DNA from: Oscillospiraceae bacterium
GTDB lineage: Bacteria > Bacillota > Clostridia > Oscillospirales > Ruminococcaceae
Direction of reading: 5' to 3'
DNA: 64,000 nt
Assembly (NCBI GenBank): GCA_021202155.1
Contig: JAJQDP010000053.1
Coordinates: 62,001-126,000, forward strand
The notes beneath the pieces are model-generated. The model saw nothing but the letters and a program-made list of their open reading frames with translations. It had not been told where the DNA came from and searched no databases. The position numbers and the translations under genes are program-made. Shown piece after piece: positions 1 through 64,000 of the stretch (within the stretch, counting starts at the first letter, position 1; each line of letters starts with the position of its first letter).

Positions 1-1213
1 CCAGCTCCTCCGGGATTCCGAGCATACGGTAGCAAAGCCCCGAGTACATATCTACATTTGCGCAGAGAGCCTTCTCCAAGCCGGTTTCGCGGTGGAAAAT
101 CTCCGGCGCAAGCCTTTCGATAGAATTCAAGAGCGAGAACTGAGATTCAAATTCTGTGCCCTTTGCCATCTGGAGAGCTGTTCTCTTGAGTATAACGGCT
201 CTCGGGTCGGAAAGTGTGTAGACAGCGTGACCCATGCCATAGATAAGACCGGTTCTGTCGGAAGCTTCCTTGCGGACAATCTTCGTGAGCATATCCGCAA
301 CCTCGCCGTCATCCGACCAGTTCTTGACGTTTGCCTCGATGTAGTCAAGCTGTTCGAGAACCTTGAGGTTCGCTCCGCCGTGGCGCGGACCCTTGAGAGA
401 TCCGACTGCCGCCGCATATGCGGAATAGGGGTCGGTTCCGGAAGATGTGAGTACTCTACAGGCAAATGTCGAGTTATTACCTCCGCCGTGCTCTGCGTGG
501 AGGAGGAGAATCAGGTCAAGTAGCTTCGCCTCGTCGTATGTATACTGCCTGTCCGGTCTTAAAAGCGAGAGAACAGTTTCTGCGGTGCACTCCTCAGGTC
601 TCACCTGGTGCATATACATGCTTCCGCCATCGAACGCCCTGCGCTTGACCTGGTATGCCGACGTCATGATAACAGGCATCTTCGCCAAAATCGAAAGTGC
701 ACAGTAGAGTTCATCCTCGGGTGTCTTTGCCTCGGGATCTTCCTCGTATGAATAAAGCGCGAGAATCGAACGTGAAATCTTGTTCATGATGTTCTTTGAG
801 GGTGCCTTGAGAATCATATCCTCAAAGAAGCCGGCAGGAAGCTCACGGTTCTGCGCAAGAAGTCTCTGGAAGCCCGCAAGCTCATCAGCAGTCGGAAGCT
901 TTCCCATTATAAGAAGGTATGCGACCTCCTCATAGCCAAATCTGTCTGCGCCCTGGATTCCTGCGACGATGTCCTTGACATTATACCCGCGGTAATAGAG
1001 CTCGCCCTCGATGTTCTGCTTCTCGCCCTCGTTCATGACATAGCCGTGAACGTTACATATATTGGTAAGCCCGGCAAGGACACCGGTGCCGTCGGCGTTG
1101 CGGAGTCCCCTCTTGACGTCGTAGCGGTTATAGTACTTCGGATCTATACGGTTGTTTTCCAAAAATGTCTGTCTGAATCTGTCCCTTGTTGATTCATCTA
1201 TTTTTAACTGCAT
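1..1213 (-). CDS. citrate synthase, C-terminal end cut by the window edge
   Basis: Condenses oxaloacetate and acetyl-CoA to citrate at the entry of the TCA cycle and the glutamate precursor branch. I translated the minus strand from the ATG at 1213; it stays open to base 1, about 404 codons. Family landmarks are LLLHAEHGGGNNST, with the conserved catalytic-region His, and GSLKGPRHGGAN. It is the bacterial type that begins with a YYNRYDVKRGLRN-like segment. GAGGAGAT precedes the ATG. Only the last residues are missing. tRNA-Lys lies upstream in the same orientation. Identification is firm; whether it is a 2-methylcitrate synthase cannot be excluded by eye. Confidence 0.93.
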   Translation of the reverse strand, partial: MQLKIDESTRDRFRQTFLENNRIDPKYYNRYDVKRGLRNADGTGVLAGLTNICNVHGYVMNEGEKQNIEGELYYRGYNVKDIVAGIQGADRFGYEEVAYLLIMGKLPTADELAGFQRLLAQNRELPAGFFEDMILKAPSKNIMNKISRSILALYSYEEDPEAKTPEDELYCALSILAKMPVIMTSAYQVKRRAFDGGSMYMHQVRPEECTAETVLSLLRPDRQYTYDEAKLLDLILLLHAEHGGGNNSTFACRVLTSSGTDPYSAYAAAVGSLKGPRHGGANLKVLEQLDYIEANVKNWSDDGEVADMLTKIVRKEASDRTGLIYGMGHAVYTLSDPRAVILKRTALQMAKGTEFESQFSLLNSIERLAPEIFHRETGLEKALCANVDMYSGLCYRMLGIPEEL

Positions 1214-1481
1214 GATAATCTCCTCTTTCCAAAAATACAAATAAATGGTTCTGATACGTCTGATTCTATCACATTCATGTGTTTACTTCTTGTAATTTTA
1301 GCACATGAAATTTAGAAAGTCAACCAAAATGAAGCTTTTGAAAGCTCAAATATTCATTTTTCGCCCTTTTGCACGGAATACGTGACTTTTTGAGAAGAAA
1401 AATTGAAGGTCTTGACGGGAGGAAAATGCAGATTTTGTTGAAAAAGAGGGGACAAGACAGCATGGATTTGTTGAGAAAAGA
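1214..1481. other. non-coding spacer between citrate synthase and the tRNA-Lys terminator
   Basis: AT-rich, with no convincing gene on either strand; the short open frames here lack ribosome sites. It must hold the citrate synthase promoter. The best -10 on the minus strand is TAGAAT (1262-1267), without a good -35. A small palindrome CACATTCATGTG (1270-1281) lies just upstream of that -10 and could bind a regulator, but this is weak. Confidence 0.4.
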
Positions 1482-1512
1482 AAAAAAGCACCCGGGGTGG
1501 ATGCTTTTTGGG
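1482..1512 (-). terminator. rho-independent terminator of tRNA-Lys
   Basis: On the minus strand AAAAAGCA and TGCTTTTT arms enclose a CC-rich loop and are followed by a T run, directly downstream of the tRNA 3' end. Confidence 0.7.
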
Positions 1513-1517
1513 AGTTA

Positions 1518-1593
1518 TGGTGAGCCATTGGAGAATCGAACTCCAGACCCTTTCATTAAAAGTGAAATGCTCTGCCAGCTGAGCTAATGGCTC
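1518..1593 (-). tRNA. tRNA-Lys (anticodon TTT)
   Basis: The minus strand folds into a cloverleaf: acceptor GAGCCAT paired with ATGGCTC, a D-loop with AGCTCAGCTGGCAGAGC, anticodon loop CTTTTAA (anticodon TTT) and T-loop GTTCGATTC. The CCA end is encoded (TGG at 1518-1520 on the plus strand). Length is 76 nt. Confidence 0.96.
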
Positions 1594-1676
1594 GGTTCAC
1601 AACTACGTTATTATATCAAACACGAGCGCATTTGTCAATATCTAAAATCGAAAATTTCGTAGATGGCGGCTGAAAA

Positions 1677-2603
1677 TCAGAAATTCTTGTTTACGTCCTG
1701 ATAGAGCTCGTTTGAGAGTATCTCCGCATCATCGCCGACGAATGCCTTTGCGGCTTCCTCGTCGCCCTGAAGCTTCCACATGAACCACGCCACAACATAG
1801 CCGTCCTCGGCGGTATTGGTGCTTCCGTGGGCTGTGTCGCATCTTCTCATCATCAGCTTTTCTCCCGAAATCTGATCATAAATGTCGGTCAAGCCCTCCA
1901 AAGTCACAACCCAGTCATCGCCACCGCCTGCTCCCGAAATGAGCATAATCGGCGTTTCAACCAACGAAGCGTCATAAGACCATTCGAGCGCAGTTGCCAC
2001 CGGCTGATTTGTCGGAGAAAGTGCCACGGCGGCTTTGTAGATGTCCTTGTGGTCGGTGTCCGTGATTGCGTTTATAACTCCGACTCCGCCCTGCGAATGA
2101 CCGACAATTCCCACGTTGTCGAAATCGACCTTCTGATAAAATATGCTCGTCTGACCCTCGTCGTCTATGTATTCATTCAGCAACTCCAGATGTCGCACGC
2201 ACATCTCCGCTCCGAACGCATTCCACGAATAGGTTTCCTCTGTCGATATAACGATAAAGCCATAGGAAGCGTAAAACTGCTGTTGTGCCTTTGAGTAAGA
2301 GCCCTTCCAGCCTGTTCCGTTGCAGATGACGATAACGGGATATTTCTTATCGGAGGTTTCGAGCTCCGTAGGATAGCTTATCATATATTTCTCAAAAATC
2401 TGCGTGGTAGCCTGTTCGTAGTAGGACGTTTCGTACGGACCGTCTTCAAGATAGGCGGCTTCAATAACCCCGCCGGTTTCAATGCTGTCACGGTAGTTGT
2501 CTTTCAGAGAGCTGTCCAAGTGGGTAATCCAATAGATGAACACGGCTATCAGGATGATGATTACCAAAACGATGATTCCGATTACTTTCAGTGCTGTTTT
2601 CAT
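1677..2603 (-). CDS. membrane-anchored alpha/beta hydrolase
   Basis: 308 aa. Residues 7-28 form one hydrophobic segment with a short positive N-terminus, so the enzyme is probably an N-terminally anchored extracytoplasmic protein. The nucleophile elbow GHSQGG puts the catalytic Ser near residue 170, and the context resembles the dienelactone-hydrolase/chlorophyllase-like group. An Asp and a late His (DTAHGS) fit the rest of the triad. It is the third gene of a minus-strand operon, 13 bases after the next hydrolase, and the operon diverges from a TetR gene. The substrate is unknown; an ester is likely. Confidence 0.85.
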   Translation of the reverse strand: MKTALKVIGIIVLVIIILIAVFIYWITHLDSSLKDNYRDSIETGGVIEAAYLEDGPYETSYYEQATTQIFEKYMISYPTELETSDKKYPVIVICNGTGWKGSYSKAQQQFYASYGFIVISTEETYSWNAFGAEMCVRHLELLNEYIDDEGQTSIFYQKVDFDNVGIVGHSQGGVGVINAITDTDHKDIYKAAVALSPTNQPVATALEWSYDASLVETPIMLISGAGGGDDWVVTLEGLTDIYDQISGEKLMMRRCDTAHGSTNTAEDGYVVAWFMWKLQGDEEAAKAFVGDDAEILSNELYQDVNKNF

Positions 2604-2616
2604 GAGTTTTCCTCCC

Positions 2617-3594
2617 TTATTCTACTGGCAAATACGTTGCAAGATATTCCTCAACAGTCTGCATGTACTGAACATACAGCTTATTGTCATTCTGCAGAGC
2701 GTGACCGGAGTGCGGGAATTCTATGTATTCATGAGTGATGCCATTTTCTTCGAGGGCATTCACAAGCCACCTGGCTGAATCAAACGGACAGACTTTGTCG
2801 TAAACACCGTAGGCGCAAACAGTGGGGACGGAGTTTTCGGTTACCCACATATAGCCGGAGATGGGCTTGATGATTTCTTCATATTCATCCGTGCCGAGAA
2901 CGTCGACATCTATTTCAGTACCTGCCATCACTCCGAAGAGATACGCCGCCGCTTCGGGGCTCTGGTCGAGCCCGTAACAGCTCCAGTCTTCGGCATAGAA
3001 GCTTGACGGTCCGACTGCCTCAAAGAGCATCGTCACAGGAATCGGGGATTCGTCCGCATCGCGATAGGCATAGAGCATTGCGAGAGTTCCGCCTGCCGAG
3101 CCTCCGCCGATCGCCATTGCGTCAAGATTATAGCCGAGTTCTTTAGCAGCTTCGACAACCGCTGAGATACTGCTTTTTATCTCCATCGACTGAGTATAGA
3201 CACTTGCGTCGGGATGGTCGTCATCGCGAAGAGTGTAGTTGATTCCTGCGGCAACGTAGCCTTTCGAGCAGAGCCATTGGAGCATTTCGGCATCGTCCGA
3301 CTTGTCGCCGGTTGTGAAGCCTCCTGCATGAAGATACACGACCAGACTGTAAGTTTCCTTCGTGTTATCCGCAGGCAGATACAAGTCGAATTTGTTTGCC
3401 TCCCCGTCGCCATAGGACAGGTCGGTATAGACCGTTCCGACTTCATCACTCCATTCTACCGAATACACAACCAATGCCGGAGATGTGTAGGTCATCTTGA
3501 ATATTGCGGAAGCGACGAACGCCGCGACAAACGCCAACACACAAAGCATTACAAAAAGTCCGCTGTGTTTCTTCTCTGATTTTGTAGTGCTCAT
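2617..3594 (-). CDS. membrane-anchored alpha/beta hydrolase of the esterase/lipase (HSL-like) type
   Basis: 325 aa with a membrane segment at about residues 12-32. Residues 89-92 read HAGG, the oxyanion-hole motif written HGGG in hormone-sensitive-lipase-like esterases, and GGGSAGG puts the nucleophile near Ser166. A C-terminal PHSGH supplies the His. The ATG overlaps the TGA of the upstream 46-aa gene, so the two are translationally coupled. With the following hydrolase it forms a pair of surface esterases under one promoter, probably controlled by the adjacent TetR protein. The substrate is not deducible. Confidence 0.87.
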   Translation of the reverse strand: MSTTKSEKKHSGLFVMLCVLAFVAAFVASAIFKMTYTSPALVVYSVEWSDEVGTVYTDLSYGDGEANKFDLYLPADNTKETYSLVVYLHAGGFTTGDKSDDAEMLQWLCSKGYVAAGINYTLRDDDHPDASVYTQSMEIKSSISAVVEAAKELGYNLDAMAIGGGSAGGTLAMLYAYRDADESPIPVTMLFEAVGPSSFYAEDWSCYGLDQSPEAAAYLFGVMAGTEIDVDVLGTDEYEEIIKPISGYMWVTENSVPTVCAYGVYDKVCPFDSARWLVNALEENGITHEYIEFPHSGHALQNDNKLYVQYMQTVEEYLATYLPVE

Positions 3595-3731
3595 AAGAAA
3601 TTACCTCCAAAAAGTGAACCGCCGACCATCAGATTGATGACAGCTCTCACAGCAAGTCTGCCGGTGACCGTTCCAAACAGAACCACTACCACGAGGGATA
3701 CTATTCTGCTCAGGGTGAAAAAGTTTTTCAT
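3591..3731 (-). CDS. small membrane peptide, first gene of the hydrolase operon
   Basis: A 46-codon gene too short for usual ORF calling. It starts MKNFFTLSRIVSLVVVVLFG and ends LFGGNFL, with one hydrophobic stretch over roughly residues 9-36. GGAGGA sits six bases before the ATG, and its TGA overlaps the ATG of the esterase gene in an ATGA junction. The good ribosome site and coupling argue it is translated. It may be a leader peptide that sets translation of the esterase, or a small membrane partner. I recognise no family. Confidence 0.6.
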   Translation of the reverse strand: MKNFFTLSRIVSLVVVVLFGTVTGRLAVRAVINLMVGGSLFGGNFL

Positions 3732-3788
3732 AATGATTCCTCCGCTCTTGACAATTACACACAGTTGGTGTAAAATACTGATGTAGCA

Positions 3789-3817
3789 ATTGTACCATCA
3801 CTTGCTTTTAAAGTCAA
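3789..3817 (-). promoter_or_regulatory. sigma-A promoter of the hydrolase operon, overlapping a candidate TetR site
   Basis: The minus strand reads TTGACT (3817-3812), a 17-bp spacer, then TACAAT (3794-3789). The -10 lies inside the 12-bp word ATTGTACCATCA (3789-3800), which recurs exactly at 3850-3861 over the start codon of the TetR gene. Confidence 0.75.
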
Positions 3818-3860
3818 TAATTCGATCGAAAATGGCGCAAATAAAGGAGATTGTACCATC

Positions 3861-4373
3861 ATGAGGATGAATAACACAGACAGAAACACCTATGTCAAGG
3901 TTCAGATTCTGAACGCAACAGTTAGCCTTTTGGCTGAGCGTGATTTTGAAGAGATTTCGGTCTCGGAGATTACCGAGCGGGCGCAGGTCAGCCGGAACTC
4001 GTTCTACAGAAATTACGAGAGCAAGGAGGATATACTCCTGCAACATGTCCGCCGGCTTCTTGGCGACTGGCGCAAGGACAATGACGCGGCTGTTTCCGGC
4101 TCTAATGCCGAAATGTTTGGAAGCCTGTTTCAGCATCTGAGCGATAACCGGGAGTTTTATATGCTCCTGCGGAAGCGAAACCTCTTCCACCTCTTTCTTG
4201 ACGTCCTCCTGGAGCAGTCGGGTCCGAAGCCGGAAATGGACAACACCTGGGCATACATCACCGCGTTCATCGTCCACGGTACCTATGGGTGGATTGAGGA
4301 ATGGGTAAACCGTGGAATGCAGGATTCAGGCGAAGAGATTACAGGGTTTCTTACGAGGTATGGAATGAAATAG
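3861..4373 (+). CDS. TetR/AcrR-family transcriptional regulator
   Basis: 170 aa. The N-terminal half carries the TetR helix-turn-helix (ISVSEITERAQVSRNSFYRN, about residues 31-50), and the rest is a helical ligand-binding and dimerisation domain. GGAG lies ten bases before the ATG at 3861. An in-frame ATG at 3867 is an alternative start. It diverges from the two-hydrolase operon, and a 12-bp direct repeat marks both promoter regions, so it probably represses both. The inducer is unknown. Confidence 0.9.
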   Translation: MRMNNTDRNTYVKVQILNATVSLLAERDFEEISVSEITERAQVSRNSFYRNYESKEDILLQHVRRLLGDWRKDNDAAVSGSNAEMFGSLFQHLSDNREFYMLLRKRNLFHLFLDVLLEQSGPKPEMDNTWAYITAFIVHGTYGWIEEWVNRGMQDSGEEITGFLTRYGMK

Positions 4374-4379
4374 GCGTGA

Positions 4380-4411
4380 AAAATGCACCCGACCAGAGTC
4401 AGGTGCTTTTT
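4380..4411. terminator. bidirectional terminator between tetR-type gene and DUF4097 gene
   Basis: GCACC (4385-4389) pairs with GGTGC (4402-4406), with an inner GAC/GTC pairing. It is flanked by an A run on the left and a T run on the right, so it can serve both converging genes. Confidence 0.75.
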
Positions 4412-4423
4412 CGTGCCCGGATT

Positions 4424-5152
4424 CTATTCAATTTCCAGCTTGATCTCCCCTGTGACAGTAGTCGCTTTGCATATTCCGCCGGAGGTGGTCTGGGGAATTG
4501 AGATATTGCCGAGGTTCGTGCTCGCTACAAAAATCTTTTCGGTGAGAACCGTGCCGATGATGCTTCCTGTCGTGGTTTCGAGGTACATCTCTCCAGCATC
4601 GCAGGCTTTGAGGCTTATACTGCCGGTGGTTACGGTTGCGGAGAGAATGTCGCTTGCGATGACGTCTTCAAGATAGATTTCGCCGGTTATCACTTCAAGC
4701 GAGACGGTTTCAAAGTCGATGTCGCTCAGGTTGATCATTCTCGTCGTCACGCTTGCGGAGAGCGAGGCGTAGGTGTCTTTAGGAAGATAAATCGTTACCG
4801 ACTGCTCGTCGGAAAAGATGCCAATATAATTGTACCACTTGCGGATGTTGACTGTTTCGATGGAAAGCGTGCCATTCTCGACCTTGACGGTGTTGGTGAG
4901 GGTGTCGTCCTCGTAGCAGACCACACGGCAGACGTCGTCATCCGACGGAAGAATTGTCACTCCGGCGACTTCGGTGTCGATGGAAATGCTGTCGAAATCG
5001 TCCGCAAATTCGTAAGTATTGGTGTGGAAAAACCACGTTTCAAGCTTTGAGGCGTCGAAGCCGACCGCCGCCAGTGCCCCTACAAAAATCACTGCTCCGA
5101 CTACAACAAGAATCACTGCGGCTATAATCCACTTTTTAGTTCTGCTCATCAT
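4424..5152 (-). CDS. DUF4097-family beta-strand repeat membrane protein
   Basis: 242 aa. One membrane segment lies near residues 9-32 and the rest is strand-rich with the repeated pattern typical of DUF4097 (LiaG/adhesin-like) proteins, such as DSISIDTEVAGVTILPSDD. It is the last gene of a PadR-DUF1700-DUF4097 operon, a common Gram-positive cell-envelope module. Its start overlaps the previous stop by four bases. The role is inferred to be envelope-stress related; the biochemical activity is unknown. Confidence 0.85.
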   Translation of the reverse strand: MMSRTKKWIIAAVILVVVGAVIFVGALAAVGFDASKLETWFFHTNTYEFADDFDSISIDTEVAGVTILPSDDDVCRVVCYEDDTLTNTVKVENGTLSIETVNIRKWYNYIGIFSDEQSVTIYLPKDTYASLSASVTTRMINLSDIDFETVSLEVITGEIYLEDVIASDILSATVTTGSISLKACDAGEMYLETTTGSIIGTVLTEKIFVASTNLGNISIPQTTSGGICKATTVTGEIKLEIE

Positions 5153-5754
5153 ACTGTTTCCTTTCTTATCAGACCCGATTTGATTTTAAGAAATACCCAT
5201 TTCGTTGCCCCGATGATGCCTTTGGTTATCCACAGGCAAATCAAGAAGCCGAGAATAGTTACGCCCACAAAGGCGATTCCCACGCCGAGCATGGCGATTC
5301 CGGAGACCACTTTTCCCATTGCCGAGAAGACGAAGAGCGAGAATATTCCGCTGACTGCGACCACTGCGAACGAGAAATCCACCGCCCAGACGGCGACAAT
5401 CACGCTCCAGATTGATACATATACGGAGATTACTGCCGCAAAAACTGCCACAAGAAGCGAAATCCAAAGTGGAGAGCCGAGAATTATCAAAAGGATTTCC
5501 CCGACGCGAAGTGCCCGGTTGCGCTTCACCTTTTCCCTGACGATAGCCGTCAGCGGAACTTCCGAGAGAATCTGAGAGACGATTTCGTCAACCGTGCCGA
5601 GCTCCGCAACTGCCTGCTCTTCAGAAAGCCCCTCCTCAATCCGGTCGTCAATCATCTCGCTGTAGAAGCTCAAACGCTCGTTCGCATCGACCTGAGGAAT
5701 CCCCGAAAGCCGGCGGCGCAGGTTCTCCAAAAATTCATTTTTCACCATTTTCAT
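5149..5754 (-). CDS. DUF1700-family membrane protein
   Basis: 201 aa. The N-terminal about 80 residues match the DUF1700 pattern (LRRRLSGIPQVDANERLSFY, then DRIEEGLSEEQAVAELGTVD). Three or four hydrophobic segments follow from about residue 85. The first ATG overlaps the end of the PadR gene by 20 bases, and an ATG two codons later (5748) is also possible. In such operons DUF1700 proteins pair with PadR and DUF4097 proteins; the molecular function is not established. Confidence 0.85.
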   Translation of the reverse strand: MKMVKNEFLENLRRRLSGIPQVDANERLSFYSEMIDDRIEEGLSEEQAVAELGTVDEIVSQILSEVPLTAIVREKVKRNRALRVGEILLIILGSPLWISLLVAVFAAVISVYVSIWSVIVAVWAVDFSFAVVAVSGIFSLFVFSAMGKVVSGIAMLGVGIAFVGVTILGFLICLWITKGIIGATKWVFLKIKSGLIRKETV

Positions 5755-6061
5755 TATCCTCCTTGGTTATAAATCGGTAGATTGCGAAAATTTCTCCCCA
5801 CTCGACTTTGAACTCCTCGATGCGTTTAAGCCCCGCTTCGGTGATGTGGTAGTACTTGCGGAGCCTGCCGTCGTGCTCGACGTTCCTGACCGTCAGCATT
5901 CCCGCCGACTCAAGCCGCTTGAGAATGGTGTAGAGAGTGGACTCGGACAGCCTGATGTACGGCGTGAGGTCCTTGATAATTTTGTAACCATAGGAATCCT
6001 CGCCCTTGATAGCCGCCAGCACGCAGACGTCTAAAAGCCCTCGTTTTAACTGTGTGTCCAT
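5735..6061 (-). CDS. PadR-family transcriptional regulator
   Basis: 108 aa, the normal length of the short PadR subfamily. The winged-helix signature is present: KRGLLDVCVLAAIKGEDSYG, then the recognition-helix region LSESTLYTILKRLESAGML and the wing GRLRKYYHITEAG. GGAGGTGCTCCT precedes the ATG at 6061. It heads the operon with the two envelope proteins and most likely represses it. Confidence 0.94.
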   Translation of the reverse strand: MDTQLKRGLLDVCVLAAIKGEDSYGYKIIKDLTPYIRLSESTLYTILKRLESAGMLTVRNVEHDGRLRKYYHITEAGLKRIEEFKVEWGEIFAIYRFITKEDNENGEK

Positions 6062-6291
6062 AGGAGCACCTCCTTTTGAATACCTCCTGTTATGCTATAC
6101 ATCATATTACGAAGTATTGAAGTTGTCAAGAGGGAAAATGAAAAAACGGCAAAAATTTTTTCCGCCGATGGGTTCTGTGCAGGGTGCGTGTTAAGAGAAG
6201 TGTTAGAAACTTTACCGTGTTAAAAAAATCAAAAGTAAAAGAATCCCCCGACTGCCTTCAATCAAGAAAGCAATCGGGGATTCTTCATCAC
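6062..6291. other. convergent-free spacer with terminator between PadR operon and iclR-type gene
   Basis: Holds the promoter of the PadR operon, not clearly resolved (a possible -10 lies near 6110). At 6236-6288 there is a hairpin with 12-bp arms: GAATCCCCCGA pairs with TCGGGGATTC across a loop of about 22 nt. No gene is seen. Confidence 0.5.
6236..6288 (-). terminator. terminator of the IclR-family gene
   Basis: Long perfect arms AAGAATCCCCCGA and TCGGGGATTCTT lie immediately after the stop codon of the IclR gene. Confidence 0.7.
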
Positions 6292-7071
6292 TTACTTTTC
6301 CGCAGGATTCCCGACACGGTGTCCCATCTGCTTCGAGATTGCGTTGGCTGTTTCCCTGAGTTCAGGCAAAAAGATGTCCTTTTGCGCTATGATCTTCTGG
6401 GCGATGGCAACCGTCCCGATTGCACCTACCGGCTCTCCCGAATAATCAAATACGGGACAGGCAACACTGCCGAAGCCGGTGAAACGGTCGTCAACATCGG
6501 TTCCATATCCGCACTCCCGTACTTCATCCAGCATTCTGCGGCATTCATCCGCATTCAGGATAGAATGGTCGGAGTATTTTTTATAGGTATAACCCTTAAT
6601 CAGCGCTTCCCTTTTTTCTTCGGGAAGATAAGCAAGAATTGCCTGACCCATTGCGCTCGCATAGGCGGGAGCGTTGCTACCAATCCGGGCGGTAACCTGA
6701 ATATCATAGGGGGATTCTTCCTTGCAGATTGTTACCACACGGTCTCTGTTCAGGGTACCCATGTGAATGGTCATCTTGGTGCTGTAGGCAAGCTTCTGAA
6801 GAAGCGGTCTTGCCACAGTGACGAGATCCTGCCTCATCTCAACCAACATTCCGTAATAGAAGAATTTGTAGCCGAGACGATACCTCGGACCGTCGATTTT
6901 CTCTATATATCCGTTCTTTTCAAGAGTGCAGAGTATTCGGAACAGGCTGGATTTGCCCTGACCGGTCTGCCGTTGTAGCTCGGCAAGCGAAAGGCTTTTG
7001 TAATGGCTCAATGTGTCCATAACGGCAAGCGAGTTGGTAACTGTGCTTAACTGATAAGGGTCTTTTTCCAT
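6292..7071 (-). CDS. IclR-family transcriptional regulator
   Basis: 259 aa, the usual IclR length. The N-terminal winged helix (LSLAELQRQTGQGKSSLFRI, about residues 33-52) is followed by the effector-binding domain with ARIGSNAPAYASAMGQAILA, a family hallmark. It diverges from the acyltransferase/CoA-transferase/UbiD set and is its likely regulator. IclR proteins often sense aromatic or short organic acids, which fits a decarboxylase cluster, but the ligand is inference. Confidence 0.93.
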   Translation of the reverse strand: MEKDPYQLSTVTNSLAVMDTLSHYKSLSLAELQRQTGQGKSSLFRILCTLEKNGYIEKIDGPRYRLGYKFFYYGMLVEMRQDLVTVARPLLQKLAYSTKMTIHMGTLNRDRVVTICKEESPYDIQVTARIGSNAPAYASAMGQAILAYLPEEKREALIKGYTYKKYSDHSILNADECRRMLDEVRECGYGTDVDDRFTGFGSVACPVFDYSGEPVGAIGTVAIAQKIIAQKDIFLPELRETANAISKQMGHRVGNPAEK

Positions 7072-7128
7072 GATATTCTGTACTCCTTTAAGTAGGTATC
7101 AGCCTGTCTGTTTATAGTCGTGCTTTTC

Positions 7129-7158
7129 ATTATAGCATAAGCTTAGGACATTATTCAA
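7129..7158 (-). promoter_or_regulatory. sigma-A promoter of the IclR-family gene
   Basis: On the minus strand TTGAAT (7158-7153), an 18-bp spacer and TATAAT (7134-7129). Just upstream lies an inverted repeat ATTTCG-N10-CGAAAT (7164-7185) that may be an operator. Confidence 0.7.
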
Positions 7159-7280
7159 CAATAATTTCGCTATCCGAAACGAAATCTATATGAAATTTGT
7201 GATGTTTTGTTGAAATTCTACATAAGTGAAACTATTGTCGGCGTGTGATTTGTGCAAAAGGGAGAAATAGAATTGCACTC

Positions 7281-7334
7281 TTTACAAAAATTTTTGCATC
7301 TGTTATAATTTCATATAGAGAAATTGCATTTCTC
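7281..7334 (+). promoter_or_regulatory. promoter plus palindromic operator of the acyltransferase/decarboxylase cluster
   Basis: TTTACA (7281-7286), a 17-bp spacer and TATAAT (7304-7309). The predicted start site falls in a 17-bp palindrome GAGAAAT-TGC-ATTTCTC (7318-7334). That position is typical of a repressor site; the neighbouring IclR protein is the obvious candidate. Confidence 0.72.
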
Positions 7335-7368
7335 ATATAAAAACACTATACCTTAAGGGGGTAAAAGT

Positions 7369-8649
7369 ATGGCAACTACAAAACAACGCAACTACGCCGT
7401 TGACTTTTGGCGTATGTTTGCAACCCTGGCTGTCTGTTGGGGACACATGGGAAGCGTCGGCTTCCGCTTCACCTCAGGCGGCGTGAATTATCCGGATTCC
7501 ACACTTTTCACCGGCGGTCCGGTTCTGGGTGTATTCCTGGTATTCACCGGCTACTTCATGATGAAGTCATTCGAGGGCAAGAAGCTTCGTGGCTTAAACG
7601 AAGGCAAGTCGGCAAGCTCTCTCGCTCTGACCTACCTGAAGACCCGCTACCTCGGTCTGTGGCCGGCGCTCTTTGTTGGTACGCTGTTCGGCTATCTGAT
7701 GTGCCTGGCAGGTTCCCTGACCGGTCTGTGGCACGGCAAACTGCTGACCGTGGGAGAGGAATTCAATGGGTTCAAGGATATCATTGCTTCACTGAACTCC
7801 ACCGTTCTGCAGTGGTTCGGTCTTGATGCAACAGGTATTCTCGCCGACACCGGCTATTCCTTCTCCTGGAATTCTCCGATGTGGTACATCTCCGCTATTT
7901 TTGTAGCAGGATACATTTTCTACTATCTGCTTTGCAAAAATGAGGATCTGACCCGTGGTCTCATCGTACCGCTGATTGTAATCATCTGCCCGTGCATGTG
8001 GGCAATGAGTTCCCTGAGCATGAACGACCGTGGCTACGGTGCTCTGGCGTTCGGCATGTTCGACAATGCACTCGTCTTCGGCGGTTGGGGTACTGCGCTC
8101 GGTATCTTCCTGTATCGCCCTTACGAAGCACTGCGCAAGATGAAAATCGGCGAGAAGGGCAAGCGTTGGCTCACAGTCATCCATGTGCTTTTAGCTGCGT
8201 GGCTCATATTCATTTGCGTCAAAGGACTTGACGGTCTTTACGTCACCAGCGACGAAATCCGCATCAACTCCGAGATGTATGTTGACATCATAGTTGCTGT
8301 CACCATGATTTTTGCAGTGGCAAACCAGGATTATCTGACTCAGAAGGTATTCAACAAGCCGATTTTCGGCAAGCTGGGCGAATTCTCTCTGTACTTCTTT
8401 ATCGTACATATCCATGTAATTAACCTGGTATGCGGTCTGGTCGGCGGTGAAAACGTGACGACCTCATGGCAATACTATCTGTGCCTGTTGGCGGTTATCG
8501 TTATTTCCTGCATACTCGGATTCATCTGCCAGATCATCTGCAAGAAGGGCATTCAGCCTCTGCTCTACAAGCTGGATAATGCCATCCAGACCTGCACTCG
8601 CAACGGTCAGATTGAGCGTGGCGAGATTCCTGAAGCTGAAGCAAAATAG
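7369..8649 (+). CDS. acyltransferase-3 family membrane protein
   Basis: 426 aa, about ten hydrophobic segments. The opening RNYAVDFWRMFATLAVCWGHMG is the conserved first segment of acyltransferase-3 proteins, here with Trp-Arg in place of the usual Leu-Arg and the family's active-site His. Such enzymes move acyl groups onto sugars or other acceptors at the membrane. A good GGGGG ribosome site lies upstream. It is first in the IclR-linked set but is followed by a terminator, so the next genes may be expressed at a lower level. The acceptor is unknown. Confidence 0.87.
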   Translation: MATTKQRNYAVDFWRMFATLAVCWGHMGSVGFRFTSGGVNYPDSTLFTGGPVLGVFLVFTGYFMMKSFEGKKLRGLNEGKSASSLALTYLKTRYLGLWPALFVGTLFGYLMCLAGSLTGLWHGKLLTVGEEFNGFKDIIASLNSTVLQWFGLDATGILADTGYSFSWNSPMWYISAIFVAGYIFYYLLCKNEDLTRGLIVPLIVIICPCMWAMSSLSMNDRGYGALAFGMFDNALVFGGWGTALGIFLYRPYEALRKMKIGEKGKRWLTVIHVLLAAWLIFICVKGLDGLYVTSDEIRINSEMYVDIIVAVTMIFAVANQDYLTQKVFNKPIFGKLGEFSLYFFIVHIHVINLVCGLVGGENVTTSWQYYLCLLAVIVISCILGFICQIICKKGIQPLLYKLDNAIQTCTRNGQIERGEIPEAEAK

Positions 8650-8673
8650 CCACAAAATCTGTAATATAACTAC

Positions 8674-8711
8674 AAATGGGGCTGATGCAGCCAAACGCAA
8701 CAGCCCCATTT
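8674..8711 (+). terminator. terminator after the acyltransferase gene
   Basis: Eleven-base arms AAATGGGGCTG (8674-8684) and CAGCCCCATTT (8701-8711) with a 16-nt loop, followed by ATTTG. It may be partial read-through, since the CoA-transferase gene begins 32 bases on with no strong promoter of its own. Confidence 0.75.
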
Positions 8712-8742
8712 ATTTGAATTATCGACTGAAAGGAGAAATTCA

Positions 8743-10308
8743 ATGAAGATTATAAAATCTGTTGATGTTCCCTCCATAATCCACTCCGGTGATACCATTG
8801 CTGTCGGAGGCTTTGGCGCATATGGATGTCCGGATGAACTCCTGGACGCAGTGGTTCAAAGCTATAAAGCATCCGGCAGTCCGAACGGGATTACCTGGGT
8901 GACCGGCATCGGCACCGGAGATAATACAGAAAACGAAATCGGCATGAATCGGGTCAGCATTCCCGGCATGACCGGATGTGTCATTGCCGCACACCTGGCA
9001 AACTGCGTGAAGCTCGGAAAGGCAGTCGGAAGAAATGAAATACCGGCATATGTAATTCCGCTCGGAGTAGTTGCACACCTGATGCGGTCGATTGCCGCCG
9101 GAGAACCGGGTGTCGCTTCCCATGTCGGCATCCACACTCTCGCTGATCCGAGAAACGATGGATGCTGTTCCAATCAGGCGGCTCGTGATATGGGTCGTGA
9201 AGTTGTAAAGCTGATTGATGTAGCCGGAAAGGAATGTCTTTTCTATCCTTCGTTCCCCATTCAGGTTGCATTCATACGGGCCACCTATGCGGATGAGGAC
9301 GGAAATCTGTCCTTTGATCATGAAGCACTGACGGGCATGGAGCTTGAGATGGCACTTGCCGCACACAACAGCGGCGGCATCGTTATCGCACAGGTTGAAA
9401 AGATTGTGAAGCGTGGGACACTCAAGCCGAAGACGGTTCGGGTTCACCGCAAGCTCGTCGACTATGTCCTCGTCGCCAAGCCAGAATTCCATCATCAGGG
9501 CTATGCAACCGACGTATACCGTCCTGAACTGACCGGCGAGATTCAGGTGCCGACGAATACTCTCGAACCGCTTCCATTTGATACCCGCAAGATTGCCACA
9601 AGACGTGCGGCAATGGAACTCAAGCCGGGAATGATTATCAACCTCGGTATCGGAATGCCGTCGGGCGTCGGGGCAGTTGCCAACGAAGAAGGCATCGGAG
9701 ATACAATTCTTTCGCTTGAATCGGGACCCATCGGCGGTGTGCCGGTTGCGGGTCTTGGATTTGCGGCTTCGGTAAATGCCGAGTGCATAATGTCGATGGC
9801 GGACACCTTCGACTTCTATGACGGCGGCGGTCTTGATATGACCTGCCTTGGTGCCGCAGAGATTGACAAAATGGGCAACGTCAACGTCTCCTCCTTCAAC
9901 GGTCGTTGCACCGGTCCGGGCGGGTTCATCAACATTTCACAGTCCACGCCGGAGGTCATATTCCTGTTTGCATTCACAGCCGGTAAAAATGACATAATCG
10001 CACATGACGGAAAGTTAGAAATCCGGCAGGACGGCAAGCCCGTGAAATTTGTAAAAGAAGTAGGACAGGTCACATTCTCGGCACAGTATGCTCAGGAAAG
10101 CGGTCAGAAGGTTCTCTATATCACAGAGCGTGCTGTCTTCCGCCTTACGGAAAAGGGCTTGGAGCTTATCGAAATCGCTCCCGGTGTTGACCTTCAGAAG
10201 AATATTCTGGAAAAGATGGACTTTGAGCCGATTGTGTCCCCAGAGCTCAGGCTTATGGACGAGCGGATTTTCCGTGAAGAGCCTATGGGACTGGGACTTG
10301 CAGATTAA
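8743..10308 (+). CDS. class I CoA-transferase (propionate/acetate CoA-transferase or YdiF type)
   Basis: 521 aa, a fused alpha+beta class I CoA-transferase. The N-terminal half starts with KSVDVPSIIHSGDTIAVGGF. The C-terminal half has LGIGMPSGVGAVANEEG, then LSLESGPIGGVPVAG, where the Glu is the expected catalytic residue that forms a glutamyl-CoA thioester. It moves CoA between carboxylic acids. AAAGGAG precedes the ATG. The ubiD-like gene follows after 12 bases. Its presence beside a decarboxylase suggests it releases or activates the acid that UbiD acts on; this is inference. Confidence 0.9.
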   Translation: MKIIKSVDVPSIIHSGDTIAVGGFGAYGCPDELLDAVVQSYKASGSPNGITWVTGIGTGDNTENEIGMNRVSIPGMTGCVIAAHLANCVKLGKAVGRNEIPAYVIPLGVVAHLMRSIAAGEPGVASHVGIHTLADPRNDGCCSNQAARDMGREVVKLIDVAGKECLFYPSFPIQVAFIRATYADEDGNLSFDHEALTGMELEMALAAHNSGGIVIAQVEKIVKRGTLKPKTVRVHRKLVDYVLVAKPEFHHQGYATDVYRPELTGEIQVPTNTLEPLPFDTRKIATRRAAMELKPGMIINLGIGMPSGVGAVANEEGIGDTILSLESGPIGGVPVAGLGFAASVNAECIMSMADTFDFYDGGGLDMTCLGAAEIDKMGNVNVSSFNGRCTGPGGFINISQSTPEVIFLFAFTAGKNDIIAHDGKLEIRQDGKPVKFVKEVGQVTFSAQYAQESGQKVLYITERAVFRLTEKGLELIEIAPGVDLQKNILEKMDFEPIVSPELRLMDERIFREEPMGLGLAD

Positions 10309-10320
10309 GGAGGAAAAGCC

Positions 10321-11796
10321 ATGTCGAATAAAGTAACAGACCTGCGCTCGGCACTTGAACTCCTGAAAACAATGCCGGGACAGCTTGTTGAGACGGATGT
10401 GGAAGCAGACCCGATGGCGGAGATTTCCGGCGTTTATCGCCATGTCGGAGCAGGCGGAACCGTCCAAAGACCTACACAAGAGGGTCCTGCGATGATTTTT
10501 AACAACGTCAAGGGTCATCCCGACGCAAAAGTCCTGATTGGACTTCTTGCCAGCAGAAAAAGAGTCGGAGCACTTCTTGACTGCGACCCGAAGAGACTTG
10601 GATTCCTGCTGAAAGACAGCGTGGCAAATCCTTTGCCGCCGGTGGAGATTCCCAATGATCAGGCTAAGTGTCAGGAAGTTGTTTATCTGGCGAGTGACCC
10701 TGATTTTGACGTAAGAAAGCTGGTTCCTGCTCCCACCAACACCGAAGAGGACGCAGGACCATATATCACCCTCGGAATGTGCTATGCCACGAGTCCCGAA
10801 ACGGGAACCTCGGACGTGACCATCCACCGCATGTGCCTTCAGAGCAAGGATGAAATCTCAATATTCTTCCAGCCGGGGGCACGGCATATCGGGCATTTCT
10901 TTGAGCTGGCGGAAGCAAAAGGCGAGCCTCTGCCAATTTCCATCTCCATCGGTGTTGACCCTGCGATTGAGATTGCATCCTGCTTTGAGCCGCCGACGAC
11001 CCCGCTCGGATATGACGAGCTCCAGGTTGCGGGCGCAATCCGCAATCAGCCGGTCGAACTGGTGAAGTGCCTGACTATCAATGAGAGGGCGATTGCCAAT
11101 GCGGAGTATGTCATCGAGGGCGAAGTGCTTCCGGGCAGAAGAATCCGCGAAGACATCAATTCAGATACCGGCAAAGCCATGCCGGAATTTCCGGGCTATT
11201 GCGGTCCTGCAAATCCTGCGCTTCCCGTCATAAAAGTCAAGGCTGTGACCACCCGCAAAAATCCGATTATGCAGACCTGCATAGGTCCGTCCGAGGAACA
11301 CGTCTCCATGGCGGGAATTCCGACCGAGGCAAGCATATTGGCGATGGTCGAAAAGGCTATGCCCGGCAAGCTCCAGAATGTCTACTGCGCATCTCCCGGC
11401 GGCGGAAAATATATTGCAATCATGCAGTTCAAAAAATCCATGCCATCGGATGAAGGTCGCCAGAGACAGGCGGCACTCTTAGCATTCTCAGCATTTGCGG
11501 AGCTCAAGCACGTTTTCATTGTGGACGAGGACGTCGACCCGTTTGACATCAAGGACGTAATGTGGGCGATGACAACCCGATTCCAGGCGGACAGGGACAT
11601 CATCATGATTCCGGGTGTGCAGTGCCACCCTCTGGATCCATCCAACAATCCGAAATACAGTCCTGACATCCGTGCTACCGGCGTTGCCTGCAAAGCTATT
11701 TTCGACTGCACCGTTCCATATGACCAGAAAGAACGGTTTGAGCGTGCGAAGTTTATGGATGTTGACCCGAAAAAATGGGTCCCGGAGTTATTCTGA
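10321..11796 (+). CDS. UbiD-family decarboxylase (prenylated-FMN dependent)
   Basis: 491 aa, typical UbiD length. Family features are LRSALELLKTMPGQLVET at the N-terminus, a YITLGMCYATSPETGTSDVT block in the prFMN-binding domain, and the acidic active-site region VIEGEVLPGRRI. The usual GPFGEFTGYYG segment reads MPEFPGYCG here. These enzymes reversibly decarboxylate aromatic or alpha,beta-unsaturated acids. AAGGAGG lies before the ATG. It is followed by its cofactor enzyme UbiX and an LpdD-like protein, which makes the assignment robust. The substrate is undetermined. Confidence 0.93.
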   Translation: MSNKVTDLRSALELLKTMPGQLVETDVEADPMAEISGVYRHVGAGGTVQRPTQEGPAMIFNNVKGHPDAKVLIGLLASRKRVGALLDCDPKRLGFLLKDSVANPLPPVEIPNDQAKCQEVVYLASDPDFDVRKLVPAPTNTEEDAGPYITLGMCYATSPETGTSDVTIHRMCLQSKDEISIFFQPGARHIGHFFELAEAKGEPLPISISIGVDPAIEIASCFEPPTTPLGYDELQVAGAIRNQPVELVKCLTINERAIANAEYVIEGEVLPGRRIREDINSDTGKAMPEFPGYCGPANPALPVIKVKAVTTRKNPIMQTCIGPSEEHVSMAGIPTEASILAMVEKAMPGKLQNVYCASPGGGKYIAIMQFKKSMPSDEGRQRQAALLAFSAFAELKHVFIVDEDVDPFDIKDVMWAMTTRFQADRDIIMIPGVQCHPLDPSNNPKYSPDIRATGVACKAIFDCTVPYDQKERFERAKFMDVDPKKWVPELF

Positions 11797-11808
11797 CAGG
11801 AGTTTATT

Positions 11809-12369
11809 ATGACAAGATTAGTCATAGGCATAAGCGGAGCCAGTGGATTTCCACTGGCTGTCCGCCTTTTGGAAGAACTGAAGAAAAAGCCGGAGATTGA
11901 AACGCATCTCGTTTATACACACGGTGCCGTTCTGACGGCAAAAGCGGAATCCGGCTATGAGGCGGAGGATATAAAGAGACTCGCTACTGTCTGCTATGAT
12001 AATGAGAATATCGGTGCGGCGATTGCGAGCGGAACCTTCCAGACCGCAGGGATGATTATTCTCCCCTGCTCGATGAAAACCGTCAGTGGCATTGCAAACG
12101 GCTACAGCGACAACCTGCTTCTGAGAGCCGCAGATGTGACAATCAAGGAGCAGCGCAAGCTTGTGCTGGCTGTACGGGAAAATCCTTTAAGCTCAGTCCA
12201 TCTTGAAAACATGCTGAAGCTTTCCCGTATTCCGGGAGTATTTCTCATGCCGCCGATGCTCAGTTATTATCACGCCCATGAAACGCTTGAGGACATGGAG
12301 CGGCAGATTGTCGGAAGACTCATGCAGCCTTTCGGAATCGAAACGGAGGGCTTTCAGAGATGGAATTAA
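11809..12369 (+). CDS. UbiX-family flavin prenyltransferase
   Basis: 186 aa. It makes prenylated FMN from FMN and dimethylallyl phosphate, the cofactor of UbiD. The N-terminal LVIGISGASGFPLAVRLLEE is the flavin-binding signature, and GMIILPCSMKTVSGIANGYS and ENPLSSVHLENMLKLS match the family. It lies 12 bases after the decarboxylase gene and overlaps the next gene by ten bases. An associated subunit B of a non-oxidative hydroxyarylic decarboxylase would look the same. Confidence 0.95.
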   Translation: MTRLVIGISGASGFPLAVRLLEELKKKPEIETHLVYTHGAVLTAKAESGYEAEDIKRLATVCYDNENIGAAIASGTFQTAGMIILPCSMKTVSGIANGYSDNLLLRAADVTIKEQRKLVLAVRENPLSSVHLENMLKLSRIPGVFLMPPMLSYYHAHETLEDMERQIVGRLMQPFGIETEGFQRWN

Positions 12370-12725
12370 GAAAGCATTATGAAAGAGCCGTCTGCGGAAC
12401 GACTCTTTGTTGCGATGTTATTCAGATGGGAAAAGACTATGCTGTCTGCCTGTGGGACGAAAAAGGCGGGCATATCGGCTCGGTCTGCATGTCCGTGGCT
12501 CGCCCAAGTCTTACGGGAAATGGCATCAGCGCAACTACATCGGTGCTCAACTGCATCGGGCACAAGGAGGAAAGCATTGCCCGGAGCTTTTCCGAAGCAG
12601 TCGCCATCAGAAATAACTGCACCGCAGTATGTAGCTGTGGGATTCATCTTGACGGAATTACTCCTGAGATGATTTCTGAGATTCAGGAAGCGTGTGAGGA
12701 AATAAAAAAACAGATTATATGCTGA
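12360..12725 (+). CDS. LpdD-like small subunit of a UbiD-type decarboxylase system
   Basis: 121 aa. Size and position, directly after UbiX and overlapping it by ten bases, match subunit D / LpdD of hydroxyarylic acid decarboxylases, described as a prenylated-flavin chaperone-like domain. The sequence has a Cys/Gly-rich strand pattern and HKEESIARSFSEAVAIRNNC. Recognition rests on context plus general resemblance. It closes the operon; a new promoter begins eight bases later. Confidence 0.7.
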   Translation: MELRKHYERAVCGTTLCCDVIQMGKDYAVCLWDEKGGHIGSVCMSVARPSLTGNGISATTSVLNCIGHKEESIARSFSEAVAIRNNCTAVCSCGIHLDGITPEMISEIQEACEEIKKQIIC

Positions 12726-12732
12726 GTACGGC

Positions 12733-12761
12733 TTGACAATCCACGAATAATTTGCTATAAT
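12733..12761 (+). promoter_or_regulatory. sigma-A promoter of the tyrS remnant
   Basis: TTGACA (12733-12738), a 17-bp spacer and TATAAT (12756-12761), a near-perfect consensus. Confidence 0.85.
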
Positions 12762-12885
12762 GCCATACGAATCGGACGGTATGTAACCCATACCTTGCAA
12801 GGCACGACTTTGTAGCCGGATGGACGAATGCGCCAGATAAGATTTATTCTTATCCGGCGTTTTTATTTTTCAGGAGGAAACGAAA
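12762..12885 (+). promoter_or_regulatory. structured leader with attenuator-like terminator before tyrS
   Basis: After the promoter come a hairpin GGTATG-TAACC-CATACC (about 12779-12795), an unpaired GC-rich middle and a terminator-like hairpin CGCC-A-GATAAG / CTTATC-C-GGCG (about 12830-12859) with a TTTTT tract, then AGGAGG and the tyrS ATG. A terminator upstream of an aminoacyl-tRNA synthetase suggests attenuation. No T-box sequence (AGGGTGGNACCGCG) is visible, so the class is unknown. Confidence 0.6.
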
Positions 12886-13654
12886 ATGAAAATTTATGAA
12901 GAATTACAGGCAAGAGGACTTATCGCACAGGTAACGGACGAGCCGGAGATATGACTTCCTTTATCTCAACGAAAAATACGGTTGCAATATGCAGTTCGGC
13001 GGCGACGACCAGTGGTCAAATATGCTCGCCGGAACCGAGCTTATCTGCAAAAAGACCGGCAAGGATGCCTATGCCATGACGATAACCCTTCTCATGAACA
13101 GCGAAGGCAACAAGATGGGCAAAACCGCCAAGGGTGCCGTCTGGCTTGACCCGAACAAGACCTCGCCTTTTGAATTCTATCAGTACTGGAGAAATATCGA
13201 CGATGCAGACGTCATGAAATGCCTGAGGCTTCTCACGTTCATCCCCGTTGAGACTATCGAAGAGATGGACAACTGGGACGACAGCCGCATCAATGAGAAA
13301 AAAGAAATCCTTGCCTATGAGCTTACTTCAATGATTCACGGCAAAGATGAAGCTGATAAAGCGAAACAGACTTCTTTGGCACTCTTTGCGGGTGATGGCG
13401 ACGACAGCAATATGCCGACAACCACCGTTTCCGAGGATTCTCTTTCAGACGGGCAGATAGGCATTCTTGACCTTCTGGTTATGGGTAATCTCGCCAAGAA
13501 CAAGGGCGAAGCAAGAAGACTGATCGACCAAGGCGGAATCACCCTTAACGGAGAAAAAGTAACCTCCTCCGACGAAAAAGTCACCTCAGAAGCCCTCAGG
13601 GACGGCATCAAAATCAAAAAAGGCAAGAAGGTATATCATAAATTTGTCCTGTGA
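12886..13654 (+). pseudogene. tyrS: tyrosyl-tRNA synthetase with large internal deletion
   Basis: The ATG at 12886 opens with MKIYEELQARGLIAQVTDEP, a normal TyrRS start, and hits TGA at 12952-12954 after 22 codons. From 12950 the sequence resumes, one base out of frame, with YDFLYLNEKYG and QFGGDDQWSNM, and runs to 13654 with the KMGKT signature and the C-terminal S4 domain. About 145 codons with the HIGH motif and most of the Rossmann fold are missing. The 3' part could be translated from an internal ATG at 12989, but it cannot charge tRNA. A functional copy must exist elsewhere, or the assembly is wrong here. Confidence 0.88.
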
Positions 13655-13681
13655 AAAATGGCTTTCTAAGGAGGTAATGAT

Positions 13682-13966
13682 ATGAAAGTCATAACCACCT
13701 ACAGACAGTCCGCAAATCGCAATCGCAGAATCACGGATAATCTGCACTATCTTCAAAAATTCAAAAAGTTTCTGATTCCCAGCATGATTTCAATGGCACT
13801 TTTAGCTGTATACACGTTTACGAATTCCTTCGTAATCGGTCAGAAGCTCGGCTCCACAGCTCTTGGAGCGATGGGAATCTGCACGCCTGTCATTACATTG
13901 ACCTATGCTTTCGGATATTTATTCGGAAAAGGCGGAGCGGCTCTGTACTCTATAAGCCTGTTCAGA
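13682..13966 (+). pseudogene. MATE efflux transporter, N-terminal remnant
   Basis: A good AAGGAGG precedes MKVITTYRQS. Residues 30-95 match the first membrane helices of MATE pumps (KFLIPSMISMALLAVYTFTN, FVIGQKLGSTALGAMG). From about 13966 the frame continues into unrelated sequence to 14119. A full MATE protein needs about 450 residues, so this is a stump. Confidence 0.8.
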
Positions 13967-14051
13967 ACATCAACATCAATCTTATGCGTCATCAACCTGT
14001 GCAAAATTTTTGCTTCTCTCTGTGAAAGAAAGATGAAAATTCAGAATCCTC

Positions 14052-14082
14052 TTGACTCCATTATTATAATGGAGTTTAAAAT
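14052..14082 (+). promoter_or_regulatory. MerR-type promoter with operator palindrome in a 19-bp spacer
   Basis: TTGACT (14052-14057), a 19-bp spacer and TAAAAT (14077-14082). The perfect palindrome CTCCATTATTATAATGGAG (14056-14074) fills the space between the two elements. An over-long spacer filled by the operator is the hallmark of promoters that MerR proteins activate by twisting DNA. Confidence 0.7.
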
Positions 14083-14115
14083 TATAAGGATAGCTTATAA
14101 TAAGGAGGACACTGT

Positions 14116-14575
14116 ATGACAGAGGAAAATGCTATTGAAAGCGAAGGGCTTGTCGCAAATCCGCTCGGGGCGGAACCGATAAGAAAGCTTATCTGGAGGT
14201 TTGCGATTCCTGCGACAGTAGCTCTTGTCGTAAACGCATTATATAACATCGTCGACCAGATTTTTATCGGGCAAACTGTCGGATACCTCGGCAATGCCGC
14301 CACAAACGTTGTCAATCCGCTTATGGTAATCATGCTCGCCGTCGCAATCCTTTGGGGAGACGGCTGTGCATCCTATACGAGCCTTCAGCAAGGAAGAGGC
14401 AACCGTGAGAATGCCTCCCGTGGCGTCTGCAATGCCTGCCTGATGTCAGTCATCTGTGGACTTATCTTCATGGTGATTTCGCTTATCTTCATGAAACCGC
14501 TCTGCCTCTTGTTCGGAGCATCGGAAAATTCACTTCCGTATGCCATGCAGTATGGCTATATAATAGTCTTAGGCT
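14116..14575 (+). pseudogene. second MATE efflux transporter, N-terminal remnant
   Basis: GGAGG precedes the ATG. The first about 153 codons are MATE-like (GAEPIRKLIWRFAIPATVALVV, IFIGQTVGYLGNAATNVVNP, GDGCASYTSLQQGRG). Near 14575 the frame runs into the antisense of the methyltransferase gene, so about two thirds of the pump is lost. It sits behind the MerR-type promoter, as drug-inducible MATE genes do. Confidence 0.85.
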
Positions 14576-14598
14576 TGCTCCATCTTTCTCGTAACTTC

Positions 14599-15474
14599 TT
14601 ATTTTGTTCCTTGTATCACCATTATTACGGAAACATTGGTGTCCCATTGTTTCTCTCCACGGTTATACTGTTCAATTCTTGTATCGTACTTCATGTTGGC
14701 GAGCCGCTTCATTTCAGCAACTTCCCGGGCGTTAAAATGTTCCGGCATTGTCCCAAATACAGAGTCTATTCTATCCAAAGTGGAATAGCGTTCTGCATTT
14801 ATCATATTGCAGGCAAGCTGGGAACTGATCCTGGGGTTATCAGGAGTCAAATCAATCGTTGCATACCCTGTTCTTATATTTCGGAAGCCATACTTTTCCA
14901 TAGCTATCGGCATTTCCGCTTCGTTCATTGGGTACTTGCAAACGGAATATGTTTCAAACGATGTATCATATTCTCTAGCCTTTTCCCAAAATGCCTGTTC
15001 AAAATCATTGAGTTCCTTTACACAAGCAGGAGTTATGTTGATACCCCTCCGTGAGGATAACACAAGACATTTTCCTCCCGGTTTCAATACTCGAAGCTGT
15101 TCCCCATAAAACCCGGAAGGCTCTATGTGCTCTGCTACCGTATTTGAAATGGTCACATCAAAAGTATCATCATCAAAGGGGAGCTGGGTGGCATCTCCTT
15201 CCATGAAAGATATGCCGTCTTCGTGTTCTGATGCAAACCGGATAAATTCGCTATCTCTGTCAACAGCGGTAATTTCAGCATTGGGATACCAGCGATGAAT
15301 CGCTCCTGCTAAAGCTCCGGGACCACAGCCGATTTCCATGACTTTCAAAGTGCGGCTTGTGTCCAGATCAAAAAGCTGTCTGTACTGTTGCTCAAACAGA
15401 TCATCAAATCGTAATTTGCGGGAGTAGTATAATGTATTAGTACCTTGAACATACTTTGACCAAATAACATTCAT
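14599..15474 (-). CDS. class I SAM-dependent methyltransferase
   Basis: 291 aa from the ATG at 15474, chosen because AAAGGAAT lies just upstream; an earlier in-frame ATG at 15534 lacks a ribosome site. Motif I is VMEIGCGPGALAGAI, followed by the acidic AEITAVDRDSEF and the post-motif DATQLPFDDDTFDVTISNTV, the UbiE/BioC-like type. The acceptor is unknown. The gene is intact but sits between a MATE stump and a transposase stump, which suggests it arrived with the mobile DNA. Confidence 0.85.
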   Translation of the reverse strand: MNVIWSKYVQGTNTLYYSRKLRFDDLFEQQYRQLFDLDTSRTLKVMEIGCGPGALAGAIHRWYPNAEITAVDRDSEFIRFASEHEDGISFMEGDATQLPFDDDTFDVTISNTVAEHIEPSGFYGEQLRVLKPGGKCLVLSSRRGINITPACVKELNDFEQAFWEKAREYDTSFETYSVCKYPMNEAEMPIAMEKYGFRNIRTGYATIDLTPDNPRISSQLACNMINAERYSTLDRIDSVFGTMPEHFNAREVAEMKRLANMKYDTRIEQYNRGEKQWDTNVSVIMVIQGTK

Positions 15475-15643
15475 ATCAAAATTCCTTTCTTTTTTATACA
15501 AACTTAGGCGTTTGCGAAACGTCAGAACCCGCATATTTACGGGATTCTTTTTACTACAAAATAAAACATCTCCTCAATGTTTTATGGTAAAATAGAGTCG
15601 CCAAAAACTATCAACCAACCCACCAAAAAAGAGATGTGTTTAC
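15475..15643. other. spacer at the edge of a transposase remnant
   Basis: No gene. Probably contains the left end of the insertion sequence and the methyltransferase promoter. I cannot define the terminal inverted repeat because the other end is missing. Confidence 0.4.
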
Positions 15644-16045
15644 ATGATACCATATAATCAGCTCTCGTTGGGAGATATTTTTGAAGATTGTCGAAATATT
15701 TTCGATTCCGACAAGCCCCAGTTCCTGTCTCTTCTTGAAAACAATATTGACCTTGATGAAATTATCCCGGCTTCTTTTTTCCTTCATTACTATGCTTCCA
15801 CAGGCAGAAACCGTAAATACCCGCTTAAAGCCATGCTTTGGGCTTTGATTATACAGTGCCTCTTCTCCATCCCCACAGATTCCCTTCTGCTTGTTTTCCT
15901 TCATTACTCCAGACATCTGCGTGAATTCTGTGGTTTTACCAAAGTCCCCGATGCTTCTAAAATCACCCGCTTTAAACAAGACTTCCTCGATGACATAAAG
16001 CTTGTCTTTGACAGGCTTGTGGATATTACCGAACCCATCTGCATG
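15644..16045 (+). pseudogene. DDE transposase, N-terminal remnant (DUF772-type)
   Basis: Begins MIPYNQLSLGDIFEDCRNIF and contains a DUF772-like segment around GRNRKYPLKAMLWALIIQCL and REFCGFTKVPDASKITRFKQ. Full transposases of this IS1182/IS5-like type have 400-500 residues with a DDE core; here the frame ends after about 135 useful codons, where it meets the antisense of a MerR gene. It cannot be active. Confidence 0.75.
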
Positions 16046-16049
16046 GACA

Positions 16050-16134
16050 TCCCTAACTTCTCATAGTAAAGAAGTGAGTTGATATTCACTCCCCGAAGCC
16101 TTGCAAACTCGCTGATAGTAAGGTAATCCTTCAT
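16050..16134 (-). pseudogene. MerR-family regulator, DNA-binding stump
   Basis: From the ATG at 16134, MKDYLTISEFARLRGVNINS and LLYYEKLG form the first 28 residues of a MerR helix-turn-helix and wing (normally YYEKIGL). Beyond about 16050 the frame reads through antisense transposase sequence. AGGAGGC precedes the ATG. Confidence 0.75.
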
Positions 16135-16149
16135 AAGTCTGCCTCCTCA

Positions 16150-16186
16150 CTCTGTTATTATAACGGAGTTTTATCCCGGATGTCAA
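16150..16186 (-). promoter_or_regulatory. promoter and operator of the MerR stump
   Basis: Minus strand: TTGACA (16186-16181), an 18-bp spacer and TATAAT (16162-16157). The -10 is embedded in CTCTGTTATTATAACGGAG (16150-16168), which differs by a few bases from the palindrome at 14056-14074. The shared operator suggests this MerR protein once controlled the MATE gene. Confidence 0.65.
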
Positions 16187-16196
16187 GCCACCAACA

Positions 16197-16487
16197 CTCA
16201 TGTCAGCAACCGTACATATGGACGAGAAGACTCCGCATATGCACTTATGCTTCGCGCCGCTGACGGAGGATAACAGGCTCAGCGCAAAAGAAATTGTAGG
16301 CAATAAGAAGAAGCTCACAGAATGGCAGGACAGGTTCTGGGAGTATATGGTCAGGAAATATCCCGACTTTGAGCGTGGAGAGAGTGCATCATTAACCGGC
16401 AGAGACCACATTCCGCCAAGGATGTTCAAGCAGATGACACAGTTGACCGCTCAGAAAGAGAATGCTGTCGGACAAGATGTCGTTTGA
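16197..16487 (+). pseudogene. MobV/Pre-type plasmid relaxase fragment
   Basis: The frame reads SATVHMDEKTPHMHLCFAPL, the His-rich metal-binding motif of Mob/Pre relaxases, then LSAKEIVGNKKKLTEWQDRF. Both the N-terminal part and everything after about residue 95 are missing. It is evidence of a past plasmid or integrative element. Confidence 0.82.
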
Positions 16488-16564
16488 AGTCGGCGGGTGA
16501 GCCAAGGGGTGTTAGACAAAGTGTTAGAAAAGCCCTGCAAAAATAGACAAAAGGTTAAAAGAAA

Positions 16565-16581
16565 AAGCCCGAAAACGGCTT
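16565..16581 (-). terminator. terminator of tRNA-Ala
   Basis: On the minus strand AAGCC and GGCTT arms enclose a short loop and are followed by TTTTC. A second hairpin, CAAAGC-GTA-GCTTTG, lies nearer the tRNA. Confidence 0.5.
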
Positions 16582-16705
16582 GCCTTCGAGCAAAAAGGGT
16601 TCCCGCAAAGCGTAGCTTTGTGGGAAAAGGAGGAGCGACGGAATGAGTGAGAGGCGAAATTTAAAAAATTTCGTCGCGAACGATATGAAGTCCGCGACGA
16701 CGTGG

Positions 16706-16781
16706 TGGTGGAGCATACGGGATTCGAACCCGTGACCTCCACACTGCCAGTGTGGCGCGCTCCCAACTGCGCTAATACCCC
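16706..16781 (-). tRNA. tRNA-Ala (anticodon GGC)
   Basis: Acceptor GGGGTAT pairs with ATGCTCC (with G-T wobbles), the D-arm is GCGC/GCGC, and the anticodon stem CCACA/TGTGG holds loop CTGGCAG (anticodon GGC). The T-arm is ACGGG TTCGAAT CCCGT and the CCA end is encoded. Length is 76 nt. The Mob and IS stumps end just beyond this gene; tRNA genes are common integration points. Confidence 0.96.
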
Positions 16782-16855
16782 AGTACTTCGGATATAATAG
16801 CACATCCAGGCGAAAAAATCAAGGGGTTTTTGAGAGAAATTTGCGATCGACGATT

Positions 16856-18202
16856 TTATTTCTTCATTTCCATCTCGTAAGTATAAAGCATTGAGTCTTT
16901 AAGTTTTTGAAGTTTATCATCATAGACCACCTGCGGGCAATAGTCGAAGTCATCCGGGCAAGCGACCAACTTCACGCAATCGGCATACATAGGACACCTC
17001 CTGCATATCTCTCCGATTTCCGGTCGCTTCTTCCAATAGTCGATAACGTCCTGATTTGTGATGCCCCCGTAAATAGTTCCGCACTTATCCGTGATACCAA
17101 CATGCTCACACTTATGAAGTTCCCCTGTCGGTGTAACAACAACTGCTGAATCGTTATCCGCCATACAATGATTCGTTTTTATTCTTTTGTCTATCTTACC
17201 ACAATGAGACAATCCCTTTTTGGTGAGATAAGCATTCAACTTACTGTTTTCGGAACAAGTTCTGTCAAACGACTCGCTATACTTTTCACCATATAAGTAG
17301 TGCGAATATACTCCAAGCTTCTCATACGATGAAAATCTGTCCGCTAAAAGCTCACTGAGTTTATACAGATCTTCGGCATTATCCAGGTCGAGATTCAATC
17401 TGATACTAACTCTTATTCCCGCTTTCAGTAGCCTCTCAATATTGTCAAGTACCCGCTGAAATGCACTGCCTTCGGGATTAACGTATGCCTTGCGCTCGTT
17501 ATATACTTCCTCTGTACCATCAAGTGTTATCTGAACTTTCTTCAAGTTCCAGTTTTCCACTGCCTTTTTGACCACATTATCTGTCGCCAAGTAACCGTTA
17601 GAAATCATACTTGACTCAAACTCAATCCCAGCTTTTCGCAGTTCGCTTGTAATAATGTCAATAACAGAAATATTGAATAACGGCTCGCCGCCAAACCAGT
17701 GCAAACCAACTTTTTTGCCAGCATTCTTCTTGATGTATTCCGCAACATCAAGCGCAGTCTGCTTGCTCATACTGACTCGTTCGATACCCTTTTCGTAGCA
17801 ATAGAAACACCGGGCATTGCAATCGGTAGTTGTTAAGATAGTATAGCTGTTTATGCCCTCTTTAGTATCAAAACATGTTACAACATCTCTGACCTCATTG
17901 ATAAGCTTCAGGTCGTCATGCTCTGTAGACACCAAGAACCAGTTCTTCACAAGATAGTCGAAGAGCTCACTATCCCTGATGCTATCAATATCTGATTCTT
18001 GCAAATCAGAAACACAAAGAAACTCACTCTCACCCTTATCGATGAGAATAAGCTCCTTTGTAAGATTGTTCAGTAACAGAATACCGCAATCCGCTGTAGT
18101 AGCAACACACCATGAAGCAAGGCTCACATTGTCTCCATGAGTAATACACTGTTCTCCAAGTGCTTTGGAAATAGTTATATGTGCTTTACTTATTTCTTCC
18201 AT
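16856..18202 (-). CDS. radical SAM/SPASM peptide maturase
   Basis: 448 aa. The radical SAM cluster motif C128-x3-C132-x2-C135 lies in TTTDCNARCFYCYEKG, and GGEP is at 171-174. The C-terminal SPASM region has repeated Cys (HKCEHVG, CRRCPMYADC, VACPDDFDYC) for auxiliary iron-sulfur clusters. The first about 110 residues form a separate domain that could bind the precursor leader. The ATG is three bases after the stop of a 49-aa Cys-rich peptide gene, so the two are coupled. Such enzymes install thioether or carbon crosslinks in RiPP precursors. The family cannot be fixed by eye (ranthipeptide, sactipeptide or other). Base composition is more AT-rich than its neighbours. Confidence 0.9.
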   Translation of the reverse strand: MEEISKAHITISKALGEQCITHGDNVSLASWCVATTADCGILLLNNLTKELILIDKGESEFLCVSDLQESDIDSIRDSELFDYLVKNWFLVSTEHDDLKLINEVRDVVTCFDTKEGINSYTILTTTDCNARCFYCYEKGIERVSMSKQTALDVAEYIKKNAGKKVGLHWFGGEPLFNISVIDIITSELRKAGIEFESSMISNGYLATDNVVKKAVENWNLKKVQITLDGTEEVYNERKAYVNPEGSAFQRVLDNIERLLKAGIRVSIRLNLDLDNAEDLYKLSELLADRFSSYEKLGVYSHYLYGEKYSESFDRTCSENSKLNAYLTKKGLSHCGKIDKRIKTNHCMADNDSAVVVTPTGELHKCEHVGITDKCGTIYGGITNQDVIDYWKKRPEIGEICRRCPMYADCVKLVACPDDFDYCPQVVYDDKLQKLKDSMLYTYEMEMKK

Positions 18203-18205
18203 TTT

Positions 18206-18355
18206 TTAGCTAATAGGAATATCTTCGTAATCCACATAGTTACATGTTGCATCGACACATGTATACTGAGGACAAGTGCTACTAATAGCCAATACGTACA
18301 TCTCCTGTTCCCTAAAAGCAATCACGTTCATCTCATGCTTCTCAAACATATCCAT
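18206..18355 (-). CDS. candidate RiPP precursor peptide with three TCxxx repeats
   Basis: 49 codons, found by direct translation. The leader starts MDMFEKHEMNVIAFREQEMY and the core is STCPQYTCVDATCNYVDYED followed by IPIS. Cys28, Cys33 and Cys38 are evenly spaced, each preceded by Thr, as three TCxxx pentapeptides, and Cys38-x3-Asp42 resembles the CX3D spacing of ranthipeptides. GGAGG lies 9 bases before the ATG. The stop is three bases before the radical SAM gene. Size, Cys pattern, ribosome site and position all fit a RiPP precursor; the product is unproven. Confidence 0.8.
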   Translation of the reverse strand: MDMFEKHEMNVIAFREQEMYVLAISSTCPQYTCVDATCNYVDYEDIPIS

Positions 18356-18409
18356 ATCAAAATACCTCCATTTTTCTTATGCAAGGCTTGTGCCTTCCGC
18401 ATTTTCAAT

Positions 18410-18694
18410 TTAATTCTGCTCAGCTTGTTCCTTTTTCATCCTGCGGCGTTTTTCCTGGATGGATTTTACCGAACGCTGGATCTGGGCGGACAGTTCGCTG
18501 TCGGGCATTGTGTGCTCCATGACGAGCTTGCACTCTTCCTCTGTCCACGCGTGGCGGGCGTAAATGTACGATGTTTTGTCGTAGTATCGCTTCCGGCAAG
18601 CGCGCTTCTTTTCAACCGACCTTCCCGTCCTCGGTCTGCCTCGACCTGGCATAAGTCTCATCCCTTCGCTGTCGCTGAGAACCATATAGCTCAA
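18410..18694 (-). CDS. small SANT/Myb-like DNA-binding protein with AT-hook-like motif
   Basis: Up to 94 aa. Basic N-terminal part with GRGRPR, an AT-hook-like motif, then a SANT/Myb-like helix set (WTEEECKLVMEH, LSAQIQRSVKSIQEKRRRMK). The longest frame uses TTG at 18694. ATG codons at 18685, 18661 and 18652 are alternatives, and the last has GAAGGG nine bases ahead and would start MPGRGRPR. It lies 54 bases upstream of the precursor gene in the same direction and may regulate the RiPP locus. The link is by context only. Confidence 0.65.
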   Translation of the reverse strand: MSYMVLSDSEGMRLMPGRGRPRTGRSVEKKRACRKRYYDKTSYIYARHAWTEEECKLVMEHTMPDSELSAQIQRSVKSIQEKRRRMKKEQAEQN

Positions 18695-18758
18695 TATCTG
18701 AGAAATTGGGACATTTGGCTATAAAATTCTCAATAAAAGAATCAAATCTGATAACCCT

Positions 18759-18784
18759 ATTATACCCCCCGCAAAATTTGTCAA
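18759..18784 (-). promoter_or_regulatory. candidate promoter of the RiPP locus with a short 14-bp spacer
   Basis: Minus strand TTGACA (18784-18779) and TATAAT (18764-18759) both match consensus but lie only 14 bp apart, with a GGGGGG run in the spacer. Such spacing should be weak without help from a regulator, or may reflect a changed G tract. Confidence 0.5.
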
Positions 18785-18880
18785 TAGTAAGTTTTTAGCT
18801 TTCAGAGGCGAGAAATTTCTGAGAAATTCTTAATATTCTGATACGATTTTGAGGCAAAAATCTCGGGAAGTGAGACATGA

Positions 18881-18912
18881 AAAACAGGGCTGATTTCTCA
18901 GTCCTGCTTTGT
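18881..18912 (-). terminator. terminator downstream of the macrodomain/sirtuin remnant
   Basis: CAGG-GCTGA and TCAGT-CCTG arms around TTTC, with A and T runs on either side. The region 18785-18880 contains nothing else I can recognise. Confidence 0.65.
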
Positions 18913-19114
18913 TTATATCAGCTTTTTCAGCACTTTCCCGATGTCATCATCAATGCAAATCGACTGCCCTGCAATCTGCGACGGGCAGGCGGCGTCGCCG
19001 TAGTTTATGCAGGCGTAGGTCGCTTTCGGGTTCTTTAAGGTCATCTGCCAGAAGGGGCGGGCTCTCCGAAAGAAGTTCTTTTACAAGGTAGATTCTGCGG
19101 TCGGGTTGGGTCAT
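18913..19114 (-). pseudogene. remnant joining a macrodomain protein start to a SirTM-type sirtuin end
   Basis: The ATG at 19114 gives MTQPDRRIYLVKELLSE, like the start of Firmicute protein-ADP-ribose hydrolases (macrodomain). In another frame the 3' part reads TLKNPKATYACINYGDAACP and QIAGQSICIDDDIGKVLKKL, then stops, like the C-terminus of macrodomain-linked sirtuins. In many Firmicutes the two genes are adjacent, so a deletion from inside the first to near the end of the second explains this. Recognition is from memory of the families and moderately certain. Confidence 0.6.
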
Positions 19115-19134
19115 GACAACGCCTTTCTTTTCAA

Positions 19135-19764
19135 TTACTCTCTCACAACCGAAATTCTCTGCTGAACATGATTGCCGGAAACGATCTCGTCAACCATTGC
19201 TACAGCATAATCGGCATAGCTGATGATGCTTTCGCCCTTGGAATTGAGGGTGAGTTCTTCACCGCCGAGGATGTACTTGCCGGACTTCTCGCCGTCTGCC
19301 TGGAAGTCGCCGGCAGGGCTGACATAAGTCCACTTGACATCACTGCGCTCGCGGAGCTCAGAAAGAGCCTTTGCCATTGCAGCCGCAAGAGGCTTGAAAA
19401 CGTCAGGGAAGTCGGGACCATCAGAGACACATGCTGTGTGCTCAGGGTTTACATAGAGGCTTCCTGCACCGCCGACAATGAGAAGTCTTGTGTCAGTCCC
19501 ACTGAGAGCGTCGCAAAGAACCTTCAAAGAACTGCTGTGAAGAGGAAGAGTGTCCTCTGTCCATGCTCCGAAGGCATCAACTACTACATCGAAGCCCTTG
19601 AGGTCTGCGGCTGTGAGGTCGAAGAGGTCTTTATTGAGAACCTTCTTGGCGTCGGTCTTATTCTCGTCACGGACTACTGCCGTAACGTCGAGTCCTCTTG
19701 CTACTGCCTCATTGGTGATAAGTTTGCCTGCTTTTCCATTTGCACATACTACTGCGATTTCCAT
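19135..19764 (-). CDS. NAD(P)-binding Rossmann protein (YwnB/NmrA-like)
   Basis: 209 aa. Starts MEIAVVCANGKAGKLITNEA, a glycine-rich dinucleotide site (GxxGxxG-like, here NGKAGK), and continues as an atypical short-chain dehydrogenase fold (FDVVVDAFGAW, RLLIVGGAGSLYV). GGAGG precedes the ATG. Its promoter is bracketed by two 23-bp TTGTAA palindromes, and the neighbouring gene encodes an Rrf2 regulator. The same pairing exists in Bacillus (ywnB/ywnA). Probable role: a redox or electrophile response. Confidence 0.88.
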   Translation of the reverse strand: MEIAVVCANGKAGKLITNEAVARGLDVTAVVRDENKTDAKKVLNKDLFDLTAADLKGFDVVVDAFGAWTEDTLPLHSSSLKVLCDALSGTDTRLLIVGGAGSLYVNPEHTACVSDGPDFPDVFKPLAAAMAKALSELRERSDVKWTYVSPAGDFQADGEKSGKYILGGEELTLNSKGESIISYADYAVAMVDEIVSGNHVQQRISVVRE

Positions 19765-19796
19765 TTTAGATTACCTCCGAAAAATTAAATAATATC

Positions 19797-19861
19797 GTTG
19801 TAATCTTTTCGATTACAACATGAGTATATCACATCTCAGTTGTAATGTCAAGAGTTACAAC
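19797..19861 (-). promoter_or_regulatory. promoter with two flanking Rrf2-type operators
   Basis: Minus strand TTGACA (19851-19846), a 17-bp spacer and TATACT (19828-19823). One 23-bp palindrome, GTTGTAA-N9-TTACAAC (19839-19861), covers the -35. A second, GTTGTAATC-N5-GATTACAAC (19797-19819), lies just downstream of the -10. Both have the same length and arms. Confidence 0.8.
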
Positions 19862-19917
19862 GATTTTTTCAAAGTAGTATAAAATCGACTATCTCAGTAA
19901 AAGAAAAGCCCGAAAGC

Positions 19918-20364
19918 TCAGCTTCCGGACTCTTTTTCCATGCATATTTTCGTGTCATTTACGACGTCGGCGACTGTTATCTCCCGCATTTTGTCCTCCA
20001 TCGCCTGCTGAATCATCATCAGCTTGTCGTCAAGGGCAGCGTGGATATTCCTCCCGACCGGGCAAGCCTGGCTGGGGTTTTCGTGGAAGTGGAAGAGCTT
20101 GCCACTCTCTACACACTCAACAGCGTTGTAGACGTCTAAGAATGTGATCTCATCAAGCGGCTTCGCGATGGACGCTCCCCCGCTCCCCCGAGCCACGGTG
20201 ATGAGCCCTGCGGCTTTGAGCTGTTGGAGAATCCGGCGGATTATGACCGGGTTGACATTGATGCTCCCCGCCAAGAATTCGCTCGTGGTCTTGTATTGGT
20301 CTTTGAATGTCTCGATACAGGTGAGGATGTGAATAGCTATTGTGAATCGGCTTGAAATCTGCAT
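19918..20364 (-). CDS. Rrf2-family transcriptional regulator (YwnA-like)
   Basis: 148 aa from the ATG at 20364, chosen because GGGAGCAC lies upstream and MQISSRFTIAIHILTCIETF is the canonical Rrf2 start. The helix-turn-helix is TTSEFLAGSINVNPVIIRRI. Only one Cys lies in the middle (ACPVG), so it is not an iron-sulfur IscR/NsrR type and may sense by thiol or ligand. It likely represses the neighbouring Rossmann-protein gene through the TTGTAA palindromes, and itself through a similar site. Confidence 0.92.
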   Translation of the reverse strand: MQISSRFTIAIHILTCIETFKDQYKTTSEFLAGSINVNPVIIRRILQQLKAAGLITVARGSGGASIAKPLDEITFLDVYNAVECVESGKLFHFHENPSQACPVGRNIHAALDDKLMMIQQAMEDKMREITVADVVNDTKICMEKESGS

Positions 20365-20395
20365 TTTATAAGTGCTCCCTAAGATTGATGAGAAT

Positions 20396-20433
20396 ATTAT
20401 AGCACGAGTTGGGTGTAAATTCAAGGGTTACAA
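20396..20433 (-). promoter_or_regulatory. promoter of the Rrf2 gene with TTGTAA half sites
   Basis: Minus strand TTGAAT (20424-20419), a 17-bp spacer and TATAAT (20401-20396). TTGTAA and TTTACA half sites (20433-20428 and 20419-20414) bracket the -35, resembling the neighbour's operator. Confidence 0.65.
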
Positions 20434-20506
20434 TGACGTAAAATCCTGAACTTTCACCCCACAAACCTCTGAACCTTTATCTTCCCAAATTTTCACCCCA
20501 TCCCTA

Positions 20507-20535
20507 TTGCAATCAAAATTCCAATGTGGTACAAT
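20507..20535 (+). promoter_or_regulatory. sigma-A promoter of the MATE gene
   Basis: TTGCAA (20507-20512), a 17-bp spacer and TACAAT (20530-20535). Confidence 0.65.
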
Positions 20536-20588
20536 ACCTCTGCCCACAACTCTGTTTTAAAATATGGGTGGGCAGAAGGACAGTTTTT

Positions 20589-21920
20589 ATGGCGATACAG
20601 CTTTCGGATAGATTCAATTTCAGGCGGCTTCTCAGATTCACTTTGCCGTCCATCGTCATGATGATTTTCACGTCTATTTACGGCGTGGTCGACGGATTCT
20701 TTGTGTCGAATTTTGCGGGAAAGACTCCGTTCACGGCGATTAATCTCATCATGCCGTTTCTGATGGTTTTAGGCGCACTCGGATTTATGATGGGAACCGG
20801 CGGTAGCGCGATAATTGCGAAGACGATGGGCGAGGGCAACAAGGAAAAGGCAAACAGCCTGTTTTCGCTGTTCATCTACATATCAGTTCTTGCGGGAATT
20901 GTCGTTGCGGCTATTGGAATTGCTGTCCTGCGACCGGTTGCGGCATTTCTCGGTGCAGAGGGCGAAATCCTTGAAGACTGCGTCATCTACGGAAGAATAA
21001 TACTTATGGCACTTCCGGCGTTCATGCTCCAATACGAATTTCAGAGTTTGTTTGTGACGGCTGAAAGACCGAACTTAGGACTTGCGGTGACGGTTGCGGC
21101 AGGATTCACAAATATAATTTTAGATGCGGTTCTGGTCGGAGTCCTTTCAAAAGGACTTGTCGGCGCGGCAGTTGCGACGGCGATGAGCCAGTGCGTCGGC
21201 GGACTGATACCGATTATCTACTTCGCCCTTCCGAACAAGAGCCTTTTAAGACTCGGGAAGACGAGATTTGACGGCAGGTCACTCTTAAAAGCCTGCACCA
21301 ACGGCTCATCGGAGCTTATGAGCAACATTGCGATGTCTACCGTCTCGATGCTCTATAACTACCAGCTTTTGCAGTATGCCGGGAACGACGGAGTCGCCGC
21401 CTATGGCGTTCTTATGTACGTCAACATGATTTTCATCGCCGTGTTTATCGGATATTCTGTAGGCTCTGCTCCCATTGTGAGCTATCACTACGGTGCTGGA
21501 AATAAAGACGAACTGAAAAGCCTGCTCCGCAAAAGTGTTATTATAATTCTGTGCTTCTCGGTTTCGATGCTCATTTGCTCCGAGCTTCTTGCCAAGCCAC
21601 TTTCAACGCTGTTTGTCGGCTATGATGAGGAGCTACTTGAGCTCACTCTTGGCGGCTTCAGGATCTATTCCTTCTCGTTCCTGTTTGCGGGATTCGCGAT
21701 TTATGGCTCTTCCTTCTTCACAGCTCTCAACAACGGCGTGATTTCGGCGATAATCTCGTTCCTGAGAACTTTAGTATTCCAGGTTGCGGCGGTGCTCATC
21801 TTCCCACTCATCTGGGGCATAGACGGAATCTGGTTCTCCCTCGTCGCCGCAGAGATAATGGCAGTTGCAACGACGTCGGTTTTCATATTCGCAAAGAGAA
21901 AGAAATACGGTTATCTGTGA
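20589..21920 (+). CDS. MATE family multidrug efflux transporter
   Basis: 443 aa from the ATG at 20589 (AAGGACA upstream; the open frame extends further but starts before any ribosome site). Twelve hydrophobic segments in two repeats. Typical MATE segments are RFTLPSIVMMIFTSIYGVVD, FMMGTGGSAIIAKTMGEGNK and, in the second half, FIAVFIGYSVGSAPIVSYHY. It exports cationic drugs or metabolites in exchange for Na+ or H+. Unlike the two stumps at 13.7-14.6 kb it is intact. Confidence 0.93.
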   Translation: MAIQLSDRFNFRRLLRFTLPSIVMMIFTSIYGVVDGFFVSNFAGKTPFTAINLIMPFLMVLGALGFMMGTGGSAIIAKTMGEGNKEKANSLFSLFIYISVLAGIVVAAIGIAVLRPVAAFLGAEGEILEDCVIYGRIILMALPAFMLQYEFQSLFVTAERPNLGLAVTVAAGFTNIILDAVLVGVLSKGLVGAAVATAMSQCVGGLIPIIYFALPNKSLLRLGKTRFDGRSLLKACTNGSSELMSNIAMSTVSMLYNYQLLQYAGNDGVAAYGVLMYVNMIFIAVFIGYSVGSAPIVSYHYGAGNKDELKSLLRKSVIIILCFSVSMLICSELLAKPLSTLFVGYDEELLELTLGGFRIYSFSFLFAGFAIYGSSFFTALNNGVISAIISFLRTLVFQVAAVLIFPLIWGIDGIWFSLVAAEIMAVATTSVFIFAKRKKYGYL

Positions 21921-21925
21921 TAACA

Positions 21926-21956
21926 AAGCGCAGTCTTCTGATGACTGCGCTGTTTT
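21926..21956. terminator. bidirectional terminator between MATE and spoVAE
   Basis: AGCGCAGTC and GACTGCGCT arms with a 7-nt loop and a following GTTTTT; it serves the two converging genes. Confidence 0.8.
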
Positions 21957-22315
21957 TATGCCGATTTCGGCTTTGGCTTGAATATGAGAGCCGATAAGAG
22001 CGAGAAGACCATTGCGGCGGTGATTCCTCCCGAGCAGGCGGTCAAGCCGCCGGTGAAGATGCCTAAGAAGCCTTTTTCGTCGACGGCTTCACGGATTCCC
22101 TTGGCTATTGAGTTGCCGAAGCCGGTGAGCGGCACGGTCGCGCCTGCTCCGGCGAAGTCGGCGAGGTACTGGTAGATTCCAACTCCGCTCAGGATTACTC
22201 CCACAACCACATAAAGAGTCAGTATTCTTGCGGGAGTGAGCTTGGTGAAGTCTATTAAAAGCTGACCGATGGCGCAGATGAGTCCGCCGATCAAAAACGC
22301 CCATAAATACTGCAT
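21956..22315 (-). CDS. spoVAE: stage V sporulation protein AE
   Basis: 119 aa, four hydrophobic segments, starting MQYLWAFLIGGLICAIGQLL, with the conserved LTPARILTLYVVVGVILSG and FGNSIAKGIREAVDEKGFLG. Part of the SpoVA channel of the spore inner membrane that carries dipicolinic acid in sporulation and germination. It lies 12 bases after spoVAD. Sporulation (SigG) control is expected, but I could not make out a clear promoter. Confidence 0.95.
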   Translation of the reverse strand: MQYLWAFLIGGLICAIGQLLIDFTKLTPARILTLYVVVGVILSGVGIYQYLADFAGAGATVPLTGFGNSIAKGIREAVDEKGFLGIFTGGLTACSGGITAAMVFSLLSALIFKPKPKSA

Positions 22316-22327
22316 GTTTTCGCCTCC

Positions 22328-23347
22328 TTATAGCCCGATTTCACTTGAAAACCAGATGAGGTGCGAGATTCCGGGTATCGTCATGCCTTGCTGGCTTGAT
22401 GTTGTTGAAAGTAGTGCGCCAGTTGCGGCGAACAGGATGTTTCTGAGCTTGCCAGACTTCAACTCCGGCAGGAAATGCCCGGCAAGAAGGCTTGCTGAAC
22501 AGCCACAGCCTGAGCCTCCGGCGTGAACGTCCTGATTCTCGCTGTCAAAGAGCATACAGCCGCAGTCAAGATGCCTGTCGGCAATTTCAATACCGTCGCG
22601 ATGGAGAAGCTCAACTAAAATTCGCGAACCCACGCTTCCAAGGTCGCCTGTAACGATGTGGTCGAATTCGTCCGGCGACTTTTTTGTGTCTGAAAGGAAC
22701 TGCTTTATCGTGGAGTATGCCGCCGGAGCCATCGCGGCACCCATGTTGTTCGCGTCCTTGATGCCCTTGTCTTCAATTCTGCCGATTGTTACTGCCCGGA
22801 CGAACGGCGAGGCGTTCCCTCTCTCCAAAATCACAGCCCCCGAAGCTGTCGCCGTCCACTGCGAGGTCGGCGTCCTCTGCCCGCCATACTCCAAAGGAAA
22901 GCGATACTGCCGTTCTGCCGTGCAGAAGTGGGAGGAGGTCACCGCCGCGATTGTGTCTCCCGCTCCTGAATCGACCGTGAGTGCGGCTAAAAGTATTCCC
23001 TCAGCGATGGTCGAACACGCACCGTAGATGCCTAAGAACGGCACGTTGAAGTCAGATATTCCGAAGCTCGTCCCGATGCACTGGTTGAGGAGGTCTCCGC
23101 CGAACATGAAGGATAAATCTGATGGAGTAAGTTTACACTTTTCAAGTGCTGTCTGAAGGCAAAGCCCCTGCATGGCACTCTCCGCCCGCTCAAAGCTCTC
23201 CTGACCAAAGCGGTCGTCCTTATCGACATAGTCGAAGCACTCGCCGAAAGGTCCCTCACCCTCTTTTTTACCGACAACCGATGCCCAGCTTCTTACTGAG
23301 ACGGCGTTGTCCATCATTATGGTCGACAGACCTAATCTTTGTGACAT
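22328..23347 (-). CDS. spoVAD: stage V sporulation protein AD
   Basis: 339 aa, full length. Thiolase-like fold protein of the SpoVA complex that binds dipicolinic acid. Family segments are LTPSDLSFMFGGDLLNQCIG, FLGIYGACSTIAEGILLAAL and DCGCMLFDSENQDVHAGGSG. GGGAG precedes the ATG. spoVAC, usually just upstream, is absent; a lipoprotein gene on the other strand lies there instead. Confidence 0.96.
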   Translation of the reverse strand: MSQRLGLSTIMMDNAVSVRSWASVVGKKEGEGPFGECFDYVDKDDRFGQESFERAESAMQGLCLQTALEKCKLTPSDLSFMFGGDLLNQCIGTSFGISDFNVPFLGIYGACSTIAEGILLAALTVDSGAGDTIAAVTSSHFCTAERQYRFPLEYGGQRTPTSQWTATASGAVILERGNASPFVRAVTIGRIEDKGIKDANNMGAAMAPAAYSTIKQFLSDTKKSPDEFDHIVTGDLGSVGSRILVELLHRDGIEIADRHLDCGCMLFDSENQDVHAGGSGCGCSASLLAGHFLPELKSGKLRNILFAATGALLSTTSSQQGMTIPGISHLIWFSSEIGL

Positions 23348-23426
23348 TATTACAACTCCCCTTCACTTGATTCTGACCTTATTCTCCGCAAATAAGGTTA
23401 ATTTATGCGTTTTGAAATACGAAAGC

Positions 23427-23455
23427 TTGAATTCTTGGGGAGACTGTGATATAAT
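23427..23455 (+). promoter_or_regulatory. sigma-A promoter of the 283-aa lipoprotein gene
   Basis: TTGAAT (23427-23432), a 17-bp spacer and TATAAT (23450-23455). Confidence 0.7.
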
Positions 23456-23508
23456 AAGCTTGGTATTTTCTGTAGAAACAGTGGTTCAGACCGGAAAGGA
23501 CGGTTTTT

Positions 23509-24360
23509 ATGAAAAGAACACTTGCATTCCTGACAGTTTTTTGCATGATTATCTCTATGACTGCGTGTGGAAACACGGAGGAAGAAAACCCAAGTGGTGA
23601 AGAATCCACCACGTCCTATAACGGAGTTCCCGACAATGTTGTAACAAATACGACTACAAATGAAGCAGAGGCTGTGACCTCTGTAGAGTACACGGAAGCG
23701 GAGACTTCCTCCGAGACCGCGGCGACGGAAGAGACTCCCGAGGTGACCACAACCTCTGATAGCTCCTCAGGAGAAGCTACAACAACCTATGATGAAGATA
23801 CTGTCGAGCTTGATGACGAAGAAGAAGTCACTTACATCCCCGACACTATCGCGATGGACTATCTGACGCTTCTGAATTCAACCCAGGTTCACGCAAAACT
23901 GACCGAGGCTACCTCATACGACGGCGAGACGGTCGTCATGTACGAGCGGGAATATTACATCAGCGGGGTAAATAAAGTATATATCAACAATTCGCAGAAG
24001 ATAGTCATGACCTCTGACACTGTCACGGTCATTGATCTGGACGCCTACACCTACTACAGCTACGCAAGAACCTCGACCGCTTCGGAAATCGAGTTCGGAT
24101 ATAGTAAAGAGTACTACACTCTCGTTTCGACAAGTGAAGAGGACGATTGTGTCATCGAGATCTACTCGGTATCATCAAGAAACAGCACCATCACCTCAAC
24201 CTGGACGTTCTATACTGATGGGACATTCACCGTTGTCGACGAGAACCAGGACTCCGGCTCGTTCACGAGATACTACTTTGAAGTTGCCGACAGCGACGTG
24301 AGCGGGATGGATATGACAATTCCTGATGGACTGACGGAGACTGAGGCGAGTGAGTTTTAA
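23509..24360 (+). CDS. lipoprotein of unknown function
   Basis: 283 aa. Signal peptide with lipobox MTAC (Cys20) after MKRTLAFLTVF. Residues 22-105 are Thr/Glu/Ser-rich, a surface linker. The rest is a strand-rich domain beginning near MDYLTLLNSTQVHAKLTEAT that resembles outer-leaflet LolA/LppX-like sensors only in a general way. GGAAAGGACGG precedes the ATG. No enzyme motif. Single-gene unit with its own promoter. Confidence 0.8.
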   Translation: MKRTLAFLTVFCMIISMTACGNTEEENPSGEESTTSYNGVPDNVVTNTTTNEAEAVTSVEYTEAETSSETAATEETPEVTTTSDSSSGEATTTYDEDTVELDDEEEVTYIPDTIAMDYLTLLNSTQVHAKLTEATSYDGETVVMYEREYYISGVNKVYINNSQKIVMTSDTVTVIDLDAYTYYSYARTSTASEIEFGYSKEYYTLVSTSEEDDCVIEIYSVSSRNSTITSTWTFYTDGTFTVVDENQDSGSFTRYYFEVADSDVSGMDMTIPDGLTETEASEF

Positions 24361-24365
24361 GCAAA

Positions 24366-24400
24366 TTCGTAATTCGTAATGCGTAATTCGTAATTATTAT
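24366..24400. repeat. short ATTCGTAAT/GCGTAATTCGTAAT repeat array
   Basis: Three to four overlapping copies of AATTCGTAAT / AATGCGTAAT between the lipoprotein and cyclophilin genes. The same words, or their complement, recur at 31733-31762, 31829-31858 and 48633-48665. Confidence 0.75.
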
Positions 24401-24415
24401 GAGGAGGAATACACT

Positions 24416-24901
24416 ATGGTAGTAATTGAAATGGAAGACGGCGGGAAGATTAAGATTGAGCTTTGCCCCAAGGAAGCCCCGCTTACTGTTGCTAACTTTG
24501 AGAAGCTTGTAAATGAGCACTTCTATGATGGGCTCATCTTCCACAGAGTCATCCGAAACTTTATGATTCAGGGCGGCGACCCAACCGGCACGGGTGCTGG
24601 CGGTTCAAGCGAGAATATCCGCGGAGAATTTAAGCTCAACGGCGTCAACAACACCCTCAAGCACACAAGAGGAACCATCTCAATGGCAAGGTCTCAGAGC
24701 CCGGATTCCGCTTCTTCGCAGTTCTTTATCGTCCACAAGGATTCACTCTATCTTGACGGCTCATATGCCGCTTTCGGAACGGTTGTCGAGGGAATGGACG
24801 TTGTCGACAGAATCGCCTCGGTCAAGACAGACATCAACGACAGACCGGTAGTTCCACAGAGAATCAAGACAATAAGAATCGAGAACTATTTTGATCAATG
24901 A
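24416..24901 (+). CDS. peptidyl-prolyl cis-trans isomerase, cyclophilin type
   Basis: 161 aa, a single cyclophilin domain without signal peptide, so cytoplasmic. Active-site segments are FHRVIRNFMIQGGDPTGTGA (catalytic Arg, Gln) and GTISMARSQSPDSASSQFFI. Catalyses proline isomerisation during protein folding. GAGGAGG lies upstream. uvrC follows after 26 bases. Confidence 0.97.
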   Translation: MVVIEMEDGGKIKIELCPKEAPLTVANFEKLVNEHFYDGLIFHRVIRNFMIQGGDPTGTGAGGSSENIRGEFKLNGVNNTLKHTRGTISMARSQSPDSASSQFFIVHKDSLYLDGSYAAFGTVVEGMDVVDRIASVKTDINDRPVVPQRIKTIRIENYFDQ

Positions 24902-24927
24902 CTTCAGGCAAAGGGAGAAAATAGGTC

Positions 24928-26778
24928 ATGCGCGTTACCATAGAGGATAACCCGAGGCTTGAATACCTCCGGGAGAAGACCCGGGGGCTCACCACCTCGC
25001 CCGGGTGCTACATCATGAAGAACCACGCCGGGACTATCATCTACATCGGCAAGGCGAAAAATCTCCGTAACCGTGTGCAGACCTACTTCCACGACAACGA
25101 CCATCTCCCGAAGGTTGCGAAGATGGTCTCGAATGTCTGGGATTATGACTTCATCTGCACTTCAAGTGACTATGAAGCACTCGTCTTAGAAGCCTCCCTT
25201 ATAAAACAGCACAAGCCGAAATATAATATTCTCTTAAAGGACGACAAGGGCTATTCCTACATCAAGATTTCGGATGAGGAGTACCCCAGAATCACACGCG
25301 AGATGCAGAAAAAAGGTCCTGGCACATTCATCGGTCCATACACAAGCGGGCTCACCTCGAGCCAGACTGTCGAGGAAGTCAACCGGGTATTCATGCTCCC
25401 GACCTGCAAGAGGGTGTTCCCGAGGGATTTCGGGAAGGGACGACCCTGCCTCAACTTCCAGATAAAGCGGTGCATCGGGCTCTGCCGGGGGTGCTTCTCG
25501 AAAGAGGACTACGCCGAGATTATCGACCAGGCGGTGGACTACATCAAAAGCGGCAGTAAGCAGTCGGTCGAGGCTCTTACAGAAGAGATGAACCGGCTCT
25601 CGGAGAATCTTGAGTTCGAGAAGGCGGCAGTACTCCGCGACAGAATCGCCGCAATCACTCGCTCCGCCGACACACAGAAGATTTTCGAGGAGAACATGCC
25701 CGACACGGACATTTTCGCCATGGCGAAAAACGGCGGAATCACCTGCATATCTGTGCTCAACTACCGCTTGGGCAGGCTCTATGACAAGCAGGATTTCATC
25801 TTAGGCGAGACCACCGACGACATCTCCACCCGTGAGGAGTTCCTGATTCAGTACTACGACCGGGCAGTGAAGATTCCGAGGGAAATTTACATCGATGAAG
25901 AGCTGAGGGAGACCGACAACCTGAGGCGTTACCTTGCCGAAAAGTCGGGACACGCTGTCAGCATCGCGAACCCGAAGCGCGGAGAGATGAAGAGCCTGCT
26001 CTCCCTTGCCGAGAAGAACGCGGTTGAACAGCTTTCTGTCAGAATCGGAAGAACCGGCAAGGAAGTTGCCGTTCTTGAAGAGCTTGGCGAGCTACTTGGT
26101 CTTAAGAAGACGCCGAACTATATCGAATGCTACGACATCTCGAACCTTGGCTCAACCGACATGGTCGCAGGAATGGTCGTAATGGACAAGTGCCGGTTCG
26201 CGAAGAAGTACTATAAGAAATTCAACATCAAAACTGTCGCCGAGCAGAACGACTACGCAAGTATGCGCGAGGTCATCTCAAGGCGGCTTGAGAACTACCT
26301 TGACCCCGATTGCGAGGACGAAGGCTTCAAGAGGCTTCCCGATGTCATCTTTTTGGACGGCGGAAAGGGTCACGTTTCGGCTGTACTGCCGCTTCTTGAG
26401 GAATATCATCTCGACATCCCGCTTTTCGGTCTCGTCAAGGACAACAAGCACCACACGAGGGCTGTCGTCACGGCAGACGGGAGCGAAATCCAGATTTCAA
26501 AGTCCCGCTCGGTGTTCGCACTCTTAACAAACCTCCAGGACGAGGTGCACAGATACACTATCACATTCCAGAAGCAGAAGCGTTCAACCCACACCCACGA
26601 GACGGAGCTCACAAAAATTTACGGCATCGGCGAGAAGAAAGCGCAGGCGTTACTCAACGAATTCAAGACCAAGCAACAGCTCAAGTCGGCGACGATTGAG
26701 GACATAGCGGCGGTTATGAAGATAAGCCCCGAGAAAGCTCGGGAAGTAAAAGAGAAGTTCATAGACGAACTTCAATAG
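24928..26778 (+). CDS. uvrC: excinuclease ABC subunit C
   Basis: 616 aa. Makes the two incisions in nucleotide excision repair with UvrB. Domains: GIY-YIG nuclease at the N-terminus (GCYIMKNHAGTIIYIGKAKN), a Cys-bearing region, a UVR motif that binds UvrB (EEMNRLSENLEFEKAAVLRD, near 210-235), an RNase H-like nuclease domain with ECYDISNLGSTDMVAGMVVM, and C-terminal helix-hairpin-helix repeats (IYGIGEKKAQALL). Downstream genes rsmD, coaD and others lie in the same direction. Confidence 0.98.
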   Translation: MRVTIEDNPRLEYLREKTRGLTTSPGCYIMKNHAGTIIYIGKAKNLRNRVQTYFHDNDHLPKVAKMVSNVWDYDFICTSSDYEALVLEASLIKQHKPKYNILLKDDKGYSYIKISDEEYPRITREMQKKGPGTFIGPYTSGLTSSQTVEEVNRVFMLPTCKRVFPRDFGKGRPCLNFQIKRCIGLCRGCFSKEDYAEIIDQAVDYIKSGSKQSVEALTEEMNRLSENLEFEKAAVLRDRIAAITRSADTQKIFEENMPDTDIFAMAKNGGITCISVLNYRLGRLYDKQDFILGETTDDISTREEFLIQYYDRAVKIPREIYIDEELRETDNLRRYLAEKSGHAVSIANPKRGEMKSLLSLAEKNAVEQLSVRIGRTGKEVAVLEELGELLGLKKTPNYIECYDISNLGSTDMVAGMVVMDKCRFAKKYYKKFNIKTVAEQNDYASMREVISRRLENYLDPDCEDEGFKRLPDVIFLDGGKGHVSAVLPLLEEYHLDIPLFGLVKDNKHHTRAVVTADGSEIQISKSRSVFALLTNLQDEVHRYTITFQKQKRSTHTHETELTKIYGIGEKKAQALLNEFKTKQQLKSATIEDIAAVMKISPEKAREVKEKFIDELQ

Positions 26779-26821
26779 CGACACCATTTACCACGGCAAA
26801 ATTTCAGGGAAAGGACTTACA

Positions 26822-27502
26822 ATGCAAAAAAAGATACCCGAATACTCAGGCGTTTTAAGAAGCCATATACTCAGCGTACCAGATACAATTTACCAGTGTT
26901 CGGGAATAGTGATTTTCGGCAAGCGGATAAAGTCGCTTGTCTTCTCCACCGACGTGGCTATCATAAAAAATATCAACGCCGACGCTGTCATTGCGGTCTA
27001 TCCGTTCACTCCACAGCCGGTTATCTCCCAGGCGATTATCGAGGTCTCGGACGTTCCGGTTTTCGTCGGAGTCGGAGGCGGAGTTACCGGCGGTGAGCGG
27101 TCGGTGAGGCTTGCAGAGACCGCCGAAAATCAGGGTGCGTTTGCAGTTGTCGTGAATGCTCCCATCGACCCGCAGATTATCACGCAGATAAAAACCAAGA
27201 TAGATATTCCAGTCGTTGCGACCATCGTTTCCGAAAAGCAGGACATCGACCGGCGTATTCAGGCGGGTGCGGACATACTTAACATTGCGGCATCGACAAA
27301 AACTCCGGCTCTTGTCCGGATGATTCGGGAGAAATATCCCGACTTCCCGATTATTGCGACCGGAGGTTCCACGGACGAGTCAATCTCCGAAACCATCGCG
27401 GCGGGAGCGAATGCCATTACCTACACTCCTCCGTCGAACGGAGAGGTTTTCGCGGAATCGATGAGAAAGTACCGCGAAAAATACAATACCGGAAACCAAT
27501 AA
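26822..27502 (+). CDS. TIM-barrel protein of unknown function
   Basis: 226 aa. The alternating strand-helix pattern with VFVGVGGGVTGGERSVRLAE, PVVATIVSEKQDIDRRIQAG and FPIIATGGSTDESISETIAA resembles phosphate-binding TIM barrels such as KDPG aldolase or ThiG-like proteins. I see no decisive catalytic residue. It sits between uvrC and rsmD and may be co-transcribed. Calls such as hydrolase for this group are not backed by chemistry that I know. Confidence 0.6.
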   Translation: MQKKIPEYSGVLRSHILSVPDTIYQCSGIVIFGKRIKSLVFSTDVAIIKNINADAVIAVYPFTPQPVISQAIIEVSDVPVFVGVGGGVTGGERSVRLAETAENQGAFAVVVNAPIDPQIITQIKTKIDIPVVATIVSEKQDIDRRIQAGADILNIAASTKTPALVRMIREKYPDFPIIATGGSTDESISETIAAGANAITYTPPSNGEVFAESMRKYREKYNTGNQ

Positions 27503-27529
27503 AATACAGTAAAGAAAGGCGGCTTGGGT

Positions 27530-28105
27530 ATGAGAGTTATTACCGGCAGTCTGAGAGGAAGAAAGCTCAAAGCCCTTGAGGGCGAAGAGACAAGACCGAC
27601 AACCGACAAAATCAAAGGCACAATATTCTCGATAATTCAGTTCGACATCCCCTACACGAGGGTTTTGGATCTCTATGCGGGAAGCGGACAGCTCGGAATC
27701 GAAGCGTTATCAAGAGGTGCTAATAGTGCAGTTTTTGTTGAGAGAGCCCGCGACGCGGTCGGAATAATAAAAGAGAACGTGAAAGCCTGCAATTTGGGCG
27801 ACAAGTCGAAGATTATCACGACCGACGCTATAAACTATCTCAAGATGGCGGCGAGCGGACGCGAAAAGTTCGACATCATCCTGATGGACCCGCCGTATGA
27901 GGAAGGGCTTACAGAAAAGTCGCTCGAACTCTGCGAGCCGGTCATGAGCGACAGGTGCATAGTCGTCTGCGAACACGAGGCGAAACTTGTTCTGCCGGAG
28001 AAATTCGCAGGGCTCAGGCTGAGGAAACGATACAGTTGCGGCAAAAAGACCGCTCTCAGCGTGTTTATAAAAGATGACGGGGAGGCAGAAAGCGATGAGC
28101 AGTGA
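27530..28105 (+). CDS. rsmD: 16S rRNA (guanine-966-N2)-methyltransferase
   Basis: 191 aa from the ATG at 27530 (AAAGGCGG upstream; a TTG two codons earlier is less likely). Starts MRVITGSLRGRKLKALEGEE with RPTTDKIKGTIFSII, then SAM motif DLYAGSGQLGIEALSRGA and catalytic DPPYEEG. Methylates G966 of 16S rRNA in the assembled small subunit. It overlaps coaD by 11 bases, a very common gene order. Confidence 0.97.
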   Translation: MRVITGSLRGRKLKALEGEETRPTTDKIKGTIFSIIQFDIPYTRVLDLYAGSGQLGIEALSRGANSAVFVERARDAVGIIKENVKACNLGDKSKIITTDAINYLKMAASGREKFDIILMDPPYEEGLTEKSLELCEPVMSDRCIVVCEHEAKLVLPEKFAGLRLRKRYSCGKKTALSVFIKDDGEAESDEQ

Positions 28106-28631
28106 AAGTAAGCCAAGAATTGCGGTCTGCCCAGGAAGCTTCGACCCGGTCACTCTTGGGCACGTGGACATAATCCAGCGTGCGGCGGCTATCTTCGAAA
28201 AGGTGATAGTGCTTGTTTCGATAAACCCGACCAAACAGCCGATGTTTTCGCCGGAAGAGCGGGTCGAAATGATCAGGACTGTGACAAGAAACCTTGACAA
28301 CGTCGAGGTCGAAACTTCCGGCGGGCTACTTGCCGACTTTGTCAAAAAGAGCGGCGCGACGGCTATTGTCAAGGGACTCCGGGCTGTTTCCGACTTTGAG
28401 TATGAATTCCAGATGGCACTTGCCAACAAGAAGCTCTGCCCTGAGGCGGAGACGATATTCCTCGTCACACGCTCGGAAAACATGTATTTAAGCTCGAGCA
28501 TGGTGAAGCAGATTGGCTACTTTGGCGGGGACATATATGACTTCGTGCCGGCTGAAATCCAGGATAAAATTTCCGCAAGACTTTCGGGTCTCGGTGCGGA
28601 CAGAATAACAATTGAAGGAGTAGAAAACTAA
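28095..28631 (+). CDS. coaD: phosphopantetheine adenylyltransferase
   Basis: 178 aa from the ATG at 28095 (GGGGAGG upstream; an earlier in-frame ATG at 28074 has no ribosome site). Nucleotidyltransferase motif CPGSFDPVTLGHVDIIQRAA with TLGH, and YLSSSMVKQIGYFGGD near the C-terminus. Makes dephospho-CoA from 4'-phosphopantetheine and ATP, the penultimate CoA step. Its stop overlaps the ATG of the next gene. Confidence 0.98.
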   Translation: MSSESKPRIAVCPGSFDPVTLGHVDIIQRAAAIFEKVIVLVSINPTKQPMFSPEERVEMIRTVTRNLDNVEVETSGGLLADFVKKSGATAIVKGLRAVSDFEYEFQMALANKKLCPEAETIFLVTRSENMYLSSSMVKQIGYFGGDIYDFVPAEIQDKISARLSGLGADRITIEGVEN

Positions 28632-29110
28632 TGACTATTGATGAAATCCTTGAGATGATGGACGAGATTTTAGATAAGGCGATTACCGTCCCCTTCTCGA
28701 ACAAGAAGAGCTTGGTTGACACCGAACAGCTTCGCGACTGCATCGACAATATCCGCTACAATCTCCCAACAGAGATAAGAAAAGCCAAGGAAATGGTCGC
28801 CGACCGCTCAACTATCATCAAGGAAGCCAACGATAAGGCTGAGCAGATTATCAAGGATGCTGAGGAGAAGGCAAAGAAGATAGTCTCCGAGGAAGAGATT
28901 GTCAAGCAGGCGAGAGCGGCGGCTCAGGACATCACCGCTCAGTCTCATGCTATGGATCTTCAGATAAAGAGAGCCATGGTCGAAAAGCTTGACGGTATTT
29001 TAAGCGACACCGAGAAATCTCTCAACAAGTCACTCAGTGAAGTCAAAGCCGCGCGCGAGACCGTAAAAGCCGCCGGCAAGAAGGTAAGCGACGACCAGGC
29101 TCAGCAGTAA
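28631..29110 (+). CDS. coiled-coil protein linked to coaD
   Basis: 159 aa, almost wholly helical, rich in Ala, Glu, Lys and Asp (IIKDAEEKAKKIVSEEEIVK). The composition resembles ATP synthase stalk or V-type subunit E/H proteins and DivIVA-like coiled coils, and database names for relatives often say ATPase, but no nucleotide motif is present. It is coupled to coaD by a TAATG overlap. Function unknown; a scaffold role is plausible. Confidence 0.75.
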   Translation: MTIDEILEMMDEILDKAITVPFSNKKSLVDTEQLRDCIDNIRYNLPTEIRKAKEMVADRSTIIKEANDKAEQIIKDAEEKAKKIVSEEEIVKQARAAAQDITAQSHAMDLQIKRAMVEKLDGILSDTEKSLNKSLSEVKAARETVKAAGKKVSDDQAQQ

Positions 29111-29221
29111 CAATCCTACCGGCTCGGGTAGTTCCGAGAACGATTGCGGAAATTTGTATTTCAGTGGCGGACAGTTGCACTCCCGGGAAAGAAATTTTTT
29201 GGATTTTCCCGAAGAAATCTG

Positions 29222-29250
29222 TTGACTATGGGCGCGCAAAATAATATAAT
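29222..29250 (+). promoter_or_regulatory. sigma-A promoter of the aspartate kinase gene
   Basis: TTGACT (29222-29227), a 17-bp spacer and TATAAT (29245-29250). The 29111-29221 interval holds a small CTACC/GGTAG hairpin and a CGGGAAA/TTTCCCG hairpin, either of which may end the upstream operon. The leader of about 60 nt is too short for a lysine riboswitch. Confidence 0.8.
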
Positions 29251-29318
29251 GTTATGAGCCGTCTTGTGAGGGCTTTTCCTTCATGAGCAGGCAAACATAA
29301 CGCAAGGGAGATTTCAGT

Positions 29319-30644
29319 GTGTCAGTAAAAGTAGTCAAGTTTGGCGGAAGTTCTTTGGCAGACGCCAACCAGTTCATAAAGGTTGCAAATATAATAAAAG
29401 CCGACCCTGCAAGAAGGTATGTTGTCCCGTCAGCTCCCGGAAAGAGAAGCTCAAAGGACACGAAAGTCACCGACATGCTCTATGCATGTTACGACATGGC
29501 TACCCGCGGCGGAGACTTTGAAGGGATGTTCTCTGCCATAAAGAGCCGGTATATGGATATAATCGAGGGCTTGGGTCTTGACATGAGCTTAGATGAGGAA
29601 TTCGAGACCATCGAGCGCGGCTTCAAGGCAAGAGCAGGCAGAGATTATGCCGCTTCAAGAGGAGAATACCTGAACGGCAAAATCCTGGCGGAGTACTTAG
29701 GCTTTGCATTCGTCGATGCGGCGGAGGTCATCTTCTTCGCGAACGACTCAAAATTAAAGCTTGAGGAGACCTGCCACGCAGTCAAGGAGCGTCTTGACGA
29801 GGTCGGAAATGCAGTTATCCCCGGCTTCTACGGCTCAATGCCGAACGATACCATCAAGACCTTCTCGCGCGGAGGCTCGGACATCACCGGCTCTATCGTT
29901 GCGGCGGCTATGGGCGTGGATTTGTATGAAAACTGGACTGACGTTTCAGGCTTCTTAGTCTGCGACCCCCGCATTGTCCCCGACCCTGTCCCGATAAAGA
30001 CTATAACCTATCAGGAACTGCGAGAGCTCTCATATATGGGAGCAGGAGTTCTGCACGAGGATGCTATCTTCCCTGTCCGCCGTTCCTGCATACCGATAAA
30101 TATCCGCAACACTAATAAGCCGGACGACCCGGGAACCATGATTGTCGAGAACGACGGCGGAGATTCGAGCCAATATGTCATCACCGGAATTGCCGGGCAC
30201 TGCGGCTTTGTCACCGTCACAATCGAAAAGGATATGATGAACTCCGAGCTCGGCTTCGGACGAAGGGTTCTGGAAGTATTCGAGACCTATGGCATCTCGT
30301 TCGAGCACATGCCATCTGGAATCGACACAATGAGCATCGTCGTCCACAAGAGCGAGTACGAGGAGAAGGAAGAGCAGATTATCCGCGCTCTTGAGAGAAC
30401 CGTTCACCCAGACAGAATCGACGTCGACAGAGATGTCGCGCTTGTCGCTGTCGTCGGACGCGGAATGAGAAAACAGCGCGGTACTGCGGCAAGGATATTC
30501 GCGGCTTTGGCTCATGCCAAGGTCAATGTCAAGATGATAGACCAGGGCTCAAGCGAGCTTAACATCATCGTGGGAATCTCAAACGAGGACTTTGAGACCT
30601 CCATCAAGGCTATCTACGACATTTTCGTAACCCAGAATCTATAA
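29319..30644 (+). CDS. aspartate kinase
   Basis: 441 aa from a GTG start (AGGGAGA upstream). N-terminal kinase motif VKVVKFGGSSLADANQFIKV, FSRGGSDITGSIVAAAM for the aspartate site, then two ACT domains for feedback control (ITGIAGHCGFVTVTIEKDMM and VALVAVVGRGMRKQRGTAAR). First step of the lysine, methionine, threonine and isoleucine branch. The partner homoserine dehydrogenase lies at 47-48 kb. Confidence 0.97.
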   Translation: MSVKVVKFGGSSLADANQFIKVANIIKADPARRYVVPSAPGKRSSKDTKVTDMLYACYDMATRGGDFEGMFSAIKSRYMDIIEGLGLDMSLDEEFETIERGFKARAGRDYAASRGEYLNGKILAEYLGFAFVDAAEVIFFANDSKLKLEETCHAVKERLDEVGNAVIPGFYGSMPNDTIKTFSRGGSDITGSIVAAAMGVDLYENWTDVSGFLVCDPRIVPDPVPIKTITYQELRELSYMGAGVLHEDAIFPVRRSCIPINIRNTNKPDDPGTMIVENDGGDSSQYVITGIAGHCGFVTVTIEKDMMNSELGFGRRVLEVFETYGISFEHMPSGIDTMSIVVHKSEYEEKEEQIIRALERTVHPDRIDVDRDVALVAVVGRGMRKQRGTAARIFAALAHAKVNVKMIDQGSSELNIIVGISNEDFETSIKAIYDIFVTQNL

Positions 30645-30660
30645 CAGTTGAAGGAAGGCG

Positions 30661-31728
30661 ATGTCTACGAAAACTGTTCTGAATAAAATAGTGGCAGTTT
30701 TCACCGCCTGCCTGATTTTGATAACTCTCTTCACCGGTTGCTCTGATGTCAGAAATGATACTGAGGTTGTGTCGGAGGACGTCACCGAGGAGGTAACCAC
30801 CTCCGCTCCCGACCCGGAAGACGTTATCTCCATCTCGGGAGCCAAGCACGACGGCAACTTCTATGGAAGCTTCCTTACAATGGTTCTCAGTTCAAGCGAC
30901 ACAAGCAGTTACCCGATGGCATACATCATGCACTCCTACTCGGAAATTGAGGAGTACTACTACGCCACTGAAAAGAGCTATTCCTTCGGTGCCCGGTTCA
31001 CAATCACCATGGCGTCCTTCACGGACGATTTCTTTGAGGATAATGACGTTTTCATCGTCGTCATCAGTGAGCCGTCGATATATGTCAGCCACACGGTCGA
31101 CAGCATGGAGCTCTTCGAGGACGGTTCATTCAGGATAAATCTTACGAGACACATTCCCGAGAACGCGGCTCGGAGCGACGGGACGATATATCATCTTGTG
31201 TTCACTGCTCCAAAGGGCGGCTTCGACGACGTAGACGTGAATAACATCTCTGTCGAGGTGACCGAGATAATCGACGAGGAAAACATGGGTGCTTATGACT
31301 CGGAAAGATTCACCTATGTCTACCCGGAATACTGGGCTTTCAACTTCAGAACTCCCGCACTGGTGGAAGATGTCAGCGCGCACGTCGACACTCTTGAAAC
31401 CTACGAGGAAATGCTTGGATTCTACGAGACCTACAAGGGAGATTTCGACCTTGACACTTTGTTTGTGAAGTACTTCGGTGCAGTATTCGACGAGGAGATG
31501 TTCGAGGAGTACGTCCTTCTTGTGATGGTCTTCCCGTTTGATAAGACCCTCCCCAAGCCTGAGGTCTCTGACGTATTCATCTATAACCGCCAGATTTTCG
31601 TGACAATAGATAACCTCACCTACGATTTCGACGAGGCGAACGAACAGTGGTATCTCTTAGCGGTCGCAGTCGACAAGAGCAGTCTTGAGAATGTGAATCT
31701 TGATGCGATTAATATTGGGGCGGGATAA
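30661..31728 (+). CDS. lipoprotein of unknown function
   Basis: 355 aa. Signal peptide with lipobox LFTGC (Cys near 27). An acidic Thr/Val linker precedes a globular, aromatic-rich, acidic region with no motif I recognise. It lies 16 bases after the aspartate kinase gene, but AAGGAAGG and the different nature suggest chance rather than function. Secreted and membrane-anchored by prediction. Confidence 0.75.
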   Translation: MSTKTVLNKIVAVFTACLILITLFTGCSDVRNDTEVVSEDVTEEVTTSAPDPEDVISISGAKHDGNFYGSFLTMVLSSSDTSSYPMAYIMHSYSEIEEYYYATEKSYSFGARFTITMASFTDDFFEDNDVFIVVISEPSIYVSHTVDSMELFEDGSFRINLTRHIPENAARSDGTIYHLVFTAPKGGFDDVDVNNISVEVTEIIDEENMGAYDSERFTYVYPEYWAFNFRTPALVEDVSAHVDTLETYEEMLGFYETYKGDFDLDTLFVKYFGAVFDEEMFEEYVLLVMVFPFDKTLPKPEVSDVFIYNRQIFVTIDNLTYDFDEANEQWYLLAVAVDKSSLENVNLDAINIGAG

Positions 31729-31732
31729 ATTT

Positions 31733-31860
31733 AATGCGTAATTCGTAATGCGAAATGCGTAATTACGCTTGTATGACAGATAAAAAGTCGCACAATCCAC
31801 TTAAAATAGTCGCCGGAGGCGACACCACAATTACGCATTACGAATTACGCATTACGAATA
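31733..31860. repeat. inverted pair of GCGTAATTCGTAAT arrays flanking a GTCGCC/GGCGAC hairpin
   Basis: The left array (31733-31762) and the right array (31829-31858) are inverted relative to each other, as TAATGCGTAATTCGTAATGC versus GCATTACGAATTACGCATTA. Between them lies GTCGCC-GGA-GGCGAC. The whole could fold as a long stem and looks like a miniature repeat element. Confidence 0.7.
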
Positions 31861-31869
31861 AAAAAATGC

Positions 31870-31898
31870 TTGCATTTCTTTTTGCGTTGTGCTATAAT
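31870..31898 (+). promoter_or_regulatory. sigma-A promoter of rpmE
   Basis: TTGCAT (31870-31875), a 17-bp spacer and TATAAT (31893-31898). Confidence 0.78.
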
Positions 31899-32011
31899 AG
31901 TCATCGTCGAAAACTGCGTTGGCAGTTCTATAATGTAAATTCCATAGTACTACTGTCTGAACTTAGGAAGATGGGCTACTATGTTTATAAGTTCAGAAAG
32001 GAGGAAATCTC
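31899..32011 (+). promoter_or_regulatory. structured leader of rpmE, candidate L31 autoregulatory element
   Basis: Two hairpins: AACTGC-GTTG-GCAGTT (31912-31927) and CTGAACTTA-N22-TAAGTTCAG (31957-31996), the latter ending three bases before AGGAGG. Ribosomal protein L31 leaders are known in Firmicutes; whether this one matches that family needs a covariance search. Confidence 0.6.
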
Positions 32012-32227
32012 ATGGCTAAGGAAGGAATTCATCCTAACTACCAGCAAACAACTATCACTTGTGCATGTGGCAATGTAATCCACACCGGTTCCACCAAGAA
32101 GGACATCAAGGTTGAAATTTGCTCAAAGTGCCATCCGTTCTTCACCGGCAAGCAGAAGCTTGTAGACACCGGCGGACGTGTTGACAGATTCAACAAGCGT
32201 TACGGTCTCAACAAGGACAACAAGTAA
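32012..32227 (+). CDS. rpmE: 50S ribosomal protein L31
   Basis: 71 aa, starting [20 protein letters not shown] and containing [20 protein letters not shown]. The CxC and CxxC cysteines make this the zinc-binding C+ form. GGAGG lies at normal distance. Single-gene unit with its own promoter and structured leader. Confidence 0.98.
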
Positions 32228-32329
32228 TTCTTGTGAACGAAAAGTAAGTTGCTTAGTAGATGTGCATCAGCGGCAAACGGAAACCCGGTTTGCCGCTTTG
32301 TTCGTTCGCAGACTTCAGGGGGTATCATC

Positions 32330-32950
32330 GTGAGCTATAAAACTGTTCGTAAACGTGCAAGAGATAGTATCACTATCGAAAAATCCGAATTTATCGGCGT
32401 CATAGCCCCTGTCAGGACGGATGAGGAGGCGGTAGCCTTTATCGAGAGCGTTCGGGCTGAGAATCGTAAAGCCCGGCACAACTGCTATGCCTATGTTCTT
32501 CGGGAGAACTTCATCTCCCGCTACTCGGACGACGGCGAGCCCCAGGGCACTGCGGGTCTTCCGATTTTGGACGTGATTCAGAAAAACGGGCTCACAGATG
32601 TTGTTATAATAGTTACGAGATATTTCGGAGGAATACTACTCGGCAAGGGCGGGCTCACAAGAGCCTACTCAAATGCGGCCTCGCTGGCGGTGAATGCCGC
32701 GGAGGTTGTCGAGATGCTTTCCGGGTTCTATCTCACGATTGAAAGCGACTATTCATGGTATGAAAGAATCATAAGGTGCTTGGGAGAACAAGGCGCAAGA
32801 GTCGACCAAACTGAATTCACGGAGAACGTGAAGATTACCGCCGCCATCAGGGCGGAGGCAAGCGATCGGCTTATGGATGCCCTTGTTGACATCACGAACG
32901 GCGGAGTCAGGATAGTCAAATCTGACGAAACCACGATTGATTTCTCCTGA
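32330..32950 (+). CDS. YigZ/IMPACT family protein
   Basis: 206 aa from GTG at 32330 (GGGGGT upstream; the longer open frame lacks a ribosome site). Signature HNCYAYVLRENFISRYSDDG, then EPQGTAGLPILDVI and VIIVTRYFGGILLGKGGLTR, typical of YigZ proteins. The N-terminal domain resembles ribosomal S5 domain 2-like folds and the C-terminal one EF-G domain IV. Suspected translation-linked role; the exact activity is unknown. Confidence 0.93.
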   Translation: MSYKTVRKRARDSITIEKSEFIGVIAPVRTDEEAVAFIESVRAENRKARHNCYAYVLRENFISRYSDDGEPQGTAGLPILDVIQKNGLTDVVIIVTRYFGGILLGKGGLTRAYSNAASLAVNAAEVVEMLSGFYLTIESDYSWYERIIRCLGEQGARVDQTEFTENVKITAAIRAEASDRLMDALVDITNGGVRIVKSDETTIDFS

Positions 32951-33055
32951 AAAATTGTTCATTCATACGAATTTTCTCTTTTACGCGAACAGAATAGAGG
33001 AAATTCGTTATTTATTTTGTATAAAGTAGTGAAACCCATCGAAGGAGGGATATAC

Positions 33056-34063
33056 GTGAGCGAAAATATCGATCCAAGAGTTTATACCGAAATGGTTGAG
33101 GAAAATGTGCTCTGTGAATTTGCCTCGAAATCAAAGGATTCAAAGGGCAGGCAGAGATATTTGGCACCCGACCCATTAAGAACCTGCTACCAGAGAGACA
33201 GGGATCGAATCATCCACTGCAACGCGTTCTCCCGCTTGAAGCAGAAGACGCAGGTATTTCTTAACCCGACCGGCGACCACTACAGAACCAGGCTCACGCA
33301 CACCCTCGAAGTGAGCCAGATTGCAAGAACCATCGCCCGGGCACTCCGGCTTAATGAAGACCTCACCGAGGCGGTCGCTCTTGGTCATGACCTCGGGCAC
33401 ACGCCATTCGGACACGCCGGCGAGGCAGTTCTTAACGAGCTCTCCCCGAAAGGCTTCAAGCACTATAAGCAGAGCCTCAGGGTTGTCGACGTCCTTGAAA
33501 AGGGCGGCTTGGGGCTTAATCTTACATATGAAGTGCGGGACGGAATAGTCAAGCACACAAACGAGATTGCCGAAACCCGTGAAGGCTATGTCGTGCGGCT
33601 TGCGGACGTCATCGCTTATATCAACCACGACATCGAAGATGCCATCAGGGCGGGGGTTCTTAAGAATGAAGACCTTCCGAAGGAGGCTGTTGAAGTCCTG
33701 GGCGACACCAAGTCACGAAGAATCACGACTCTCGTCTCGAATCTTGTTAAAAACGGTGCGGAAAACATCCACTTTGACGACGATATAGGCGAAGCCGAGA
33801 ACATCCTCCACAGGTTCATGTATGAGCAGGTGTACACGAACCCTCTTTGTAAGTCGGAGGAGAAAAAGGCGCGGGTCATGCTCGAAAAGCTCTATAAGTA
33901 CTTCCTTGGCGACCCAAAGCGGCTTCCGCCCGATTATATCGAGCTTGCGAACAGGTTCGACGCCGACACGGCTGTCTGCGACTACATCGCCGGAATGACC
34001 GACAAGTATTGCATCAACCTCTTCATGGATTTGTACGTTCCGAAGAGCTGGAGCGTTTGCTGA
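33056..34063 (+). CDS. HD-domain deoxynucleoside triphosphate triphosphohydrolase
   Basis: 335 aa from GTG at 33056 (GGAGGG upstream). Contains SRLKQKTQVFLNPTGDHYRT and the metal-binding HD motif in RLTHTLEVSQ and ALGHDLGHTPFGHAGE. Related to Dgt enzymes that hydrolyse dGTP or other dNTPs to nucleoside and triphosphate. It precedes dnaG and rpoD by 46 bases, the standard Clostridia gene order. Confidence 0.95.
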   Translation: MSENIDPRVYTEMVEENVLCEFASKSKDSKGRQRYLAPDPLRTCYQRDRDRIIHCNAFSRLKQKTQVFLNPTGDHYRTRLTHTLEVSQIARTIARALRLNEDLTEAVALGHDLGHTPFGHAGEAVLNELSPKGFKHYKQSLRVVDVLEKGGLGLNLTYEVRDGIVKHTNEIAETREGYVVRLADVIAYINHDIEDAIRAGVLKNEDLPKEAVEVLGDTKSRRITTLVSNLVKNGAENIHFDDDIGEAENILHRFMYEQVYTNPLCKSEEKKARVMLEKLYKYFLGDPKRLPPDYIELANRFDADTAVCDYIAGMTDKYCINLFMDLYVPKSWSVC

Positions 34064-34109
34064 CCACATAACTATTATACTACCCGAACTACGCGAAGGA
34101 GGGAGAATA

Positions 34110-35873
34110 ATGCCGCGGTTTTCGGACGATTTTTTGGAGCGGGTAAAGGACGCGAACAGGATTGAGGATGTCGCCCGGCAGTATGTCGACCTCAAGCGCG
34201 CCGGGCGGCTCTATAAGTGCAACTGCCCGTTCCATTCGGAAAAGACTCCCTCCTGCATGATTTACCCCGACGACGGGAGCTTTTACTGCTTCGGTTGCGG
34301 CGCAGGCGGAAGCGTAATCACATTTATAAGTAAGATGGAAAGCCTCGACTTTGCGGAGGCGGTCAAGTTCTTAGCAGACCGTGCCGGGATTCCCATCCCT
34401 GAAAACGGCTATGAGGACGCAAGGGCAGAGTCAAAGAAGCGGCTTCTGCAGATGAACAAGGACGCCGCAAAATTCTTCTACCAGAGCCTCAGGACTCCCG
34501 ACGGAAAGCCCGGGCTTGAATATCTCATCAATAAGAGGCGGCTAAGACCCGAAACGATAAAGAGCTTTGGCTTGGGCGTCGCGCCGAACAGGTGGACAAG
34601 CCTCACAAACTACATGCTCTCACTTGGCTACACCGAGGACGAGCTTCTGAACGCGTCGCTTATCAACAAGAAGAACGGCAGGTGCTTTGACTTCTTTGTG
34701 AACCGGGTCATGTTCCCTATTTTCGATTTGCGCGGAAATGTCGTCGCGTTCTCGGGAAGGACGCTTGAGCCGAACCCTCAGGGAATGAAGTACCTGAACT
34801 CACGCGGAACACCGGTCTACGAGAAAAGCCGTACGCTTTTTGCGATGAATTTCGCGAAGAACACCGCGGCGAAGTCGAAGCGACTGATATTATGTGAAGG
34901 AAACCTTGACGTCATTACCCTCCACCAGGCTGGATTTACCGAGGCTGTCGCGACATGTGGAACGGCTATCACTGCGGAACACGCCAGAGTGATGGCGCAG
35001 TACTGCGACGAGGTCTACATCTGCTATGATGCCGACTCGGCAGGACAGAAGGCGACCTCTGCGGCGATAGGTCTTCTTTCAGCGGCGGGGCTCAGGTCAA
35101 AGGTTGTTAAGATTTCAGGCGACGGAGTCAAAGATGTCGACGACTACATAAATAAGCTTGGCGCGGACAGATTCAGGCTTCTATTGAACGGCTCGGAGGG
35201 CTCTGTAGAATTCGAGCTTTCAAAGTGCCGCGAAGGCTTGGACATCGACTCGGACATCGGGAAGGTTGAATATCTCAACCGGACGATTGCGGTTCTTGCC
35301 AACATAGAAAGCCCTGTCCAGAGAGATGTATATATTTCGAGGGTAGCACTTGAAAACGGGGTTGCTAAGGACTATCTTTCGGAGGAGGTCAAAGTGTATC
35401 TCAGGAGGCGGACTCGCGAAGCAAAGAAGCGGGACGACCGGGAACTCATAAGAACTGTCAGCACCTCGGCTTCCAATCCGAACCGGACGCTCACCAAGCG
35501 TGAGAAGGCTGAGGAAGGCGTTCTTGCCTATATTCTCACGCACCACGACCAGCAAGGCGAGGTATTCTCACAACTGAGTACGGACAGCTTTTCTGACGAA
35601 TTTTGCCGCAAAGCCTACGAAATCCTCAAAAATACCTACGAAAATGGCGGTTATGCGACCGTTACAACCTTGGAGAACGAATTATACGGCGAGTATATGG
35701 ACAGAATAAGCCATATTTCAATTCAATCAGGACAAATAATGATTGACGAAAACACACTTGCGGACTATATCCGGATTCTCAATGAAAAAAGTGACTCCCC
35801 GACCGACGCTTCCAAGATGTCAGACGACGACCTGTTAGCCTACACATCCAAGCTCCGCCGGGAGAAGAACTGA
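34110..35873 (+). CDS. dnaG: DNA primase
   Basis: 587 aa. CHC2 zinc finger at the N-terminus (CNCPFHSEKTPSCMIYPDD then FYCFGCGAGG), the catalytic core with FSGRTLEPNPQGMKYLNSRG, a TOPRIM domain (LILCEGNLDVITLHQAGF, ICYDADSAGQKA) and a C-terminal DnaB-interaction region. Synthesises RNA primers in replication. GGAGGG precedes the ATG. rpoD follows after 44 bases. Confidence 0.98.
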   Translation: MPRFSDDFLERVKDANRIEDVARQYVDLKRAGRLYKCNCPFHSEKTPSCMIYPDDGSFYCFGCGAGGSVITFISKMESLDFAEAVKFLADRAGIPIPENGYEDARAESKKRLLQMNKDAAKFFYQSLRTPDGKPGLEYLINKRRLRPETIKSFGLGVAPNRWTSLTNYMLSLGYTEDELLNASLINKKNGRCFDFFVNRVMFPIFDLRGNVVAFSGRTLEPNPQGMKYLNSRGTPVYEKSRTLFAMNFAKNTAAKSKRLILCEGNLDVITLHQAGFTEAVATCGTAITAEHARVMAQYCDEVYICYDADSAGQKATSAAIGLLSAAGLRSKVVKISGDGVKDVDDYINKLGADRFRLLLNGSEGSVEFELSKCREGLDIDSDIGKVEYLNRTIAVLANIESPVQRDVYISRVALENGVAKDYLSEEVKVYLRRRTREAKKRDDRELIRTVSTSASNPNRTLTKREKAEEGVLAYILTHHDQQGEVFSQLSTDSFSDEFCRKAYEILKNTYENGGYATVTTLENELYGEYMDRISHISIQSGQIMIDENTLADYIRILNEKSDSPTDASKMSDDDLLAYTSKLRREKN

Positions 35874-35917
35874 CATAAAAACAACATTTGGTACGACAAA
35901 ACACAGGAGGAATAATC

Positions 35918-37042
35918 ATGAGTGATAAGAAAAATGTAATTGACAGCCTTATAAAAGCCGGCAAGGCTTCGGGAAAGCTCTCGACACAGCAGATTACTGA
36001 CGCCCTTGAGGACGCCGACTTCGATGCCGAGCAGATTGACCGTTTCTACGACGCCTGCTCCACAAACGGCATTGAGATTATCGACGACGTCGAAGTTGAA
36101 CCCGACCCGTTCTCGGAGATTGACCTCGACATGGAGCTTGAGGATATGCCGGACGATGCCGAGGTTCCCGACGTTAACGAGGATGACTACGACATCTCCC
36201 TTGCCGAGGGAATCGCAATCGACGACCCGGTCAAGATTTACCTCAAGGAGATAGGAAGAGTTCCGCTTCTCACCTCTGAGGAGGAGATTGAGCTTGCCAA
36301 GAGGATTCAGGAGGGCGACAAGGAAGCGAAAAAGCGTCTTGCTGAGGCTAACTTAAGACTCGTTGTCTCCATCGCAAAGAGATATGGCGGAAGAGGCATG
36401 AGCTTTCTGGATCTCATCCAGGAGGGAAACTTGGGTCTTATCAAGGCGGTCGAGAAGTTCGACTATACCAAGGGCTTCAAGTTCTCTACTTACGCGACAT
36501 GGTGGATTCGCCAGTCGATAACCCGGGCGATTGCCGACCAGGCAAGAACCATCAGGATTCCAGTCCACATGGTCGAGACCATTACCAAGGTCAAGAAGGC
36601 TTCAAGCACACTTCTCCACCAGAACGGCAGAGACCCGACGGCGGAGGAGATTGCAGAGGAGCTTGAGATGCCGGTCGACAAGGTTCGTGAGATTATGAGA
36701 ATCGCTCAGGACCCTGTCTCGCTTGAGACTCCTATCGGTGAGGAGGAGGACAGCCACCTCGGCGACTTCATCCCCGACGACAACGCCCCCGAGCCCACGG
36801 AAGCCGCTTCCCAGGTGCTCCTTAAGGAGCAGATTGACCAGGTCCTCGGCACTCTTACTGAACGTGAAGAGAAAGTCTTAAGGCTCAGATTTGGTCTTGA
36901 AGACGGCAGAAGCCGCACCCTTGAGGAGGTCGGGCAGATGTTCAACGTCACCCGTGAGCGTATCAGGCAGATTGAGGCGAAGGCGTTAAGGAAATTAAGG
37001 CATCCGAACAGGTCTAATAAAGTTAAGGACTTTATAGATTAA
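35918..37042 (+). CDS. rpoD: RNA polymerase primary sigma factor
   Basis: 374 aa from the ATG at 35918 (GGAGGA upstream; an earlier start has none). Acidic region 1.1, region 1.2 ([20 protein letters not shown]), region 2 ([20 protein letters not shown] and [20 protein letters not shown]), region 3, and region 4 ([20 protein letters not shown]). Recognises TTGACA/TATAAT promoters, which are abundant in this window. Confidence 0.98.
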
Positions 37043-37082
37043 ACCCTTCCGGCGGCTACGACAAATTCGTTGTCTCCGCCAA

Positions 37083-37196
37083 GCTATTTTCGCCTGCGGC
37101 GAAAATAGCACCCCTCAGGCGGCTACGAAGTGGCTGACTGAGGGGTGCTGATTTCAGCACCGCTGAAATCAGCGCAGTTGCCCTTCGGGCAACTGC
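37083..37196. repeat. array of four stacked hairpins (modular palindromic repeat)
   Basis: In order: GCTATTTTCGCC-TGC-GGCGAAAATAGC (37083-37109), an outer CACCCCTCAG / CTGAGGGGTG pair (about 37108-37148), TGATTTCAGC-ACC-GCTGAAATCA (37149-37171) and GCAGTTGCCC-TTC-GGGCAACTGC (37174-37196). The same modules reappear at 50283, 53168 and 61567. Confidence 0.85.
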
Positions 37197-37216
37197 CCGT
37201 AGGCGGAGAGGACTCA

Positions 37217-37258
37217 AAAAAGACATCGCCACCCACAATGGATGGCGATGTCTTTTTA
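37217..37258. terminator. bidirectional terminator between rpoD and the first surface protein gene
   Basis: AAAAGACATCGCC and GGCGATGTCTTTT arms of 13 bases around a 13-nt loop, with A and T runs on the two sides. Confidence 0.85.
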
Positions 37259-37290
37259 AGAGTTATCTTTTATCGATCGGCTAATCGATA

Positions 37291-39000
37291 TTACTTCTTC
37301 TTTTTCTTGCCGGTGACGACTACTACGACGACAACGACAACGATTACTACGATAACAATGATGATTCCTACAACTACTCCGGTGGAGCTTGAGCTGGAGC
37401 TCGAAGATGAGCCGGTGTCAGAGCTGGAGGATGTATCCTCTTCCTCTACAACCTCTTCCTCTTCGGTAGCGGTGAGAGACTCAACTGTAGCGGTCATAGT
37501 AGCAACTCTGTCCTGAAGCTCGTCAGCGGCAGCGGTAGCCTTGGTGTAGCCCTCAGCAGCCTTGGTTGCACGGTTAGCAGCCTTCTTGGCATCATCAAGA
37601 GCATCTTCCATTTCCTCAGCGGTGGATTCGGAATTGTTGATGATTTCCTCAGCGGCGTCAACTCTGTCTATGTATTCCTGGAGGGAAGCAAGAACTTCCT
37701 CGTCCTCTGCGTCGAGCTCAACTAAGAATGCATCGATGTCCTCAGGATATACGAGCTCGAATGCGTCGAAGCTGAGTGAGAAGGAGATGTTGGTCATGCT
37801 CGGGAGATACTGCTCAACTACGCCCTGAAGGTCAAGACCTGTTGCTTGCATGATAGGAGCGAGAAGGTCGATAGCCTTGGAAGTTCCAGAAGTCCAACCG
37901 CCCTCTTCCTTGATGGTCCATCTTGTGGTTACGGTATCGCCTGCGATTACGATGTCATCATAACCGTCAGCGGTGATGGTGATGTCGGAATAGGTGAAGG
38001 TGAATCTTGCACTGTCACCGGTATCGCCGGTCTGTGCATCTTCAGGAAGCTGGAGATAGCCGTCGTCCTGAATCTGGATTGCGAGTGCGGGGTTCACAGT
38101 CCATCCACTGGTGTTCTCTTCGGTGAAGAGTCCGTCGAATGTGTAAGCATCATAATCCCAGCTTACATCTACGGAATCACCGTAGCCAACAGATGTGTAG
38201 GAACCAACAGAGGTCCAGTTAGACCAAGTTACATTCTCCTGACCATAAGCCTGAGCACCAATCTTCAAGCCCTGAACGGTCTGGTAGTTGTCAGCAGTTA
38301 GCTCCAAAGGAAGGTCAGCAGTGTCAACTCTGGTGTCTTCAAATTCGCCAGCGAGGGTGAGAGTCCACCAAACATCGTAATCGGTGTCACGGCTGGTTCT
38401 CTGATATGCGTTATCAGCGTCGTCATTGCCCAAGATGTAGCAGGTGTAGTCACGGCTACCGTCGGAGCAGGCGTTGATCTGCAATGTCATTTCAATCTGG
38501 TTGTCCTTGACGTCGGTGATCGGGAACTTAGCTTCTACAGCATAGCCGTTGTCGGTGATAACTGCAACGAACTCAGCACCCTTGTCAGCCCAGTCAGAGC
38601 CGGTGTCAGCAGTGGTACTTCCGTCGTAACGGACACGGAGCTGATACTTCGAGTTGTTGTCCATCCAGAAGAATTCGACTGAATCCTGCTCATAGGTGTT
38701 TGCAGAACCCTGGTCAAGTGAATCGTCATACACCTCAAACCAGACGTATACCCATTCACTGTCGTTAATGATGTATGCGCGTCCTATCGGTTCGTCCAAA
38801 ACTTCGCTTCCGCCATTGCTTGAGCCCTTCTGAACGAATTCAAGAGCAGTAGCAGCGTCGTAAGCCTCGTCCTTTGTGCCATCAACTGTAGCAGTTCCTT
38901 CAACGGAAGTGTTGACAGTCGAGGGATCGGCGAATGCGATAGCTGTCATAGTCAAGGTAAGAGCCAGGACTACGCAGATAATACCAATTAGCCTCTTCAT
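37291..39000 (-). CDS. secreted CBM9-like surface protein with poly-valine anchor, paralog A
   Basis: 569 aa from the ATG at 39000 (AGGAGG upstream). Signal peptide MKRLIGIICVVLALTLTMTA. Residues about 30-230 resemble a CBM9/DOMON-like sugar-binding domain (VEGTATVDGTKDEAYDAATA, ..WVYVWFEVYDDSLDQ). A strand-rich middle follows, then a helical coiled coil (about 430-530), a Ser-rich linker, a Val/Ile-only membrane segment and KKKKK. No LPxTG motif, so it is tail-anchored in the membrane. Tandem paralog of the next gene. Glycan binding is inferred, not shown. Confidence 0.82.
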   Translation of the reverse strand: MKRLIGIICVVLALTLTMTAIAFADPSTVNTSVEGTATVDGTKDEAYDAATALEFVQKGSSNGGSEVLDEPIGRAYIINDSEWVYVWFEVYDDSLDQGSANTYEQDSVEFFWMDNNSKYQLRVRYDGSTTADTGSDWADKGAEFVAVITDNGYAVEAKFPITDVKDNQIEMTLQINACSDGSRDYTCYILGNDDADNAYQRTSRDTDYDVWWTLTLAGEFEDTRVDTADLPLELTADNYQTVQGLKIGAQAYGQENVTWSNWTSVGSYTSVGYGDSVDVSWDYDAYTFDGLFTEENTSGWTVNPALAIQIQDDGYLQLPEDAQTGDTGDSARFTFTYSDITITADGYDDIVIAGDTVTTRWTIKEEGGWTSGTSKAIDLLAPIMQATGLDLQGVVEQYLPSMTNISFSLSFDAFELVYPEDIDAFLVELDAEDEEVLASLQEYIDRVDAAEEIINNSESTAEEMEDALDDAKKAANRATKAAEGYTKATAAADELQDRVATMTATVESLTATEEEEVVEEEDTSSSSDTGSSSSSSSSSTGVVVGIIIVIVVIVVVVVVVVVTGKKKKK

Positions 39001-39036
39001 TATTATAATACCTCCTAAAAGTATTTGGCGAGATTT

Positions 39037-39113
39037 ATTATAACACAAAACGTCATGAGATTCTATTGACAACTTGCACAAATATAAACCCGTTTTTTGT
39101 GCAACCTGCACAA
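39037..39113 (-). promoter_or_regulatory. promoter with upstream palindrome of paralog A
   Basis: Minus strand TATAAT (39042-39037) with a weak -35 TAGAAT (39065-39060), 17 bp apart. The palindrome TTGTGCAACCTGCACAA (39097-39113) is centred 42 bp upstream of the -35. A half site TTGCACAA lies at 39074-39081. A weak -35 with an upstream palindrome suggests an activator. Confidence 0.65.
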
Positions 39114-39211
39114 TCAGCGTGGCTTTTTGAGTATACCTGTCTGTTGTTTCTAAAAATTTTGCCGCCCCTCATTTCTGAGAGACGGCAAAAATCTATCGAA
39201 CTCTATCCACA

Positions 39212-40948
39212 TTATGCCTTTTTCTTTTTGCCGTTAAGTACTATAACTACTACCACAACGACAACCACTATAACGACGATTACTATTCCGACAATCAGAC
39301 CCACTGAGCCCGAAGATGAGCTGTCGGATGAAGAGGTGTCGGCGTCGGCTTCCGCGTCAGCCTCGTCTATGTCCTCGATAGCCACTTCCTCTTCGGTTGA
39401 ATCTCCGCCGGAAAGTGCTTCAACTGTAGCGGTGAGCTCAGCTACTCTGTCCTGCAATTCCTGAGCGGCGGCTTCCGACTTTGTATACCCTTCTGCACCC
39501 TTGGTTGCACGGTTTGCCGCCTTCTTGGCGTCGTCAAGAGCCTCTTCCTTCTCTTCAAGAGTGGTGGACTCGTCATTGATGATTTCCTCTGCGGCGTCGA
39601 CTCTGTCTATGTACTCCTGCAAGGAAACCAAAACTTCCTCGTCCTCAGCGTCAAGCTCTACTAAGAAGGTATCTATATCGGCAAGCGTGACCAGCTCATA
39701 GGCGTCAAAGGTGATGTCAAACGAGATGTTCGTGAGGTTCGGAAGATAGTCGGAAGCAAACTCCTCCAAAGTAAGACCGGTCTGCTCCAAAATTCCCGTA
39801 AGGAGGTCAATGTCCTTTGAAACGCCTGAGGTGTAGCCGTTCTCCTGCTTGACTGTGAATCTTACTGCGTCAACCACGTCGCCGGGAATTATAACATCGT
39901 CATAGCCGGTTGCGGTTATCGTGATGTCGGAGTAGGTGAAGGAGTACCTCGCACTTTCGCCTGTGTCGCCGACCACGGCATCGTCAGGAAGCTGAAGATA
40001 CTGCGCATCTCCGACGGAAATCGCAAATGTCGGATTGACTATCCAATCGGTGGTGTTGTCTGCTGTCAGATAGCCATTGAATGAATACTGGTCATAATTC
40101 CAACTGATTGAAAGGGTGTCACCAAGAGTTCCGGTTGTGTATGAGCCTGCTGAATTCCATGTCCAGTTGATGTGATCCTGCATGTAGCCCTGAACCGAGA
40201 ACGGAACAGACTGGATTTCCTGATAGTTGTCGACTGTGATTTCCATCGCAGGTTCTACGGTCTCTTCTCTTGTGTCCTCGAATTCACCCGCTAAGGTCAG
40301 TGTCCACCAGACATCCCAGTCAATTTCGTCACGGCTGAGTCTTCTGACGGCGTTATCGCCGTCCTGGTTGCCCAAAATATAGCAGGTATAGTTACGGGTA
40401 CCGTCGGTGCAGGCATTAATCTGGATGCACATTTCGATCTGGTTGTTGAGAACGTCGGTTATCGGGAACTTGTATTCAACTGCATAACCGGTGTCAGTAG
40501 TGACTCCAACGACCTCCGCTCCCTTTTCAGCCCAGTCTGTTCCTGAGCCGGAAACACTCGTCTCGCTGTCAAAGTTGCACCGAAGCTGATATTTGACGTT
40601 ATCGTCCATCCAGAAAACCTCGGTTGAATCCTGCTCATAGGTGTTGACGTTGGACTTGTCGATGCTGTCGTCAATGACATCGATATAGACATAAACCCAC
40701 TCGCTGTCGTTGATGATATACGCATAGCCTATCGGCTCGTCCAAGACTACGTTTGCGCCATAGTTTACGCCCTTCTGGACGAATTCGAGAGCGGTCGCTC
40801 CATCGTAAGCGTCGTCCTTGACGCCATCGACAACGGCTGTTCCCTCAATTGATGTGTTCACAATGTCTGCTGTCGCGGCGAACGGAAATGCTGTCATAGT
40901 AAGGCTGAGAATCAATACTACGCACAAAATGCTGATAAGTTTCTTCAT
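39212..40948 (-). CDS. secreted CBM9-like surface protein with poly-valine anchor, paralog B
   Basis: 578 aa. Same architecture as paralog A: signal peptide MKKLISILCVVLILSLTMTA, CBM9/DOMON-like domain (VEYKFPITDVLNNQIEMCIQ), strand-rich middle, coiled coil (YIDRVDAAEEIINDESTTLE), acidic Ser linker, Val/Ile membrane segment and KKKKA. AGGAGG precedes the ATG. A gene duplication is clear from colinear similarity over the full length. Together the two could display sugar-binding domains at the cell surface. Confidence 0.82.
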   Translation of the reverse strand: MKKLISILCVVLILSLTMTAFPFAATADIVNTSIEGTAVVDGVKDDAYDGATALEFVQKGVNYGANVVLDEPIGYAYIINDSEWVYVYIDVIDDSIDKSNVNTYEQDSTEVFWMDDNVKYQLRCNFDSETSVSGSGTDWAEKGAEVVGVTTDTGYAVEYKFPITDVLNNQIEMCIQINACTDGTRNYTCYILGNQDGDNAVRRLSRDEIDWDVWWTLTLAGEFEDTREETVEPAMEITVDNYQEIQSVPFSVQGYMQDHINWTWNSAGSYTTGTLGDTLSISWNYDQYSFNGYLTADNTTDWIVNPTFAISVGDAQYLQLPDDAVVGDTGESARYSFTYSDITITATGYDDVIIPGDVVDAVRFTVKQENGYTSGVSKDIDLLTGILEQTGLTLEEFASDYLPNLTNISFDITFDAYELVTLADIDTFLVELDAEDEEVLVSLQEYIDRVDAAEEIINDESTTLEEKEEALDDAKKAANRATKGAEGYTKSEAAAQELQDRVAELTATVEALSGGDSTEEEVAIEDIDEADAEADADTSSSDSSSSGSVGLIVGIVIVVIVVVVVVVVIVLNGKKKKA

Positions 40949-40980
40949 AATACAGTACCTCCTAAGATATTTGAAACTAC

Positions 40981-41057
40981 ATTATATCACATGTTTCTTT
41001 GTATTTCTATTGGCATTTCTCACAAACATCGAAAACGTTTTTGTGCAACTTGCACAA
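40981..41057 (-). promoter_or_regulatory. promoter with upstream palindrome of paralog B
   Basis: Minus strand TATAAT (40986-40981) with weak -35 TAGAAA (41009-41004), 17 bp apart. The palindrome TTGTGCAACTTGCACAA (41041-41057) is at the same distance as in paralog A. Confidence 0.65.
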
Positions 41058-41145
41058 CTCAGCATAAAGAGAAATCCGCCATCTCAACAATGCGCGCAAT
41101 GAGATGACGGATTCTATATGGCGGTTTACTTGCTATCAGGGTTTA

Positions 41146-42798
<1,653 letters not shown>

Positions 42799-42808
42799 TT
42801 AACTGCAA

Positions 42809-43093
42809 TTACTCGACTATCGCTAAGATGTCGCCCATGCTTACAATAGTGTACTCTTCTCCGTCAACCTTGACCTCGGTTCCGGAATATTTTGAAAGAA
42901 GAACCTTGTCTCCTACTTTTACCTTCATAGCGGTTTCCTTGCCGTCTCTCGGAGAGCCATCTCCTACTGCAACAACCTCGGCAACCTGGGGCTTTTCTTT
43001 TGCGGATGCTGTAAGGATGATTCCGCCCTTGGTGGTTTCTTCAGCTTCGGTCATCTTGACAACAACGCGATCAAACAACGGTTTTAATGTCAT
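42809..43093 (-). CDS. groS: co-chaperonin GroES
   Basis: 94 aa, MTLKPLFDRVVVKMTEAEET with the mobile loop TTKGGIILTASAKEKPQVAE and DKVLLSKYSGTEVKVDGEEY. Lid of the GroEL chamber. GGAGG precedes the ATG. groEL follows after 31 bases. Confidence 0.99.
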   Translation of the reverse strand: MTLKPLFDRVVVKMTEAEETTKGGIILTASAKEKPQVAEVVAVGDGSPRDGKETAMKVKVGDKVLLSKYSGTEVKVDGEEYTIVSMGDILAIVE

Positions 43094-43135
43094 GATTGTT
43101 TCCTCCTTTATGGATTATAATATAAATTCTTGATT

Positions 43136-43162
43136 TTGGCACTCTTCGCTCCCGAGTGCTAA
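43136..43162 (-). promoter_or_regulatory. CIRCE operator (HrcA binding site)
   Basis: Minus strand TTAGCACTC-N9-GAGTGCCAA, one mismatch from the consensus TTAGCACTC-N9-GAGTGCTAA. It lies just downstream of the groES promoter, so HrcA repression of the operon is expected. Confidence 0.95.
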
Positions 43163-43166
43163 ATAT

Positions 43167-43194
43167 ATTGTACCACGCCCTGCGGAAAAATCAA
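43167..43194 (-). promoter_or_regulatory. sigma-A promoter of groES-groEL
   Basis: Minus strand TTGATT (43194-43189), a 16-bp spacer and TACAAT (43172-43167), directly before CIRCE. Confidence 0.75.
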
Positions 43195-43396
43195 GCGATA
43201 TTTGGAGTAAAACTTCATTTTCGGCGGTTTGCACAATAAACCCGAGCTCATATCAATTAAAAGTTCCCAACTTGCACCATCAAAAATCAGGAAAAGCGTT
43301 TAAATCCGAGCCCAAGCGCAAACACTCCCTCTTGATTGTGAATATTTCGCGTTTTAGCTTTTATTAATCTTTTGGCAACAAAAATCGCAGAAACCC

Positions 43397-43425
43397 TTGA
43401 AAAAAGGCGAACTTTCGGCTATAAT
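43397..43425 (+). promoter_or_regulatory. sigma-A promoter of the response regulator operon
   Basis: TTGAAA (43397-43402), a 17-bp spacer and TATAAT (43420-43425). Confidence 0.78.
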
Positions 43426-43472
43426 ATATGGTAGAAAAGTATGGAGCTCAATCTCGGAGGGAGTTGGTATTT

Positions 43473-44198
43473 GTGAACGGGCGGGTTCTTATAATAGACA
43501 GTGACAGAAATATCTGTGAGCTTATCAGGGTCAGTCTCGAAAAAGAGGGCTACAGCGTTATGATTGCCCTCGATGGCGGAGAAGGAATCACCCAGTACTA
43601 CGCCCTCAAGCCGGATTTGGTCCTGCTCGAAGTAACGCTCCCCTCCATAGACGGCTGGCAGATTTGTCGCGAGATAAGGAAGAAGTCGGATATACCTATT
43701 ATATTCATAACCTCGAAATCCGAGATATTCGACAAGGTCTTAGGACTTGAATTGGGAGCGGACGACTACATCGTGAAGCCGTTCGACACAAGAGAAGTCG
43801 CCGCAAGGGTCAAGGCGGTTCTCAGGCGTTACGGGCTCTCGAAGCCTAAGGAAGCGCAAAAGGAGCTTCACTACGACGGCATTGACATCGATATGAACCG
43901 CTATGAGCTCAAGGTCAAGGGTGAGATTATCCCGACTCCTCCGAAGGAATTGGAGCTACTATATTATATGGCGTCCCACCCGAACACGGTGTTCAACCGC
44001 GACCAGCTTCTCGATGAGGTCTGGGGGTACGACTACTACGGAAGCTCGCGAACAATAGACGTTCACATAAAAAGACTCCGCAAAAAGGTTGACGGAGTTT
44101 CGGAAAACTGGAAGCTGACGACGGTCTGGAGCGTCGGGTACAAGTTTGAGCTTAACAGCTCTGACACCGGTAACGAACAGGAAAGGAAAAAGCCATGA
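43473..44198 (+). CDS. OmpR/PhoB-type response regulator with Glu in place of the phosphoacceptor Asp
   Basis: 241 aa from GTG at 43473 (GGAGGG upstream). Receiver domain 1-118, then winged helix 128-228 (TPPKELELLYYMASHPNTVF, SSRTIDVHIKRLRKKVDG). The acidic pocket (D9, D11), the switch residue in FITSKSE and the conserved Lys of DDYIVKPFDTREVAARVKAV are kept. The usual phosphorylated Asp in LVLLDxxLP is Glu53 (LVLLEVTLP). Glu can mimic phosphate, so it may be always active. No histidine kinase lies nearby. The stop overlaps the next ATG. Confidence 0.9.
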   Translation: MNGRVLIIDSDRNICELIRVSLEKEGYSVMIALDGGEGITQYYALKPDLVLLEVTLPSIDGWQICREIRKKSDIPIIFITSKSEIFDKVLGLELGADDYIVKPFDTREVAARVKAVLRRYGLSKPKEAQKELHYDGIDIDMNRYELKVKGEIIPTPPKELELLYYMASHPNTVFNRDQLLDEVWGYDYYGSSRTIDVHIKRLRKKVDGVSENWKLTTVWSVGYKFELNSSDTGNEQERKKP

Positions 44199-45202
44199 TA
44201 GATTTCTTTGACGAAGATTTCCCACTGACGAAAAAGCAGGAAGAGCTGCAGAAAAAGCTTGAAGAAGAGAAAAAAGCCCTTGAAGAGGCGAAAGCCGCCG
44301 CAGAAGCGGAGGAGGTCTCCGAAGAGCCCACAGAAGAGTCTGTAGAAGAGCCTGTAGAGGAAGCTATTCCCGAGCCCGAGCCGGAGGTTGAGACTGTACC
44401 AGAGCCTGAGTCCGAGTCCACAGAAGAAGAGCCGGTGCAGGAGGAAGTGTCAGAGCCGGTGATTGAAGAGCCGGAGGATGCACCTGAGCCGGTTGTTGAG
44501 CCGGAAACTGAGGATGAAGAGCCGGATGTTGAACCCGAGCCGGAGGAAGTCCCCGAGGTTGAGCCAGAGCCGGAAATGGCTACTGAGCCGGAAGCTGAGC
44601 CTGAAGAGGAGCACGCTCCCGACGTCAACATTTCCTTCTCGGACGAAAGCGTCGACGACGAAGCAGTTATTCCTCCGGTTGAGCCAGTCCCGGAAGAGCC
44701 TGAGGACGAGGAAAAGCCGGCAGAAGTTGAAGAACCGGAAGAGCCCGAAGTTCCGGAAGATTTGCCAGAGCCAGAAGAGCCGGTTGCGGAGGAAATCCCC
44801 GAGGACACGGACAGCTCTTTGCATGAGGAGCTACAGAGGCTCCTTGAAAAGCTTGACAGCATGGAGCGAACGGTTGACTCCCTGGAACAGGCAAGGGCAC
44901 AGGCGACAAAGCTTGCCGAGGAGGCTCAGGAAAGCGTTGAACCCGTGACCGAGGAAGCCGGATTCAGCTATGAATATGACGACAGGTACTACGCCGAGGA
45001 GGAAACTCCCGCATACAAGTACCCGGAACTGTACAAAAAAGCCCAGAAGACCCAGCCGACCAAAAAGACGGCTAAGAAGACCGTCAAAAAGAAGAACGAC
45101 CACACCGTCAGCATCAATACCCGTACTCTCCTGCAGGTCGGCGCGATCGTTGCGGCTACCGCCGCGGCTGTGAAGCTCCTTGACAGGAAGGACGACGAAT
45201 AA
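44195..45202 (+). CDS. acidic Pro/Glu-repeat protein with C-terminal membrane segment
   Basis: 335 aa. A short coiled coil (residues 12-40, QEELQKKLEEEKKALEEAKA) leads into about 150 residues of Glu/Pro/Val repeats (PEPEPEVETVPEPE type). A second coiled coil lies near 205-250, then a Lys-rich stretch and a hydrophobic C-terminal segment (LLQVGAIVAATAAAVKLLDR). Translationally coupled to the response regulator by an ATGA overlap. Low-complexity sequence gives no family. A role as a scaffold or a spacer at the membrane is only a guess. Confidence 0.75.
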   Translation: MIDFFDEDFPLTKKQEELQKKLEEEKKALEEAKAAAEAEEVSEEPTEESVEEPVEEAIPEPEPEVETVPEPESESTEEEPVQEEVSEPVIEEPEDAPEPVVEPETEDEEPDVEPEPEEVPEVEPEPEMATEPEAEPEEEHAPDVNISFSDESVDDEAVIPPVEPVPEEPEDEEKPAEVEEPEEPEVPEDLPEPEEPVAEEIPEDTDSSLHEELQRLLEKLDSMERTVDSLEQARAQATKLAEEAQESVEPVTEEAGFSYEYDDRYYAEEETPAYKYPELYKKAQKTQPTKKTAKKTVKKKNDHTVSINTRTLLQVGAIVAATAAAVKLLDRKDDE

Positions 45203-45229
45203 GCGATTTTCGGAAAGGCACAATACCAT

Positions 45230-46675
45230 ATGAATGAATTTACCCACGAGAATGAAATAAACGACGTTTCAACTCCCGACGAAGCCACAGAAACCATCGA
45301 TAACGTAACTCCCGAACCCGCTCTGGCTGAGAAAGCGGGTACTCCCTCTGAGGAATCCCTCTTTTCCGCAGAGGATGTTGCCGCTATAAAGGAAGCGTTA
45401 TCAAGCGAAAGGCCTGCAAAGAAAAAGAAGGAACGCCATGAGCAGTCGGTCGAGGATGAGCTGAGAGAGCTTGCCTATATGGAGGCGGCAGACCTTGACT
45501 ATCTCCCGAAGCCGATAACCAAGACAAGAAGAGGCGGTCACCCATTTTTGGTGAGCTTTCTGTTCTTCTTCATACTGTTCGTGATTCTATTCTTTATTAC
45601 TGCACACAATGTTTTCGGCTCCGGCTGGATCAAGAACATGATGAACGGCACCGGAAACTTCCAGACTTTCACAATCCCCGTTGTTCAGCACGAGGAGCTT
45701 GAAGAGAAGTACTATCAGGATGACGGAAGGTACACTGTCGAGGGTGTCGCTCTCACCTGCACTCCGTCAATCGTGACGATTGAAGCCTACACCGGAAGCA
45801 CGATATTCGCGTCCTACTCGCAGGGCTCCGGAATCATCATGACCTCCGACGGCTACATCATCACAAACGCACACGTCGTCGCGGACGCCAACCTCACAAT
45901 CATAGTTCGCCCGAGCGATGGCTCGGAATATAACGCAACCATCGTCGGAAGCGATTCAAGAACAGATTTGGCTGTCCTCAAGATTAACGCCAGCGACCTT
46001 ACTCCCGCCCAGTTCGGCGACTCAGACCAGCTTGAGCTCGGCGAGCAGGTTGTAACCTTGGGTTCCCCTGCCGGTCTTGAATCAACAGTCACAACCGGTA
46101 TTGTTTCGGGACTGAACCGAATGATCAGCGTCGAGTCGGACAACATCAGTATGGAATGCATCCAGATTGACGCCGCCATCAACCCCGGCAACTCGGGCGG
46201 CGCGCTCGTCAACATGTGGGGGCAGGTCGTCGGAATCACCTCATCGAAGCTTGAAGCGGTCGAGTACGACAACATCGGCTTTGCAATTTCCATCAACGCC
46301 GCGATTCCAATCATTGAACAGCTCATCGAGAACGGCGCAGTTCTTGGAAGAGCAAAGGTCGGCATCAGCTTCTACGCCATTTCCGACACCATGGCGAGCG
46401 TCTATGGTCTCCCCGCCGGTCTCTACATCGCCGCGATAGACGAGACCTGCGACATCTCTAACACCGACCTTCAGCTTGACGATGTCATAACAGAGATGAA
46501 CGGAGTAAAAGTCACCTCAGCCGAGGATGTCTATGAAATCATCTTTGAGCTCAGTCCCGGCGACGAAGTAACCGCCACCGTCCTAAGAATGGACGACGAC
46601 GGCAACTGGGATGAGTTTGAGATTACCTTCAAGCTTGAGGAGGACACGACAAGCTCGATTCAGGCGGTGGAGTAA
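45230..46675 (+). CDS. HtrA/DegP-type membrane serine protease with PDZ domain
   Basis: 481 aa. A cytoplasmic acidic N-terminus of about 100 residues, one membrane segment (FLVSFLFFFILFVILFFITA), then a trypsin-like domain with the triad His in TNAHVVAD, Asp in SRTDLAVLKI and Ser in INPGNSGGALVN, and a C-terminal PDZ domain (DVITEMNGVKVTSAEDVYEI). Degrades misfolded envelope proteins. Third gene of the response regulator unit, 27 bases after the acidic protein, which suggests envelope stress control. Confidence 0.95.
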   Translation: MNEFTHENEINDVSTPDEATETIDNVTPEPALAEKAGTPSEESLFSAEDVAAIKEALSSERPAKKKKERHEQSVEDELRELAYMEAADLDYLPKPITKTRRGGHPFLVSFLFFFILFVILFFITAHNVFGSGWIKNMMNGTGNFQTFTIPVVQHEELEEKYYQDDGRYTVEGVALTCTPSIVTIEAYTGSTIFASYSQGSGIIMTSDGYIITNAHVVADANLTIIVRPSDGSEYNATIVGSDSRTDLAVLKINASDLTPAQFGDSDQLELGEQVVTLGSPAGLESTVTTGIVSGLNRMISVESDNISMECIQIDAAINPGNSGGALVNMWGQVVGITSSKLEAVEYDNIGFAISINAAIPIIEQLIENGAVLGRAKVGISFYAISDTMASVYGLPAGLYIAAIDETCDISNTDLQLDDVITEMNGVKVTSAEDVYEIIFELSPGDEVTATVLRMDDDGNWDEFEITFKLEEDTTSSIQAVE

Positions 46676-46772
46676 CCCATCCACCGCGCTTTGAGCGGCT
46701 TCTCCCCGGGAAACCCCTCCACCACCGGCTTTCAGCCGGCGGTCCCCCTCCCCTTCGGGAAGGTATCGAAGC
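46676..46772. repeat. degenerate copy of the CCTCCACCACC / CCCCCTCCCCTT repeat module
   Basis: Contains CCACCGGCTTTCAGCCGGCGG and CCCCTCCCCTTCGGGAAGG, modules that also occur in the arrays at 53168-53403 and 61567-61772. Confidence 0.6.
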
Positions 46773-46793
46773 TTCTGAAAAAATAAAAAACTG

Positions 46794-46822
46794 TTGACAA
46801 AGCAACAGTGATGGGGTATAAT
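46794..46822 (+). promoter_or_regulatory. promoter of the antitoxin RNA
   Basis: TTGACA (46794-46799), a 17-bp spacer and TATAAT (46817-46822), with no protein gene downstream on this strand. Confidence 0.8.
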
Positions 46823-46828
46823 ATAAGT

Positions 46829-46935
46829 GATGAGAGGCTACCCGAACTGCCATTCAGGTAGCGGTCACTCTCATAAAAGTTATGAGTTTTGCGTGACCGC
46901 ACTTGATAAAACAATCAGGTGCGGTTTATTCTATT
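46829..46935 (+). ncRNA. candidate RatA-like antisense RNA (type I antitoxin)
   Basis: Predicted start about 46829. The RNA folds strongly: GCGGTCAC ... GTGACCGC with an inner CTCATAA/TTATGAG, then a terminator CCGCAC ... GTGCGG with a T-rich tail (about 46899-46935). It converges on, and overlaps the 3' end of, the toxin transcript from the other strand, as in TxpA/RatA. End points are estimates. Confidence 0.65.
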
Positions 46936-47029
46936 TTCGGTGTGACCCTACGGTGTAACCGATAGTAAAGGCTACAATAACGATAGCTATTACATCCAAG
47001 ATCAACGATAAAATCGAAATAATCTCCAT
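46931..47029 (-). CDS. type I toxin peptide, TxpA/holin-like, 32 aa
   Basis: Starts MEIISILSLILDVIAIVIVA and ends FTIGYTVGSHRK: one membrane helix with a short polar, positive tail, the architecture of Fst/TxpA-type and putative holin-like toxins. The strong Shine-Dalgarno AAGGGGGTGG lies six bases before the ATG. Driven by a consensus promoter at 47107-47079. The stop lies in the region shared with the opposite-strand RNA. Family naming is by architecture. Confidence 0.78.
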   Translation of the reverse strand: MEIISILSLILDVIAIVIVAFTIGYTVGSHRK

Positions 47030-47078
47030 CAGCGTCCACCCCCTTTCCAGGTAAGAGCGACCACCTCTCATCAAAGGC

Positions 47079-47107
47079 ATTATAACACATAAATCGTTAG
47101 GTGTCAA
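47079..47107 (-). promoter_or_regulatory. promoter of the toxin gene
   Basis: Minus strand TTGACA (47107-47102), a 17-bp spacer and TATAAT (47084-47079). The predicted RNA start is near GATGAGAGG, a word also at the start of the antitoxin RNA. Confidence 0.8.
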
Positions 47108-47138
47108 CAAAATAAATCAAAAGTTTCATGGATGTAGA

Positions 47139-47171
47139 ACTCCCCAAGCCATACGGCTTGGGGAGTTTTTA
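47139..47171. terminator. terminator of homoserine dehydrogenase gene
   Basis: AACTCCCCAAGCC-ATAC-GGCTTGGGGAGTT followed by TTTT on the plus strand and preceded by a run read as A/T on the minus strand. Thirteen-base perfect arms. Confidence 0.8.
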
Positions 47172-48422
47172 TCATAGCAGCCTTATCTTCTTCATCAGCT
47201 TACAATCTTCTGTAAGCTTTTTAAGCCTCTCGTCGATTTCGCTCTCGACCATTGTAGGGGTAATGAAGGCGAGCTCGTGCTGGGAGCGTTGCTTTCTCGG
47301 GATGAAGTCGACGTAGCCGAAGAGGTTGGTGATTTCACTCTTTAAGCTGTCGGCGTCCTGATTTTCGGTGCGGATGCGGGCGTAGATGCTGACCTCGGCG
47401 GTCTTGTAGGGGCGGATGAAGTCTCTTCCTTCGCTCTCCTCCCAGTTGAGAGAGACGATGTCCTTGCCCTCGTGCTTGGCGGCGTCGATGATGTCTCCGA
47501 CAACTGCCGAAGCGGTTGGGAACTTGCCGGCTCCTCTGCCATAGAAGAGGCAATCGCCGACGGCATCGCCGGTCACCATGATGGCGTTGTAGACGTCGTT
47601 GACGCTTGAAAGAGGGTTGTTTACGCTGACGAGTCTCGGACAGACGGTCGCGACAATGCCGGTTTCGGTGTTCTCTATAAGCCCGATGAGCTTGATGGCA
47701 TAGCCCGCGCTCTCGGCGTACTCAACGTCGTCAAGAGTAATCTCGCGAATTCCTGAGCAGTGGACATATTCCGGATAGATGTGCTTTCCGAATGCCAAAG
47801 AGCCTAAAATGCAGAGCTTTCTCGTTGCATCGTGACCGTCGACATCGGCGGAAGGGTCCTTCTCGGCATAGCCAAGCTGTTGAGCCTGGGCAAGTGCCTG
47901 GTCGAACGAACGCTGGTCATAAATCATTTTCGTGAGGATATAGTTCGTGGTGCCGTTCAGAATTCCCGCGATTCTTGAGAAGCGGTTCGCGGCAAGGCAC
48001 TGGTGAAGCGGACGGATAATCGGGATTCCACCGCCGACGCTCGCCTCAAAGAGATAGTTGCAGTTATTCGCCTTGGCGATTTTGAGGAGCTCTGCACCAT
48101 GCGTCGCGACAAGCTCCTTATTCGACGTGACGACGCTGACGCCCTTCTGGAGAAGCCGCTTTGTGTAATCATAAGCGAACGTCTTCCCGCCCATGACCTC
48201 AGCGACGACCTTTATCTCAGGGTCGTTTAAGATGTCATCGAAGCTCTTTGTGAGTTTGGATTCAAACGGACTCCCCGGGAAATCTCTCAAATCAAGAATG
48301 TACTTGATGTCGAGCTCCCGCCCGCACCTCTTCTCGATAACGTCCTTGTTCTGATAAAAAAGCTCAACGGTTCCCGAGCCGACGACTCCAAAACCCATAA
48401 CGGCGATTTTTGTTGATGGCAT
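47172..48422 (-). CDS. hom: homoserine dehydrogenase
   Basis: 416 aa. NAD(P)-binding start TKIAVMGFGVVGSGTVELFY, catalytic domain with YLFEASVGGGIPIIRPLHQC, GILNGTTNYILTKMI and YAEKDPSADVDGHDATRKLC, and a C-terminal ACT domain (STPASA-type frame not used). Reduces aspartate semialdehyde to homoserine for threonine and methionine. GGAGG precedes the ATG. An ACT-domain protein follows upstream in the same direction, a usual neighbour. Confidence 0.97.
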   Translation of the reverse strand: MPSTKIAVMGFGVVGSGTVELFYQNKDVIEKRCGRELDIKYILDLRDFPGSPFESKLTKSFDDILNDPEIKVVAEVMGGKTFAYDYTKRLLQKGVSVVTSNKELVATHGAELLKIAKANNCNYLFEASVGGGIPIIRPLHQCLAANRFSRIAGILNGTTNYILTKMIYDQRSFDQALAQAQQLGYAEKDPSADVDGHDATRKLCILGSLAFGKHIYPEYVHCSGIREITLDDVEYAESAGYAIKLIGLIENTETGIVATVCPRLVSVNNPLSSVNDVYNAIMVTGDAVGDCLFYGRGAGKFPTASAVVGDIIDAAKHEGKDIVSLNWEESEGRDFIRPYKTAEVSIYARIRTENQDADSLKSEITNLFGYVDFIPRKQRSQHELAFITPTMVESEIDERLKKLTEDCKLMKKIRLL

Positions 48423-48477
48423 TGTTTTTTCCTCCGAAAATTTATTGTCGGCTTCGCCGACCGCACTCCCTCTGGTC

Positions 48478-48621
48478 GTGCGCCCTCTCAGTCAGCCCGT
48501 TGGGCTGACAGCTCTCCCAGGGGGAGAGCCGAGATTTGCGAACCGTGGAACTTCTTGGCTCTTCCCTTTGGGAGAGATGTCAAGAAGTTCGCAAGCAAAC
48601 TTCGCGACTGAGAGGGCGCAC
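48478..48621. mobile_element. MITE-like element, copy 1
   Basis: 144 bp bounded by perfect 16-bp inverted repeats GTGCGCCCTCTCAGTC and GACTGAGAGGGCGCAC. Inside are CAGCCC-GTT-GGGCTG and paired GGGAGAGCC/GGCTCTTCCC blocks. It has no coding capacity. A GTCGGC-TTC-GCCGAC hairpin abuts the left side and an ATTACGCATTACG array the right. Confidence 0.75.
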
Positions 48622-48632
48622 CCGCAGGGTGC

Positions 48633-48665
48633 GAATTACGCATTACGCATTACGCATTACGAATT
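48633..48665. repeat. ATTACGCATTACG array
   Basis: Four overlapping copies of ATTACGCATTACG-type words, the complement of the arrays at 24366 and 31733. Confidence 0.75.
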
Positions 48666-48670
48666 GAACA

Positions 48671-49108
48671 TTATCTCCCATACGACGTCCCCGCCCTTAT
48701 TACCCCGTCAATCTGCGAAAGCTCCTCGCAGATTGAGGCGGCGTTATAGTCGCCATCATCAAAGCGGACGGTGACTGTCGCTGTGGCGGCTGAGTCGATG
48801 GGGATGTTCTGATTCATGGTCAAAATATTCGCGCCGTGGCTGTAGAGGCATCTTAAAACCTCGCTGAAGACCCCTGCGCGGTCGCAAAGAGTGAGATAAT
48901 AGGTGACAATCCGAGAACCGAAGCCATCGCTGTACATGAAAGCAGTGTCCTTATACTTATAGAAGGCACTCCTTGAAATCCCAGCTTTACCGCAAGCCTC
49001 GGACGAGGACTTGCACTCACCGGTCGCTAAAAGCCTCTTCGCTTCAATTACCTTCAATATAACGTCAGGCAGGACGTCCGCCCTCACGACGACATATTTT
49101 TCGTCCAC
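48671..49108 (-). CDS. ACT-domain protein, PheB-like (UPF0735)
   Basis: 145 aa. N-terminal helix-turn-helix-like part (EAKRLLATGECKSSSEACGK, AGISRSAFYKYKDTAF) and a C-terminal ACT domain (LTLCDRAGVFSEVLRCLYSH, ILTMNQNIPIDSAATATVTV). ACT domains bind amino acids. It lies upstream of hom in the same direction, as PheB-type proteins often do, and probably tunes amino acid synthesis. A promoter palindrome lies upstream. Confidence 0.9.
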   Translation of the reverse strand: MDEKYVVVRADVLPDVILKVIEAKRLLATGECKSSSEACGKAGISRSAFYKYKDTAFMYSDGFGSRIVTYYLTLCDRAGVFSEVLRCLYSHGANILTMNQNIPIDSAATATVTVRFDDGDYNAASICEELSQIDGVIRAGTSYGR

Positions 49109-49151
49109 TCATGTCACCTTCTTCCTTGATAGTTTTTGCTACAAATACAAC

Positions 49152-49196
49152 TGTATTCAGCATGAATACAATACCACAATCCAGGCAGTTTGTCAA
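49152..49196 (-). promoter_or_regulatory. promoter and palindrome of the ACT-domain gene
   Basis: Minus strand TTGACA (49196-49191), a 17-bp spacer and TATTGT (49173-49168). A 19-bp palindrome TGTATTC-AGCAT-GAATACA (49152-49170) overlaps the -10 and start site, a repressor-like position. The helix-turn-helix of the encoded protein could bind it. Confidence 0.65.
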
Positions 49197-49284
49197 GCCG
49201 AAATAACTCTTTTGGAGGGTTTGACGAAATTTACATGAAGTGTGAAATGATTGTCGGCTCTAACGGTACGCTCGCATACTGCTC

Positions 49285-49425
49285 GCGCCCTCTCAGTCGG
49301 CTGACGCCGACAGCTCCCCCAAAGGGGGAGCCAAGATTTCCTCTTTCACAAAGCCTTCGATAGAGCAGTAACTTGGCTCTCCCTCTGGGAGAGCTGGCTG
49401 CCCGCAGGGCAGACTGAGAGGGCGC
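49285..49425. mobile_element. MITE-like element, copy 2
   Basis: 141 bp with the same ends as copy 1, GCGCCCTCTCAGTC and GACTGAGAGGGCGC, and the same inner GGGGGAGCC / GGCTCTCCC pairing. The two copies flank the ACT gene. Confidence 0.75.
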
Positions 49426-49447
49426 ACCGCAGGTGCGTTTGTCTCTT

Positions 49448-50212
49448 TCAAACTTTGAATAGAGCCCTTGCATTCTCCTCCGTCTTCTCAACCAATTCCT
49501 CATAGCTCATCCCTAAGACCTCCGCCGCTTTTCTGGCGGTGTACTTTATCATCGCGCTGTCGCATATCTTGCCGCGGTGGGGTTCGGGGGACATGTAGGG
49601 GCAGTCGGTCTCTAATAAATATCTGTCAATCGGAATCGACTTCAAGACCTCAACTGACTTTTTCGCGTTCTTGAAGGTGAGGACGCCGGTGAAGCTTATA
49701 TACATGCCGAGGTTGATTATCTCCCTCGCCGTCTCAACTGAGCCCGAGAAGCAGTGCATGACGCCTTTCGGTCTGAGTTCCCTGAGAATCTCCATACAGT
49801 CACCGGTGGCGTCACGGCAGTGAACTATTACGGGCAAATCGAGTGAGTTTGCAAGCTCGACCTGCTCCCGGAAAGCCTTTATCTGCGCATCACGGTCGTA
49901 CCCTTCATAGTGATAGTCCAGCCCTATTTCGCCGATAGCCTTGGCGTTTCCGGAGACAGCAAGTGCTCTGAGCCGGTCGATATAGTCGCCGGTCGCGTCG
50001 TAGAGATTCTCGGGATGAACCCCGACGGCGGTGTAGTATCTCGGGTATTTTTTTGCCATCGCGACGCCGAATTCGGAGGACTTGAGGTCAGTCGCGGCGT
50101 GCATTATCCCCGAAATATTCAGCTCAAACAGAGCCGGGATGAGATAGTCCCTCAGCCCGTCGAACTTAGGGTCGTCATAGTGTGAGTGAGTGTCAAATAT
50201 ATGAGATAGCAT
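49448..50212 (-). CDS. TatD-family metal-dependent deoxyribonuclease
   Basis: 254 aa, starts with HIFDTHSHYDDPKFDGLRDY, which holds the HxH metal ligands. Further ligands lie in AIGEIGLDYHYEG, VIVHCRDATGD and LLETDCPYMSPEPHRGKICD. Hydrolytic 3'-5' nuclease or related hydrolase, cytoplasmic. Metallohydrolase identification is firm; the substrate in vivo is not. No strong ribosome site, but ACTGATTTT precedes the ATG. Confidence 0.95.
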   Translation of the reverse strand: MLSHIFDTHSHYDDPKFDGLRDYLIPALFELNISGIMHAATDLKSSEFGVAMAKKYPRYYTAVGVHPENLYDATGDYIDRLRALAVSGNAKAIGEIGLDYHYEGYDRDAQIKAFREQVELANSLDLPVIVHCRDATGDCMEILRELRPKGVMHCFSGSVETAREIINLGMYISFTGVLTFKNAKKSVEVLKSIPIDRYLLETDCPYMSPEPHRGKICDSAMIKYTARKAAEVLGMSYEELVEKTEENARALFKV

Positions 50213-50282
50213 AAAATCAGTCCTTAGTGAGATAATTCGGAATTGCTGAGAACATTATAAAGGATTAAGCGAGAAGTGTCAA

Positions 50283-50377
50283 GCAGTTGTCCTACGGACA
50301 ACTGCGCTATTTCAGGCTTCGCCTGAAATAGCACCCCTCAGGCGGCTTCGCCGCCAGCTCCCCTTAGTAAGGGGAGC
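50283..50377. repeat. stacked-hairpin array
   Basis: GCAGTTGTCC-TAC-GGACAACTGC (50283-50305), then GCTATTTCAGGC-TTC-GCCTGAAATAGC (50306-50332), an ACCCCTCA link, GGCGGC-TTC-GCCGCC (50341-50355) and GCTCCCCTT-AGT-AAGGGGAGC (50357-50377). Same modules as at 37083, 53168 and 61567. Confidence 0.85.
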
Positions 50378-50413
50378 CAGAGACATTCTCACAAAAACAT
50401 TTGGGAACATACA

Positions 50414-50441
50414 AAAAGCCTCCCCTTTTAAGAGGAGGCTT
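50414..50441 (-). terminator. terminator of the beta-helix surface protein gene
   Basis: AAGCCTCC and GGAGGCTT arms with a short loop and A/T flanks, 20 bases after the stop codon. Confidence 0.75.
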
Positions 50442-50463
50442 GGTAAGTTATTTCGGAAGGCTC

Positions 50464-52133
50464 TTAGTCTTCGTCTTCAGTTTCGTCTACACCGATATAT
50501 TCCTTGCAGACGGTGCAGTAGCCGTTATCGTCAACGATGTGAGGATAGGTTGCAAGATGTCCGTTGATGAACATGCCGTGGTATTCCTCGTTGACATAGA
50601 TGAGTCTGCCGATTATCGCAGAGAACTGATAGAAGCTGACGGAAATCGTAACGTTGCCGGCAGGCATTTCAAAGCTGTATGTGCCGTCGCCGTTATCGGT
50701 AACTGCAATAAGGTTTCCGTTCTCGTCTACAACTGTGACAGACGAAACCTTGAAGTGCTTGTCGGGGTTGGTGACGATTGTGACTGTGTCCTCATAGGTT
50801 GCCGTTGTCGGGATTACTGTGTAAGAGCCGTTCTCAACATAGACTGTCTCGACATCAGATGCTGAGTAGATGGTCTTTGCGAATACCACTGAGACATCTA
50901 CGGGCTCTGCAGGCATTGTGAAGGTGTAGGTGCCATCTCCGTTGTCGGTAACAGTAACATCTCCGCTGTCGCCGGTAACGGTTACGGATTCAACCTCATA
51001 ACCGGTCTCGCAGGTAACCGTGAGTGTAACCTCTGTATCGGGAGCAATTACCTCATCAACTCCCGTAACCGTTCCCTCAGTAGCCTCATAGGTTACTGTA
51101 GTGGCATATCCGGCAACATAAGCACCGCTTGCAAGCTGGACATACTGCATGTTAGAATCGGAGCTGACGTAATACTCAGAAATATCGACGCTGTAGCTTC
51201 CGCCAGAAACAATAATGTTGTCCTCGTCCAAAACTGAGGAAGAATTGAAGGTGGTGCAATCTACAGTAGTTGACCCGGTGAACTCAACGGTAGTGCTGTT
51301 GTTGATGTAGGTGCTTGAAGTAGCGACGGCAGAAGTTGCAGATATATCAGTATCGGTGATGGTGATATACGCAATTGTAGATCTTGTCTTGGACTGCCCT
51401 CTCAGTGCAACTGCGGCAGAGGAAGTTCCCGAAAGGGTTATGGAGCAGTCGGTGACGTTCCAGACAGACTTGCCGTTACCGGAAGCATACAAGCCATACT
51501 TGACGCCGGTAAGTGTGCAACCGGTCAGGTTGACTTCATAGCTTGTACCAACTATGCTCGAAGTGTTGGATGTGGAAACAACCGCCGCGTTGTTGCCCTT
51601 GCTTACACTGCTGAGTGTGCAATTTGTGACGTTAACGGTGGGATCCATGTTGATGTAGATGTAAATCGCCGAATAGGTGTACGAATTGGTGGTTCCGGTG
51701 CTGATATTGGCAATGACCAGGTCCTCCAGGTTCAAGGTAGCATAGGTGTTTGCGGCAAAGAGTCCGTATACGCTCTTACCGGTAACAGTACCGTTCTTGA
51801 CGGTTGCAACAGAACCGGACTTTATCGCAATCATGTTGCCATAGGTGTGGAGCTCGTTCCGGTCAGGGTGAAGCCGTTAAGGTCAAAGGTTACGTTGCCG
51901 TTCAACTGCAAGCCTGAGCCTGAATAGCTGGTATCGCACAAAAGTGTGATGGTTGCAGTAGTGTCGCTTGACAAAGCATTGAATGCAGAAGCGATGGTGG
52001 TATAGTTTGTTGTTACCCCATCGATGGTGACAGATGCAACATAGGTGTCATCCGCAAAGCTTGTGACTGCAAGGGTCGTGCAAGCCATGACTATGGCGAG
52101 CAGAACGCTCACAAGGCGTGAAATTCTTTTCAT
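50464..52133 (-). pseudogene. secreted beta-helix surface protein split by a frameshift
   Basis: From the ATG at 52133 (GAGGAGG upstream) a signal peptide MKRISRLVSVLLAIVMACTT leads into ATITLLCDTSYSGSGLQLNG and FDLNGFTLTGTSS, then TGA at 51831-51833. The second frame, open to 50464, continues the same repeat pattern (SGSVATVKNGTVTGKSVYGL), so one gene of about 555 codons is shifted near 51835. The C-terminal part has two GYEVESVTVTGDSG-like bacterial repeat domains and a CTVC end. The stop and next ATG overlap as ATGA, so coupled translation is possible. Confidence 0.78.
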
Positions 52134-52360
52134 AAGTAAGTCCTCCTCAAATATCATCAGGGTATAAATCCCCGTCTAAAGATAGGCTTATAATATCACA
52201 CTCAAACCCGCATTGCAAGCCATTTTGTAAAATTTCAGCCTGTTAAAATATCTACTACAACCTTGCCGAAAATTGTTTGTGCAATTTGTACACAAGTTGC
52301 GTGCCACTTGCCTTTTCCTTCGGTTTGTGCTATGATACTTCCAATAAAGGAGGTCATCGC

Positions 52361-53170
52361 ATGGTTGATACAATAAAAAAAGCCGCAGTCGTGGGACTCG
52401 GCAATATGGGCGGTGCGATTCTTTCGGGAATCGTTTCGGGAGGAATCCTCCCGGCAGAGGCTATCGCAGGAGCTGACAAGTCGGAGGCTTGCAGGAAAAA
52501 GGCAGAGAGGCTGGGAGTAGTCGCCTTCTCCGAGCCAAAAGATGCAGTAGCAGACGCCGATTTGGTGATACTTGCCGTGAAGCCGCAGTCGCTCGACTCG
52601 CTCATGAGCGAAATCGGCTCGGTCAATAAGTCCGCGGTTATCGTCTCAATTCTTGCCGGAAAGAAGATTTCCACTCTTGAAGGGTATTTCGGCGCAGGCG
52701 CGAAAATTGTCCGCGTCATGCCGAACACCCCGGCACTCGTTGGAGTCGGAATGAGCGGAATCTCGGGAAACGCCAATGTCTCCGACGAGGAACTCGCCAA
52801 AGTGGTGGAGATTTTCTCATCCTTCGGGAAGGCGGCTGTTGTGGATGAATCCCTCATGGACATCGTGACCGGAATCAGCGGTTCAGGTCCTGCATATGTC
52901 TACATGTTCATCGATGCGCTCATCAAGGCGGGAGTCAAGGGCGGAATGGGTGAAGAGACCGCCAAGCTCTTCGCGGCGCAGACAGTCAAGGGTGCGGCGG
53001 AGATGGTTCTTGAGAGTGACACCTCCCCCGAACAGCTCAAAATAAACGTCTGCTCCCCCGGCGGCACCACTATCGAAGCGGTGAAGGTGCTGGAGGAACA
53101 GGGGTTTGAGGATATTGTTATGAAGGCAGTTGGGGCGTGTGCGGAGAAATCGAGGGTGATGGGGAAATGA
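52361..53170 (+). CDS. proC: pyrroline-5-carboxylate reductase
   Basis: 269 aa from the ATG at 52361 (AAAGGAGGT upstream). Dinucleotide site VVGLGNMGGAILSGIVSGGI, LVILAVKPQSLDSLM, VRVMPNTPALVGVGMSGISG and the C-terminal dimer helix GSGPAYVYMFIDALIKAGVK. Last step of proline synthesis, NAD(P)H dependent. Promoter TTGCCT-17-TATGAT lies just upstream. Confidence 0.97.
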   Translation: MVDTIKKAAVVGLGNMGGAILSGIVSGGILPAEAIAGADKSEACRKKAERLGVVAFSEPKDAVADADLVILAVKPQSLDSLMSEIGSVNKSAVIVSILAGKKISTLEGYFGAGAKIVRVMPNTPALVGVGMSGISGNANVSDEELAKVVEIFSSFGKAAVVDESLMDIVTGISGSGPAYVYMFIDALIKAGVKGGMGEETAKLFAAQTVKGAAEMVLESDTSPEQLKINVCSPGGTTIEAVKVLEEQGFEDIVMKAVGACAEKSRVMGK

Positions 53171-53403
53171 AGTTTGGCTAAAGCCAAACTTGCTATTTTC
53201 GGCGTTGCCGAAAATAGCACCCCTCAGTCAGCTTCGCTGACAGCTCCCCTTGTCAGGGGAGCCTATTTATATTCTCCCAAAAGCTTCTGGCAGAAGCAGT
53301 CAAAGCCTCCCCTGACAAGGGGAGGGGGACCGCCGGCGAAGCCGGTGGTGGAGGGGTGCTATTTCAGGCGAAGCCTGAAATAGCGTCGGCACCAAAGGTG
53401 CCG
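53168..53403. repeat. large stacked-hairpin array
   Basis: Modules in order: AAGTTTGGC-TAAA-GCCAAACTT, GCTATTTTCGGC-GTT-GCCGAAAATAGC, ACCCCTCAGTCAGC-TTC-GCTGACAGCTCCCC, CTTGTCAGGGGAGCC, its inverse TCCCCTGACAAGG, a CCGCCGGC/GCCGGTGG pair, GCTATTTCAGGC-GAA-GCCTGAAATAGC and GTCGGCACC-AAA-GGTGCCGAC. It overlaps the last bases of proC. Confidence 0.85.
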
Positions 53404-53423
53404 ACAAATTCCGAATTCGGACG

Positions 53424-54638
53424 TCAATCCGTATACGCCACCGCCAGCACCTGCAAGTCGCACTTGACGTTGTCGCCATAGGCGGTGAATTCTATCCTGA
53501 ACTCGCCGGATTCTTCGGCTCTGTAGAGGATTCCGACTGACGGGCAGAGCCAGCCGCTCGAATCATATTCATTGAAGATTTCGCTGTTCACGAGTTCGCC
53601 ATTGAAATAAACCTTCGCTTCAAGAGTGCCGTACTCCGAACCTGACGAGGTCGGGTACACAACATAAGCATTCGTTCCGGTGAAGGTGAAGACGAGCGGG
53701 TCGTTCGAGTCGTCATAGGTCTTTGTCCAGCCGTCTGAGTAGTGGAAGCCGGAGCTCTTTTTCTTCCATGAGCCGAGGTCTTCCGCGTCATATGTCGAAT
53801 GCTGGAGCATATGGGCGTTCTCGTAGGTACAGCCGTAAAGTGCATCTGGAATAGTTATATCCGAAGCACTTCCGTCAAGGCGGTCAACCTCATCAAAGAA
53901 GTAGGCGATGAACTCGGCTACAACCGCGTTTCCATCGGCGTTCGGGTGGGTGTAGTCGTCCGAGAAATCGCTCCACTCAAGGGCACCGTTGTCAAAGAGA
54001 TAGGTGATACCGTCAGCATAGCTGATCATCGGCAGGTCATAGTACTCGCCGATTTCTTTTTTCCAGTCCTGAGAGGTCCAACCCTCCTCCATTCTTGCAA
54101 ACAAAAGGATTACTGCCGGCTGAGACTCACACTGCAAACAGTCGCGGATAAGGCTCTCGAATGCATCATAGTACTCATCGTCGCTTCCGTCGTTGACGGC
54201 GAATTCAATGAAGACGATGTCCGGGTCGTACGCTTCAACGTCGTCCTCAAATCTGAGAGCTCCCAAGGTTGAGGGCGTTCCGCTGATTCCGGAATTATAG
54301 TAATGGACATTATCGCCATTGCCTTTGCCGAACTTCTCCTGGAAATAGGTGAACGAACGGTAGGCGTAGCAGGTCTCAAGCCCGTCGCCCTCGGTGATTG
54401 AGCCGCCGATGTAGACTATGTTGCAGTCCTCGCCACTCTCTGCTTTCTCAATAGCCTGCTTAAGGCGATAGGTATTGCCGGTCTGGGTCAGAGAAATTAT
54501 CTTCGCGTTGTTGAGGTAATCCTCGTACGAGGAGGGATTTTCGATTGTTTCAAGAGCCACTGAGGTCTCCTTTCCGCAGGCACTGAGACACCCGCACAGC
54601 AAACATACTGCCAAAATTATAGATAGGATTTTCTTCAT
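53424..54638 (-). CDS. SGNH/GDSL-hydrolase lipoprotein
   Basis: 404 aa from the ATG at 54638 (GGGAGG upstream). Lipobox LSAC in MKKILSIILAVCLLCGCLSA. SGNH blocks: nucleophile Ser in VYIGGSITEGDG, Gly in NSGISGTPSTLGA, Asn in EFAVNDGSDDE, and the DxxHPN-type YTHPNADGN. The C-terminal half is a strand-rich, possibly sugar-binding domain. Likely an acetyl esterase acting on surface or dietary polysaccharide; the substrate is inferred from family. Confidence 0.9.
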   Translation of the reverse strand: MKKILSIILAVCLLCGCLSACGKETSVALETIENPSSYEDYLNNAKIISLTQTGNTYRLKQAIEKAESGEDCNIVYIGGSITEGDGLETCYAYRSFTYFQEKFGKGNGDNVHYYNSGISGTPSTLGALRFEDDVEAYDPDIVFIEFAVNDGSDDEYYDAFESLIRDCLQCESQPAVILLFARMEEGWTSQDWKKEIGEYYDLPMISYADGITYLFDNGALEWSDFSDDYTHPNADGNAVVAEFIAYFFDEVDRLDGSASDITIPDALYGCTYENAHMLQHSTYDAEDLGSWKKKSSGFHYSDGWTKTYDDSNDPLVFTFTGTNAYVVYPTSSGSEYGTLEAKVYFNGELVNSEIFNEYDSSGWLCPSVGILYRAEESGEFRIEFTAYGDNVKCDLQVLAVAYTD

Positions 54639-54717
54639 AATATAAGCCTCCCTTAAGAAAAATGCGGCTACTGAAGCGAGCAGCCGCATCTATGTCTATA
54701 GTTCGTAAATCTTGTTA

Positions 54718-55860
54718 TCAGTTGATAATGGTCTTCTCGGTTTCCTTGTCGAAGAGATGGATTCTGTTCGCATCGATAGCGCAGGTGATAACATCCTGAG
54801 GTCTTGCGGTCGAATGGTTGGAAACACGAGCAGTGAGGTTGATGCCCTCGCAGGTGAGGTAGAGATAGGTCTCAGCACCCATCATTTCGGCTACGTTAAC
54901 GGTGGTCTCGATGATACCGGTCTTAGCGGAGGAGATGAACATCTCTTCATCGTGGATGCACTCCGGACGAACGCCGCAGATGATTTCCTTGTTGAGGTAA
55001 GGAGCCAGAACTTCTTCGTTGATCTTTGCCTCGGGAAGCTCGATATAGAACTTTCTTCCTCTGGTTTCCTTGGTGTCTTCTGAACCGAACTCGACGTTGT
55101 ACTTGCCATCGACCTTAATAAGCTTAGAATCGATGAAGTTCATCTGAGGAGATCCGATGAATCCTGCTACGAAGAGGTTGCAGGGATAGCTGTAAAGATT
55201 CTGAGGAGTATCGACCTGCTGGATGAAGCCGTCCTTCATAACGACGATTCTGTCAGCCATGGTCATAGCCTCTGTCTGGTCATGGGTTACGTAGATGAAC
55301 GTAGTTCCAAGTCTCTTATGGAGAAGGGTGATCTCGGTTCTCATCTGAGCACGGAGCTTAGCATCAAGGTTCGAGAGAGGCTCGTCAAGTAAGAATACCT
55401 GAGGCTCACGAACGAGTGCACGACCGAGGGCAACACGCTGTCTCTGACCACCGGACAAAGCCTTCGGCTTTCTGTCAAGAAGGTGAGAGATGTCGAGGAT
55501 TCTTGCGGCTTCCTCAACCTTGCGGGCGATCTGATCCTTCGGGGTCTTTCTGAGTTTAAGACCGAATGCCATGTTCTCGAAAACTGTCATATGAGGATAA
55601 AGAGCGTAGTTCTGGAATACCATCGCGATGTCTCTGTCCTTAGGAGCAATATCGTTAACCAATCTGTTGCCGATATAGAGCTCGCCGTCGGTGATTTCCT
55701 CAAGACCTGCGATCATTCTGAGGGTAGTGGATTTGCCGCATCCTGAAGGTCCTACAAGGATAATGAATTCCTTGTCCTTAACCTCCAGACAGAAGTCGGA
55801 AACTGCGACAACTCCGCCGGGATACTTCTTGTAAATATGCTTTAGTGATAAGCTTGCCAT
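54718..55860 (-). CDS. sugar ABC transporter ATP-binding protein (MsmK/UgpC type)
   Basis: 380 aa from the ATG at 55860 (GGAGG upstream). Walker [17 protein letters not shown], signature [20 protein letters not shown], Walker [22 protein letters not shown]-loop [20 protein letters not shown], and a C-terminal TOBE-like regulatory domain. It powers carbohydrate uptake. No permease or binding-protein gene adjoins, so it probably serves several importers, as MsmK does. Confidence 0.95.
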
Positions 55861-56021
55861 CAAAAGGCCTCCTCGCCGAATTTTTAAAACTTGCTAATCT
55901 CTCGGGTTAGCACCTGTGATAATTATACTATATCGAGCCCGCCTTTACAAGACGGCGTTTTCACCAAAGTTTAAGGTGTGTTTTTATGCAATTTGACTAT
56001 AGGCTCTTCTAGAAAATTTTG

Positions 56022-56756
56022 TTAATAGGAAATAAGAGACTTAATCTCATTTTCTTCCAGAAGCCGTACCTCTCCCTCACTGAGTTTGTCGTCCAGAGTG
56101 ACCCCACCAATCCTCACTCTTCTGAGGTATACAACGCTGTTTCCCGTCGCCTCAAACATCCTCTTTATCTGGTGGAATTTGCCCTCGTGAAGGGTCACGA
56201 AGCACTCCATATTGTGGTCAGAGCTACTGTCGCAACCACAGATTTCGAGCTCAGCCGGCAGGCACTTTTCATCCTCGTCAATGGTCATTCCACTCCTGAA
56301 GAGCTCCGGGGCATCGTCTGAAACCGGCTTTTCAAGCCGGACGAAATATCTCTTTGGAACATGGCTGGAAGGTGAAAGCATCCTGTGCGCAAGCTCGCCA
56401 TCATCAGTCAAAAGCACGAACCCAACGCTATCCTTGTCCAGTCTTCCCGCCGGAAAAAGCCCCGGTCGCCGTAGTTCCGGCGGCAAGAGCTCCATAACCG
56501 TTGGCGTCAGCTTATCCCGCACGGCGCACACCACGCCTGCAGGCTTGTTGAGCATTATGTAGAGGTGCTCGCGATACGAGATCACCTTCTCCGAGACCGC
56601 AACAACTGCTTTTTCGGGGTCAAGCTTATGGTCATACCTCTTGACCGTCTCTCCGTCGACGGTCACCAAGCCCTTTTTCAGGAGCTCCTTGGCACCGGTT
56701 CGGGAGACATCGGGCAATTGTCCCGCTAAAAACTTGTCAAGGCGAATTTCCGGCAT
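56022..56756 (-). CDS. 16S rRNA pseudouridine synthase, RsuA family
   Basis: 244 aa. N-terminal S4 domain (EIRLDKFLAGQLPDVSRTGA) and catalytic domain with Asp in GRLDKDSVGFVLLTDDGELA; also KPAGVVCAVRDKLTP. Makes pseudouridine in rRNA of the small subunit by family. One base separates it from the upstream HAD gene, so the two are co-translated. Confidence 0.95.
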   Translation of the reverse strand: MPEIRLDKFLAGQLPDVSRTGAKELLKKGLVTVDGETVKRYDHKLDPEKAVVAVSEKVISYREHLYIMLNKPAGVVCAVRDKLTPTVMELLPPELRRPGLFPAGRLDKDSVGFVLLTDDGELAHRMLSPSSHVPKRYFVRLEKPVSDDAPELFRSGMTIDEDEKCLPAELEICGCDSSSDHNMECFVTLHEGKFHQIKRMFEATGNSVVYLRRVRIGGVTLDDKLSEGEVRLLEENEIKSLISY

Positions 56757-56757
56757 T

Positions 56758-57465
56758 TCAATCTTCCTCTTTCAGTAGTATCTCCGCGACACTCGCCATG
56801 TCCGGCTTCAGGAGAACATGGTCGGCATCGGGAATCGGCTCATCCGGCGAGATGTCCGAGCGGATATACATCGTGTGCAACCCGACGGCTTTCCCACCCT
56901 GAATGTCACAGACCCCGTCGTTTCCTATCATGATGGCAGTACTGACATCAATGTTGTGCTTATCAAGGAGCTTGTTATAAAACTCAATGTCCGGCTTTTT
57001 GCAATTGTGGTCGGACGAGATGAAGATGTCGTTGAAGCAATCGTAAATGCCGAGAGATTTCAGCTCATATTCGGTGAATATTCGTTGAGCATTCGAGAGA
57101 AGATAGACCTTCCTGCCACTCTCGCGCAGTCTTCCGAGCATTTCCTTCGCGCCGTCGTAGAGCCTTAAATGCTCAATCGAGAGAATCCGGAAGAACTGTC
57201 CCGAGTGGAGCGTGAGTGTGTCATCTGCCCGGACGCCTTTTTCCTCAAACAACTTCCTGAAAACCTGTTCTATCTGGATTTCCGAAAACCGGGTTTCGAG
57301 CTCGGAAACTGTCCGAAAATAGCTGTCCTTAAGCTCATCCGGAGAATAGTCCGCGCCATAGAACTTATAGAAGAGCGAAAGCTTCTCCCAGAGTTCATCC
57401 TTTGTCTCATCCGTGCGGATGTCGCAGAGAGTCCCGTAGAAGTCGAATATACAGGTTTTATACAT
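56758..57465 (-). CDS. HAD-superfamily hydrolase (phosphatase type IA)
   Basis: 235 aa. Motif I is FDFYGTLCD, with Tyr where many phosphatases have the second Asp, as in dehalogenase-type members. Motif II is LLSNA, and motifs III/IV are KPDIEFYNKLL and MIGNDGVCDIQGGKAVGLHT. Phosphatase or related chemistry; the Tyr makes the catalytic class uncertain. Coupled to the pseudouridine synthase. Confidence 0.88.
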   Translation of the reverse strand: MYKTCIFDFYGTLCDIRTDETKDELWEKLSLFYKFYGADYSPDELKDSYFRTVSELETRFSEIQIEQVFRKLFEEKGVRADDTLTLHSGQFFRILSIEHLRLYDGAKEMLGRLRESGRKVYLLSNAQRIFTEYELKSLGIYDCFNDIFISSDHNCKKPDIEFYNKLLDKHNIDVSTAIMIGNDGVCDIQGGKAVGLHTMYIRSDISPDEPIPDADHVLLKPDMASVAEILLKEED

Positions 57466-57478
57466 CTTTTATCCCTCT

Positions 57479-57949
57479 TTATGCCGTCGCGGCTGTGCCC
57501 TCTCTTACGAGTCCTTGCATGAAGCCACCGAGTTCTGTACAGCAGACATCTCCGGCGATGAGGACGCCGTCGCAAATCATCAGGTTCACGACTATGTTGT
57601 CCTCGTCCGCGTAGTTATAGATTTCATAGGTGTAGATTTCGACAAGACAGCCTTTGTATGAGCTCAGGTCCAAGCCCTGCTCAAGCTGCAGGTCGTTATA
57701 CTGGCTGTAGACGTCGTTCCACTCCTCCGGGATGATGACGCTCCTGACATCAATCGCAGATTCGGACGTCTCCCAACCAAGTTCATGCAGGAATTCAAGC
57801 TGTGACGCTTCATCGGGAAGCGAGATAGTCTTGCTCCCGCCATAGAATCTGTTGAAGAGAAACACCGCAACGAATACAATCAGCAATGCCAACAGGATAT
57901 ACCCCAGCACCTGCGCCACTTTTTTAACCTTCACCGTCTTAACAAACAT
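57479..57949 (-). CDS. DUF4830-like membrane-anchored protein
   Basis: 156 aa. One membrane segment near 11-33, then an extracytoplasmic domain with SQLEFLHELGWETSESAIDV and IIPEEWNDVYSQYNDLQLEQ, features of DUF4830 proteins. Ends in GLVREGTAATA. Located 13 bases upstream of the HAD gene in the same operon. Function unknown. Confidence 0.75.
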   Translation of the reverse strand: MFVKTVKVKKVAQVLGYILLALLIVFVAVFLFNRFYGGSKTISLPDEASQLEFLHELGWETSESAIDVRSVIIPEEWNDVYSQYNDLQLEQGLDLSSYKGCLVEIYTYEIYNYADEDNIVVNLMICDGVLIAGDVCCTELGGFMQGLVREGTAATA

Positions 57950-58031
57950 ACCTAACCCTCCGAAAGTTGTCTTTTGGTCAAGTATATGCTTGCCCTTCGG
58001 AAGTTAGAAGCGTGAAGAGTGAAGAGTGGAG

Positions 58032-59792
58032 TTAATGAGCAAACTGGCTGTTGTAGAGTTCATAGTAGAAGCCGTGCTTTGCTAAGAGCTCGTCATGCTT
58101 GCCTTGCTCTATAATGTGACCGTCCTTCATGACGAGGATCAGGTCTGAGCTCATGATGGTTGAGAGGCGGTGGGCGACTATGAACGTGGTCTTGCCCTGC
58201 ATAAGCTTCTCGAACGAACGCTGGACACGGAATTCGGTCTTGGTATCGATTGACGAGGTCGCCTCGTCCAAAATAAGCATCGGAGGTTTCGTCAGCATTA
58301 CTCTCGTGATGCAGAGAAGCTGTTTCTGACCTGCCGAGAGATTTCCGCCCTCCTCACCAATCGGTGTATCGTAGCCCTGAGGAAGACGCCTGATGAAGCT
58401 GTCGGCGTGGGTGGTCTTTGCGGCGGCTATCATCTCATCGTCCGAAGAGTCGGGCTTTCCAATCTTGAGGTTGTCCCGGATAGTCCCCGATTTCAGCCAG
58501 GTGTCCTGCAAGACCATGCCATAGTTTTCGCGGAGGCTGTGTCGGGTGATGTCGCGGATGTCGTGACCCTCTACTGAGATAGAACCGCCGTCGACATCAT
58601 AGAAGCGCATGAGAAGGTTTATTAAAGTTGTCTTCCCGCATCCAGTCGGACCGACAATTGCGATTCTCTGACCGGCTTTGACCGAAAGATTGAAGTTTTC
58701 GATGAGGCTTGTGTCGGGATTATACGAGAACGAAACGTTCTTGAGCTCGATATTGCCCTTGACTTCCGAGAGCTCAGGCAAGCCTTCGTCCGAAGGCTGG
58801 GGCTCAGCCTCGATGAGCTCGAAAATTCTTGCGGCGCAGGCAATTGCGTTCTGGAGTTCGGTGATAACGCCGCTTATCTCGTTGAAGGGCTTGGTGTACT
58901 GGTTGGCGTAGCTTAAGATACATGTAAGACCGCCGACGGTGACTGTTCCGGCGACTACTGAAAGAGCACCGGCAAGTCCTACAGCCGCATAGACAACGGC
59001 ATTCACAAATCTTGTCGAAGGATTGACGAGCGACGAATAGAAGATGGCTTTCGAGGAGGTTTTCGTCAGGTCGTCGTTAATCTTCTTGAAGCGGTCGTGA
59101 CTTCTGTCGGTGTAATTGTACGCCTTGACCGTCTTCGCGCCGCCGACCATTTCGTCGATGAGTGCGGTCTGACTTCCCCTTATCTCCGACTGCTTTTTGA
59201 AGAGATTGTAGGTCGAAGTCGCTAAGAACCTCGCGACAAATAGCGAAAGCGGCGTGAGAACTACCGCGATAATCGTTATCTTCCAGCTTATTGAGAGCAT
59301 GAAGAGAAGTGTGCAGATGATTGTGGCGATTCCCGTGAAGAACTGCGAGAAGCCAAGGAGAAGTCCGTCCGCAAGCTGATCGACATCGGAAGTAACTCTT
59401 GAGACCAGATCGCCGTGCGGGTGCGAGTCGATGTACTTGAGCGGAAGGTTCTCTATCTTCTGGAATGCCTTTTCGCGGAGGTCTCTTACCGTCTCATAGG
59501 TAATTCTGTTGTTGATGACGTTCATCAGCCATTGCAAGAATGCCGCTATAATAGCGATTATTGTGGCTTTCACAAGGAAGCTCACGACCATCGCGAGGTC
59601 GACGCCGTTCTCGGTGATGTAGTCGATAGCGTCTCCGAAAAGGATCGGGACATAGAGGGTCAGGACTACAGAAGCCGCCGCTAAGATTATCGACAGGATA
59701 AGAAGGACGCTGTACTTTTTTATGAACCTGAGAAGCTCCTTTAACGTCTGGGAAGCCGGCTGATTGGATTGTACTTTTGATTTGTTGCTCAT
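58032..59792 (-). CDS. ABC exporter half-transporter with consensus ATP site
   Basis: 586 aa from the ATG at 59792 (GGGGAGT upstream). Six membrane helices, then an ATPase domain: Walker A GPTGCGKTTLINLLMR, signature LSAGQKQLLCITRVM and Walker B MLILDEATSSIDTKTE with the catalytic Glu. It follows its partner by 16 bases. The pair is a heterodimeric exporter of the TM287/288 or LmrCD kind, for drugs, peptides or lipids. Confidence 0.95.
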   Translation of the reverse strand: MSNKSKVQSNQPASQTLKELLRFIKKYSVLLILSIILAAASVVLTLYVPILFGDAIDYITENGVDLAMVVSFLVKATIIAIIAAFLQWLMNVINNRITYETVRDLREKAFQKIENLPLKYIDSHPHGDLVSRVTSDVDQLADGLLLGFSQFFTGIATIICTLLFMLSISWKITIIAVVLTPLSLFVARFLATSTYNLFKKQSEIRGSQTALIDEMVGGAKTVKAYNYTDRSHDRFKKINDDLTKTSSKAIFYSSLVNPSTRFVNAVVYAAVGLAGALSVVAGTVTVGGLTCILSYANQYTKPFNEISGVITELQNAIACAARIFELIEAEPQPSDEGLPELSEVKGNIELKNVSFSYNPDTSLIENFNLSVKAGQRIAIVGPTGCGKTTLINLLMRFYDVDGGSISVEGHDIRDITRHSLRENYGMVLQDTWLKSGTIRDNLKIGKPDSSDDEMIAAAKTTHADSFIRRLPQGYDTPIGEEGGNLSAGQKQLLCITRVMLTKPPMLILDEATSSIDTKTEFRVQRSFEKLMQGKTTFIVAHRLSTIMSSDLILVMKDGHIIEQGKHDELLAKHGFYYELYNSQFAH

Positions 59793-59808
59793 AGCTGACT
59801 CCCCTTTC

Positions 59809-61530
59809 TTACGAATTCTTAATCTGTGACTGGTAGAGCTCAAGATACTCGGGACATTTCTCAAGAAGCTCCTCATGAGTTCCCAAGCCCACTGCCACGC
59901 CATCTTCGAGCATCAGTACTCTGTCAGAGTGCATGACGGTAGAAACCCTCTGCGAGACAGTCAGAACCGTCGGGTGATAGTCAAGGCTGGATATGGATTT
60001 TCTCAACGCCGCATCGGTCGCAAAATCGAGTGCGGAGGAGCTGTCGTCCAATATGAGAATCTTAGGCTTTTTGACAAGTGCCCTTGCAATAGTGAGCCTC
60101 TGAATCTGTCCGCCGGAGAGGTTCTTTCCGCCTTGCTCAATCATGCTGTCAAGCCCCTCGGGTTTTGCATCGACGACGTTCTCAGCCTGGGCTTCTTTGA
60201 TGGCTTCCATAATTTCGCCGTCAGTTGCATTCTCGTTGCCGAATTTTATGTTATCTCTTATCGTTCCCGAGAAGAGGGATGAGCGTTGCATGACCACTGC
60301 GACGTTGTCTCTGAGAGCTTCCTCGTCCCAATCTCTTACGTCGACGCCCCCGACCTTGACATAGCCGAAGGTGGCGTCATAGAACCGGGGAACTAAGCTT
60401 ATAAGCGTGGTCTTGCCACTGCCGGTCGAGCCGATGATTCCAATCTTTTCGCCGTTTTTAACCTGGATGTTGATATTCTCAAGCGAATCCGCCGCCGCTC
60501 CCGAATACCTGAACGACACGTCGCTGAGCTCAACCGCATATTCGCTTTCAGAAGTTTTTTCGCCAGTATAAGTACCGCTTTCCATAGAGGGCTGAATCTC
60601 GAAGACTTCCTCGACTCTTCTGGCACAGGCAAGGCTCTTTGTGATGCTGATTATGAGGTTTGCAAGCTTCACGAGCTCCGTAAGAATCTGCGACATGTAG
60701 TTATAGAGCGCGATTACAAGACCCTGGGTGAGCACTCCTGTGCTGACTTTGATAGCTCCGGTATAGATGAGAACGACTATGCCGATATTCACGATAGCAT
60801 AGGTCATAGGATTCATGACCGACGAAATCTTCCCGACAAACTTCTGGGACTTGGCAAGAGAGTTGTTCTTCTCGTTAAAATCGGCGGTTTCCTCTTCTTC
60901 CATGTTGAATGCACGGACAACTCTTGCGCCGGTGAGGTTTTCTTTCGTTCGGAGGAGTACTGCGTCAAGCTTCTTCTGAACCGCCGTATAGAGCGGGATA
61001 GTTCCCAGCATGATTCCGAAAACTACTACCGACAAAATCGGGATGACCGCAACAAAGATGAGTGCCGCCTTGACGTCGATTCTGAAAGCCATAACCGTCG
61101 CTCCGATGACGACCATCGGAGAACGGATGAGAAGCCGAAGGGTCAGGTTCACGCCCGTCTGAATCTGGTTTAAATCGCTTGTCAGGCGGGTAATAAGTGT
61201 TGATGTGCCGAGTTTATCAATCTCTGTGAACGACAGCGACTGGATGTGGTCAAACAAAGCCTGCCTCACAGCACCCGTGAAGCCAACAGAAGCCTTGGCA
61301 GAGAAATACTGCGCAACAAGTGTGCTCATAAGTCCGCAAGCTCCGAACAGCACAAGTACGCCGCACATCCTGTAAATGTACGGCTTGTCCCCTGCAGGTA
61401 TACCCGTGTCGATGATGTCCGCCACCACGAGCGGCACTAAAAGCTCAAACACAACCTCGATTATCTTGAACAGCGGCGCACACACCGCCTGTAATTTGTA
61501 GCCTTTGAAATATTTTAAAAGACTGCGCAT
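59809..61530 (-). CDS. ABC exporter half-transporter with degenerate ATP site
   Basis: 573 aa from the ATG at 61530 (GGAGG upstream). Six membrane helices and an ATPase domain: Walker A GSTGSGKTTLISLVPR, signature LSGGQIQRLTIARALVKKPK, Walker B ILILDDSSSALDFATD. The catalytic Glu is replaced by Asp (LDD), the mark of the degenerate site in heterodimeric exporters. It is first in a two-gene operon. Confidence 0.95.
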   Translation of the reverse strand: MRSLLKYFKGYKLQAVCAPLFKIIEVVFELLVPLVVADIIDTGIPAGDKPYIYRMCGVLVLFGACGLMSTLVAQYFSAKASVGFTGAVRQALFDHIQSLSFTEIDKLGTSTLITRLTSDLNQIQTGVNLTLRLLIRSPMVVIGATVMAFRIDVKAALIFVAVIPILSVVVFGIMLGTIPLYTAVQKKLDAVLLRTKENLTGARVVRAFNMEEEETADFNEKNNSLAKSQKFVGKISSVMNPMTYAIVNIGIVVLIYTGAIKVSTGVLTQGLVIALYNYMSQILTELVKLANLIISITKSLACARRVEEVFEIQPSMESGTYTGEKTSESEYAVELSDVSFRYSGAAADSLENINIQVKNGEKIGIIGSTGSGKTTLISLVPRFYDATFGYVKVGGVDVRDWDEEALRDNVAVVMQRSSLFSGTIRDNIKFGNENATDGEIMEAIKEAQAENVVDAKPEGLDSMIEQGGKNLSGGQIQRLTIARALVKKPKILILDDSSSALDFATDAALRKSISSLDYHPTVLTVSQRVSTVMHSDRVLMLEDGVAVGLGTHEELLEKCPEYLELYQSQIKNS

Positions 61531-61566
61531 ATTTTCCTCCGGAATGATTAGTGATAGTGTCGCACA

Positions 61567-61772
61567 CAGCGGTGCGCCGACTGCGTCGGCGCACCCCTCC
61601 ACCACGCTTCGCGTGGTCCCCCTCCCCTTTCAGGGGAGGCTATTTGAGCCACACGCAGAAGACTGCGAGAGGATGCAATTGGCTCCCCTGAAAGGGGAGC
61701 TGTCAGCGAAGCTGACTGAGGGGTGCTATTTTCGCTAAAAGCGAAAATAGCAAGTTTGGCGAAGCCAAACTT
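61567..61772. repeat. large stacked-hairpin array, inverse of the 53168 copy
   Basis: GGTGCGCCGAC-TGC-GTCGGCGCACC, CCACCACGC-TTC-GCGTGGT, CCTCCCCTTTCAGGGGAGG, an inverse GGCTCCCCTGAAAGGGGAGC, TGTCAGC-GAA-GCTGACTG, GCTATTTTCGC-TAAAA-GCGAAAATAGC and AAGTTTGGC-GAA-GCCAAACTT. Module order is the reverse of 53168-53403. Confidence 0.85.
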
Positions 61773-61781
61773 CTCGGTTTC

Positions 61782-61811
61782 AAAATGCCGCCCGAAACCG
61801 AACGGCATTTT
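61782..61811 (-). terminator. terminator of the DAK2-domain gene
   Basis: AAATGCCG and CGGCATTTT arms around a 12-nt loop with flanking A/T runs, ten bases after the stop. Confidence 0.75.
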
Positions 61812-61820
61812 TTCTCAATT

Positions 61821-63488
61821 TTATTCTACACTGATGATGTAGTAGTAAACCGGCTGACCGCCGTTTATTACGTTGATGTCGAGGCGGGAGCCGAACTTTT
61901 CCTCTAACTTTGCCCTGAGGGCTTCCGCTTCCGACTCCTTGACGTCCTTGCCGTAGATGACGGAGATGAATTCGCTGTCCTGCTTCACAAGTCGCTTCGT
62001 GAGGCGATATGCCGCCTTTACTGCGTCCTTTTCAACCAAAGAAAGCTTACCGTTGTCCATGGCTAATATCTCGCCCTCGTGAATCTCGACTCCGTCGAAT
62101 TCGCTGTCGCGGGCTGCAAATGTGACCTGTCCGGTCTGAACCCTCTCAAACGCCTTGGTCATCTCGGTGCTGTTTGTCTTATAGTCGGCAGTCGGGTCGA
62201 ACGCAAGGAGTGCCGAAAGACCCTGTGGAATGGTTCTTGTCTGGAGGACGCAAACCTTTCTGTCTGCAAGCTTTACTGCCTGCTCAGCCGCCATTATGAT
62301 GTTCTTGTTATTCGGAAGAACGAATACCGTTCTTGCGGGAGTTGACTGGATTGCCGCCAAAATGTCCTCGGTCGACGGGTTCATCGTCTGACCGCCGCGC
62401 ACGATGCAGTCCGCACCGACATCCTTGAACATCGCTTCAATTCCCTCGCCGGTTGCGACGGCTACAAAGCCATAGTCCTTCTCGGGAGGGACAGACTTAT
62501 AGACCTTGTTTGAGCTCGAAACGGTTACTTTCTTGTTCTCGTCCTTCTTGGCTTTATGCTGATAGCGCATGTTCTCAATCTTCGGTAGATTCATCGAGCC
62601 GAACTCAAGACCCTTCTCAATCGCAAGACCGGGATTGTTGGTGTGAACATGTACTTTTATAATCTCATCGTCTTCAACAACCACAACGCAGTCACCGATG
62701 GATTCAAGATAGGCTCTGAGTTTTAAAGCGTTGCCTTCAGCCTTGGACTCCTTCTTGACTATGTACTCGGTGCAGTAGGTATAGTGAATCTCGTCCTCAA
62801 AGCTTCCGACTACAGATGCATAGGTTTCGATGGTGACCGCCTCCGCCTGTTTTTTCTGAGACTCATCCGGGACAATTCCCTCGCCCTTGAAGACCTGGAG
62901 CATGGCTCTGAAAATCATGCAAAGACCCTTGCCTCCGGCGTCTACAACCCCTGCCTTCTTGAGGGTAGGAAGTAAATCGGGAGTCGTTTCAAGGACTCTT
63001 TCAGCCTCAATGCAGACCTGCTCCCAGTAGGAGACGAGGTCAGTCTCAACGCCTGCAAGCTCTCTTGCCTTGACGGATGCGAGCCTTGCGACTGTGAGGA
63101 TAGTTCCCTCGGTCGGCTTCATGACCGCCTTATAGGCTCTCTCGACGCCCTTTTCAAGCGACTGGGTCATAAGCTCGATGTCGGCGGTCTCCTGCCCTGA
63201 AAGTGCCTTGTCAAAGCCCTTGAAGAGCAGAGATGTGATTACTCCCGAGTTGCCTCTGGCACCTCTTAGAAGTCCCGAAGCCATCACTTTAGCCACTTGC
63301 GCTACCGTTACGTCGTCCGCCATCAGCTCAAGCTCTTTTTTTGCGTTTGAGAGGGTCATCGACATGTTGGTGCCGGTGTCGCCGTCAGGAACGGGAAAGA
63401 CATTCAGCTCGTCAATAGACTTTTTGTTGTTTGAAATGCAGTTTGAGGCACTTATAAACGCGTCCCTCAGCATACTACCTGTTATCAT
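61821..63488 (-). CDS. DAK2-domain protein, fatty acid kinase FakA-like (YloV)
   Basis: 555 aa. N-terminal DAK2/DhaL domain with NVFPVPDGDTGTNMSMTLSN (the Asp residues bind Mg-ATP) and LLRGARGNSGVITSLLFKGF, a middle domain, and a C-terminal domain with FVLPNNKNIIMAAEQAVKLA. Its relatives phosphorylate fatty acids bound to FakB proteins for phospholipid synthesis. It lies after the Asp23 gene, the usual yloU-yloV order. Confidence 0.93.
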   Translation of the reverse strand: MITGSMLRDAFISASNCISNNKKSIDELNVFPVPDGDTGTNMSMTLSNAKKELELMADDVTVAQVAKVMASGLLRGARGNSGVITSLLFKGFDKALSGQETADIELMTQSLEKGVERAYKAVMKPTEGTILTVARLASVKARELAGVETDLVSYWEQVCIEAERVLETTPDLLPTLKKAGVVDAGGKGLCMIFRAMLQVFKGEGIVPDESQKKQAEAVTIETYASVVGSFEDEIHYTYCTEYIVKKESKAEGNALKLRAYLESIGDCVVVVEDDEIIKVHVHTNNPGLAIEKGLEFGSMNLPKIENMRYQHKAKKDENKKVTVSSSNKVYKSVPPEKDYGFVAVATGEGIEAMFKDVGADCIVRGGQTMNPSTEDILAAIQSTPARTVFVLPNNKNIIMAAEQAVKLADRKVCVLQTRTIPQGLSALLAFDPTADYKTNSTEMTKAFERVQTGQVTFAARDSEFDGVEIHEGEILAMDNGKLSLVEKDAVKAAYRLTKRLVKQDSEFISVIYGKDVKESEAEALRAKLEEKFGSRLDINVINGGQPVYYYIISVE

Positions 63489-63509
63489 TATTCAGTACCT
63501 ACCCTTTAA

Positions 63510-63881
63510 TTATGATTCCATACCGTCAACATAGACGTTTATTTTCTTTACCTCGATGCCCGTTTCGCTCTCGACGACATAGCGGACTTTATTCACAATG
63601 CTGTCGACGATGGCGTTGACGTTGATTCCATAGGTCACGCAGATGTGAAGGTCAATAGACATCTTGTTCTGGTTCTCGTGGTCTTTTCTTGCGGGAGTGT
63701 ATATTCTGACACCGTTGTCGATTCCGCCGAGACCCAGAAGATTCGTCCTGACACCCTGCTTAGCTCCCACCGGGCTCATTCTCACAACTCCGAAGCAGCT
63801 TGTTGCCGCGTGACCGATAAGCGAGGTGAGATATGAATCGGTCATGGCTATCGTTCCCAAGTGATTCTCAATCTTTATCAT
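63510..63881 (-). CDS. Asp23/Gls24 family protein (YloU-like)
   Basis: 123 aa from the ATG at 63881 (AAAGGGATGG upstream; an earlier ATG lacks a ribosome site). Starts MIKIENHLGTIAMTDSYLTS and ends IEVKKINVYVDGMES, with VDLHICVTYGINVNAIVDSI-like strand-helix repeats. Family proteins are linked to envelope and alkaline stress. Usual partner of the FakA-like gene, 21 bases downstream. Confidence 0.92.
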   Translation of the reverse strand: MIKIENHLGTIAMTDSYLTSLIGHAATSCFGVVRMSPVGAKQGVRTNLLGLGGIDNGVRIYTPARKDHENQNKMSIDLHICVTYGINVNAIVDSIVNKVRYVVESETGIEVKKINVYVDGMES

Positions 63882-63962
63882 TAAAAAGTACCATCCCTTT
63901 CGTAAGGATTTCCTGAAGCCTTGGTTTGTTCCCAAAGCCATACTTACTCATAATACAAAGCT

Positions 63963-63991
63963 ATGATACCACATTCTGAATACGATTTCAA
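63963..63991 (-). promoter_or_regulatory. sigma-A promoter of the Asp23/FakA-like operon
   Basis: Minus strand TTGAAA (63991-63986), a 17-bp spacer and TATCAT (63968-63963). Confidence 0.7.
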
Positions 63992-64000
63992 GAGTATTTC

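Follow-up and report, generated by a model that had tools for sequence, protein, structure and literature searches.

A candidate ranthipeptide-like precursor and radical SAM/SPASM maturase pair that shares its leader with a dispersed peptide family in an Oscillospiraceae bacterium

The window analysed here, a 64-kb stretch (64,000 nucleotides) of an Oscillospiraceae genome, contains a small precursor gene, a radical SAM/SPASM gene and a third small ORF, all on one strand and bounded by a tRNA gene (Table 1). The stop codon of the precursor (18206-18208) is followed by three bases and then by the ATG of the maturase (18202), and a GGAGG ends 9 bases ahead of the precursor ATG. The precursor core reads TCPQY-TCVDA-TCNYV, so that Thr directly precedes each of Cys28, Cys33 and Cys38, while Asp42 lies four residues past Cys38. 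An earlier sequence-only reading had described a 49-codon gene at 18206-18355 that ends three bases ahead of a SPASM enzyme, which the ORF coordinates bear out, and had placed the three Cys in TCxxx pentapeptides with a Cys38-x3-Asp42 motif, positions that proved correct when rechecked. Its end coordinate of 18694 takes in the third ORF (18410-18694, 94 aa), which it left undescribed. When three Cys are placed at random on 49 positions, an equal step of 5 arises in 0.2% of cases and any equal step up to 10 in 2%. The Cys spacing by itself is therefore weak evidence, and it is the paralogues that carry the argument.

Table 1. Features at the precursor/maturase locus (window positions)
Feature	Position	Strand	Description
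tRNA-Ala (GGC)	16706..16781	-	Directly downstream of the maturase; bounds the unit, outside it
Radical SAM/SPASM peptide maturase	16856..18202	-	448 aa
49-aa precursor peptide ORF	18206..18355	-	MDMFEKHEMNVIAFREQEMYVLAISSTCPQYTCVDATCNYVDYEDIPIS; leader residues about 1-26, Cys-repeat core about 27-49
Precursor core	18206..18277	-	TCPQYTCVDATCNYVDYEDIPIS; Cys28/33/38, with T32/T37/D42 at +4
Precursor leader region	18278..18355	-	Contains FEKHEMNVIAF, a pattern common to dispersed peptides; the leader/core boundary is a guess
94-aa small protein	18410..18694	-	Weakly Myb/SANT-like; dispersed family adjoining leader peptides

The genes upstream of the 94-aa ORF encode an NAD(P)H-binding protein and an Rrf2 regulator. 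The precursor/maturase pair has no transporter, protease or immunity gene next to it, and the nearest transporter gene found, encoding a MatE efflux protein (20526-21920), is on the opposite strand about 2.2 kb off. A promoter scan of positions 16600-19000 returned 8 sites against 5.0 expected, and no use was made of this result.

The maturase has the motifs attributed to it beforehand, namely CX3CX2C (residues 128/132/135), GGEP (171-174) and many C-terminal Cys, at seven sites (346/365/400/403/409/415/422). The CX3CX2C Cys are kept in 55/55 aligned homologues, and the C-terminal sites are Cys in 52-54 of the 55, two of which are truncated. The last five are spaced CX2CX5CX5CX6C. PF04055 of Pfam matches the enzyme at 64.6 bits. 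Among the best 25 of 50 NCBIfam families, no family cut-off was reached; bit scores (cut-offs in brackets) were 137.6 for TIGR04463 (525), 131.2 for CefB NF038107 (600), 114.3 for Clo7bot (600), 102.1 for geopeptide (400), 96.7 for FlmE/OhkG (500) and 82.9 for PapB NF047865 (340). The sactipeptide maturase model RumMC scored 44.0 bits (cut-off 720; 1.2e-11). The best PDB match was 5wgg, at 1.9e-13 with the single sequence and 4.9e-22 with a 38-sequence profile, with similarity only over the radical SAM core and, weakly, over a SPASM stretch. The PDB title of this entry is only 'Radical SAM domain protein', and we take it to be the ranthipeptide maturase CteB. SkfB (6efn) matched more weakly (7e-7). 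Considering that the NCBIfam peptide maturases match below cut-off and that 5wgg is the closest structure, the enzyme is predicted to be a SPASM peptide maturase from a subfamily without a name, and its scores place it closer to the ranthipeptide than to the sactipeptide model. By the same comparisons its nearest characterised enzymes are the ranthipeptide maturases PapB and CteB. For an RRE in maturase residues 1-110, comparing profiles with four PqqD-like proteins from related clusters yielded a probability of 0.1%, and the three matches of a PDB profile search were all to designed repeat proteins or fusions, none with an E below 0.0056.

A second copy of the maturase, 70% identical to the window enzyme, lies in the same genome (G000, C28:40850-42169), and directly upstream of it is a Cys-rich 50-aa ORF, MYEKHEFNILGFGEIDSYVHCLSWEQCYDSTTCTSQECQEYSFNSLFGDC. 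The congener G012 has two copies, 65% (G012:C9) and 48% identical. Upstream, beside the start of the G012:C9 maturase, stands another Cys-rich ORF, MYSIHEYSIHEMDFVYFSEKSLYVQADLSVVGCDDSSACPPYTCPETSFNSLFGDC, for which we chose the start codon. Successive Cys are 5 and 5 residues apart in the window peptide, 6, 6 and 5 in C28, and 6 and 5 in G012:C9, showing that the step of 5 is not kept. The C28 and G012:C9 loci have similar flanks (a lipoprotein, a response regulator, a histidine kinase and a further membrane protein, all named by eye) and share a peptide ending in SFNSLFGDC. This suggests that the two copies, and probably their precursors, are orthologous. The window and C28 maturase genes, on the other hand, appear to have exchanged sequence, because their last 174 aligned bases are 91% identical (159/174) against 69% (773/1122) in the rest of the gene.

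At E<=1e-40 the maturase occurs in 2/31 genomes of the genus, G000 and G012, with two copies in each; at E<=1e-60 it was found in 7/396 genomes of a family-wide draw and 8/394 of an order-wide draw, the genome under study being counted in both. A further 42 loci from GTDB contigs, with maturases 35-45% identical, belong by record title mostly to Bacteroidales/Prevotella and Clostridia MAGs. Peptide patterns revealed no relatives of the maturase or the 94-aa protein in viral contigs, and megablast gave no plasmid match; carriage by a phage or plasmid was rejected at this sensitivity.

None of the named systems accommodates the pair. TIGR04463, a radical SAM/SPASM RiPP maturase family, is the best NCBIfam match, yet membership was rejected at its cut-off. 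The sequence-only reading could name no family for the evenly spaced TCxxx pattern. A named look-alike does exist in the 'Cys-every-fifth' system CefA/CefB, whose maturase model matches over residues 41-415, but the locus is not a member: the score is 131 bits against 600 and the peptides are unlike. The step of 5 is found in the window peptide, not in the paralogue or the congener. The window locus also differs from a near-CefB locus (L128), where an ABC transporter gene accompanies two peptides of 122-124 aa that are rich in Ala, Gly and Asn and contain many Cys. The term 'Cys-every-fifth' does not occur in the portions of the literature surveyed. Compared by maturase model and motif, the PapA/PapB pair of freyrasin is similar in that a SPASM maturase adjoins a Cys-repeat precursor, with Cys-X3-Asp once in the window peptide (C38-D42) and Cys-X3-Glu twice in its paralogue. 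A difference is that two of the three window +4 residues are Thr, and the PapB-type Cys-X3-Asp/Glu register applies to 1/3 Cys in the window, 2/4 scorable Cys in the paralogue and 0/3 in G012, the rest having Thr or Ser. Membership in the PapB type was rejected at the NF047865 cut-off. The SCIFF/CteB type offers the closest solved structure, if 5wgg is CteB as we presume, but a SCIFF peptide has six Cys in 45 residues whereas the window peptide has three in 49, a count on which SCIFF membership was rejected. Cys-Thr links are known from SCIFF maturases (PMC8326336).

To describe the leader, we built a profile (A1) from 16 peptides of the genus, including the three maturase-linked precursors; the 49-aa precursor, itself a training peptide, scores 61 bits. 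The test set comprised 48 maturase loci with at least 200 bases upstream and outside the training, 47 of them from other genera or records and one (L047) from G012. At a threshold of at least 6 bits, A1 matched 15/194 small ORFs within 600 bases upstream of the maturases, in 15/48 loci, against 4/4273 control ORFs of the same DNA, three of which resemble such peptides by eye; the loci are not independent, as six of the 15 matches are near-identical Prevotella-type peptides. The remaining 33/48 loci have no upstream match at this threshold, and several of them carry a Cys-rich upstream ORF under a different leader, seen by eye and without a control. The outcome is thus mixed with regard to the earlier expectation that the pairing would be undermined by homologous maturases with no similar ORF upstream.

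A search with A1 over 31 genomes of the genus (E<=1) gave 22 matches in G000, 26 in G010 and 28 in G012, and 0-9, mostly weak, in each of the other 28. Of 247 genomes drawn from the family, the genome under study alone had a match at E<=1e-5; since neither G010 nor G012 is listed with a match, both evidently fall outside that draw. We then inventoried peptides shorter than 90 aa that score at least 12 bits in the fetched stretches, which cover part of each genome. This yielded 72 peptides (24 in G000, 23 in G010 and 25 in G012), 16 of which had trained the profile. Tandem arrays of 4-19 account for 47/72, with 9 peptides in G000:C42, 4 in G000:C12, 15 in G010:C1 and 19 in G012:C9. Between genomes, reciprocal best matches with an identity of 55% or more gave concatenated dN/dS values of 0.25 (8 pairs), 0.18 (5) and 0.14 (6), although for some of the individual pairs dS had reached saturation or could not be computed. 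These values indicate that the leader peptides are genes under constraint. Pfam and NCBIfam gave no match for the 94-aa protein or for the leader peptides tried. No account of leader-peptide arrays was found in the portions of the literature surveyed, which is not proof of absence.

Within this family, Cys content separates the maturase neighbours from the rest. At least three Cys in the C-terminal half are found in 3/3 maturase-linked and 0/69 unlinked peptides (hypergeometric 1.7e-5, an overstated value because the three linked peptides are kin). Of the unlinked peptides, 62 have no Cys in that half, six have one and one has two, while another count, over the whole length, gives three for the unlinked peptide G010:C48. 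No other observation argues as strongly that the enzyme would act on the Cys of its neighbour as this confinement of Cys enrichment to maturase neighbours. A general rule by which the maturase serves all leader peptides in trans was rejected on these counts, and it is also contradicted by G010, which has arrays and no maturase at E<=1e-40. Prochlorosins likewise combine one conserved leader with many variable cores, and one promiscuous lanthipeptide synthetase, SyncM, serves up to 79 substrates (PMC9872173). In contrast to prochlorosins, only the Cys-rich copies here adjoin a maturase, and most others have no core Cys.

The locus shows the general traits of a RiPP pair: a radical SAM enzyme with SPASM Cys, and a small adjoining precursor gene with a conserved leader and a variable core. 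That precursor and maturase belong together is supported by paralogy, by the leader kept upstream of maturases in other genera, and by the Cys-rich cores confined to maturase neighbours. The paralogues, the leader profile and the GGAGG ahead of the start rule out a chance ORF. We are highly confident that the two predicted genes form a RiPP-type precursor/maturase pair, and it is very likely that the 49-aa peptide is the substrate of the enzyme.

The chemistry may be read from the residues around each Cys. The residue at +4 of every scorable Cys is Ser, Thr, Asp or Glu (10/10): T, T and D in the window peptide, E, T, E and S in C28, and S, T and S in G012. The same residues occupy other offsets less often (+1, 2; +2, 7; +3, 3; +5, 1; +6, 1; each out of 10). 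Shuffled cores matched 10/10 at +4 in 47/200,000 cases and at any single offset from 1 to 6 in 20/20,000, for a rule that was noticed before it was tested and on three related precursors. Some Bacteroidales precursors, read by eye, break it. PapB forms its links within Cys-X3-Asp and Cys-X3-Glu motifs, from Cys to the acidic residue, and tolerates nested as well as in-line arrangements (PMC9413430). SCIFF maturases link Cys to Thr, the acceptor Thr in CteA being reported at +5 or +2 (PMC8326336). A Thr acceptor at +4 for a PapB-like enzyme is not documented in the portions of the literature consulted.

Considering the 10/10 register together with the PapB and SCIFF precedents, we propose in-line rings from Cys(i) to i+4. 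The 49-aa peptide would be made and its N-terminal leader recognised, presumably through binding, by the SPASM enzyme. By way of a 5'-deoxyadenosyl radical, the enzyme would then link each Cys thiol to a carbon in the side chain of residue i+4. The product would carry three small in-line thioether rings, Cys28-Thr32, Cys33-Thr37 and Cys38-Asp42, with a total loss of 6 Da, and leader removal and export would fall to genes elsewhere in the genome. Thioether rings on Cys are probable as the chemistry. The +4 connectivity is offered tentatively, at rather less than even chances, because the rule was seen first and tested afterwards on three related peptides.

The same pair could instead make a sactipeptide-type RiPP, with thioether bonds running from Cys to the alpha-carbons of other residues, the arrangement known from ruminococcin C. 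SPASM/twitch enzymes of both kinds are related, and both RumMC and SkfB match the maturase at the values given above. However, the ranthipeptide model scores higher (PapB 82.9 bits against RumMC 44) and an acidic or hydroxylated residue stands at +4 of every scorable Cys, so we consider a sactipeptide unlikely. It is also improbable that the enzyme performs another reaction on its partner, such as a carbon-carbon or Cys-Tyr link or an oxidation, with an even Cys spacing unrelated to thioethers. Links of many kinds are made within the superfamily, each of Cys28, Cys33 and Cys38 has Tyr31 or Tyr40 two or three residues away, and the enzyme matches the model of the cyclophane maturase YhhB as well (2e-9). 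Against this, the Cys enrichment beside the maturase suggests that Cys is what is modified, and thioether maturases rank with the better scoring of the characterised models. Finally, the sequence exchange with C28 would suit a decayed or unused copy, a duplication remnant beside the tRNA gene with the active system at C28, but this is very improbable given that both frames are open, the catalytic and SPASM Cys are all kept, and the precursor has its GGAGG and a distinct core of its own. Our favoured reading, and a likely one on the sequence comparisons, remains a ranthipeptide-like RiPP pair below every named family cut-off, with putative cross-links on its Cys.

The sequence-only reading had remarked on the lack of an adjoining transporter, protease or immunity gene. 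This holds for the window pair, but loci bare of other genes are not general in the enzyme family: within 4 kb of related maturases, an HprK-like gene is found at 17/54 and a PqqD-like gene at 17/54 loci, always on the maturase strand, in a count where only 29 loci extend beyond 1.5 kb in both directions and three come from this genus. Neither gene was found in the 64-kb window at 1e-2. The G012:C2 locus has both, a PqqD (PF05402, 1.7e-11) and an HprK-like gene that matches ScmC at 2.1e-5 and HprK_rel_A at 3.9e-4, both under cut-off. In this it resembles the SynChlorMet cassette and lasso clusters with HprK-like kinases and PqqD, unlike the window pair. The HprK-like label itself rests on weak model matches, with no PDB match. 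HPr kinase homologues of lasso clusters phosphorylate a C-terminal Ser (PMC8498205). Close HprK-like copies (E<1e-70) occur in G000, G010 and G012 only, the three array-bearing genomes among the 31 of the genus, and distant copies alone in 11 others; the co-occurrence with arrays may simply reflect close kinship.

The 94-aa ORF upstream of the precursor belongs to a dispersed family. Among 16 genomes searched, G000 has 11 copies, G010 has 9 and G011 has 3, and the other 13 have none; G012 lay outside this search, and its fetched stretches contain three copies. A same-strand leader ORF (at least 6 bits) lies between 1.5 kb upstream and 0.9 kb downstream of 21/23 copies, although the best peptides of six of those 21 helped train A1. 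Away from the copies, 13/1165 ORFs of the same DNA match, all 13 in the arrays G000:C42 and G010:C1. Five copies in G000 share the order peptide, Thr-rich lipoprotein, 94-aa-type gene, and at G000:C51 the order is peptide, HprK-like gene, 94-aa-type gene. The Myb/SANT likeness of the protein was seen by eye and is weakly backed (PDB Myb 0.17; PHROG regulator 0.0016).

Dozens of short peptides, some dispersed and others in arrays, have this leader in common across the genome under study and two of its close relatives, which points to a possible larger peptide system that is as yet unstudied. This wider system is more surprising than the pair itself and merits separate study. We speculate that the pair is one branch of a lineage-restricted system with a single leader type and several fates. 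Most cores, acidic and Ser-rich, would be handled by another enzyme, perhaps the HprK-like kinase phosphorylating Ser, while the few copies beside a SPASM maturase would have evolved Cys repeats for cross-linking. Taken jointly these parts make a doubtful proposal.

As the pair consists of two genes, substrate and enzyme can be tested together directly. With the three paralogous pairs, Thr, Ser, Glu and Asp at +4 can be compared as potential thioether acceptors, and the members of the leader family that are poor in Cys provide ready-made negative controls. The arrays raise the question of what use is made of dozens of conserved leader-bearing peptides that have no adjacent maturase of this kind. 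If the several-fates proposal is true, they would belong to a modular signal or surface-peptide system, in which one recognition leader serves more than one maturation chemistry.

Leader-family peptides, which share the leader of the 49-aa Cys-repeat precursor, adjoin 21 of the 23 small Myb/SANT-like gene copies in the window, its own genome (G000) and two congeneric genomes (G010 and G011). The genes recur in a cassette in which a leader peptide is followed by a Thr-rich lipoprotein of ~200 aa, a name assigned by eye, and then by the small Myb/SANT-like gene. In variants from G000 and G010, the middle place is filled by a gene for an HprK-like kinase.

Short genes also form tandem arrays of 4-19 members at four loci in G000, G010 and G012 (congeneric), with a single leader type and variable cores. 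These cores are frequently acidic and Ser-rich, several array peptides have a SIKPNRSDS-like C-terminal end, and some members are conserved between species.

Other Cys-rich peptides were found beside maturases. The two peptides of locus L128 are rich in Ala, Gly and Asn with numerous Cys; the maturase that they precede scored 573.7 bits against the CefB model (NF038107), slightly below the cut-off of 600. The L036 candidate overlaps its related maturase when the latter is read at its longest. The mutually similar Bacteroidales peptides contain Cys-x-x-Asp repeats, their leader differs from that of the leader family, and related maturases stand downstream of both.

Locations of the peptide, cassette and neighbouring features
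Feature	Locus and coordinates	Source	Remark
Small Myb/SANT-like family	window 18410-18694, plus 22 more copies	G000, G010, G011	likeness weak, by eye
Lipoprotein cassette	L071, L073, L074, L075, L076
HprK-like kinase cassette	L078 1047-2147; L086	G000 and G010
Leader-peptide array	L072 8985-10378	G000:C42
Leader-peptide array	L122 5785-8270	G010:C1
Leader-peptide array	L121 4031-6896	G012:C9
Leader-peptide array	L123	G000:C12
Tandem peptides	L128 5356-6117		124 and 122 aa
Precursor candidate	L036 5607-5822		71 aa; Cys every fourth residue in part, CSTDCASDCSDDCSSIC
Cys-rich peptide pair	L028 7736-7897; L040 7648-7821	Bacteroidales
Region past tRNA-Ala	window 14116-16487		short stretches matching MatE, DUF772 transposase and Mob_Pre

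Past tRNA-Ala, the ORFs with these three matches appear incomplete, and a methyltransferase gene sits amid them.

The end of the window maturase (16864-17038) is 91% identical to its paralogue on contig C28 of G000, whereas identity across the remainder is 69%. This split is a sign that sequence has been exchanged between the two copies.
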